Positions 1 through 41,916 of a DNA stretch of 41,916 nucleotides are shown here, one piece after another. Under the pieces are notes generated by a model. It saw only the letters and a list, made by a program, of their open reading frames with translations, did not search any database and was not told the origin of the DNA. Each line of letters begins with the position of its first letter. Position 1 is the first letter of the stretch. The stretch is from Comamonadaceae bacterium (GTDB lineage Bacteria; Pseudomonadota; Gammaproteobacteria; Burkholderiales; Burkholderiaceae_C), in assembly GCA_025356545.1 (NCBI GenBank), contig JANXSU010000154.1, positions 1 through 41,916 of the forward strand, given 5' to 3'. The position numbers and the translations under genes are program-made.

Positions 1-304
1 TCTTGGCGCGAACGCCTAAAACCCCGGGTAGTCCCATCAGCCGTTTGCAAAGCTTTCCCGTGAGGCTTTCCAATAAATTAACGTGCTTTTCGGTGCATTC
101 GTCGATCACTATTTCATAGACTTTTCTGTAATCGAGAACGCTCTGAATATGGTCGTCTTCAGGTTGCAGTGGTTGTGAGCCTTGATTAAGTTCGACATCG
201 ACGGAGATCGGTTGGGGTTTGCTGATCTCGTGATCCAGAATACCCAAGTTCGCATCGAATCGTAGTCCGGTTAGCGTCAGTTTTTGAGTGCCTTTGGTAA
301 GCAT
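1..304 (-). CDS. folB: Dihydroneopterin aldolase FolB, C-terminus truncated by window edge
   Basis: Hand translation of the minus strand from CAT at 302-304: MLTKGTQKLTLTGLRFDANLGILDHEISKPQPISVDVELNQ...DYRKVYEIVIDE...LLESLTGKLCKRL, which is FolB-like; open to the window edge. Confidence 0.85.
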   Translation of the reverse strand, partial: MLTKGTQKLTLTGLRFDANLGILDHEISKPQPISVDVELNQGSQPLQPEDDHIQSVLDYRKVYEIVIDECTEKHVNLLESLTGKLCKRLMGLPGVLGVRAK

Positions 305-312
305 ACCTGTCC

Positions 313-1101
313 TTACATCATCGAAAAATCACGCGCGAACTTCATCAGGTGTTGTCCACCATCGACGAGCAGCGTGGTGCCGGTGATGGAGGTGTTCTCC
401 ATCGCAAATTTAACCGTCATCGCAACATCCTCGGGCGTTGAGGATCTACCTAGTGGCGAGAGCTTGTGTAGGGCTTCGAATTTTTCCTGTGTCAGCAGCG
501 GGCTTGTGATGGTCAGGCCGGGTGCCACGCCCACTACGCGAACCAAGGGGGCCAGGGCCATGGCCAACATGGTGTTGGCCGATTCCATGGCGGCTTTGGA
601 GAGGGTGTAGCTGAAGAAATCGGGGTTCAAGTTCCACAGCTTTTGATCCAACAGGTTGACGACCACGCCATGCCCATGCAGCGGCTCGTTCGGTGTGGCG
701 CGCTGGGCCAGATGCTCGTGCAAAGCTTGGGCAAGCAGGATGGCGGCCCCCGTGTTACAGCGCAAATGCTGCTCCATGGCCGAGAAGCTGAAGCTGGCCG
801 CCGTGTCATGTTCAAACAATGCGGCGCAGTTCACCACTGCATCCACCTGACCGAAATGGGCGATCACCCGGGGCAGCAGGCCACGCACTGCCGATTCATC
901 CATGAAATCAGCATCAAAAGTAGCGCTAGCCCTTTGAGAATTTGCACAAGAAGCTACTGTTTTAATAGCATCTTCAGGCGACCCTCGGTAATGAATTGCA
1001 ACCTGCCAGCCCGCGCGTGCGAGTGTGAGCGCGATCTCGCGGCCCAAGCGCTTGGCTGAGCCGGTGACCAAAACCGTACGGGGCGAGGTGGGGGGAGGCA
1101 T
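313..1101 (-). CDS. SDR-family oxidoreductase, pteridine reductase / FolM-like
   Basis: TGSAKRLGREIALTLARAGWQVAIHYRGS, YTLSKAAMES, GVAPGLT; ends in VDGGQHL. Sits 8 bp upstream of folB on the same strand. Confidence 0.85.
   Translation of the reverse strand: MPPPTSPRTVLVTGSAKRLGREIALTLARAGWQVAIHYRGSPEDAIKTVASCANSQRASATFDADFMDESAVRGLLPRVIAHFGQVDAVVNCAALFEHDTAASFSFSAMEQHLRCNTGAAILLAQALHEHLAQRATPNEPLHGHGVVVNLLDQKLWNLNPDFFSYTLSKAAMESANTMLAMALAPLVRVVGVAPGLTITSPLLTQEKFEALHKLSPLGRSSTPEDVAMTVKFAMENTSITGTTLLVDGGQHLMKFARDFSMM
914..970. repeat. Short intragenic palindromic element copy inside the FolM-like SDR gene
   Basis: tcaaaagtagcgctagccctttgagaatttgcacaagaagctactgttttaatagca; same element type and same reading frame as the copy in cca. 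Confidence 0.78.
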
Positions 1102-1121
1102 TGAAGGACAATCTGGGGGCT

Positions 1122-2297
1122 ATGACAACACCCGAGAGTTTAACGACCGAGCTTGCCCAGCGCATCGCGCAGGCTATTCGCACTTCAGAGGGCTGGCTCG
1201 CCTTCGACCAATTCATGACCCAGGCCCTGTACACCTCCGGTCTGGGTTACTACGCCAACGACTCGCGCAAGATCGGCACTATGCCCGCTTCGGGCAGTGA
1301 TTTTGTGACTGCACCTGAGATGACGCCCTTGTTTGGCCGCACGCTGGCGCGGCAGGTGGCGCAGGCTTTGCAGGTGACGCAAACGAGCGAGGTGTGGGAG
1401 TTTGGCGCGGGCTCCGGCGCATTGGCGCTGCACGTGCTGGAGGCCTTAGGCGATCAGGTCGAGCGCTACACCATCGTTGATCTCTCCGGCTCCCTGCGCT
1501 TGAGGCAACAAGCTTTGCTACACAAGTTTGGCGACAAGGTGCGTTGGGTAGATGCGTTGCCCCCTGAGATGCGCGGCGTGGTGCTGGGCAATGAAGTGTT
1601 AGACGCTATGCCGGTCAAGCTGCTGGCGCGCGTTCAGGGCGTGTGGCATGAGCGTGGGGTAAGCGTTCAGGAAATACCGCAAACCACCGTTCGCCCTGAG
1701 CTTGTCGAAGGGTTCTCAAATATTGAGAACGACCGTCTTCAACAGGCTCAATCCGAACGGCACTTCACCTGGGAAGACCGCCCCACCGACCTGCGCCCCC
1801 CGCTTGAAATAGAAGGCCCGCACGACTACCTGACCGAAATCCACCCGCAAGGCGAGGCCTTCATCCGCACCCTGGCCGACCGGTTGGTGCAAGGGGCGGC
1901 CTTTTTCATCGACTACGGCTTCCCCGAGAGTGAGTACTACCACCCGCAGCGCCACATGGGCACAGTGATGTGCCACCGCGCGCACCTGGCCGACCCCGAC
2001 CCGCTAGCGGATGTGGGCCTCAAAGACATCACCGCCCACGTCAACTTCACCGGTATCGCACTGGCCGGGCAAGACGCGGGGCTGGAGGTTCTGGGCTACT
2101 GCACGCAAGCCCGGTTTTTGATGAACAGCGGCCTGCTCGACCTCTTGGCTCAGGCTGATTTGCAAGAACGCGTGAACGCGCAAAAACTCATCTTGGAGCA
2201 CGAAATGGGCGAGTTGTTCAAAGTCATCGGTTTCTACAAAGGCGAACCGTGGGAGGCCATCGGCTTCGCCCAGGGCGACCGCACCCACAGACTCTGA
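1122..2297 (+). CDS. Class I SAM-dependent methyltransferase, MidA/NDUFAF7-like (DUF185)
   Basis: FGRTLARQVAQAL, VWEFGAGSGALALHVLEAL, GNEVLDAMPVKLL, FFIDYGFPESEYYHPQRHMGTVMCH. ATG at 1122 preferred over TTG at 1101. Confidence 0.88.
   Translation: MTTPESLTTELAQRIAQAIRTSEGWLAFDQFMTQALYTSGLGYYANDSRKIGTMPASGSDFVTAPEMTPLFGRTLARQVAQALQVTQTSEVWEFGAGSGALALHVLEALGDQVERYTIVDLSGSLRLRQQALLHKFGDKVRWVDALPPEMRGVVLGNEVLDAMPVKLLARVQGVWHERGVSVQEIPQTTVRPELVEGFSNIENDRLQQAQSERHFTWEDRPTDLRPPLEIEGPHDYLTEIHPQGEAFIRTLADRLVQGAAFFIDYGFPESEYYHPQRHMGTVMCHRAHLADPDPLADVGLKDITAHVNFTGIALAGQDAGLEVLGYCTQARFLMNSGLLDLLAQADLQERVNAQKLILEHEMGELFKVIGFYKGEPWEAIGFAQGDRTHRL
1687..1760. repeat. REP-like long inverted repeat (CCGTTCGSSCTGAGCTTGTCGAAG type) inside the MidA-like CDS
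   Basis: Arms ccgttcgccctgagcttgtcgaag (1687-1710) and cttcaacaggctcaatccgaacgg (1737-1760), with inner perfect arms gttctcaa/ttgagaac; translates as VRPELVEGFSNIENDRLQQAQSER. Confidence 0.85.
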
Positions 2298-2326
2298 GCC
2301 ATGAACCACTGCACAGGCTTGACCCC

Positions 2327-2521
2327 ATGATCCGCTGGCTCATCGTCATCTTCTTCGCGCTGCTGTTGATCAGCGCTTTCACCCCATGGTTCAAGAAACT
2401 CGGTTTCGGTAAGTTGCCCGGTGACCTGCGCTTCACCCTGTTTGGGCGAGAGTTTTTTTTACCCCTCACCACCACCATCATTTTGAGTTTGGTGGCAAGT
2501 GGGGTTTCAAAGTTGATTTGA
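2327..2521 (+). CDS. DUF2905-type small membrane protein
   Basis: MIRWLIVIFFALLLISAFTPWFKKLGFGKLPGDLRFTLFGREFFLPLTTTIILSL; 64 aa with two hydrophobic stretches. Confidence 0.8.
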   Translation: MIRWLIVIFFALLLISAFTPWFKKLGFGKLPGDLRFTLFGREFFLPLTTTIILSLVASGVSKLI

Positions 2522-2574
2522 GGTTAAGAATCAAACCTTCTGAAGAAGTGTTCAATCACACCGAGGGCATGCCC

Positions 2575-2959
2575 TCAGTACAAGCCCGCCGTACCGCCCC
2601 CATCCACCGCAATCGCAGTGCCCTGAATGTGGCGTGCACCCTCGCCGCACAGGAATAAGGCCAGCGCAGCCACATCTTCGGGTTGACCCAGGCGGGCTAG
2701 GCCATCGCGGGTGACTTGTGCGGTGCGCTCTTCGTCTACCGACTTGCTACTGCTTGCGGCGCGCTGTTCAAAGATTTCAATGATGTTGACTACATGGCCC
2801 TGCGCGCTGCTGAGCATGGGCTAGATCGGCAGCGCAGACGCTGGGTGTGAGTGCACCCGTTGCTGCAATCGCCTGCGCCGCCGCGTCCAGATTGGCCTGG
2901 CCAATGCCCCGGCTACCACCGGTGATGACGACAACTTTTCCGGCAAATTCTTGGGTCAT
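2575..2959 (-). pseudogene. Degraded SDR-family dehydrogenase (internal deletions, frameshift)
   Basis: N-terminal piece MTQEFAGKVVVITGGSRGIGQ (ORF 2777-2959) and C-terminal piece GLARLGQPEDVAALALFLCGEGARHIQGTAIAVDGGGTAGLY (ORF 2575-2817) lie in different frames within 385 bp; an intact SDR is ~750 bp. Confidence 0.8.
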
Positions 2960-4254
2960 TCTGTGTCTCCTGGTGAAGTCGTGGTGTGCAGGGATTGCGC
3001 CACAGCCGCCACTCGTGCCGTCTGAATCATTTGACCCACCTTTAGGCCTGTAACGCCCATTTCAAGTGCATGAGCAGCTATTGAATTAGTAGCAACGCCC
3101 AGCACGACATTCAGCACCGCTTGCAGGCGTGGGCGCTGCGGGTAGGGCGCGTCGGCAAAGCCCAGGCGGCCTCTGGCGTCGCACTCGCAGGCCAGCAGCA
3201 CTTGGGCAAAGCGCTGCGGTTTGCGAATGGCGTCGCAGCGCTCTAGCAGGCGCACCAAAGCCGCCGCGTTAGCGGTGGCATGCAGCGAGCCGCTGCGGTG
3301 GATGTTGCCGTGTTCGCGCGCCACCACGTCGGCCAGCTCGCGGCAATCCACCGGCACACGCAGGCGATCGCACACGCCCTTGAGCAGGCGTGCGCTGCGC
3401 TCTTCGTGGCCGATGTGGCGGGGCAGCAAGTCGGCAGGTGTGGTGCCCTTGCCCAGGTCGTGGCCCAGGCAGGCAAAGCGCACGGGCAGCGGTGCACCCA
3501 ATTGCGCGGCCATGTCCAGCACCAGCATCAGGTGCACACCGGTGTCGATCTCGGGGTGGTGCTCGGCGCTTTGCGGCACGCCCCACAGGCGGTCCACCTC
3601 GGGCAGCAGGCGTCTCAACGCTCCGCAGTCGCGCAGCACGTCAAACATTCTTGAAGGCTGGGCTTCCATCAGGCCACGGCTCAGCTCTTGCCACACGCGC
3701 TCGGGCACGAGGTGGTCCACCTCGCTGTCTGCCACCATCTCACGCATCAGCGCCATAGTTTCAGTGGCGACGGTGAAGTCGGTGAAGCGGGCGGCGAGGC
3801 GCGCCACGCGCAGGATGCGCACCGGGTCTTCGCGGAATGCCGGGGTGACGTGGCGAAACACGCGCTTGGCAATGTCTTGCTGGCCGTGGTAGGGGTCAAT
3901 CAGCGGGGTATTTTTAATATTAAATTGGCTTGTAGCGCTTTCAGAATTTGCGTAGGCAGCTATCGAATTGATAGTAATATCGCGCCGCGCCAGGTCTTCT
4001 TCCAGCGTCACTTCGGGCGAGGTGTGGATGGCAAAGCCACGGTAGCCGCGTGCAGTTTTGCGCTCGGTGCGGGCCAGCGCGTACTCCTCATGGGTCTGAG
4101 GGTGAAGGAAGACGGGGAAGTCGCGCCCCACGGGTACAAAGCCCTGCGCACTCATGGCCTCAGGCGTGCTGCCCACCACCACCCAGTCGCGGTCTTTGAC
4201 GGGCAAGCCCAGTAAGGCGTCGCGCACTGCACCGCCGACCAGATAAATTTGCAT
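2956..4254 (-). CDS. cca: Multifunctional CCA tRNA nucleotidyltransferase
   Basis: MQIYLVGGAVRDALLGLPVKDRDWVVVGSTPE, RRDITINSIA, PVRILRVARLAARF, HD-domain HLMLVLDMAAQLGAPLPVRFACLGHDLGKGTT. Start placed at 4254. Confidence 0.93.
   Translation of the reverse strand: MQIYLVGGAVRDALLGLPVKDRDWVVVGSTPEAMSAQGFVPVGRDFPVFLHPQTHEEYALARTERKTARGYRGFAIHTSPEVTLEEDLARRDITINSIAAYANSESATSQFNIKNTPLIDPYHGQQDIAKRVFRHVTPAFREDPVRILRVARLAARFTDFTVATETMALMREMVADSEVDHLVPERVWQELSRGLMEAQPSRMFDVLRDCGALRRLLPEVDRLWGVPQSAEHHPEIDTGVHLMLVLDMAAQLGAPLPVRFACLGHDLGKGTTPADLLPRHIGHEERSARLLKGVCDRLRVPVDCRELADVVAREHGNIHRSGSLHATANAAALVRLLERCDAIRKPQRFAQVLLACECDARGRLGFADAPYPQRPRLQAVLNVVLGVATNSIAAHALEMGVTGLKVGQMIQTARVAAVAQSLHTTTSPGDTE
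3077..3093. repeat. 17-bp terminal palindrome of the same element type, near the cca 3' end
   Basis: gctattgaattagtagc; fits GCTA-N9-TAGC with an AT-rich core. Confidence 0.5.
3911..3978. repeat. Short intragenic palindromic element copy inside cca
   Basis: tttttaatattaaattggcttgtagcgctttcagaatttgcgtaggcagctatcgaattgatagtaat; AT-rich, shares GTAGCGCT-TTnAGAATTTGC-AGCTA-ATAG with the copy at 914-970. Confidence 0.8.
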
Positions 4255-4276
4255 GCTGGGCCGTTGAGGGATGGAT

Positions 4277-5254
4277 TCAGTCGCTGTGCCAGTGGCGACG
4301 CAGCGCCAGACACAGGTCTTGCTGCCCCAGCGGCGCCAGATAGGTCGGGCCAATCGCACCCAGCGAAGCGGGCGTGATGCCCAAGGCCTTGAGCCCCAGA
4401 CCGTGTTCGCTGGCCACGTTGTCCACGCGCATCGAGTCCATGTTGTCCAGGCTCATGAGCGTCGGGCCGGGTAGCCAAGCCATCAGCCGGGCTTGCAGGC
4501 GGCCCAGCGTTTCAGGCAGGGCCAGGACAGGCCGCCCCCGACCCCCTCGAACGCCGCTGTAGGCACCCGCCAAGGCCACCAGTGTTTTGAGTGTGAAGAC
4601 CTGCGGGCCGCACAGCTCATAGGTGTGCCCTGCCGTACGGGGCGTCTCCAGGCAGTGGACGATGGCTTGCGCCACGTCTTCGACCCATACCGGCTGAAAC
4701 TGCGCCTGCGCACCCGCCAGTGGGATGACGGGGAAAATCTTTTGCAGGCGGGCGAACAGATTGAGAAACTTGTCCTGCGCGCCAAAAATCACGCTAGGGC
4801 GCAGCAGGGTGAGTTGCAGGCCCTCAGCGGCCGCTTGTTTGAGCACAGCCTCGCCCTGCGACTTGCTGCGCAGGTGCATCGAGGGGGCTTTCTCAGGCGC
4901 TTGGTCGTCGGCCCCCAAGGCGCTGACGTGCACCAATCGGCTCACGCCCGCGTCCAGACAGGCCTGCGCCAGGGCTTTGACCAACGCCACGTGAGTCCGC
5001 TCAAAAGCCGCAGCGTCACCGTGCAGAATAGCTACTAAGTTAATCACCGCGTCATGCCCGGCCACAAGGGCATGCAACACTGCTGGGTCATGCACATCAG
5101 CCTGCACGACGTCCACTTGGGGCAGGTGTTGCAGATGACGAGCATGTGTTTGATGCCGTGTGGGTAGTGTGGTGCGCCAATGTAGGGCTGCCAGTTTATT
5201 GCAGACATGGCTGCCGACAAAACCACCGCCACCCAATATCAGTACGCGTTTCAT
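4277..5254 (-). CDS. NAD(P)-binding epimerase/dehydratase, complex I NDUFA9-like
   Basis: MKRVLILGGGGFVGSHVCNKL, VINLVAILHG, LLRPSVIFGAQDKFLNLFARL, FQPVWVEDVAQAI. Confidence 0.85.
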   Translation of the reverse strand: MKRVLILGGGGFVGSHVCNKLAALHWRTTLPTRHQTHARHLQHLPQVDVVQADVHDPAVLHALVAGHDAVINLVAILHGDAAAFERTHVALVKALAQACLDAGVSRLVHVSALGADDQAPEKAPSMHLRSKSQGEAVLKQAAAEGLQLTLLRPSVIFGAQDKFLNLFARLQKIFPVIPLAGAQAQFQPVWVEDVAQAIVHCLETPRTAGHTYELCGPQVFTLKTLVALAGAYSGVRGGRGRPVLALPETLGRLQARLMAWLPGPTLMSLDNMDSMRVDNVASEHGLGLKALGITPASLGAIGPTYLAPLGQQDLCLALRRHWHSD

Positions 5255-7272
5255 GGCAGTTCCTCGGCCAGCACGGTTCTGGCTGGGCTTGATGACGTTA
5301 CGGGTCCGACCATGCCCAGGCGCGCTTTGAGCGACTGGGGTTGGCCGCTGATGAGCGTGGCGTAGTTGGTGGTGTTGGAGAGCACTTTTTTCACGTAGTC
5401 ACGGGTCTCGTTAAAGGGCACGTTCTCGGCCCAGATGGCGGCCTCTAGCGTGGGCGCGCCGTCTTGGCCGCGCCAATTGCGTGAGCGACTGGGGCCTGCG
5501 TTGTAGGCGGCGGCGGCCAGCGGCATGGAGCCGTCAAAGCTGTCGAGCACCAGCTTGAGGTAGCCAGTGCCAATGGCGATGTTGGTGTCGCGTTCAGTGA
5601 TTTGGTGCGGTTTGAAGTCGGTCAGGCCGATCTTCTTGGCCGTCCAGCGCGCTGTGGCGGGCATGACCTGCATCAGGCCCGCGGCGCCCACGCTGGATTT
5701 GGCATCCATCACAAAGCGGCTTTCTTGGCGGATCAGGCCATAAACATAGGCCGGGTCTAGGCCGATCTGGCCCGCCCGTTGCACCACATCTTGGCGATAT
5801 GGCATGGGAAAGCGCTGGGTGACGTCCACCACGGTTTTGGTGCGCTCACTGGTGTTGATGCAGCGGTCCCACACCTGCAAGTCGCACGCCATTTGGGCAG
5901 CGGCCAGCAGCTCGCGGTCGGACATACCGCCGCGCTGGTGCAGGCTAACGGTGTAGTTCCATTCACGCACGCCTTCGCTGCGCAGGCCGATGTCGATGGC
6001 GGCGAGCGAGCGGCGCAGGCCGGGATTGTTCAGCGCGGTTTCTTTCTCGGCGCTGGTCAGCGGCTCAGGCGTTGACGGCAGGCTCAAGGGGCGGCCAAGT
6101 TCCTCTTGCGCAAGCTGTTCGTAAAAACCTTTGCTGGACGCAATGGATTGGTAAAAAGCCTGGGCTTGGGTAGCCGCAGCGGGTGACTTGAGCGCGAGCA
6201 AGGCCCGGGCACGCCAATAGATCCAGGTTGGGTCTTGGGCTTGTGCCTCAGGCATGGCGACAATCGCGCTGTGCACCTGCTGCCAGGCACCGGCGCGCAG
6301 GGCGGCGCGCACCTTCCAGGCCAGGTGGTCGCTGTGCATGAAGGCGTCTTGCCCCTGGGTAAAGTAGCTCAGGGTTTCGTCAGCACGGCGCAGAGCCGCG
6401 CGTTTGCCAATCACGCCCCAGACCCAAGAGCGCTCTTCGTCGGTGAGTTGAGCTTTCCAGCGCAGCTTATTGATTTCTTTGGCGGCCGCCTCCAAGTCCA
6501 AAGAGGCCAAGCGGATCAACGCCAACGTAACCAACTCTTTGGTGCGCGGGCGTAGCGCGGTGATTTTTTCGTCTAAATATCGGGCGGGGTTCAGGTAGAT
6601 GGCGGCCACGCTGGCCACCCAGTCCGGGTTGAGCAAGCCCACCGCTTGCGTGGCAATGCGTGAGCGCTCATTCTCAAAGCCAAGCCGGGCACGCTGCCAC
6701 GCCACCAGTGGGGCCAGCTTGCCGGCCTTGAGTAGCGCGTCAGCGGCGGCGGCACAGCCATCGTCGGCTTCTTTTTGGGCCAGCCAGAGTGATTGGATTT
6801 CCGCTGCTGTGTTGCTGCTTGCGTTACCCGTATTCGCCTCGCTCAACAAAGCATAGCAGCGAACGGCCTTGTCATCGTTCATGCGGTATTTAGGGTACTC
6901 GGCGGCGAAGGTCGCCCAGTCACGCTGCCGCCCCAGTTGTAGGAGCCAATCGTTGCGTAGCCTGTCTTCTTGGTAAGTGCCCGCAAAACGGTTTAAAAAA
7001 TCTTGCGTTTCTTGTGTAGATGCAGTGTCCAGTCGGGTGCTGAGTTCCCAATAGGCGGCCCAGGGGGCGAGCACGTTGTTTTGCGTCTGTGGCAGCAGAG
7101 CACTCAGGCGCTTGCGGTCACCGCGCTTAAATGCCTGGTTCATCTCCAGAATAACCTCGTCATCAGGTGTGATGCCTGCGGCTTTGGTCGCGGCCAAGCC
7201 AAGCTGTGGCAACATCAGGCTGATCAAGAGGGCCAAGGAGGCCAGTGGGGCGAAAATAGGGTGAAACTGCAT
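5251..7272 (-). CDS. Soluble lytic murein transglycosylase (Slt70-like)
   Basis: C-terminal SLT domain: YVYGLIRQESRFVMDAKSSVGAAGLMQVMPATARWTAKKIG, AAAYNAGPSRSRNWRG, FNETRDYVKKVL. Start at MQFHPIF with a signal sequence; 4-bp overlap with the downstream epimerase gene. Confidence 0.9.
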   Translation of the reverse strand: MQFHPIFAPLASLALLISLMLPQLGLAATKAAGITPDDEVILEMNQAFKRGDRKRLSALLPQTQNNVLAPWAAYWELSTRLDTASTQETQDFLNRFAGTYQEDRLRNDWLLQLGRQRDWATFAAEYPKYRMNDDKAVRCYALLSEANTGNASSNTAAEIQSLWLAQKEADDGCAAAADALLKAGKLAPLVAWQRARLGFENERSRIATQAVGLLNPDWVASVAAIYLNPARYLDEKITALRPRTKELVTLALIRLASLDLEAAAKEINKLRWKAQLTDEERSWVWGVIGKRAALRRADETLSYFTQGQDAFMHSDHLAWKVRAALRAGAWQQVHSAIVAMPEAQAQDPTWIYWRARALLALKSPAAATQAQAFYQSIASSKGFYEQLAQEELGRPLSLPSTPEPLTSAEKETALNNPGLRRSLAAIDIGLRSEGVREWNYTVSLHQRGGMSDRELLAAAQMACDLQVWDRCINTSERTKTVVDVTQRFPMPYRQDVVQRAGQIGLDPAYVYGLIRQESRFVMDAKSSVGAAGLMQVMPATARWTAKKIGLTDFKPHQITERDTNIAIGTGYLKLVLDSFDGSMPLAAAAYNAGPSRSRNWRGQDGAPTLEAAIWAENVPFNETRDYVKKVLSNTTNYATLISGQPQSLKARLGMVGPVTSSSPARTVLAEELP

Positions 7273-7281
7273 AGGGGAATT

Positions 7282-7881
7282 ATGGACACTTCTGAAGAAA
7301 AAAAAGCACTCGCAAAAAAAGCCCTTCGCAAGGACCTGATTGCGCAACGCCTTAACCTGCCCGATCGCCTACTGCGCATTGCCCAATTACAACAAGTCAT
7401 GCGCATCTGGCTGGTCAATCGCCCTGACGTGGTGATCGGGGCTTACTGGCCCATCCATGGCGAGTTTGACCCGCTGCCCGCCCTGCACCGCTGGAAGGAA
7501 GACGGCGAGTTGATCGACCAGCCCGAGCCGCGTCGCATCGGCTTGCCGGTGGTCAATAAAGAGCACAAGACTTTGACCTTTCACGCCTGGTACCCGGGCT
7601 GCCCGATGGAAGAAGACGCCTACGGCATCCCCAAGCCCAAAGACACGGAAGTCATCGTGCCCACGGTGCTGTTCGTCCCCTGCGTGGGCTACGGCCCCGG
7701 CGGCCACCGGCTGGGTTACGGCGGCGGTTTTTATGACCGCACCCTGGCCACGCTGCAACCGCACCCGTTTACCGTGGGCCTGGGCTTCACCAACGGCTTT
7801 CTGGACGACTTCGAGCCCGAACCCCACGACCTGCCGCTAGATACCATCCTGAACGACAACGGGGTGGTCTGGCCCTTCTGA
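7282..7881 (+). CDS. 5-formyltetrahydrofolate cyclo-ligase
   Basis: KKALRKDLIAQR, YWPIHGEFDPLPAL, VPCVGYGPGGHRLGYGGGFYDRTLA. Confidence 0.9.
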   Translation: MDTSEEKKALAKKALRKDLIAQRLNLPDRLLRIAQLQQVMRIWLVNRPDVVIGAYWPIHGEFDPLPALHRWKEDGELIDQPEPRRIGLPVVNKEHKTLTFHAWYPGCPMEEDAYGIPKPKDTEVIVPTVLFVPCVGYGPGGHRLGYGGGFYDRTLATLQPHPFTVGLGFTNGFLDDFEPEPHDLPLDTILNDNGVVWPF

Positions 7882-7907
7882 TCCACGCGACCCCCAAGGA
7901 ACTCACG

Positions 7908-8921
7908 ATGACCACCGCCCAAGCCTCCAAAGCGACCAAAGCCTTTGCCTCCCAAGCCGATTTGACGGAGAAGAAGACCACCTTCACACAGCTCAGCCAA
8001 CACTGCTGGGCCTACACCACCGAGGGCGACCCCAACTCCGGCGTCATCATTGGTGACCACTGCATCATGGTCAGCGACGCCACCGCCACGCCCGTCATGG
8101 CGCGTGACTTGATTAAAAAAATCCGAACCATCAGCGACAAGCCCATCAAGTACGTTCTGCTCACCCACTACCACGCCGTGCGCGTGCTCGGGGCCAGCGC
8201 CTATGTAGCAGAAGGCGCTACAGAAATAATAGCTAGCCAGGGCACGTTGGAGCTCATCCGCGAGCGCGGCGCACAAGACATGCAAAGCGAGATGGAGCGT
8301 TTCCCGCGCCTGTTTCGCAACGCCGAGAGTGTGCCCGGCCTGACTTGGCCGTCCATGGTGATTGGCGGCGGCAACCCTGCCAAGGGTGAAGCCCCCGGCA
8401 AGCTGTTCATCAACCTGGGCGGTGTGGTGGTGCAAATCTGGAGCCCCGGCCCCGGCCACACGCGCGGTGACACCATCGCCTGGGTGGAAGCCGAAAAAGT
8501 ACTGTTCTCAGGCGATCTGGTGGAGTTTGAGGCGGGGGTCTATACCGGCGACGCGCAATTGGCCGAATGGCCCGCCACGCTGGAAGCGCTGCGCGCGCTC
8601 AAGGCCGAGGCCATCGTGCCGGGACGGGGCGAAGCCATGATAGGCCGTGCCAACGTCAATAAGGCGCTGGACTACACCAAGCGCTGGGTCGAGCTGCTGT
8701 TCAAGGCCGGGCAAGAGGCCGCTGCACACGGCATGGACCTCAAAGCTGCCATGGCCCACACCCGCAAAAGCATGGACCCGGTCTTCGGCCACGTCTTCAT
8801 CTACGAGCACTGCCTGCCCTTCGACGTGAGCCGTGCCTATGACGAAGCGCAGGGCATCAAAAACCCGCGCATCTGGACGGCCAAGCGGGACCAGGAGATG
8901 TGGAAGGCTTTACAGGCGTAA
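7908..8921 (+). CDS. MBL-fold metallohydrolase-like protein with noncanonical metal motif
   Basis: PNSGVIIGDHCIMVSDATATP, YVLLTHYHAVRVLGASAY, WSPGPGHTRGDTIAWV, VLFSGDLVEFEAGVYTGDAQ. Confidence 0.85.
   Translation: MTTAQASKATKAFASQADLTEKKTTFTQLSQHCWAYTTEGDPNSGVIIGDHCIMVSDATATPVMARDLIKKIRTISDKPIKYVLLTHYHAVRVLGASAYVAEGATEIIASQGTLELIRERGAQDMQSEMERFPRLFRNAESVPGLTWPSMVIGGGNPAKGEAPGKLFINLGGVVVQIWSPGPGHTRGDTIAWVEAEKVLFSGDLVEFEAGVYTGDAQLAEWPATLEALRALKAEAIVPGRGEAMIGRANVNKALDYTKRWVELLFKAGQEAAAHGMDLKAAMAHTRKSMDPVFGHVFIYEHCLPFDVSRAYDEAQGIKNPRIWTAKRDQEMWKALQA
8217..8233. repeat. 17-bp palindrome matching the GCTA-N9-TAGC element terminus, within the MBL gene
   Basis: gctacagaaataatagc; AT-rich patch in a GC-rich gene. 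Confidence 0.45.
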
Positions 8922-8947
8922 GGCACGCTGAGCGCTTGCACTTAGCC

Positions 8948-9844
8948 TCATGATCTTTGCGCGGCCAAAATCCGCGCATCGGCCTCGTAATCTTTCAGCA
9001 CTTCCACTGCTTTCAGCCGCTGCGATGCGCTGGTGCTGTTGTGCAGGGCGGCCAGGGTCGTGCAGCCCTCCGTGATTAATTTCTCTTGCTGGTTGCGGTA
9101 GGTCACATCGGGGGAGTTCAGGCTGCGCTCAATCAGGGCTTGCACTTGCGCTTTCACGTGGGCGGGGCGATCTGCTTTGTTGCTGTGCTCGGCAAGGGTA
9201 CGCAAGATATCTTGCTGGCGGCGCAGGACTTCCCGGTAGCTGGCGGTGGCGTCAAAGCTGGAGCTGGCTATGCTTTGGCGCAACACGGCGCGCTGCGGCT
9301 CTTGCAGGCGTCCATAGAGGTTTTCAGTACGGTCTACCGCCAGTTGGAAGCGGTAAGCGCTGAGCTCTTCGGGCGTCACGTCTATCCATTGCGTCCGCCA
9401 TTTTTTATTCTTCTTTTCAAATTGCTGGGCCAGGTACTTGAGTTGATCAGGTCGCAAAGTCGGTGTGAGAGCGCTCAGTGGCTCTGCCGCGCGTGTGCCC
9501 ATTTGCTGCATGAAGCCGCGCACCTCGGTAGCCACGGCGCACAGTTGTTCGGGGCTGACTTTGCCAGGGGCAAGCCGCTGTATTTTTAGCAGTGCCTCTG
9601 CATAAACGGGCAGCGCTTGACTACGGTGCCAAGTGTGCAGCGTAGTCAAGCCGTCGCGTACCTGGAGCGATTGCACGTCATTGAGGTCAAGGTAGCCATC
9701 CAGCCACCAGTAGGTGATTGACGGCGCGCTGTTGTAGCCCAGCTTGATAGCGCTGCAACTCGTCAACAAGATGAGTAAAAGTGCGCTGATAATGCGACTC
9801 AGCGTCGTCCAAAGGCGGGCAGATGTAGGCATGAAAATAAGCAT
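8948..9844 (-). CDS. DUF6279-like lipoprotein
   Basis: Lipobox-like LLLILLTSCSAIKLGYNSAPSITYWWLDGYLDL; start may be MPTSARL at 9832. Confidence 0.75.
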   Translation of the reverse strand: MLIFMPTSARLWTTLSRIISALLLILLTSCSAIKLGYNSAPSITYWWLDGYLDLNDVQSLQVRDGLTTLHTWHRSQALPVYAEALLKIQRLAPGKVSPEQLCAVATEVRGFMQQMGTRAAEPLSALTPTLRPDQLKYLAQQFEKKNKKWRTQWIDVTPEELSAYRFQLAVDRTENLYGRLQEPQRAVLRQSIASSSFDATASYREVLRRQQDILRTLAEHSNKADRPAHVKAQVQALIERSLNSPDVTYRNQQEKLITEGCTTLAALHNSTSASQRLKAVEVLKDYEADARILAAQRS

Positions 9845-9905
9845 GAAACAGTGTGGGGCAGGCGCGAGCGTAACGCAGTACTGCCCTCAACCCATGAGGA
9901 ACAAC

Positions 9906-11336
9906 ATGAATCAAGTGAAACAAGCAGCACCGCTGGATGTGGTCATCATGGCCGCCGGCAAGGGCACACGCATGAAAAGCAAGCTGCCCAAGGTCTTGCA
10001 CCGTTTGGCCGGGCGTGCGTTGCTACAGCACGTGGTGGACCGTGCGGGTGACTTGGCGGCGCGGCGGGTGGTGGTGATTACCGGCCACGGTGCTATGGAA
10101 GTTGAAGCAGCTCTCGCACGTTCTACGGGCGATACCGCTGGTTTTACCCTTGAATTTGTGCGCCAGGAGCCGCAACTCGGCACCGGCCACGCGGTACAGC
10201 AGACCGTGCCCGTGCTGCCCGATGACGGCGTAGTGGTGATTTTGTCGGGTGATGTGCCGCTGACCCAGACTGACACTTTGCGTGACCTGATTGCGGCCTG
10301 CGATGGACGCCAACTCGCCCTGCTGACCATCGACTTTGCCGACCCCACGGGTTATGGCCGCATCGTGCGCTCAAGCACCGGCGGCGTGCAAGCCATCGTC
10401 GAGCACAAAGACGCTACGCCCGCCCAGCACGCCATCAAAGAGGTGTACAGCGGCATCATGGCCGTACCCGCGAAGCTGCTCAAGCCCTGGCTGGCTCGGC
10501 TGGACAACAAAAACGCCCAAGGCGAGTTCTACCTGACCGATGTGGTCAAGTTCGCCGTGGCCGATGGCGTGCCTGTGGTGGCCCACAAAATCAGCGACCC
10601 GCTGCAGGTGGCTGGCATCAACAGCCCGGTGCAATTGGCCGAGCTGGAGCGCGCGCACCAATTGCGCCGCGCTGAGGCGCTGATGGTTCAAGGTGTGCGC
10701 TTGGCCGACCCGGCCCGCTTTGATGTGCGTGGTGAGCTGACCTGCGGGCAAGACGTAGAGATCGACATCAACTGCATTTTTGAAGGCCAAGTGGTGCTGG
10801 GTGAAGGCGTGAAGATCGGCGCGCAATGCGTCATCGCCCATGCCCGCATCGAGGCCGGTGCGGTGATTCACCCCTTTACCCATATCGACGGTGGCAGCAG
10901 CAGCGCCAAAGATCAGATCGTGGTGGGTGCGGGTGCGTTGGTCGGCCCGTTTGCCCGTTTGCGGCCAGGGGCCAAGCTGGGCGAGCAGGTGCACATTGGC
11001 AATTTTGTCGAGGTGAAAAATTCCACACTCGCCAATGGGGCCAAGGCCAATCACCTGGCTTATGTGGGTGACTCGGCCTTGGGCGAGCGCGTCAACTTTG
11101 GCGCGGGCAGCATTACCGCCAATTACGACGGGGCCAACAAGCACAAGACGGTGATTGAGCATGATGTTCACATTGGCAGCAACTGCGTGCTGATCGCACC
11201 CGTCACCATTGGTGCAGGTGGCACCGTGGGGGGGGGCTCCACCATCACCCAAAACACGGCCCCGGGCGTGTTGACCGTGGCACGCGCCAAACAGGTGAGC
11301 CTGGCCAACTGGGCGCGCCCGGCCAAAAAGAAATAA
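9906..11336 (+). CDS. glmU: Bifunctional UDP-N-acetylglucosamine pyrophosphorylase / glucosamine-1-phosphate N-acetyltransferase
   Basis: VVIMAAGKGTRMKSKLPKVLH, GQFYLTD-like GEFYLTDVVKFAV, left-handed beta-helix, GAGSITANYDGANKHKTVIEHDVHIGSN. Confidence 0.95.
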   Translation: MNQVKQAAPLDVVIMAAGKGTRMKSKLPKVLHRLAGRALLQHVVDRAGDLAARRVVVITGHGAMEVEAALARSTGDTAGFTLEFVRQEPQLGTGHAVQQTVPVLPDDGVVVILSGDVPLTQTDTLRDLIAACDGRQLALLTIDFADPTGYGRIVRSSTGGVQAIVEHKDATPAQHAIKEVYSGIMAVPAKLLKPWLARLDNKNAQGEFYLTDVVKFAVADGVPVVAHKISDPLQVAGINSPVQLAELERAHQLRRAEALMVQGVRLADPARFDVRGELTCGQDVEIDINCIFEGQVVLGEGVKIGAQCVIAHARIEAGAVIHPFTHIDGGSSSAKDQIVVGAGALVGPFARLRPGAKLGEQVHIGNFVEVKNSTLANGAKANHLAYVGDSALGERVNFGAGSITANYDGANKHKTVIEHDVHIGSNCVLIAPVTIGAGGTVGGGSTITQNTAPGVLTVARAKQVSLANWARPAKKK

Positions 11337-11352
11337 GGCCAAGACGCTGGCC

Positions 11353-12108
11353 ATGAGCATGTCTGACTCTCAATCATCGGCGCTCCCCGAGGCGTTATCA
11401 CCGGCTCAGCTACAGGCCGAGCTAGCGCAGGCCCGTGCAGGGATGGAGGCTTTCACCTACGCCGTGGCGCATGATTTACGGGCTCACTTGCGTCACATCA
11501 CGGCGTATTCGGGCCTGCTGCGCGAGGAGCTGGGTGCAAGCCTGAATGCCGACGCCACCCAGTACCTGGACACCGTGACCCAGGCGGCCCGGCTGCTGGG
11601 TCAACAGATGGAAGGCCTGGTGGCCTTGTCCAAGCTGGACCGGATCACCCCCAAAAAAGTGCCGCTAGATCAGTCCGCCCTGATTACCCAGGCCCTGGCC
11701 AAGCTGGCCCACGAGTTAGCAGGTCGCCAGATCGACTGGCAAGTGGCCGATGACTTCCCGCAGCTGCAAGGCGATGCAGCCATGGTTCAGCAAATCTGGA
11801 GCCATTTGCTGTCCAACGCGATCAAGTTCACACGCACTCAGGATAAAGCCGTCATCCAGATTGGATGGCAAGTACAACCCGTAACGGGGCATTGCGCGCT
11901 TTTCGTTCAGGACAACGGCGTGGGCTTCAATGTACCTAACCCAGATCAAATGTTCGGTGTTTTTCGACGCTTACACCCTGCCAGTGAATTTGAAGGGCTG
12001 GGTCTTGGCTTAGCGCTGGCGCGCAAACTGGTCGAGCGCCATAAGGGTGAGCTCTGGGCGCAATCTGAACTGGACGCAGGTTGCCTGATTCGCTTCACGC
12101 TACCATAG
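11353..12108 (+). CDS. Soluble sensor histidine kinase (HisKA + HATPase_c only)
   Basis: H-box FTYAVAHDLRAHLRHI, N-box LLSNAIKFT, G-boxes VQDNGVGF and FEGLGLGLALARKLVERHKG; no TM or PAS region evident. Confidence 0.88.
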   Translation: MSMSDSQSSALPEALSPAQLQAELAQARAGMEAFTYAVAHDLRAHLRHITAYSGLLREELGASLNADATQYLDTVTQAARLLGQQMEGLVALSKLDRITPKKVPLDQSALITQALAKLAHELAGRQIDWQVADDFPQLQGDAAMVQQIWSHLLSNAIKFTRTQDKAVIQIGWQVQPVTGHCALFVQDNGVGFNVPNPDQMFGVFRRLHPASEFEGLGLGLALARKLVERHKGELWAQSELDAGCLIRFTLP

Positions 12109-12176
12109 CCCCCTGAGTCAGCTCTCTGACCCCCCCTACCCTTCACGCATCCCTTTAAACCTCTGGAGCTTTTCTT

Positions 12177-14030
12177 ATGTGTGGCATTGTTGGCGCAGTC
12201 TCAAATCGCAATATCGTCCCGGTGCTGGTACAGGGCTTGCAGCGCCTGGAGTATCGGGGCTACGACTCGTGCGGGGTGGCGGTGCATGCAGACGGCGGGC
12301 TCAAGCGCGCGCGCAGCACCTCACGCGTGTCCGAGCTGGCCGAGCAGGTAGCGCTGAGCCACTTTGAAGGTCACACGGGCATCGCCCATACCCGTTGGGC
12401 TACCCACGGCGCGCCCGCTGTGCACAACGCACACCCGCACTTCAGCCACGGCCCCGGCGCTGATGCCGCAAACCAGCCCGCCCGCGTGGCCCTAGTGCAC
12501 AACGGCATCATTGAAAACCACGACGAGCTGCGCGCCGCGCTCAAGGCCAAGGGTTATGTGTTTAGCAGTCAGACCGACACCGAAGTCATTTGTCATCTGG
12601 TGGATTCGCTGTATGCGGGCGACATCTTCCAGGCCGTGAAAGCCGCCATCGCCCAGTTGCACGGGGCCTACGCCATTGCCGTGTTTCACCACAACGAGCC
12701 ACTGCGCGTGATTGGCGCACGCTCCGGCTCCCCGTTGATTCTGGGCGTGGGCAACGGTGGTGCCGAGACCTTCTTGGCCAGTGACGCCATGGCTCTGGCC
12801 GGTGTGACGGATCAGATCGTGTACCTGGAAGAAGGTGATCTGGTGGACATCCGCTTGGGTAGCTACAGCATTTTCGACCGCAATCACCAGCCGGTGCAGC
12901 GCGAGGTCAAAACCGTGCAAGCGCACAGTGGCGCGGCTGAGCTGGGCCCATACCGCCACTACATGCAAAAAGAAATTTTCGAGCAGCCACGTGCCATTTC
13001 CGACACGCTAGACGGCGTAGAGGCCATCGTGCCTGAGCTGTTTGGTCCTCTGGCCAAGCAGACCTTTGCAGACATCGACTCCGTGCTCATCCTGGCCTGC
13101 GGCACCAGCTACTACAGCGGCTGCACCGCCAAGTACTGGCTAGAGAGCATCGCCCACATCCCAACGCAGGTGGAAGTGGCTAGCGAATACCGCTACCGCG
13201 ACTCCGTGCCCAACCCCAGAACATTGGTGGTCACCATCACCCAGTCGGGGGAAACCGCCGACACCCTGGCAGCGCTGCGCCACGCGCAAAGCCTGGGCAT
13301 GACCCAAACCCTGACGATTTGCAACGTAGCCACCAGCGCCATGGTGCGCGAATGCAAGCTGGCCTATGTCACCCGCGCGGGTGTGGAGATCGGTGTGGCC
13401 TCTACCAAAGCCTTCACTGCACAACTCGCAGGCCTGTTCCTGCTCACGCTAACCCTGGCCAAGAGCCGGGGGCATTTACCCGCCGAGATCGAAGCACGCC
13501 ACATCAAGTCCATGCGCCACCTGCCCGTGGCCTTGCAATCGGTGCTGGCGCTGGAGCCACAAATCATCAGCTGGGCCGATGACTTTGCCCGCATGGAAAA
13601 CGCCCTGTTCCTGGGCCGTGGTCTGCACTACCCCATCGCGATGGAAGGCGCGCTCAAGCTCAAAGAGATCAGCTACATCCACGCCGAGGCCTACCCGGCA
13701 GGTGAACTCAAACACGGCCCGCTGGCCCTGGTCACCAGCGCCATGCCGGTCGTCACCGTGGCACCGAACGACGCCTTGCTGGAAAAGCTCAAAAGCAATC
13801 TGCACGAGGTACGCGCGCGTGGTGGCGTGCTCTACGTGCTGGCCGATGCCGACAGCCAAATTGAGAACGGCGAAGGCCTGCACGTCATCCGCATGCCTGA
13901 AAACTATGGTGCTCTGTCACCGCTGCTGCACGTCGTGCCGCTGCAACTGCTGGCTTATCACACGGCTTGCGCGCGGGGAACGGATGTGGACAAGCCGCGT
14001 AACCTCGCCAAGAGTGTGACGGTGGAGTGA
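12177..14030 (+). CDS. glmS: Glutamine--fructose-6-phosphate aminotransferase (isomerizing)
   Basis: [44 protein letters not shown], two SIS domains, ending [12 protein letters not shown]. Confidence 0.97.
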
Positions 14031-14085
14031 GGTGGGCGAGCCATTGGCTGTGGAACGACCCCGCTGAGAGACACGTCAACCCCGG

Positions 14086-14117
14086 GTCAAGCCCTGCGAA
14101 ATGGGCTTGACGGTTTT
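14086..14117 (+). terminator. Rho-independent-like hairpin after glmS (overlaps hipA 3' end)
   Basis: Perfect 9-bp stem gtcaagccc/gggcttgac with 8-nt loop tgcgaaat, followed by ggtttt. Confidence 0.65.
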
Positions 14118-15400
14118 CGTTTGGGCGGTGTGCCCTGGTACTGACCAGCATCAAACGTTTGTCGCTGGCTCAGCAGTTCGTTGCCATCCAGGCGTTCTGC
14201 CAAACTGTCCAAGTCGCTATTCGATACGCCCATGGTTTTGAAATGCGCACGCCAAGTGTTCACCACCGCTATGACTTGTACAACTTGCGAAGCGGCCTGC
14301 GCTGGCTGAAACCCAAACGCATCGCACTGAGACATCGCATTGGCCAGCGTGGACTCTTGCCCGTGCGCCCCACAGATGAATTCTTGAAAGCCCTGGCCGG
14401 AGTTTGTGGGTAGTACGTCATAGGCTGGCGCCAGCCTGAGCCGTCCATTGGCGCGGGGGTCAACAACCAAGAGCGAGTGGTTCTTCTCGTGGTCGTCGGT
14501 GTTGTCCATCAGGATGTTAAACACCATTCGGCGGAAGAGCTCTTGAGCATCGGCCAGATGCACGTCACCTTGGCTGACACCGATTCTGCGCAAGATTCGT
14601 GCGAGCTGTGGGTAGCCCATTTCTGGCTCGGTGCCGGCTGGCGTAGCTGCGCGGATAGCGGTGCCCGCTGAAATGCTGTGAATCCGCCGCCCGTCCACGC
14701 GGTCGAATCGCCGAATCGCCACGGCATTCGCCGCAACCAGGTGAATGACCTGGGTTTGAGCGACGGTGATGCCGGCCTGCGCTGCCAAGGTCATGGTCGC
14801 GTGCTCGATGAGTGGCGCGTCGACGTACTCGTGGTTGAAGAACTTAATGACCCACTGCTCGCCCTCGATGTCGATCAGCGCCTTGGGTTTGGCGCCGCCT
14901 AAAGGGCTGCCACCGCCTTCAATAATTTTGGTTTCGAGCGTCGTCAATGCATCGCCAGCTTCAATCTTGGCCACAACCTCGCTAAGTTCTTGGGCTTGCG
15001 CCAACCGTGGCAGGGGACCGCCTTTTCGGGGGAGGTAGGTGGTCGGCGAAGTTGAGACTCCTAAGGCACCGAAGCGGTCGTCGCCCGCGTAGTAAAGCAG
15101 CTCCATCAACGACGTGCGCTTCGGTTTGTCGATGAAACGAATGACTTTCTCTCCCCAACGGTTAGGGCGCGCGTCATCCACGGCACCGACTGCGCGGGGC
15201 GCGTTGGCGCTCAGCCGCCCGGGCGGGAAAAACTCTTTGTCCACCAGGGGCAAGTCCTCACTGAGTGCGAAGCCATGGGCCAGCCAGTCCTCGGTGTAGT
15301 GGAGCGAGACGCCCTTGCCAGCGGCAACCAGTTTCAACGCACCCACGTAGCATGGCGTCGGGGCTCCCAGATACCAAAGGTACAAGTCATCCAGGCGCAT
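14087..15400 (-). CDS. HipA-family type II toxin kinase
   Basis: GGSPLGGAKPKALI, QWVIKFF, NILMDNTDDHEKNHSLLV, LAPAYDVLPT. Start placed at MRLDDLYLWYLG (15400). Confidence 0.88.
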   Translation of the reverse strand: MRLDDLYLWYLGAPTPCYVGALKLVAAGKGVSLHYTEDWLAHGFALSEDLPLVDKEFFPPGRLSANAPRAVGAVDDARPNRWGEKVIRFIDKPKRTSLMELLYYAGDDRFGALGVSTSPTTYLPRKGGPLPRLAQAQELSEVVAKIEAGDALTTLETKIIEGGGSPLGGAKPKALIDIEGEQWVIKFFNHEYVDAPLIEHATMTLAAQAGITVAQTQVIHLVAANAVAIRRFDRVDGRRIHSISAGTAIRAATPAGTEPEMGYPQLARILRRIGVSQGDVHLADAQELFRRMVFNILMDNTDDHEKNHSLLVVDPRANGRLRLAPAYDVLPTNSGQGFQEFICGAHGQESTLANAMSQCDAFGFQPAQAASQVVQVIAVVNTWRAHFKTMGVSNSDLDSLAERLDGNELLSQRQTFDAGQYQGTPPKRKPSSPFRRA

Positions 15401-15401
15401 T

Positions 15402-15782
15402 TCAGTCCCTTGTGCTGGTGCTGGAGCTTGCTGCGCGCAGACGGGCGTCCGCAGAGGCCTGCGCACGGGCTTGGCCCAGTGCTACCGCGTCTCTAACGCT
15501 CAATTCGATAGCGCCCTGGTCATGCTCTGGTGCCGCCAAGTTGCCCAGCTCGCCATCTCGGTTGATGAGCCACAAGGCACTTGCGACGATGCCGATGCTC
15601 ACGGTCGGGTCGCCCGCTTCGAGACGCTGGAGCGTGGAGAGAGTGACGCCCAAGCGCTTTGCCCAGGTGCGCAGCGATTCCTTGCGGCGCAAGCGGGCCA
15701 CCGCCAGGTCGGCACCCAGTTTCTGGAGTGCCCCCAAGGTGGCTGGCGGCAGTAGTCGAATGGCCTTTATGGGCTTTTTCAT
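15402..15782 (-). CDS. HTH (XRE/HipB-like) antitoxin
   Basis: LGADLAVARLRRKESLRTWAKRLGVTLSTLQRLEAGDPTVSIGIVASALWLI; ends 1 nt before the HipA start codon. Confidence 0.85.
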   Translation of the reverse strand: MKKPIKAIRLLPPATLGALQKLGADLAVARLRRKESLRTWAKRLGVTLSTLQRLEAGDPTVSIGIVASALWLINRDGELGNLAAPEHDQGAIELSVRDAVALGQARAQASADARLRAASSSTSTRD

Positions 15783-15830
15783 ACCGCCATACTATCACAA
15801 TTCAATATATTTTGTTACTCTATGACGGTA
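15782..15830. promoter_or_regulatory. Candidate HipB-type operator, inverted repeat
   Basis: taccgccata (15782-15791) and tatgacggta (15821-15830) are inverted repeats matching at 9/10 positions, flanking an AT-rich stretch immediately upstream of hipB. Confidence 0.4.
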
Positions 15831-15963
15831 CAAATGGAGTCAAATGAAATTATTGAGGAGCCAAAGTGAGAGCAGCCTTCGTGCGGCCTTTTTTATCCAG
15901 TCAGTTGTGTGTTCGATCTTCCATGTGTCATCCTCATGCAAATCAAACCTATAGAGCAACTCA

Positions 15964-16656
15964 ATGACACAAAATCCGGTTCATCCCCACCTGTCAAAAC
16001 CACTGCTCACTCGCTTGGTTTTAGCTCGTCCAAGGCTTTTGAGTTGTATTGTCATTGGCGTGACAACGACATTGTTGCTACCTGACGCTCTGGCACATCA
16101 AACCATTACCAGAGCCATCATCGGCTGGAATGTTGCTGCTTGTCTGTACCTGGTACTCGCTGCGCGGATGATGTTTTGGTCAACGCACGAAAGAATGCGG
16201 ATTCGGGCTTTGCAACACGATGAAGGGCGCATTCTTGTTTTGGTTCTGGTCGTTTCAGCCGCGCTGATGTGCTTAGGTGCCATCGTTGCCGAGTTGGCTA
16301 TTGTGAAGGAACTCAAGGGTACGCTGCGCTATGGTCACATCGGGTTGGCGGCACTCACCATCGTAACTTCCTGGGCCTTCACCCAGGTGATGTTCGCCCT
16401 GCATTACGCGCATGACTACTACGCGACTGAAATTCGGGGTAGCCATGGCGGCCTGGACTTTCCTGGGGGCCATGCACCAGACTATGGTGACTTCCTGTAT
16501 TTCGCCAGCATCATTGGAACCTCAGGGCAGACCGCTGACGTCAGCTTTACCAGCAGGAAGATGCGCAGAACGGGCACGGTTCAATGCATATTGGCATTTT
16601 TCTTCAATACGACCGTCATCGCGTTGACGATCAATATTGCATCGGGATTGTTTTGA
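15964..16656 (+). CDS. DUF1345-type membrane protein
   Basis: Several hydrophobic segments; [58 protein letters not shown]. Confidence 0.85.
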
Positions 16657-16699
16657 GTCGGTTCAAGCTTGGGCAGATGGCTGCTTAGGGCCATGAGCG

Positions 16700-16857
16700 G
16701 ATGGTCTGGCTGGTTCATGCGCACCCTGGAACAAATCCATCGGCGAAGGGCGTAGAGGTATTGCCGACGGTGTTCTCGCGCAAGGTATCCCAAATATGCT
16801 CGGCTGGATTGATCTCGGGGCTGTAGGGTGGCAAGAAGAGCAAGCGCATGTTAGGCG
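16700..16857 (-). mobile_element. IS630-family transposase C-terminal remnant
   Basis: Minus-strand NMRLLFLPPYSPEINPAEHIWDTLRENTVGN followed by loss of frame; no intact transposase seen. Confidence 0.75.
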
Positions 16858-17255
16858 GCACTAGAGAAAACAAGGCCTTCCCCCTGTTCCTGGCGGCTTC
16901 TCTGCTGCTGGCTGCGGGACAGGCGAGCGCGCAAGACGTCAAGCGCGGAGAGAAACTGTTCACCGACTGCCGCGCCTGCCACGCCATCGACCCCGGCGCT
17001 CCCAATGCCCACAACGTCGGCCCATCGCTGGCCGGCATCATCGGTCGCAAGGCCGCGACGGTGGACGGGTACCGCTTCTCCCCGGCCATGAAGCGCAGCA
17101 ATATCACCTGGGACAAGGACACGCTGGTAGCCTTCATCGCCGACCCGCAGAAAGTGGTGCCTGCCAACCGCATGCCCTATGCCGGCATGCCCGACGTCAC
17201 GGACGTGAGCGACCCGATCGCTTACCTGGCACAGGCCGGGGGCAGCGCCAAATAG
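16848..17255 (+). CDS. c-type cytochrome (monohaem, cytochrome c2-like)
   Basis: Signal FPLFLAASLLLAAGQASAQ, CRACH haem motif, VGPSLAGIIGRKAATVDGYRFSPAM, RMPYAGM. Start lies in the IS remnant. Confidence 0.85.
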   Translation: MLGGTRENKAFPLFLAASLLLAAGQASAQDVKRGEKLFTDCRACHAIDPGAPNAHNVGPSLAGIIGRKAATVDGYRFSPAMKRSNITWDKDTLVAFIADPQKVVPANRMPYAGMPDVTDVSDPIAYLAQAGGSAK

Positions 17256-17266
17256 GCGAACGGCGG

Positions 17267-18157
17267 TTAAATCCGCATCAAGTCTTGCAAGGCTTGGGGC
17301 ATCGCCCCATCGGGTTGAGAAAAAGTCTCAAGCATCTCAAAATGGTTCAGCCCAGCACCCCAGTGCAGAGTCAAATCGGTGTGCCGATCCGACAGGGCTT
17401 GCGCAAATTCAAGGGCTTGGCGCTTGAACTCGGGCGACTCCTGATCCCCGCACAACAGAGCCACCGGCATGGTGAAAGCGTCCAGGTGCCGCAACGGGCT
17501 CAAGGCTTGCAGGGTTTCTGGCGTGAAAGTTACGTATTGGCTGCGAGCCGACAGACTCACAGGTTCCAGCTCATACATGCCGCTGCAACACATCAGGCCG
17601 CAGATGGGCGTCTTTTCAAACCCCTCTTGGGCCCAGTTGTGCGTGGCCAAACAGGCGGCCAAGTGCGCGCCTGAAGAATGGCCGACGACATAAATTCGGT
17701 TTGGATTGGCACCCATGGCGGAGGCTTTTTGGGCGGTGAAGGCCAAGGCGCGTTGCAATTGTTCGGCCATAGTCAACAAGCGACCATTGACCTCGGTTAC
17801 CGCCGCAAAGTCGGGCACGACTACCTGCGCGCCGCGCTGGAGCAGCCATGCCACGCCCATCGCATAGTCTTGGGCCTGACCACGTCGCCATGCACCGCCG
17901 TGAATGAAAAAGACCAAGGGTGCATTCGGCGTTGCCTTCTGGGTTTGACTGGGGTACCAATCAAGGGCCTCTACCGCCGTCAGGCCATAGGCCATGCGCT
18001 GCACCTGGGTGCCTTGCGCCTTCACCAGCGCGCGCGCCTGGGCACTACGTTCGTCACAGCGCGTCATCACCTCAGTCATGTTGGGGGCATGCTGGGTTTG
18101 GTCGTACGCCCAGTCGAGTTGGTCTTGCGTTAAATCGCGCCAGTCCATGGCCCTCAT
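17267..18157 (-). CDS. Alpha/beta hydrolase, kynurenine formamidase/esterase-like
   Basis: PLVFFIHGGAWRRG, VVGHSSGAHLAACLA, GLNHFEMLE. Confidence 0.82.
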   Translation of the reverse strand: MRAMDWRDLTQDQLDWAYDQTQHAPNMTEVMTRCDERSAQARALVKAQGTQVQRMAYGLTAVEALDWYPSQTQKATPNAPLVFFIHGGAWRRGQAQDYAMGVAWLLQRGAQVVVPDFAAVTEVNGRLLTMAEQLQRALAFTAQKASAMGANPNRIYVVGHSSGAHLAACLATHNWAQEGFEKTPICGLMCCSGMYELEPVSLSARSQYVTFTPETLQALSPLRHLDAFTMPVALLCGDQESPEFKRQALEFAQALSDRHTDLTLHWGAGLNHFEMLETFSQPDGAMPQALQDLMRI

Positions 18158-19119
18158 TCGATCACCGCGCCCGAAGTTTTGATGGTGGCGCGGCGTGAGC
18201 GACTCTCGCTACGGATGTGGCCTCTAAACTCGTCCGGCCCCGCACCCACAAAGTCAAACGACTTGCCTTCAATCTCTTTGCTGCGAAAGTCAGACTCGCT
18301 GATCACGGCCAAGAGGTCGCGGTGCATGCGGTTTACCAAGGCGGGGGCAAAGCTGCTGGGCGCAAACACACCCATCCATACATTGGCGTCCACCTCGGGG
18401 AATCCCAACTCGGTCATGGTGGGCACGTCGGGGTAAGCGCTGTCACGCGTTTTGCCGCCATAGGCCAGCGGTTTGATGCGTTTGCTAGCCATGTGCGCAC
18501 GCGCCGACACAAGACCCGACCAAGTCAACTGCACCTCGCCACTCACCGCCGCCATCAGTGCTTGCGGGACGCCACGATACGGAATGTGCACGATGAACAC
18601 GCCTGCTTTTTGTTTGAGCATCTCAGTGGCGAGCTGGGGCTGGCTGCCGGGCCCATAAGACGCATAGGACAAGGACCCCGGTTTTGCTTTGGCCAAAGCC
18701 AGCAAATCTTTCAGGTTGTTGACGGGCAGGCTGGCGTTGGCGACCAGCATTTGGCTGAAGGCCACCAACTGCGTCACGGGTGAGAAGTCTTTCTCGGCGT
18801 CGTAGGGCAGCTTGCTGTAGAGGTGAGGGTTGATGGTGAAGGTGGCGTCGGTGGTGAACAACAGGGTGTGGTTGTCGGTTGATCGCGCCACTGCCTCGGT
18901 GCCAATCAAGGTGTTGGCACCAGGCCGGTTGTCAATGGTGACGGGCTGCTGCCACTTGTCTTGCAGGCGCTGGGCCAGGGCGCGCGCCATCACATCCACG
19001 CCGCCCCCAGCCGGGTAGGGAACGATCAGCTTGACCGGGCGATTGGGCCACTCTTGCGCCACCGCCGATCCTGCAACCGCACAGAGTGCCGCGAACAAAA
19101 CTACCGTCCAATGTTTCAT
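18154..19119 (-). CDS. Bug/TctC-family tripartite tricarboxylate transporter substrate-binding protein
   Basis: Signal peptide ending VAQEWPNRPVKLIVPYPAGGGVDVMARALAQRL; LSYASYGPGSQPQLATEML; 4-bp overlap with the hydrolase gene. Confidence 0.9.
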   Translation of the reverse strand: MKHWTVVLFAALCAVAGSAVAQEWPNRPVKLIVPYPAGGGVDVMARALAQRLQDKWQQPVTIDNRPGANTLIGTEAVARSTDNHTLLFTTDATFTINPHLYSKLPYDAEKDFSPVTQLVAFSQMLVANASLPVNNLKDLLALAKAKPGSLSYASYGPGSQPQLATEMLKQKAGVFIVHIPYRGVPQALMAAVSGEVQLTWSGLVSARAHMASKRIKPLAYGGKTRDSAYPDVPTMTELGFPEVDANVWMGVFAPSSFAPALVNRMHRDLLAVISESDFRSKEIEGKSFDFVGAGPDEFRGHIRSESRSRRATIKTSGAVIE

Positions 19120-19210
19120 GCGTGTATCCTAAAGTTATTGCCGACTTTAATTGATATGAACCCATCAACAAAACTCACTCGCGCATCCTCACGGGTAGCG
19201 CTGTTTCGCT

Positions 19211-19423
19211 ATGAATAAGCTCGGCAAACAAAAGGATCGAGAGCTGCTCTACAAAGGCGTCTTCATCGCACTCATCGGCCTGGGCGTTCTGCTGTCACCG
19301 CAATTCATGAGCGCGTCGGCCATGCGGGACATGGTGTCCACATCATCGCTCGTAGGCTGGTTCGCACTGGTGCTGGGTGGGGGTTTTATCGTGCAGTACG
19401 CGCTGCGGAGGCGGGCCGAGTAA
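19211..19423 (+). CDS. Small hypothetical membrane protein
   Basis: 70 aa with two hydrophobic segments: GVFIALIGLGVLLSP and LVGWFALVLGGGFIVQYAL. Confidence 0.5.
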   Translation: MNKLGKQKDRELLYKGVFIALIGLGVLLSPQFMSASAMRDMVSTSSLVGWFALVLGGGFIVQYALRRRAE

Positions 19424-19515
19424 CCTAGCAAACAACCTAGCGAAGATTGTGGGAGTGGAGTAAGCTGGCCAGGGGATTGGTGATCTACAAACAAACGGGT
19501 GAAGGCGTATTGAAC

Positions 19516-19986
19516 ATGAAATTCGTATCCAAAATTCTGTTGGCAAGTCTGCTGTGTGTTTCGACTTTGGTTCTCGCTGCGGGTGGCGAGTCACCGAGTA
19601 ATTTCAAACCTGAAGACCCGGTCATGAAGGCCTCCAGGGCGGCCATTGCAAACAAAGATTGGGGTGATGCACAGCAGATTTTGAAAACAGCTTTGGCAAG
19701 CAACCCCAACAACGCCGACTACCACAACTTGTACGCCTACTCAACTCGCAAAGGTGCAAATCCCGACATGGCGCTCGTCTTTAAACACTATGAAGAAGCC
19801 TTGCGCATTGACCCCAAACACCGCGATGCGCATGAGTACATCGGCGAGGCCTACCTGATGGTCAACCAACCCAACAAAGCCAAGGAACATCTTGCAGCGT
19901 TGGATAAATTGTGCTTCCTCCCCTGTGAGGAATACACCGATCTGAAGAAAGCCGTGGCCCAGTACGAGGCAAGCCGCAAGCCCTGA
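19516..19986 (+). CDS. Secreted TPR-repeat protein
   Basis: MKFVSKILLASLLCVSTLVLAAGG signal; HYEEALRIDPKHRDAHEYIGEAYLMVNQPNKAKEHLAAL TPR-like. Confidence 0.75.
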   Translation: MKFVSKILLASLLCVSTLVLAAGGESPSNFKPEDPVMKASRAAIANKDWGDAQQILKTALASNPNNADYHNLYAYSTRKGANPDMALVFKHYEEALRIDPKHRDAHEYIGEAYLMVNQPNKAKEHLAALDKLCFLPCEEYTDLKKAVAQYEASRKP

Positions 19987-20044
19987 GCTGGGCTCGCGTG
20001 GCTAGGGGTCGTTCAGCCACCCGCAGGGTTGAGAGCCACTGACA

Positions 20045-21085
20045 TCACGACAACTCGCGGCGCACGATGGCAGCCCCATCGGCCAGCGCCTTGAGCTTGG
20101 CAAAGGCAGTAGCGCGTGGCAAATACTTCATGCCGCAGTCGGGCGCGGGGATCATGCGATCGGCACTGACATGCTTCAGGCCCGCACGAATGCGCACCGC
20201 CACATCTTCACCCGTCTCAATCTTGGGGCTGCCCAGATCAATCACGCCGAGCAAGATTTTCTTGTTCGACAAGTCCTTGAGCATGCCCAGATCAAGCGCC
20301 GGTTGTGCGCACTCGATGGAGATTTGGTGCGCGGTCGAATCCGCCAACTGCGTGAGGAATGAGTAGCCCGTTGGCTTTTGCCCCGGCACGACCGCCGCGT
20401 AACCGAAGCACAGGTGCACCACGGTCGGGATCGTTACCCCCTCTAGCGCGCGGTTGATGGCTTTGACCGCAAAGCGGTTGGCGGCCACCGGGTCGTTGCG
20501 CAGCCAGGGCTCGTCCAACTGAATCACATCGGCACCGGCGGCCTGCAGGTCAAGCACCTCCTGGTTGACCACTGCCGCAAAGGCCATGGCCATCTCGTCG
20601 ATGTCGCCGTAGAACTCGTTGTGCGCTTGCTGCGCCATAGTAAAGGGGCCAGGCAGCGTGATTTTGATCTGGCGATCGGTGTTGGCCCGCAGGAATTGCA
20701 AGTCACGCACCTCCACCGCATGGCGGCGCTTGATGGGTGCGTTCACGCGTGGCACGCGAACCTGACGTCCAGCGGCGTTGGTGATGACGGCGGGGTTGTC
20801 GGCGTCCACGCCTTCAAGTGCGGCGACAAAGTAGTTGGAGTAACTCTCGCGGCGCATTTCGCCGTCGGTGATGATGTCGATGCCCGCGCGCTCCATGTCG
20901 CGAATCGCGAGCAACGTAGCGTCGTCCTGCGCTTCTTTCAGGCGCTCAGGCGGGATGCGCCACAGCTCGTGCATATTGGCGCGTGGCACCACCTTAGAGA
21001 GCATAGCGCGATCAATCAGCCAATCAGGCTGGGGGTAACTTCCGACGACGGTGGTGGGGAGGATGAGCATTGGGAATTTGTCCAC
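20045..21085 (-). CDS. MetE C-terminal-like cobalamin-independent methionine synthase family protein
   Basis: LPTTVVGSYPQPDWL, DIITDGEMRRESY, ADVIQLDEPWLR, VHLCFGY, DCGMKYL. Start may be 21070. Confidence 0.82.
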   Translation of the reverse strand: MDKFPMLILPTTVVGSYPQPDWLIDRAMLSKVVPRANMHELWRIPPERLKEAQDDATLLAIRDMERAGIDIITDGEMRRESYSNYFVAALEGVDADNPAVITNAAGRQVRVPRVNAPIKRRHAVEVRDLQFLRANTDRQIKITLPGPFTMAQQAHNEFYGDIDEMAMAFAAVVNQEVLDLQAAGADVIQLDEPWLRNDPVAANRFAVKAINRALEGVTIPTVVHLCFGYAAVVPGQKPTGYSFLTQLADSTAHQISIECAQPALDLGMLKDLSNKKILLGVIDLGSPKIETGEDVAVRIRAGLKHVSADRMIPAPDCGMKYLPRATAFAKLKALADGAAIVRRELS

Positions 21086-21089
21086 TTAG

Positions 21090-23579
21090 TTAATTAAAAG
21101 CGCCTCGCGCGCTGGCAAGATCAATCTCACCTTTCAGCACTTTCTCGATGCCATCCTGCCGAAGTAGCTTCATTCCACCTGCAATTCCAGCGTGAGCGAT
21201 TTGTACGGCCGTAGCGCGTTCATGGATTAGCTGCTTAACGCTTGGGGAAGTTACCAAAAGCTCATGCAGGCCTAATCGCCCTTTGTAGCCGGCATTGCAA
21301 GCCGGGCAGCCTTTTGAGTTCACGGTGTAAAGTTTGAAAGCATCAGCTTCCCCAAGCGTTGCACGCCATACTTTGACCATTTCAATGGGATCCAGTTCAG
21401 TGCCAGCGCAATACTCGTGTGCCAGCTCCTCAATTTCATGATCAGTCGTAGTGCAGGGCTGTTTGCACTTCACGCAAAGCTTGCGAACGAGGCGTTGCGA
21501 CAGAATGCCGATCAGTGCATCGGCAAAGTTGAACGGATCCATGCCGAGGTCGAGCAGTCGCGTGATACTTTCAGCCGCGCTGTTGGTGTGCAGGGTCGAG
21601 AAGACGAGGTGGCCCGTGAGCGAAGCCTCAACGCCTACCTTGGCGGTTTCCTCATCGCGCATTTCACCGACCATGATGACATCTGGATCTGCACGCAGAA
21701 ACGCTCGCATCGCTGCGGCGAAAGTCCAACCTATTTTTGCGTTGACCTGAACCTGTCGCAGGCCCGGCTGCGTGATCTCGATGGGATCTTCGGCTGTCCA
21801 GATTTTTGTATTGGGCTGGTTGATATGGCGCAACATCGAGTGCAGCGTTGTCGTCTTGCCTGACCCCGTTGGGCCACAAACCAGAACCAGGCCATAGCTG
21901 CGGGCCACCATCTTTTTCATCTCGTCTAGGTTATGGGTGGACAGTCCGAGCTTATCAACGGGAAGTGGTTCGGCTCCGGCAAGAATGCGCAGCACGATGT
22001 CCTCGAGGTTGTTCGTCGTAGGAATGACCGCGACACGTAACTCAATGGCCATTCCGCCGTGGCGGCTGAAATCGATCTTGCCATCCTGAGCCTGTCGGCG
22101 TTCAGAAATATCTAGATCAGACATGATCTTGATTCGCGATACCAGCGAGCTACGATAAGTTGATTCCAGCTCCAGGTAGTTTGTCAATGCACCGTCTTTG
22201 CGAAAGCGGATCAGCAGATTGCGGTTGCCTGGATTGGCTTCGATGTGGATGTCAGAGGCACCTTGTGCGTGTGCATCCATGATCATTTTATTGACCAGCC
22301 GCACCATGGTGCTTTCGTTCACGCGTGACGCGGCCCCGTCGAACTGCACTGATTCCGCTGGCTTGGGCGATTCCCGCGACAGCTGGCCTGCCAGATCATG
22401 CATTTCGATCAAACTAAGTTCGGCATGTGCCCGAGCTGTCGAAGTCTGGGGAATCTCGACCGATCCATCCGTCGTCGGATCAAAGAAGAGGGCAGAGGTT
22501 TGACTATTTGGACTTGAGTACTCCTTGGCGATTCGTTCCTGTAGGTCGCTGGCAGCAGCCATGACCGGCACAATCGACAAGCCTGTAGAAAATCGAAGTT
22601 CCTGAGTGAAATCGATCGCTAACGGGTTTTCAACTGCGATCACAAGCGCACTGCTTGTGCGAAATAATGGCAGCATTTGGTGCTGTTTCGCGAAACTAGC
22701 CTGGGACAGTTTCAGTGCTTCGATGCTCACTTTGAACTCTCGCACGTCAATGAATGGAATACCCAGTTTGATGGCCAGGGCTTCCTGAATTTGTTGACGC
22801 GACACTGCGCCCATATTGACAAGGATCTCCCCAAGCGGCTGGGTACGGTTGCCCTTCTGCGCTAACAAGGCCTGATCGAGTTGGTATTGGGTGATCAGAT
22901 TGGCTTCCATAAGAACCTGGCCAATCCGGACATTCGGTCGACGCACCTGCTCCTTGATGGCCTTATCCAGCTCGAAGGGGGACACAATGGCACGCCGGCG
23001 TAAGAACTCGCCAAGCGGCTCGGCCCGCAAGGCAGCTTGCGTGTCAAGGGCCGTGGCGAGTGTGCGTGACGGCACGATATTGCCCTCAGCAAGCGCCTCT
23101 CCCAGTAGTGGTCCGATATTGACGGTTTTCAATGCTTCTGCAGGAATGAAGCATGACATCGTGGCGTCGCTGCCACTTTCTACGGGAAACAAAAATAGCC
23201 CCGCAGCCTCCTTGACAAATCCCTGTGTTTTCCCAGAGAAATCACTGCCGTCTTTGAAATGAATTCGGAAGTTTTTTTGCGTCGTCACATTCGCTGCGAT
23301 TCCTCCTACGCCTTCAATCGCAGCGGTGTCTAGCTGCAGCATGAGTGGCTGGGTGATCGTCACGATCCGCACTTTGTTAAGCGGGATATCTACCGGCTTG
23401 CTTAAGTTATGAAACTTGAGTGCAACAACCCCATTTGCAGGATCAAACCGCGCCAACTCACCCATCAGGTCCGGTCGGTCAATCATCCCTACAGCGCACT
23501 CGCGGCTACGCAGGCCCGTGACCCCATCGGTCGGCACATAAAACGGCGGCATTGGCCAGTGAAAATCTATAGACGTCAT
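21090..23579 (-). CDS. GspE/PilB-type secretion/pilus assembly ATPase (orphan)
   Basis: Walker A GLVLVCGPTGSGKTTTLHSML, Walker B region RADPDVIMVGEMRDEETA, zinc motif CVKCKQPC...CPACNAGYKGR. Confidence 0.88.
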   Translation of the reverse strand: MTSIDFHWPMPPFYVPTDGVTGLRSRECAVGMIDRPDLMGELARFDPANGVVALKFHNLSKPVDIPLNKVRIVTITQPLMLQLDTAAIEGVGGIAANVTTQKNFRIHFKDGSDFSGKTQGFVKEAAGLFLFPVESGSDATMSCFIPAEALKTVNIGPLLGEALAEGNIVPSRTLATALDTQAALRAEPLGEFLRRRAIVSPFELDKAIKEQVRRPNVRIGQVLMEANLITQYQLDQALLAQKGNRTQPLGEILVNMGAVSRQQIQEALAIKLGIPFIDVREFKVSIEALKLSQASFAKQHQMLPLFRTSSALVIAVENPLAIDFTQELRFSTGLSIVPVMAAASDLQERIAKEYSSPNSQTSALFFDPTTDGSVEIPQTSTARAHAELSLIEMHDLAGQLSRESPKPAESVQFDGAASRVNESTMVRLVNKMIMDAHAQGASDIHIEANPGNRNLLIRFRKDGALTNYLELESTYRSSLVSRIKIMSDLDISERRQAQDGKIDFSRHGGMAIELRVAVIPTTNNLEDIVLRILAGAEPLPVDKLGLSTHNLDEMKKMVARSYGLVLVCGPTGSGKTTTLHSMLRHINQPNTKIWTAEDPIEITQPGLRQVQVNAKIGWTFAAAMRAFLRADPDVIMVGEMRDEETAKVGVEASLTGHLVFSTLHTNSAAESITRLLDLGMDPFNFADALIGILSQRLVRKLCVKCKQPCTTTDHEIEELAHEYCAGTELDPIEMVKVWRATLGEADAFKLYTVNSKGCPACNAGYKGRLGLHELLVTSPSVKQLIHERATAVQIAHAGIAGGMKLLRQDGIEKVLKGEIDLASARGAFN

Positions 23580-23871
23580 TCTTTCGTCCTCACATTTAGA
23601 GCACTTCACCAATTACAAGCTAAATCAATCTGATCATCACAACAAGGCCTGTCTTCAATTGACGATGCTTTCATCTTACAGCGCCAGTGAAATCGGTCTT
23701 GCCTCGTTTTTCCGAATAGTTTGATATTCTTGTACAGGAACTCCACTCCATAACTGCCGCTCCCTAACTGCGAAACCCAAAATGGAAATTCAGCAGCTAA
23801 TTTATTTTCCAAAATCCTATTCTGGTCAGCAACAAATGACACGACTCAACTGACGGCCAAAGCCAAACACC

Positions 23872-24861
23872 ATGAATAATTTCGAATACGCTCGTCAATT
23901 GAAACAACTACTTGTCGCATTGTGTGCAGGCCTGACCATCACCTGCGCCATAGCCCAAGGGACATTCCCCAACAAGCCGCTCACCATGGTCGTCGGCTTT
24001 GCACCCGGCGGCGGCACCGACATCGTGGCACGCATCATTGCAAGGCATTTAGGGGAAGAACTCGGGCAGGCCGTTTTGGTGGACAACAAGACCGGGGCCG
24101 GCGGCAACATCGCCACCGACTACGTGGCCCGCGCCGAACCGGATGGCTACACCCTACTGCTGGGCAGCGTGGGCTCTCTCACGGTGGCACCGCATCTGGT
24201 GGCCAAGCTGCCTTACCGACCGCTGATCGACTTGGCCCCCGTCACCATGGCGGTGGTGTTCCCCAATGTGTTGGTGGTGAACCCGGCCTTCCCGGCCAAG
24301 ACGCTGGCCGAGTACGTGAAACTGGCCAAAGACAAACCCGGCACAGTCACGCAAGCCTCGTCGGGCATCGGCGGCGCAGGCCATCTGGCGGGTGAGTTGC
24401 TGAAAATCCGCGCGGGCATTGACGCCATTCACGTTGCCTACAAAGGTGGTGGCCCGGGCATGTTGGCGGTGATGGGGGGCGAAGTTAACGCCTACTACGC
24501 CACGCCGGTATCGGCTGGGGCTCAGATCAAAAACGGCAAAGTCCGCGCGCTGGCGACCACCGGTTTGAAGCGCGACCGGCTCTTGCCCGATGTGCCCACG
24601 GTGGCCGAATCGGGCTACCCCGGTTATGAGGCGACCAACTGGTACGCCTATGTGGTGCCCGCCAAAACGCCCGCCGCCGTGGTCACGCGACTCAATCAGG
24701 CGTTGGTTAAAACGCTGACGAACCCAGACGTGGTGAGCGCCCTGCACAAACAAGGCTTAGACCCGAACCCCAGCACCCCTGCGGAGCTAGCGACCTTCAT
24801 GCAGCGCGAGTTTGATACTTGGGGCAAAGTGGTCAAGCAAGCGGGTATTAAGGCCGAGTAA
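23872..24861 (+). CDS. Bug/TctC-family substrate-binding protein
   Basis: FPNKPLTMVVGFAPGGGTDIVARIIARHLGEELGQAVLVDNKTGAGGNIATDYVARAEPDGYTLLLG. Confidence 0.92.
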   Translation: MNNFEYARQLKQLLVALCAGLTITCAIAQGTFPNKPLTMVVGFAPGGGTDIVARIIARHLGEELGQAVLVDNKTGAGGNIATDYVARAEPDGYTLLLGSVGSLTVAPHLVAKLPYRPLIDLAPVTMAVVFPNVLVVNPAFPAKTLAEYVKLAKDKPGTVTQASSGIGGAGHLAGELLKIRAGIDAIHVAYKGGGPGMLAVMGGEVNAYYATPVSAGAQIKNGKVRALATTGLKRDRLLPDVPTVAESGYPGYEATNWYAYVVPAKTPAAVVTRLNQALVKTLTNPDVVSALHKQGLDPNPSTPAELATFMQREFDTWGKVVKQAGIKAE

Positions 24862-24876
24862 ATGAGGATCCGCACT

Positions 24877-25905
24877 ATGAACACCCCCAACCTCCTGTCC
24901 GAAACCGAACTCACCACCCTGGGCGTCAAAGCCTTTCAAGGCTTGGGCCTGACACAAAAAGATGCTGAAGACGTGTGCCGCATCTTGGTCATGGCCGACC
25001 TGTTTGGCCTGTCCACCCACGGCATGAGCCGGGTCGAGTCCTATGGCGAGCGTCTGCTGATCAAGGGCATCAACCCGCGCCCCAACATCACGGTGGAGCG
25101 CGTCGCCCCGGCCCTGGTCAAGGTGGATGGCGACAACGGCGTGGGCCCGGTGGTGGGCCTACGCAGCTTGCAAGCCGCCATGGACGTGGCGCATGAGTGT
25201 GGCATCGGCATGGCGTTGGCACGCGGCAGCAACCACTTCGGCCCGATCTCACCCTATTCGTTCATAGCCGCTGAAGCCGGTTTTGCCAGCATCATCGGCA
25301 GCAACGCCACGACCACCATAGCCCCCTGGGGCGGCACGGATGAGCGCCTGGGCAACAGCCCACTAGGCTTTGGTGTGCCCAACCCCGGTGGCACGCCGTT
25401 TTTGCTGGACATGGCCATGAGCGTGGTGGCGCGCGCCAAAATCCGCAGCGCCTTGAAGCGCGGCGAGTCCATCCCCGACACCTGGGCCACCGACCGCGCG
25501 GGCCTGGCCACGACCGACCCCAAACAAGCGCTCGATGGCTTCTTGCTACCCATAGGCGGACACAAGGGCTACGGCCTGGCTTTGGTGGTGGACATGTTGG
25601 CCGGGCTGTTGTCGGGCGCGGCTTACCTGAGCCATGTGAAGTCCTGGGTCGATGCGCCGGACGAGCCGCAGAACCTGGGCCACTTCTTCATCCTGATCGA
25701 CACCAAGTTTTTGGGCTCAGGCGAATGGCTGGCCAGCCGCATGACCGACTTTGCCGCTATCTTGCACGGCAGCCCCGCCGCCGACCCGAGCAAGCCGGTG
25801 ATCGTACCGGGTGAGATTGAGTTGGGCAGGATGGCCAAGCAGCGGCGCGACGGCATTCCCATTGATGCAGAGTTGCTGGCGCTGTTGAAAAAACACGCTG
25901 CGTAA
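24877..25905 (+). CDS. Ldh-family oxidoreductase (malate/L-lactate/ureidoglycolate dehydrogenase family)
   Basis: DLFGLSTHGMSRV, ARGSNHFGPISPYS, LPIGGHKGYGLALVVDMLAGLLSGAAY. Alternative start at 24862. Confidence 0.9.
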   Translation: MNTPNLLSETELTTLGVKAFQGLGLTQKDAEDVCRILVMADLFGLSTHGMSRVESYGERLLIKGINPRPNITVERVAPALVKVDGDNGVGPVVGLRSLQAAMDVAHECGIGMALARGSNHFGPISPYSFIAAEAGFASIIGSNATTTIAPWGGTDERLGNSPLGFGVPNPGGTPFLLDMAMSVVARAKIRSALKRGESIPDTWATDRAGLATTDPKQALDGFLLPIGGHKGYGLALVVDMLAGLLSGAAYLSHVKSWVDAPDEPQNLGHFFILIDTKFLGSGEWLASRMTDFAAILHGSPAADPSKPVIVPGEIELGRMAKQRRDGIPIDAELLALLKKHAA

Positions 25906-25916
25906 TTGCAGTCGAC

Positions 25917-25936
25917 ATTCCCGCGAAGACGGGAAT
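25917..25936. repeat. Short REP-like hairpin (ATTCCCGCGAAGACGGGAAT)
   Basis: Perfect 7-bp arms attcccg/cgggaat with a 6-nt loop, in the Ldh-tctC intergenic gap. Confidence 0.7.
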
Positions 25937-25949
25937 CCAGCACCCCTTA

Positions 25950-26930
25950 ATGAGACACGCCATGACTAAAAAAATCCTTCTCGCCGCCACGCTCGTCATG
26001 GCCTGCATCAGCAGCGCCATCGCCCAAAGCTGGCCCAGCAAACCCATCAAAGTCGTCGTGCCTTACCCCGCGGGCGGCGCAGCCGACATCACCGCCCGCG
26101 TACTCGGGCAAAAGATGGCCGAGAGCCTGGGCGTTGCAGTGGTAGTGGACAACAAACCCGGGGCCAACGGCATGATCGGCACCGACATCGTGGCCAAGGC
26201 CGCACCCGATGGCTACACCCTGCTGCTGGACGCCAGCGGCCCGCTGGTGGTCAACCCGGCGCTCTACGCCAAAGTGCCCTATGACACTGAGCGCGACTTC
26301 ATCCCCATCAGCCAGGCCACCAACTTTCAGTACGTGTTGGTCGTGCCCACCAGCTCGCCCCTTCAAAGCGTGCCCGATCTGGTGGCCGCAGCCAAAGCCA
26401 AGCCCGGCACACTGAGCTACGGCTCCACCGGCGTGGGCGGCGGTGGTCATTTAGCGGGCGAGATGTTGGGCCTGATGAGTGGCACGAAGGTGACGCACAT
26501 CCCCTACAAAGGCAGCGCCCCGGCCATGGCCGATTTATTGGGTGGACAGTTGTCCTTCACCTTCGACCCCATGGTCACGGCGGTGCCGCAGCTTCGTGCG
26601 GGCAAGCTGCGCGCCTTTGCCGTGTCGGGCACCAAGCGCGCCAAAGCATTGCCCCAAGTACCCACCATGGATGAGCTGGGCTACAAGGGGTTTTCCATCA
26701 CGCAGTTTCAAGGCTTTCTCGCTCCTGCGCGCACCGATCCCGCCATCATCAATCGACTGCACCAAGAGGTAGTCAAGGCCATGAAGTCAGCAGACGTGGT
26801 GCAGCGCCTGGAAACCGATGGCGGCAACGACCTCATCGGCAGCTCGCCCACCGAATTTTCCGCACAGATCAAGAGCGACCTTGCCATGTACCGCAAACTG
26901 ATCAAAGACGCTGACATCAAACAAGAATGA
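25950..26930 (+). CDS. Bug/TctC-family substrate-binding protein
   Basis: SWPSKPIKVVVPYPAGGAADITARVLGQKMAESLGVAVVVDNKPGANGMIGTDIVAKAAPDGYTLLL. Confidence 0.92.
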   Translation: MRHAMTKKILLAATLVMACISSAIAQSWPSKPIKVVVPYPAGGAADITARVLGQKMAESLGVAVVVDNKPGANGMIGTDIVAKAAPDGYTLLLDASGPLVVNPALYAKVPYDTERDFIPISQATNFQYVLVVPTSSPLQSVPDLVAAAKAKPGTLSYGSTGVGGGGHLAGEMLGLMSGTKVTHIPYKGSAPAMADLLGGQLSFTFDPMVTAVPQLRAGKLRAFAVSGTKRAKALPQVPTMDELGYKGFSITQFQGFLAPARTDPAIINRLHQEVVKAMKSADVVQRLETDGGNDLIGSSPTEFSAQIKSDLAMYRKLIKDADIKQE

Positions 26931-26949
26931 AGTGAGACTATCCAATCGC

Positions 26950-27008
26950 CCGTTCGCCCTGGGCTTGTCGAAGGGTTGCCAAGGCTTCGACAGGCTCAGC
27001 CCGAACGG
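26950..27008. repeat. REP-like inverted repeat (CCGTTCG...CGAACGG), intergenic copy
   Basis: Arms ccgttcgccctgggcttgtcgaag (26950-26973) and cttcgacaggctcagcccgaacgg (26985-27008). Confidence 0.88.
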
Positions 27009-27033
27009 ATGTGTATGTAATTGACAATCACGA

Positions 27034-27822
27034 ATGAAAATGATCCCCATGTACCAAATGGATGTGTTGATTCAAGGCTTCCCCGGCAAGTCTGTGTGCC
27101 ACGGCGGCTTGGGCTGGAGCACCGTGAGCCTGCTGCGCGGCGCGGGCCGTGTGGTCTTGGTGGACGTGGGTGCTTTCGGCGTGCGGCGCGAGCTGGCCAA
27201 GCAACTGCGCGAGCGCGGGGTGGACGCGAATGACGTGACCGACGTGGTGCTAACCCACGCGCACTACGACCACGCCGTCAACTTCACCCTCTTCCCCAGG
27301 GCCACCGTGTGGATTGGTGCGGACGAGTTGGCCTGGGCCGCCAGCCAGCCCCCCGGCTTCAACCCGCTGCCCGAGTTGTACGTGCGCGAGTTGAACACCT
27401 CCCCACGGGTGCGGCGCATCAATGGTGACGAAGAATTTTTACCTGGCCTGCAAGCCATCCGCGCACCGGGCCACACGCCGGGTCATTTGGTTTTTCTGCT
27501 CACTGCCAATGACGTGCCGGTGCTCTTCACCGGGGACGCGGCCAAGAACCGGGCCGAGCTGCAGTGCGGGGCTGTGGACGCCAGCGAAGACCACGCCCAA
27601 AGCGGCGAGTCGCTCAAGGTCATCTGGCGCAGCTGGCGCGAAAAGTCTGGCACGGTGCTGGTGCCCGGCCATGACCTGAGCATGGTCCTGGACGCCGCAG
27701 GCCAACCCGAGTACATCGGCGAGCGCCGCGCCGCCATCGCCGCCTGGTTCTCTGAAAGCATTGAAACCATGACGACGATTAACCTGTGCTGCGAAGCCGG
27801 ATTCGGCCCCGCCTACCGATAA
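27034..27822 (+). CDS. MBL-fold metallo-hydrolase (canonical HxHxDH)
   Basis: VVLTHAHYDHAVNFTLFP, IRAPGHTPGHLVFLL, VLFTGDAAKNRAEL, VLVPGHD. Confidence 0.88.
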   Translation: MKMIPMYQMDVLIQGFPGKSVCHGGLGWSTVSLLRGAGRVVLVDVGAFGVRRELAKQLRERGVDANDVTDVVLTHAHYDHAVNFTLFPRATVWIGADELAWAASQPPGFNPLPELYVRELNTSPRVRRINGDEEFLPGLQAIRAPGHTPGHLVFLLTANDVPVLFTGDAAKNRAELQCGAVDASEDHAQSGESLKVIWRSWREKSGTVLVPGHDLSMVLDAAGQPEYIGERRAAIAAWFSESIETMTTINLCCEAGFGPAYR

Positions 27823-27854
27823 CACTTTGCGCTAATTTTTTTACCCCTCACACC

Positions 27855-28586
27855 ATGACCACATCCCTCACCACCACCTTCGCCCCCACCGGCTCGCTGC
27901 GCGCCTCCATCAACCTGGGCAACCCGATCCTGGCCAACAAAGACCCGGCCACGGGCCAGCCGTACGGCATCTCCATCGACCTGGCACGCAACCTGGCCAA
28001 ACGCTTGGGTGTCGAGGTCGAACTGGTGGTGTTTGACACCGCAGGCAAGTCGGTGGACGCGGTGAAAAACGAGCGCGCTGACGTGGGCTTCTTTGCCGTT
28101 GATCCCCTGCGCGGTGCAGAGATTTCTTTCACCCTGCCCTATGTGCTGATTGAAGGCTGCTACATGGTGCGCGAGGCGTCGCCCTTGCAACGTAATGAAG
28201 AGGTCGATCAAGCGGGCGTGAGCGTCACTGTGGGCGCTGGTAGCGCCTATGACCTGTACCTGACGCGTGAAATCAAGCACGCCCAGATCGTGCGCGCGCT
28301 CAGCTCCCCCGCCGTGGTGGACACCTTCATCGCGCAAAACTTGGACGTGGCCGCAGGCGTCAAGCAGCAGCTAGAGGCCGATGCCAAACGCATCCCCGGC
28401 CTGCGCTTGCTGCCCGGCCGCTTCATGGAAATCCGCCAAGCCATGGGCACGCCCAAAAGCCGAGGCGCGGCAGCGGCAAACTACCTGCACGCGTATGTGG
28501 AAGAGATGAAAGCCAGCGGCTTTGTGGCCGAGTCCATGAAGCGCCATGGCATTCAAGGTGCGACGGTGGCCGGGCCTGCTACTTAA
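27855..28586 (+). CDS. Periplasmic-binding-protein-like (SBP family 3) protein lacking an evident signal peptide
   Basis: GQPYGISIDLARNLAKRLGVEVELVVFDTAGKSVDAVKNERADVGFFAVDPLRGAEISFTLPYVLIEGCYMV. Confidence 0.82.
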   Translation: MTTSLTTTFAPTGSLRASINLGNPILANKDPATGQPYGISIDLARNLAKRLGVEVELVVFDTAGKSVDAVKNERADVGFFAVDPLRGAEISFTLPYVLIEGCYMVREASPLQRNEEVDQAGVSVTVGAGSAYDLYLTREIKHAQIVRALSSPAVVDTFIAQNLDVAAGVKQQLEADAKRIPGLRLLPGRFMEIRQAMGTPKSRGAAAANYLHAYVEEMKASGFVAESMKRHGIQGATVAGPAT

Positions 28587-29325
28587 CCTCCACCAACTCC
28601 ACCTCATCCAGCCGCACAAACACCAGCCCGCGCCGCAGGATGTCGAGCAGGCCGACGGCCAGACCTTCGGCGGTGTCTGAGGCGGGCTTGTTCATGTGGG
28701 CAATGATGACATCGCCACCTTGGACGCGATGCAAGCGGTCAATGATCTGCGCTTTTTTCAAAGTGGCCCCGGCGTCTGCGTTGACCGAAAAGCCCGCGAT
28801 CTTGTAGCCCATGCGGCGAATCTCGTCCGCAGCGGCCTGGTCGTATTCGGCCGTCGCACCCCGGTACCAATGGGGCGGCACGCCGGTGGCGATTTCGATG
28901 GCTTTGGCACCTTCAAGTACTTCTTTGCGCAGGTGCAGCATGTCCGGCTCACCGGGAATGCCATAGACCTTGCGACCCGCGCCGATGACGGCGGGGATGT
29001 GGTTTTCGCCGTGATCTTCGATGTCGAACAAGTCCAGATGCGCTTTGAGCAGGGCCATGCCCTTGGCGTTCTTGTCCAACCACTTCTTGGTGGCAAACAG
29101 CGTGGCGGGAATTCGGTTGCGGATCAGAAACTGAACCAGTTCATCGTCGATTGCACCTGAGCAGGCGTCTAAGGTCAGTGCGACGCGCTTGTTCGCGTGG
29201 GTGGGCTCTTGGTAAATTTGGTCGTGGATTTCGGTCGGCTGCGTTTGCGCCCATGCAGCGCAACAAAAAAAGCAAGCCACGGCCAGCATACGTTTGAACG
29301 CCAATGATTTGAAGTCAAACCGCAT
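28579..29325 (-). CDS. Secreted polysaccharide deacetylase family protein
   Basis: Signal-like MLAVACFFCCAAWAQTQ; VALTLDACSGAIDDELVQFLIRNRIPATLFATKKWLD; HGENHI. Confidence 0.8.
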   Translation of the reverse strand: MRFDFKSLAFKRMLAVACFFCCAAWAQTQPTEIHDQIYQEPTHANKRVALTLDACSGAIDDELVQFLIRNRIPATLFATKKWLDKNAKGMALLKAHLDLFDIEDHGENHIPAVIGAGRKVYGIPGEPDMLHLRKEVLEGAKAIEIATGVPPHWYRGATAEYDQAAADEIRRMGYKIAGFSVNADAGATLKKAQIIDRLHRVQGGDVIIAHMNKPASDTAEGLAVGLLDILRRGLVFVRLDEVELVEVK

Positions 29326-29394
29326 CCGTCTTCACCTTGCAAAATATCGTTTGACCATAATAGCCTTCATTCCATACTCAAGTATTTCGCTCTT

Positions 29395-30231
29395 ATGTCG
29401 AATTCATTCATCACCCAACTCAACGCCCAAGCTACCCGCCATAGGGTGGAAGTGCAAGGCCGCTTGGTCTGCTGGCGCCAATTTGGTGAAGGCCCGCCTC
29501 TGGTGCTGTTGCACGGTGGCCACGGCAGTTGGCTGCACTGGGTGCGCAACATCGAAGCCCTGGCCACGCGCTTCACGGTGTGGGTGCCCGACTTGCCCGG
29601 CTACGGCAACTCGGATGATTTGGGCGAGAGCCGCTCAGGCGACATGGCCAAGCTGGTCCACGCCACGCTGAGCAGCCTGGACACGCTGGTCGGCCCCGAC
29701 ACATCGATCGATCTGGTGGGGTTTTCCTTTGGTGGTCTGGTGGCGGCGCAGCTCGCGGCACAGCGGCAAAAAATTCGCCACCTGGTGCTGCTGGGCCCCG
29801 CAGGCCACGGCGGGCGCAGGCGCCCACGCGGTGAATTACAAAACTGGCACCGGGCGAAAACGCCCCAAGCCGTACAAGCCTGTATGCGCCACAACCTGGA
29901 AATGCACATGTTGTTTGACCCGGCCCAATTGGACGACGTGGCGCTCCAGTTGCATACCGAGGCCTGCCAGCGCACCCGCTTTCGTAGCCGGCCGATTTCG
30001 ATGACGGGTGGCTTGAGTGAGGCGCTCAAGCTATCTCAAATGCCGATGCTGCTGATCTGGGGTGAGCATGACGTGACCGCCGAGCCCGCTGTGTTGGTGA
30101 AATCATTGACCGAAGGCCAGCCGAAGCGCCAGGCGCTCATCGTTCCCGGTGTGGGGCACTGGGTGCAGTATGAAAGCGCGGATGAGATCAACCGACTCTT
30201 GCTTGAGTGCTTGACTAAGGATGCAACATGA
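29395..30231 (+). CDS. Alpha/beta-fold hydrolase
   Basis: PPLVLLHGGHGSWLHWVRNIEAL, DLPGYGNSDD, DLVGFSFGGLVAAQLA, GVGHWVQYESADEINRLL. Confidence 0.9.
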   Translation: MSNSFITQLNAQATRHRVEVQGRLVCWRQFGEGPPLVLLHGGHGSWLHWVRNIEALATRFTVWVPDLPGYGNSDDLGESRSGDMAKLVHATLSSLDTLVGPDTSIDLVGFSFGGLVAAQLAAQRQKIRHLVLLGPAGHGGRRRPRGELQNWHRAKTPQAVQACMRHNLEMHMLFDPAQLDDVALQLHTEACQRTRFRSRPISMTGGLSEALKLSQMPMLLIWGEHDVTAEPAVLVKSLTEGQPKRQALIVPGVGHWVQYESADEINRLLLECLTKDAT

Positions 30232-31217
30232 AAACCAGTTGCTATAAATTAAATAGCTGTTCACGCATTGTTTTATTGGCTTTTCTGGCAATTTGGCTTC
30301 CCATCTCGGCTCAGGCACAAGCTTTCCCGAGCAAGCCCCTGCGCATCATCGTGCCCTTCGCCCCCGGTGGCCCCACCGATTTGATGGCACGCACCATCGG
30401 CAAATCCATGACGCAAAGCATGGGTCAGCCCATCATCATCGAGAACAAGGCCGGAGGTGGCGGCCTTATCGCTTTGGGTGAGGTGGCGCGCGCCCCGGCG
30501 GACGGCTACACACTGGCATTTCCTTCCATCTTGTCGGTCACCAACCCGGCCTTGATGCCCAGCTACCCCTACGACATGGCGCGCGATTTTGACGCCATCA
30601 CCGTAGTGGGCTCCATTCCGCATGCGCTGGCGGTGCGGCCAGACTTTCCGGCCAAGACACTGACCGAACTGGTGGCCATGGCCAAGGACAAGCCGGGCAC
30701 GCTGGCCTATGGCTCATCCGGCAACGGCACCTCGGCGCATCTGGCCGGGGCCATGTTTGCGCAAGTCGCTGGCATCAACGTCACGCACGTGCCCTACCGG
30801 GGTGCCAGTCTGGCCATGCAGGATTTGCTGAGCGGGCAAGTGCAGTTCATGTTTTTGGACATGAGCACCGGCCTGTCCCAAATCAAGGCGGGCAAATTGC
30901 GCGCCTTGGCCATGGCCCCGGCCCGGCGTGTGGCGGTGTTGCCCGATGTGCCCAGCATTGCCGAGCAGGGCTACCCCAGCTACAACATCCGCGCCTGGTA
31001 CGGCCTGCTGGCCAAGGCGGGCACGCCGCCCGACATCATTCAAAAGCTGTACACCGAGGTCAAACGCGCGCTCGACAGCCCGGAGGTGCGCGAGATTTTT
31101 CTGGCCCAGGGCATCGTGCCCGGCGGTATGCCACCGGCAGAATTCGCCACGCTCATCAAGGAAGACCTGGCGCATTGGAAGCGCACCATCGAGAACCTGA
31201 ACCTCAAGCAGCCTTGA
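30228..31217 (+). CDS. Bug/TctC-family substrate-binding protein
   Basis: FPSKPLRIIVPFAPGGPTDLMARTIGKSMTQSMGQPIIIENKAGGGGLIALGEVARAPADGYTLAF; 4-bp overlap with the hydrolase gene. Confidence 0.92.
   Translation: MKTSCYKLNSCSRIVLLAFLAIWLPISAQAQAFPSKPLRIIVPFAPGGPTDLMARTIGKSMTQSMGQPIIIENKAGGGGLIALGEVARAPADGYTLAFPSILSVTNPALMPSYPYDMARDFDAITVVGSIPHALAVRPDFPAKTLTELVAMAKDKPGTLAYGSSGNGTSAHLAGAMFAQVAGINVTHVPYRGASLAMQDLLSGQVQFMFLDMSTGLSQIKAGKLRALAMAPARRVAVLPDVPSIAEQGYPSYNIRAWYGLLAKAGTPPDIIQKLYTEVKRALDSPEVREIFLAQGIVPGGMPPAEFATLIKEDLAHWKRTIENLNLKQP
30241..30257. repeat. 17-bp palindrome of the GCTA-N9-TAGC type, inside the tctC signal-peptide codons
   Basis: gctataaattaaatagc encodes the CYKLNSC segment of MKTSCYKLNSCSRIVLLAFLAIW. 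Confidence 0.5.
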
Positions 31218-31252
31218 GTTGCTTTGCCTCTTTAACCCCGAAGTCGAGGGTT

Positions 31253-31281
31253 AACCCGTATGGCTAGAACACGGGTTTTTT
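31253..31281 (+). terminator. Intrinsic-terminator-like hairpin
   Basis: aacccgt/acgggtt perfect 7-bp stem with 11-nt loop, then a T-tract. Confidence 0.7.
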
Positions 31282-31399
31282 AGCCTAATGGAGGCATCTT
31301 TTCAATAGGAAGAACGTCGTTCTTTCCAATGGAACACGGACTTGATTCACTTTGGGTCTTGGCCTCTCGGTTTTTTTCACTTTTCCTCAAAGATTCACC

Positions 31400-32374
31400 A
31401 TGTTCCTAAACACCTTGCTCGCCACGGCCAGCCTGACTTTGTTGGTGAGTGGTGCCGCGCTGGCCCAAACTCCCGCAGCCTCACCCGCCCCCTACCCGGT
31501 GAACCGCGTCACGCTGGTCACCCACTCCAGCCCCGGTGGCGGCACCGACGTGTTCTTGCGTAACCTGAACAAGCACCTTGCAGGTGTGCTCAAAACCAAC
31601 CTCGCGGTGGAGAACGTGCGCGGCGGCAGCGGGGCCACGGCCGTGGCCAATGTGGCCAAGGGCGCGCCCAATGGCTCCATCTTCTACGGCACCACGCCCA
31701 CCTACATTCAGACCACGCTCTTGTCCAAGCCGCCGGTGGGCTATGACGGGCTGGACCCGATGTTGATTATTTTCATCGACCCCGAGGTGATCTACACCCG
31801 TACCGAATCCCCCTTTAAAAGCCTGAGCGATGTGGTGGCCCACGCCAAGGCCAACCCCGGTAAATCGCGCTGGGGTGCGGCCAACCCGGCGTCTCTTGAG
31901 CGCATCGGCATGGAGAAGCTGGCCCGCGCAGGTGGCGTCAAGGTGCCCATCGTCAGCCATGAAGGCGGGGGCGACTTGATGATCGGCGTGCTCAACGGCA
32001 CTTACGACATCGGCATTGGTGAGATGCAAGAGCTGCAAGGCCAGCTGGAGGCGGGCAAGATCCGCCTGCTGGCCACGCTGTCTGAGCAGCGCTTGGCGAC
32101 CTTGCCGCAATTGGCCACGGCCAAAGAGCAGGGGCTCAATGTGGTGATTCGCAAGTTCCGTGGCATTGCCTCGCCCAAGGGCATGCCGGATGCCATTGCC
32201 AAAACCTGGGAAGACGCGGTGCGCAAGGTGGTCGCCCTGCCCGCCTACAAGGCCGACTACACCAAAGACCACCTCACGCCTATGGTGCTGGGCCGCGAAG
32301 CCGCACGCAAGTTCACCGCTGAATTCGCCCAGGAAACCGCAGCCTCCTTCAAGGAAATGGGGCTAATCAAATGA
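31400..32374 (+). CDS. Bug/TctC-family substrate-binding protein of the tctCBA set
   Basis: MFLNTLLATASLTLLVSGAALAQ signal; HSSPGGGTDVFLRNLNKHLAGVLKTNLAVENVRGGSGATAVANVAKG; overlaps tctB by 4 bp. Confidence 0.9.
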   Translation: MFLNTLLATASLTLLVSGAALAQTPAASPAPYPVNRVTLVTHSSPGGGTDVFLRNLNKHLAGVLKTNLAVENVRGGSGATAVANVAKGAPNGSIFYGTTPTYIQTTLLSKPPVGYDGLDPMLIIFIDPEVIYTRTESPFKSLSDVVAHAKANPGKSRWGAANPASLERIGMEKLARAGGVKVPIVSHEGGGDLMIGVLNGTYDIGIGEMQELQGQLEAGKIRLLATLSEQRLATLPQLATAKEQGLNVVIRKFRGIASPKGMPDAIAKTWEDAVRKVVALPAYKADYTKDHLTPMVLGREAARKFTAEFAQETAASFKEMGLIK

Positions 32375-32865
32375 CCGACCAACGCGTGGACCGCATCACG
32401 GCGCTGGTGGGCGCGGCCTTGGCCATCAGTTATCTGCTTTATGCGCGGGGCATAGAAGACAGCCTGCTGGCCGATAGCGTGGGGGCCAATGGCGTGCCCA
32501 TGAGCGTGGCGGGTGTACTGCTGCTGGCCTGCGTGGCACTGTTCTTCAAAAGCTGGAGCAAAAACGAAATCAAAGTGATCGAACCTAAGGACGAACAGGA
32601 AGCAGGCGGATCAGAACACCCGCACCGCATGGCCCTGGGTTTGCTGGCCCTCTTGACGGTCTATGTCACGCTGTTGCCCTTCCTCGGTTATGTCGTGTCC
32701 ATCGGCTTGCTGGTGGGCAGCGTGGCGTGGTTGGCAGGCGCGCGCAAGCGCGTCTCGGTACTGATGTGCATGCTGACCGCCGGGCCAGTGTTGTGGCTCT
32801 TGTTTGACTGGGCGTTGGAGATTCACCTGCCCGTAGGCCTGTGGCCTGTGTTGTTTAACGCTTAA
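32371..32865 (+). CDS. tctB: TctB-family small membrane subunit of tripartite tricarboxylate transporter
   Basis: 164 aa with four hydrophobic stretches, positioned between tctC and tctA. Confidence 0.88.
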   Translation: MTDQRVDRITALVGAALAISYLLYARGIEDSLLADSVGANGVPMSVAGVLLLACVALFFKSWSKNEIKVIEPKDEQEAGGSEHPHRMALGLLALLTVYVTLLPFLGYVVSIGLLVGSVAWLAGARKRVSVLMCMLTAGPVLWLLFDWALEIHLPVGLWPVLFNA

Positions 32866-32877
32866 GGACACAGCGCC

Positions 32878-34356
32878 ATGGACAGTTTTCTTCTTTCTTT
32901 GACCAACCTGGCCTCGGCCTGGGTGATCGTGGCCGCGTTTGCCGGGGTACTCTGGGGTATTTTGGGCGGCGCGTTACCGGGTATTTCGCCATCCATTGCG
33001 ATGGCGCTGCTGCTGCCGTTTACCGTGGGCATGACGCCCACCGTGGCCCTGGTCTTGCTGGCCAGCGTGTACGTGGGTGCGGAGTACGGCGGATCCATCC
33101 CGGCGATTTTGATTCGCACACCGGGCACCAACTCGGCCGCGGCCACCGTGGTGGACGGCTATGAAATGGCGCGCCAGGGCCGTGCAGGCGAGGCGTTGGG
33201 CATCTCGCTCATCTCCGGCCTGTGGGGCGGCTTGTTTGGCCTGCTGGTTTTGGTGATGGCGACAGAGAGCTTGGCCAAGGTGGCCCTGGCCTTCACGCCT
33301 GCGGCTTACTTTTCATTGGGCATTCTGGGCTTGTCGGTGATTGCCGGATTGTCGGGTGGCTCGCTGCTGCGCGGGGTGATTGCCGCTTGCATCGGTTTGA
33401 TGATTGCCTTCATCGGCAGCGACCCGGTCTCGGGCGTGCAGCGTTTTACCTTTGGCTCGGCCGACTTGCTCGATGGTGTCAAACCCATTTTGGTGATGGT
33501 GGGCCTGTTTGCAGTGACCGAGATGCTGGTTCAAATCGGTGAGCCGCCCTGGGCACAAGGGGGAACTGCATCGACCAAGCTCAAGCTGCCGAACTGGGCC
33601 ATGTCCAAGCGCTTGTTCAAACCGCAGGCCATTGGCGCGGTGATTGGCACGGTAGAAGGCGTCACGCCGGGGGCGGGTGGCACCATCGCGGCCTTCATGG
33701 CTTACTCCGAAGCCAAGCGCTGGTCCAAGCACCCTGAGGAGTTTGGCAAAGGTTCGCCCGAGGGCGTGGCCGCCCCTGAGGCCGCCAACAATGTGGTCAC
33801 CGCTACGGCGCTGGTGCCACTGCTGAGCCTGGGCATTCCGGGTTCCAACTCGGCGGCGATTTTGCTGGGCGGCTTTTTGATCCACGGCTTGCAGCCCGGC
33901 CCCATGCTGTTCCAAAAAGCGCCCGAAGTGGTCTATGGCTTGTACGGCGGCCTCTTCATGGCCAACATCGCCATGCTGCTGATTGGCCTGGTGATTCTCT
34001 CGCCCTGCATGTGGTTGGTGAACCGGCCCAAGCCGTATTTGATCGCCTTCATTTTGGCGCTGGTGATGTCAGGCGTTTACGCCATTCACCAAAGCATTTT
34101 TGAGTGTGGTCTGGTGCTGGCCATTGGCGTGTTGGGCTATGGCATGCGCCTGCTGCGCTTGCCGGTGTTGCCACTGGTGCTGGGCTTGGTACTGGGGTAT
34201 TTGGTGGAGTCCAACTACCGCCGCAGCCTGTTGATCTCGGGCGGCGACCACAGCATTTTCATCACCGATCCGGTGTCCGCCCTGTTGTTGGGCTTGGCGC
34301 TGGTCTTGGGCCTCTATACCGGTTGGAAAGAGTTTTCTGACCGCAGCAAGACCTAA
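32878..34356 (+). CDS. tctA: TctA-family large membrane subunit of tripartite tricarboxylate transporter
   Basis: GILGGALPGISPSIAMALLLPFTVGM, GAEYGGSIPAILIRTPGTNSAAATVVDGYEMARQGRAGEALG, GIPGSNSAAILLGGFLIHGLQPGPMLF. Confidence 0.95.
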   Translation: MDSFLLSLTNLASAWVIVAAFAGVLWGILGGALPGISPSIAMALLLPFTVGMTPTVALVLLASVYVGAEYGGSIPAILIRTPGTNSAAATVVDGYEMARQGRAGEALGISLISGLWGGLFGLLVLVMATESLAKVALAFTPAAYFSLGILGLSVIAGLSGGSLLRGVIAACIGLMIAFIGSDPVSGVQRFTFGSADLLDGVKPILVMVGLFAVTEMLVQIGEPPWAQGGTASTKLKLPNWAMSKRLFKPQAIGAVIGTVEGVTPGAGGTIAAFMAYSEAKRWSKHPEEFGKGSPEGVAAPEAANNVVTATALVPLLSLGIPGSNSAAILLGGFLIHGLQPGPMLFQKAPEVVYGLYGGLFMANIAMLLIGLVILSPCMWLVNRPKPYLIAFILALVMSGVYAIHQSIFECGLVLAIGVLGYGMRLLRLPVLPLVLGLVLGYLVESNYRRSLLISGGDHSIFITDPVSALLLGLALVLGLYTGWKEFSDRSKT

Positions 34357-34360
34357 ATTT

Positions 34361-35746
34361 ATGACATCAACTATCAATACCAGTTCCGCCGCCACCGTGG
34401 CGCAACGCTTGGCGCAAGTCATTGTGTGCGCCACACCCGAGCAAGATGCGTTGGGCAAGCAAGTGGGCCAACGCCTGTTGATGGACGTCGCAGGCATTTG
34501 CTTGGCCGCGCGCCATGAGACTTACGTGAAAGCCGCATTGGCGTCACTCGACCAAGACGGCCCCTGCACCGTGATCGGCTTTGGACAACGCTGCGGCGTC
34601 GAGGGCGCGGCCTTTGTCAACGGCATTGCGGCGCATGGCGAGGACTTTGACGACACCTATGAAGGCGGCCCGGTGCACGCCGGTGCGGTGGTGGTGCCAG
34701 CGTTGTTGGCGGCGGCGCAGCGCCATGGCTTGAGTGGCGAGCTGCTGTTGCGCGGTATCGCCATCGGTGTGGAGGTAACGTGCCGACTGTGCAGCGTGGC
34801 CCCGATGAAGGTGCACAAAGCGGGCTTTCACCCCACCGCCATTTTTGGCGTGTTTGGCGCAGTGACCGGGTTGGGAGCAGCGCTGCGCTTGACGCAGCAA
34901 CAAATCGTTGATGCGCTGGGCATTGCAGGCAGCATGGCGGGCGGCATCATTGAATACTTGGCCGATGGCTCCTGGACCAAACGCATGCACCCCGGCTGGG
35001 CTGCACAGTCGGCCTACCGCGCCGTGCGCCTGGCGCAAAACGGTTTCAAAGGGCCAGCCACGGTGTTTGAGGGCAAGCACGGCGTGTTCCACGGTTTTGC
35101 CAATACCAGCGACGGTGATTTTGAAGCCATGCTCAGCGGCTTTGGCCAGACTTGGCTCTGGACCAGCATTGCATTCAAGCCCTACGCCTGCGGCACCATG
35201 GCGCACCCGTATATTGACTGCGCTCGCGAGTTTCGCCGCAAGGGCATTGCGCTGGATCAGATTGCCCGCATTGAATGCAACACGGCCGAGGGCATCGTGC
35301 ACCGGCTGTGGGAGCCGTTGGCGCTCAAGCAATCGCCCCCCAACGGCTACGCCGCCAAGTTCAGCATTCCCTATGCGATTGCCGTGGGTTTAACCTTTGA
35401 CGATGCTGGGCTGGGCGAGTACGCCGAGGCCGTGGTGCAGCGCGCTGAACTAAGAGCGTTGGCAGCCAAGGTTTCTTACGTCGTGGACCCGGCCAACCCT
35501 TACCCCAAGCAGTTCATCGGGCACTTGCGCATCACGCTCCACAACGGTGAGGTGCATGAACACCACCAGGGCTTTTTCAAAGGCGGTGTGGATCACCCCA
35601 TGAGCGATGCCGATTTGCAGCAAAAATTTCTCGCGAATTGCCGCTACGGTCAGGTGAGCGATGCGCAGGCGCAAACGCTGCTGCAGCAATTGGGCGCGGT
35701 GTTCAACGCTGATACGGTGGATTTGTCGACTCTGGCGTTGGGTTGA
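34361..35746 (+). CDS. MmgE/PrpD family protein
   Basis: GFGQRCGVEGAAFVNGIAAHGEDFDDTYEGGPVHAGAVVVPALLAAAQ, HPTAIFGVFGAVTGLGAALRLTQQQIVDALGIAGS, FKPYACGTMAHPYIDCA. Confidence 0.92.
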   Translation: MTSTINTSSAATVAQRLAQVIVCATPEQDALGKQVGQRLLMDVAGICLAARHETYVKAALASLDQDGPCTVIGFGQRCGVEGAAFVNGIAAHGEDFDDTYEGGPVHAGAVVVPALLAAAQRHGLSGELLLRGIAIGVEVTCRLCSVAPMKVHKAGFHPTAIFGVFGAVTGLGAALRLTQQQIVDALGIAGSMAGGIIEYLADGSWTKRMHPGWAAQSAYRAVRLAQNGFKGPATVFEGKHGVFHGFANTSDGDFEAMLSGFGQTWLWTSIAFKPYACGTMAHPYIDCAREFRRKGIALDQIARIECNTAEGIVHRLWEPLALKQSPPNGYAAKFSIPYAIAVGLTFDDAGLGEYAEAVVQRAELRALAAKVSYVVDPANPYPKQFIGHLRITLHNGEVHEHHQGFFKGGVDHPMSDADLQQKFLANCRYGQVSDAQAQTLLQQLGAVFNADTVDLSTLALG

Positions 35747-35919
35747 TTCACTTCGCCCTGGTGATGACTCGTGGTCTCTCGTTCACCTTGGCGTTGACTG
35801 GTTCGTCGCATGTTCAGTCATCTCGCGCGATGTCATCACGGGGTCAGGCCGGGGCGTACAAGAACTCAAACGCAACAACGGTTTCGTGAATTCAGAAACA
35901 CTCAATAAGCAGCCCCACC

Positions 35920-36678
35920 ATGAATACATCAAAAAGCCCCCAAAAAGTCGCCCTAGTCACAGGCGCAGGTCGCAACATTGGCCGCGCTATCGCACTGGCC
36001 CTGGCCCGCGAAGGCTTTGCCGTGGCCGTCAATGTGCGTAGCTCTGTCGCTGAAGGCCAAGCCGTGGTCAATGAACTGCTGGCCCTCGGCACTCAAGCGA
36101 TGTTGTGCGTGGCCGACGTGACCGATCAGCCCGCTGTGCAAGCCATGGCCGACCAAATTCAGCAACACTGGGGACTGCTAGACGTGCTGGTCAACAACGC
36201 CGCTGTGCGGCACGAAGCACCGCTGGCCCACATCAGCCCGCAAGACTGGCGCAACACCTTGGCCGTGGTGCTGGACGGGGCTTTCTTTTGTACTCAAGCC
36301 TGCGCGCCGATGCTGCAACACTCACCCGCCGGTGCGGTCATCAACATCGGTGGCCTCACGGCTCACACTGGCGCAGCACAACGCGTGCATGTGGTCACGG
36401 CCAAGCTCGGGCTGGTCGGCTTGACCCGTGCCCTGGCGCATGAGTTGGCCCCGGCCGTCACCGTCAATTGCGTCTCGCCCGGCATGATCTCCACCGCGCG
36501 CAACGTTGGCACGGCCACGGCGACACCGCAACACCATGCCAAGCACCAGCCACTGCTGGAGCGACGCGGCAGTGCTGACGAAGTGGCTGCCATGGTGACG
36601 TGGCTGGCCAGTGACAAGGCGCGCTTTATCACTGGGCAGGTGATGCACGTGAACGGCGGCACGTATCTAGGCTCTTGA
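35920..36678 (+). CDS. SDR-family oxidoreductase
   Basis: VALVTGAGRNIGRAIALALAREGFAVAVNVRS, LVNNAAVR, GQVMHVNGGTYLGS. Confidence 0.9.
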   Translation: MNTSKSPQKVALVTGAGRNIGRAIALALAREGFAVAVNVRSSVAEGQAVVNELLALGTQAMLCVADVTDQPAVQAMADQIQQHWGLLDVLVNNAAVRHEAPLAHISPQDWRNTLAVVLDGAFFCTQACAPMLQHSPAGAVINIGGLTAHTGAAQRVHVVTAKLGLVGLTRALAHELAPAVTVNCVSPGMISTARNVGTATATPQHHAKHQPLLERRGSADEVAAMVTWLASDKARFITGQVMHVNGGTYLGS

Positions 36679-36716
36679 GTCATGGCGCTTGAGATGAACC
36701 ACATGAGCGCAGTCAC

Positions 36717-37790
36717 ATGAGTTCTGAGCCTTCACCAAGTCGTTCGGAGGTGGCTTGGTCGCAGCCCTTGCGTTTGCTGCGTACCATTGCCTGCGCCGCT
36801 TTAGGCGGAAGCATTGCATCCGCCATTCACATGCCATTGCCGTGGCTCTTGGGCTCCATGTTGGGTGTGGCCTGCATCAGCTTAGGCGGCCAGTCGCACC
36901 GCCAACCCGTGCGGGCACGCAAGGCCGCGCAAATCTACATTGGCACTGCTATCGGTCTCTACTTCACGCCCGCCGTTCTGGGGCAGATCATCGACATGGC
37001 GGGCTGGTTGCTGCTGGGGGCGCTCACTGGGCTGGTGATGTCGGCCTTGTCCGCTCACTGGTTGCAACGCTTGACTCGGATAGATGGCCCCACAGCCATC
37101 TACGCCGTGGCGCTCGGGGCGTCGGCAGAGATGTCCGTGCAGGCCCAGCGTGCCGGGGCCGACGCTGCGGTGGTCGCCTCAGCCCATGCGGTGCGCATCA
37201 TGATGGTGACCTTCACGGCCTCCTTCATCGTGTGGGCCACGGGGGTGAGCCCTATGCCTTCCGCCGGTTCAGCCGATCTGTTGGCCTTGCCGTGGGTGGC
37301 GGGCTTGCTGCTGGTGGCGGGCTTGGTGGGTTGGGGTTTCTCACGACTGCATTTGCCCAATGCCTGGGTGCTGGGGGCGCTGGTGGTGGGCGCTGTGTCC
37401 GCATTTCAGCAGGGTAGCGCGCGCTTGCCCGAGCTTGGCATGATCGTGGCCCAAGCTGTGATTGGCTGGGGACTGGGCCAAAACATGACGCGTGAATTCT
37501 TCACCCGCGCCCCACGCACCTTGCTGGCCGTGGCGGGCATCACCTTGGGCATCTTGCTGGTGTGCATAGGCATGGCCCTGTTAATTGCCATGGGCGCACA
37601 CTTGCCAGTGATGACGGCTTTCTTGTCCCCGGCCCCCGGCGGCATGACCGAGATGGGCTTGATCTCCAAAACCTTCGGCCTGGGTGCCCCCATCGTCACC
37701 GCCTTTCACTTGACGCGCATTTTGTGCACCATCTTCCTCACGCAAATCACGGCCAAAGCCATGCTCAAGCATGGCTGGGTCAAGGTCTGA
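36717..37790 (+). CDS. AbrB (PF05145-type) membrane protein
   Basis: IHMPLPWLLGSMLGVACISL, PAPGGMTEMGLISKTFGLGAPIVTAFHLTRILCTIF; multiple TM segments. Confidence 0.88.
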   Translation: MSSEPSPSRSEVAWSQPLRLLRTIACAALGGSIASAIHMPLPWLLGSMLGVACISLGGQSHRQPVRARKAAQIYIGTAIGLYFTPAVLGQIIDMAGWLLLGALTGLVMSALSAHWLQRLTRIDGPTAIYAVALGASAEMSVQAQRAGADAAVVASAHAVRIMMVTFTASFIVWATGVSPMPSAGSADLLALPWVAGLLLVAGLVGWGFSRLHLPNAWVLGALVVGAVSAFQQGSARLPELGMIVAQAVIGWGLGQNMTREFFTRAPRTLLAVAGITLGILLVCIGMALLIAMGAHLPVMTAFLSPAPGGMTEMGLISKTFGLGAPIVTAFHLTRILCTIFLTQITAKAMLKHGWVKV

Positions 37791-37807
37791 TTCAACACAA
37801 AAAAACC

Positions 37808-38788
37808 ATGAAAATCGCCATCCCTGACGACTACCAAGACTGCGTTCGGCATCTCAAGTGTTTTTCAACACTGGCCGATCACGAAGTCACAATTTACAAC
37901 GACAACATCAAAGACATTTCAGAACTGGCCGCGCGTTTTTCCAATGCGCAAGCCATCGTCTTGACGCGTGAGCGCACGCGCATCACGGCGGAGTTGCTGG
38001 ATCGTTTGCCGCAATTGCGCGTCATCAGCCAAACCGGCAAGCTGGCCGGGCATGTGGATTTGGCGGCTTGTACGCAACGCGGCGTGGCGGTGCTGGAGGG
38101 CAGTGGCACGGGCGCGGCCACGGCCGAGCTGACCTGGGCACTGCTGCTGGCCAGCCGTCGCAACGTGGTGGCGGAGGTCAACCGCTTGCACAGCGGTTTG
38201 TGGCAGGGCTCAGTGGGGCAGCAGTTGCAAGGCCAACGTTTGGGCGTGTGGAGTTATGGCCGCATCGGCAAGCAAGTGGCTAACTATGGCAAAGCCTTTG
38301 GCATGAAGGTGTGGGCCTGGGGCCGTGCGGGCTCTATGGCGCAGGCTCAGGCCGACGGGGTGGAGGTAGCGCCCACGAAGCAAGCCTTCTTTGCGCAGAG
38401 TGACGTCATCAGCCTGCACGTGCGTTTGAATGCCGACACCGCAGACATGGTGAGCGCCGCCGATCTGGCGGGCATGAAGCCCAGCGCGCTGTTGGTCAAC
38501 ACCAGCCGCGCCGAGTTGGTCGCGCCGGGTGCTTTAGTGCAGGCCTTGCAACAAGGTCGCCCCGGCTTTGCCGCAGTAGATGTGTATGAAGACGAGCCGG
38601 TGCTCGGTGCGGCCCACCCGCTGCTGCAACTGCCCAACGCGCTGTGCACGCCGCACTTAGGGTTTGTGGAGCAGGACAACTACGAGCGCTACTTTGGTCT
38701 GGCGTTTGAGAACATCAACCACTTCTGTGCCGGGCGAGCCACGGGGCTGGTGAATCCGGACTATGCTCACAGAAGGCCCGCGCCTTAA
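37808..38788 (+). CDS. D-2-hydroxyacid dehydrogenase family protein
   Basis: MKIAIPDDYQDCV; GVWSYGRIGKQVANYGKAFGMKVWAWGR; ALLVNTSRAELVAPGALVQALQQGRPGFAAVDVYEDEPV. C-terminal 53 codons duplicated downstream. Confidence 0.93.
   Translation: MKIAIPDDYQDCVRHLKCFSTLADHEVTIYNDNIKDISELAARFSNAQAIVLTRERTRITAELLDRLPQLRVISQTGKLAGHVDLAACTQRGVAVLEGSGTGAATAELTWALLLASRRNVVAEVNRLHSGLWQGSVGQQLQGQRLGVWSYGRIGKQVANYGKAFGMKVWAWGRAGSMAQAQADGVEVAPTKQAFFAQSDVISLHVRLNADTADMVSAADLAGMKPSALLVNTSRAELVAPGALVQALQQGRPGFAAVDVYEDEPVLGAAHPLLQLPNALCTPHLGFVEQDNYERYFGLAFENINHFCAGRATGLVNPDYAHRRPAP
38628..38788 (+). repeat. Upstream copy of 161-bp direct repeat (dehydrogenase 3' end)
   Basis: 38628-38718 identical to 40191-40281 (91 bp by eye); 38719-38788 aligns without gaps to 40282-40351 at ~73% identity. 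Confidence 0.93.
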
Positions 38789-38842
38789 TGTTTCAAGCGA
38801 CCCTAAAAGTCGGTTGCGGCTTTAACAACATACACGGAAACA

Positions 38843-39535
38843 TTGACTCATATGATGAAATGGCCACCCATAGATGAGCTGTCATCAATGGCACCTCTCC
38901 CGGAAGGTTACCGCTACGACTGGCTTAAGCGCTCCGAGATTCCCGCGCTGATTGCATGCATCAAACGTTGGCATCCGGATATTGCCGTTGGCGGGGGAAG
39001 CTGCTATTTGCGAGAAGACTTTTACAACGACCATGTGCACCTTAAAGGCGAGGCCGAGAAACACATCATCGTTGGATTGTTCAAGCACGGCGATGATCTT
39101 GCGGGCATGTGGTCGCTGGAGCAAGATCCGGATGCACTCTCGCTCTACAGCCGACTGATCATTCTTTCACCAGAACATCGCAGCGCCAAGCTCGCATCCA
39201 AAGCATTACCGTTGGTAGAGTGGACGGGGCGGTCGATGGGAGCAGAATTCCTGTTTGGGTTGGCCACCCTGAAAATCCCGCACATGCAGCGTGCGCTTGA
39301 ATCTGGAGGGTGGCAGCTGATCGGTTTTACCTCTGGCTACGACCGAGAACAGGTGGCACCTGGTGTCGTGAAGCGTGTTTTTGAAGGCGCCTATGTGAAG
39401 GTGCTGGTACCAGAAGAGGATCTGATTCGTCCCGATCCGAGCAATCTGACGCCGCACGCTAGAGCCTTGTTTGACGTTCTGTTTCCCACCCCGCCAGCGT
39501 CCGCTTCGCCACCCGTCATGAGGAGTGGAAAATGA
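38843..39535 (+). CDS. GNAT-like acetyltransferase-fold protein, paralog 1
   Basis: LIILSPEHRSAKLASKALPLVEWTGRSMGAEFLFGLATLKIPHMQRALESGGWQLIGFTSGYDREQVAPGVVKRVFEGAYVKVLVPEEDLI. Start may be 38852 (MMKWPP). Confidence 0.7.
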   Translation: MTHMMKWPPIDELSSMAPLPEGYRYDWLKRSEIPALIACIKRWHPDIAVGGGSCYLREDFYNDHVHLKGEAEKHIIVGLFKHGDDLAGMWSLEQDPDALSLYSRLIILSPEHRSAKLASKALPLVEWTGRSMGAEFLFGLATLKIPHMQRALESGGWQLIGFTSGYDREQVAPGVVKRVFEGAYVKVLVPEEDLIRPDPSNLTPHARALFDVLFPTPPASASPPVMRSGK

Positions 39536-40188
39536 AATGGCCCACCACCAACGAACAGCGGGCACTGATACCTTTGCCTCAAGGATACCAATTCGAACGA
39601 CTTGAGCGCGCGCACATTGCTGACCTGATTGCGAATATCAAGCTGTGGTATCCAGAAATTTCGGTCGGTTCCAACAGTGGCTACCTGCGCGAAGACTACT
39701 ATCTCAATCGTGTTTCATTCGAAGGCTGTGCTGAACACGACATTTTGGTTATGCCGATGACGTTCGGGGGTGAACTTGTCGGTGTCTGGTCGTTCGAACG
39801 TGAAGTGGATTCGTTGGCCATCTACGGAAGAATTCTCATCCTTGCACCGGCACATCGCGGATCAAATTTATCGGGAATTATGCTGAAGGGCGCGGAAACC
39901 CTGGGACGATCGATGGGCGCGGCTTTCCTGTATGCCCTGGCAACGCTCAGAATCCCCCATGCCCAGCGCGCACTTGAATCGGCCGGCTATCGGTTACTGG
40001 GCTTCTTTCCCGGCTACGACCGCGAAGAAATCTCACCCGGAGTAGTGAAGCGCGTCTATCAGGCTGTGTATGCGAAATTACTGGTACCCGCCGAGGACAT
40101 GCTGTTCCCTGAACCTAAGAACATGACGCCAAAGGCGATGGCACTATTTGAATTGTTGTTTTCCGACTCACCGGAAGAGCGCCCATGA
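39532..40188 (+). CDS. GNAT-like acetyltransferase-fold protein, paralog 2
   Basis: Colinear with paralog 1 (LILAPAHRGSNLSGIMLKGAETLGRSMGAAFLYALATLRIPHAQRALESAGYRLLGFFPGYDREEISPGVVKRVYQAVYAKLLVPAEDML); ATGA overlap with gene 1. Confidence 0.7.
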   Translation: MKWPTTNEQRALIPLPQGYQFERLERAHIADLIANIKLWYPEISVGSNSGYLREDYYLNRVSFEGCAEHDILVMPMTFGGELVGVWSFEREVDSLAIYGRILILAPAHRGSNLSGIMLKGAETLGRSMGAAFLYALATLRIPHAQRALESAGYRLLGFFPGYDREEISPGVVKRVYQAVYAKLLVPAEDMLFPEPKNMTPKAMALFELLFSDSPEERP

Positions 40189-40190
40189 AA

Positions 40191-40351
40191 AACTGCCCAA
40201 CGCGCTGTGCACGCCGCACTTAGGGTTTGTGGAGCAGGACAACTACGAGCGCTACTTTGGTCTGGCGTTTGAGAACATCAATCACTTCGCCGCCGGGCGA
40301 ACCACGGCCCTTGTCAATCCGGACTTTGCGCTTAACAAGTCTGCGCCATAA
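40191..40351 (+). pseudogene. Orphan 3' fragment of the D-2-hydroxyacid dehydrogenase gene (downstream repeat copy)
   Basis: LPNALCTPHLGFVEQDNYERYFGLAFENINHFAAGRTTALVNPDFALNKSAP with stop; lacks catalytic/NAD-binding portions and has no in-frame start of its own kind. Confidence 0.9.
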
Positions 40352-40474
40352 AGCACCAAGCGCGTCCCGCATGCACACCCCACATACCTAATCTCACACA
40401 CCAGTAAGACGATTTTTATATTTGTCTTAAAATAAAGGGTGCATAAAAAATCTTTATCTCTTGTCCTCTCACGG

Positions 40475-41916
40475 ATGAAGTTGCACCGATCACTGTGCTT
40501 GGTTTTCGCTTGCTTGGTGTTCCCCCCCCAGGTGCATGCGCAGGTCGAAAATTTGCCTGAAATTCAAATCGTAGGTCCGCGAAATCCGGCGATTGGTGAA
40601 GCCGACAGCGCGAGCGAAGGTGCGGCAGAGCGGGAGTCATTCCAAAGCCGACCCAAGTTGCGCCCCGGTGACATCATCGAAGCCGTGCCCGGCGTGGTGG
40701 CCACCCAGCACTCGGGTGACGGCAAGGCCAACCAGTATTTCTTGCGTGGCTTCAACCTGGATCACGGTACGGACTTCTCCATCCAGCTGGACGGCATGCC
40801 CATCAATATGCCGACGCACGCACACGGTCAAGGCTATTCCGATCTGAACTTTTTGATCCCTGAACTGGTGTCTGGCTTACGCTACCGCAAAGGGCCGTAC
40901 TCGGTCGATGCGGGGGACTTTTCACTCGCGGGCAGTGCCAGCATGGATTACGTGCGCACCCTGGAGCAGCCTTTTGCCCAGTTCACGCTGGGGCCTAACA
41001 ACTACCAACGCAGCTTGATGGTTGGCTCGCGCAGCGATGATGACCAAACCTGGCTGGGGGCGTTGGAGCTGGTCGGTAACGATGGGCCTTGGCAAAACGC
41101 CGAGGGGCTGCGCAAGCTCAATGCAGTCCTGCGCTACGCACAAGGTACGCGAAGCCAGGGCTGGAACGTAACGGCCATGGCCTATGACAGCCGCTGGAAT
41201 GCCACAGACCAAATCCCCCAGCGCAGCATTGACAATGGCACGCTCTCGCGCTTCGGCACAGTCGATCCCTCAGACGGTGGCCAGACGCGCCGTCTGAGCC
41301 TGTCAGGGCAATGGTTCAACACCAGTGCGTTAGGACAGACCCAGCTCAGCGCCTATGCCATCGACTCGGCCCTGAGCCTGTGGTCCAACTTCACCTACAA
41401 CCTAAATCGCCCGGTACAGGGTGACCAGTTTGAGCAAACCGACCGGCGTCGTGTCTATGGCGCACAAGCGTCCCACAAATTGAGCAACACCCTCGCCGGG
41501 TTGGAGGGCGTGCTCAGCCTGGGCGCGCAGTGGCGCGGTGACCGCATAGGCGAAGTGGGCCTGTACCTGACGCAAGCGCGCGCGCGCGACACCACGGTGC
41601 GCATGGACGGCGTGTCGCAAGATGCGTTCTCGATCTATGCCCAGCAACTGCTGAACTTCAGCCCCCAATGGCGGGCTTATGTGGGACTGCGCAGCGATGT
41701 GTTGAATTACCAGGTCAAGGGCCAGGAGCCCGTCTTCGGTCCGGGTAACAGCGGCAGCGGCAGTGACTCGCTGTGGCAACCCAAGGCGGGGTTGGCGTGG
41801 ACGCTGTCACCTCACAGCGAGCTGTATGCCAACGCCGGTGTTGGCTTTCACAGCAACGATGTGCGCGGTGCCACCATCACCAGCGACCCGCAAACTGGCT
41901 TGCCCGCAGCGCGCGT
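40475..41916 (+). CDS. TonB-dependent receptor, N-terminal part (truncated by window edge)
   Basis: Hand translation: MKLHRSLCLVFACLVFPPQVHAQVENLPEIQIVG...LRPGDIIEAVPGVVATQHSGDGKANQYFLRGFNLDHGTDFSIQLDGMPINMPTHAHGQGYSDLNFLIPELVSGLRYRKGPYSVDAGDFSLAGSA; plug domain, open to window end. Confidence 0.92.
   Translation, partial: MKLHRSLCLVFACLVFPPQVHAQVENLPEIQIVGPRNPAIGEADSASEGAAERESFQSRPKLRPGDIIEAVPGVVATQHSGDGKANQYFLRGFNLDHGTDFSIQLDGMPINMPTHAHGQGYSDLNFLIPELVSGLRYRKGPYSVDAGDFSLAGSASMDYVRTLEQPFAQFTLGPNNYQRSLMVGSRSDDDQTWLGALELVGNDGPWQNAEGLRKLNAVLRYAQGTRSQGWNVTAMAYDSRWNATDQIPQRSIDNGTLSRFGTVDPSDGGQTRRLSLSGQWFNTSALGQTQLSAYAIDSALSLWSNFTYNLNRPVQGDQFEQTDRRRVYGAQASHKLSNTLAGLEGVLSLGAQWRGDRIGEVGLYLTQARARDTTVRMDGVSQDAFSIYAQQLLNFSPQWRAYVGLRSDVLNYQVKGQEPVFGPGNSGSGSDSLWQPKAGLAWTLSPHSELYANAGVGFHSNDVRGATITSDPQTGLPAAR

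Follow-up and report, generated by a model that had tools for sequence, protein, structure and literature searches.

Bacterial GNAT enzymes are mostly known as homomers or as single chains, and dimers are common among them. A limited literature search found no description of a bacterial GNAT built from two separately encoded paralogs. The closest described arrangements are PamZ and the mycothiol synthase MshD, single-chain tandem GNATs in which one domain is catalytically inactive; in PamZ the inactive domain contributes to the substrate pocket (PMC9054821, PMC4964394). The gene pair described here resembles these proteins in having two GNAT folds per functional unit, which for the pair is our proposal, but differs in that PamZ and MshD carry two domains in one chain, those of PamZ being <20% identical, whereas the pair consists of two full-length genes with products 51% identical. 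A sequence relation between the pair and PamZ or MshD was not detected. Like TacTA, AtaTR, and PacTA, the locus has a GNAT gene within a coupled two-gene unit; unlike them, it has no antitoxin, and both of its genes are GNAT-like.

The features discussed below were located in the window, which is the whole stretch of 41,916 nucleotides that was analyzed.

38628..38799, + strand: left copy of the 3' end of a D-2-hydroxyacid dehydrogenase gene, completing an intact gene that ends at 38788
38807..40190, + strand: inserted segment of ~1.38 kb with two genes only; the left edge is approximate, having been set where similarity to the empty sites ends
38855..39535, + strand: gene 1 (copy 1), encoding a 226-aa protein with a predicted GNAT fold and the P-loop RSAKLA at residues 109-114
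39532..40188, + strand: gene 2 (copy 2), with an ATG start, encoding a 218-aa paralog, 51% identical, with the diverged P-loop RGSNLS
39532..39535, + strand: 4-nt stop/start overlap ATGA; an N-TGA overlap of this kind is shared by all 12 pairs
40191..40362, + strand: right copy of the dehydrogenase tail, an orphan fragment of ~50 codons, continuous with native downstream DNA and a TonB-dependent receptor gene

The open reading frame list begins gene 1 at TTG 38843, which is not conserved among relatives; the start was set at ATG 38855 because the relatives begin there with a conserved MKWP-like motif. A Shine-Dalgarno-like GAGGAG can be read immediately 5' of the ATG of gene 2. Proteins 1 and 2 align over 214 residues with no gaps, at 51% identity and 72% similarity (E 3e-84). 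The preliminary description of this DNA had presented them as two colinear homologs of ~220-230 aa whose reading frames overlap by ATGA and which form the entire cargo of the element, and all of this agrees with our analysis, with no further gene between the two dehydrogenase-tail copies. The shared motif that it quoted needs one correction, as its YVK reads YAK in protein 2.

The assignment to the GNAT superfamily had rested on motif resemblance and was re-examined by structure prediction, run on protein 1. The AlphaFold2 model, built from a 15-sequence alignment, has a mean pLDDT of 85.8 and a pTM of 0.77, and its elements follow the GNAT order. A Foldseek search of the PDB with this model gave 476 matches at E<=0.001, and the top-ranking ones are GNATs with a probability of 1.00, among them PacT (PA3270), RimL, and SpeG; the TM score (target) is 0.57–0.76 for most of the top matches, yet the identity to PacT, RimL, and SpeG is only 10–17%. 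The partner of PacT is an Xre antitoxin, whereas the partner in the pair is a paralog. Protein 2 would be expected to adopt the same fold, given its gapless 51% identity to protein 1. The sequences of the pair are themselves borderline, each window protein scoring 14.6 bits against Pfam PF00583 (Acetyltransf_1), below the cut-off of 20.7. The window pair represents an uncurated branch. Two single-gene relatives exceed the curated cut-off (L053, 29.8 bits; L051, 21.5 bits), and 27 of 35 family members match the profile at E<=0.1. NCBIfam profiles gave no match for either protein, PHROGs gave weak generic acetyltransferase matches only, and the viral fold library returned generic GNATs, Mom among them at low TM. 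Profile matches to PDB entries included amine acetyltransferases, all of them weak matches: nourseothricin, AAC(3)-I, diaminobutyrate, and agmatine acetyltransferases. Membership of the GNAT superfamily is thus supported by the predicted fold of protein 1 and by the relatives above the Pfam cut-off; for protein 1, the refuting outcome named at the outset, a predicted structure that lacks the GNAT fold, did not occur.

Relatives of the family were found in 14 of 401 genomes of the bacterial family (~3.5%) and in 6 of 399 genomes sampled from the order (~1.5%), the window's own genome being counted in both, and carriers amount to about 2–3% of Burkholderiales genomes. Additional relatives occur in Polaromonas, in Rhodoferax, and in three Pseudomonas records. 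Among ~570 genomes sampled at the class level (320) and phylum level (248) there was no relative besides the window's own genome, and searches of plasmid, phage, and IMG/VR contigs gave none. The pair is present in 12 Burkholderiales genomes, at the window and at L009, L010, L014, L015, L047, L048, L050, L056, L057, L058, and L059; the remaining family loci are single genes. Since the two-gene unit recurs with its overlap in 11 other genomes, the arrangement is beyond chance. The possibility raised at the outset, that the family always occurs as unlinked single genes, is contradicted by these 12 linked pairs, although single-gene members do exist too. The pair is a real, conserved two-gene unit, uncharacterized, and new as a variant inside the GNAT superfamily. 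In-frame stops had been flagged in some second copies; they are the natural C-terminus, with 212 aa open and the frame ending just within the matched stretch.

A different arrangement is seen in two Pseudomonas species (L012 and L013, 8001–9209), where a single 402-aa chain joins the family domain to a canonical GNAT domain. The canonical domain scores 62 bits, and this C-terminal GNAT falls outside the family of the pair. A fold predicted for the fusion from one sequence had a pLDDT of 38.5 and was discarded. At L016 (7815–8420) and L017 (7967–8551 and 9408–10205), single-gene members adjoin a gene of the glyoxalase/dioxygenase superfamily, and at L017 a LigB-type ring-opening dioxygenase gene also lies beside the single-gene member. 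At the Rhodoferax locus L010 a third, canonical GNAT gene (2071–2673) lies on the same strand, 84 bases 3' of the pair.

The two copies appear to have a common history. Copy 1 precedes copy 2 with a 4-nt overlap in all 12 pairs, and in a tree of 36 proteins each copy makes up one side of a branch, with support of 93/86 and 97/98. The inner branching is largely alike in both copies, with the window grouping with Polaromonas and Rhodoferax and then with L047, L048 with L057, and L050 with L058 and L059. The distance matrices of copy 1 and copy 2 are correlated accordingly (Mantel r 0.87, p about 1e-4). Such copy-wise clades and mirrored distances are the pattern predicted if the gene was duplicated once and the two copies were inherited together from then on. 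Relative to the window, and only where dS could be estimated, dN/dS is 0.09–0.16 for copy 1 and 0.09–0.18 for copy 2, with synonymous sites often near saturation; by this measure both copies are evidently under purifying selection.

Comparison of the window with related genomes bears on how the pair reached its present position. In two genomes of the window's genus, G001 and G002, nothing intervenes between the dehydrogenase gene and the TonB receptor gene downstream of it, which represents the empty site. G002, another species of the genus, has a pair of its own, flanked by argG and an SCO1-like gene, at a junction that is empty in the window's genome. The window and G002 pairs are 71% and 63% identical, less than the 79–80% and 71–72% between the window and the Polaromonas and Rhodoferax pairs, despite 93% identity between the window and G002 dehydrogenases. 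The empty sites in sister genomes, together with the lower likeness of the window and G002 pairs than of pairs across genera, argue that the pair has been acquired repeatedly by horizontal transfer, at unrelated chromosomal loci. Taken with the two clades and the mirrored histories, these unrelated loci and empty sister sites point to one ancient duplication, after which the two genes have spread together. When the neighbors of the 12 loci were compared, with a distant flavoprotein match excluded from the count, the only genes that any of them shared were glc genes, which L009 and L014 have at differing distances, and a fixed third gene therefore seems unnecessary to the unit.

At the window, the left and right dehydrogenase tails are 87% identical, the first ~90 bases being identical and the sequences diverging after them, and the end of the left tail resembles the G002-type allele. 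This suggests a donor fragment of which one end was joined through homology and the other illegitimately. Long flanking repeats occur in the window only, with none at the other pairs, and there is no recombinase gene within the inserted segment; for these two reasons the label of a transposable cassette was dropped. Flanking repeats were likewise discarded as a sign of mobility valid for the pairs in general. A second, diverged dehydrogenase tail with a TonB receptor region is present in G001 (L067, contig C322, 1–200), on a contig that starts inside the tail, and this region could be a paralogous locus or the result of a strain mixture.

Constraint is distributed unequally between the two copies. 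The CoA-binding P-loop of copy 1 reads RSAKLA in 11 of 12 pairs and RDAKLA in one, whereas that of copy 2 drifts, with the leading Arg absent in 3 of 12 and position 6 occupied by Ser or Thr in 9 of 12; copy 2 is also the more divergent overall (0.42 versus 0.30). Neither copy matches the consensus Q/R-x-x-G-x-G/A, which within the family is canonical only in the single-gene members L052–L055. The position of the general-acid Tyr, located by alignment to nourseothricin acetyltransferase, is Leu in every copy 1, while copy 2 has Leu, Phe, or Val there. Trp-39, Tyr-57, Glu-89, Glu-149, Gly-157, and Glu-165 are kept by both copies, as is the acceptor-side signature, gene 2 retaining Trp-39, Tyr-57, Glu-89, Glu-149, and GYDRE on that side. 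AAC(2')-Ic is an example of an active GNAT with an atypical P-loop (PMC4964394), and neither copy is therefore called dead; a non-canonical P-loop is compatible with GNAT membership by fold.

These features can be accommodated in a model of a two-part enzyme. We consider the chances about even that the pair is a self-contained unit, spread horizontally, that encodes a two-subunit N-acyltransferase of the GNAT superfamily dependent on acyl-CoA. A more specific version, which we put forward tentatively and at slightly short of even chances, is a previously unnamed GNAT family in which a catalytic GNAT and a pseudo-GNAT paralog transferred along with it form an obligate heteromer, the two genes serving Burkholderiales as a mobile accessory enzyme. 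Translational coupling would supply both chains in near-equal amounts, and the two chains would assemble into the heteromer. Gene 1, with its frozen CoA loop, would bind acyl-CoA and carry out catalysis, and gene 2, with its eroded CoA loop and intact acceptor side, may shape the acceptor pocket or lend the enzyme stability, in the manner of the pseudo-GNAT domain of PamZ. The acceptor is likely to be a small amine (an antibiotic, a polyamine, or an amino-acid-like metabolite), a guess that derives from the superfamily and the weak profile matches and nothing else, and acylation of this amine could bring an occasional advantage in detoxification or metabolism. The heteromer is favored by the conservation of both genes together in 12 of 12 pairs and by the occurrence of the family domain and a second GNAT domain in one Pseudomonas chain. 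Against catalysis by either chain stand the Leu at the general-acid Tyr position in every copy 1 and the departure of both P-loops from the consensus, and the single-gene relatives show that family members can function with no paralog at their side, which counts against the heteromer. The heteromer proposed in the preliminary description is nonetheless strengthened by the invariant order and overlap, the coevolving copies, and the unequal CoA-loop constraint, although the assembly itself is something that we infer.

A serious rival to the heteromer, which we regard as somewhat unlikely, is that the genes encode two separate homodimeric GNATs, co-expressed and acting on related substrates or in consecutive steps after subfunctionalization of a tandem duplication. 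Homodimers are frequent among GNATs, the family has single-gene members, nearly all family-invariant residues are retained in both copies together with the signature of purifying selection, and coupling and coinheritance are also consistent with two homodimers. Under such an arrangement, however, the fixed order and 4-nt overlap in every pair would be harder to account for when up to half of the residues differ, the mirrored histories and unequal constraint on the CoA loop fit a relation of subunits or partners better, and no member of either subclade turned up alone.

The pair may also be a mobile determinant of resistance or detoxification, acting by N-acetylation of one particular antibiotic or amine; this reading is compatible with a heteromer, but we judge it improbable. 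Its patchy distribution in the family and order genomes and its transfer between genera, and probably between families, would be in keeping with such a role, and the best remote sequence match is nourseothricin acetyltransferase. The remote matches are weak (E 0.005), however, and due to motif A, which is generic to GNATs; Pfam and NCBIfam gave no match to a resistance-gene family, there are no plasmid records, and no biosynthetic cluster was noticed adjoining any pair.

The preliminary description had also entertained modification/immunity or toxin-like acetyltransfer, an idea that finds no support here. A toxin with its immunity protein, or a type II toxin-antitoxin system with a GNAT toxin, is brought to mind by the presence of the GNAT toxin PacT among the closest fold matches. 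At L047 (7996–8807), moreover, the pair is immediately preceded by a gene for a TacA1-like antitoxin and a GNAT gene, which probably make up a toxin-antitoxin module. Such a system is nevertheless very improbable for the pair, as known GNAT toxins have RHH or HTH-Xre antitoxins as partners (PMC9561280) and the two proteins of the pair are GNAT-like and homologous to each other, no antitoxin model in Pfam or NCBIfam matches either window protein, no RHH or Xre partner or other DNA-binding protein is common to the 12 pair loci, PADLOC defense models gave no match at E<=1, and there are no plasmid or phage copies.

For the heteromer of a catalytic GNAT and its pseudo-GNAT paralog, the conservation of the pair intact through repeated transfer would offer a clean natural test of a partnership between an enzyme and a pseudoenzyme, and its patchy spread suggests that the pair has a selectable activity.
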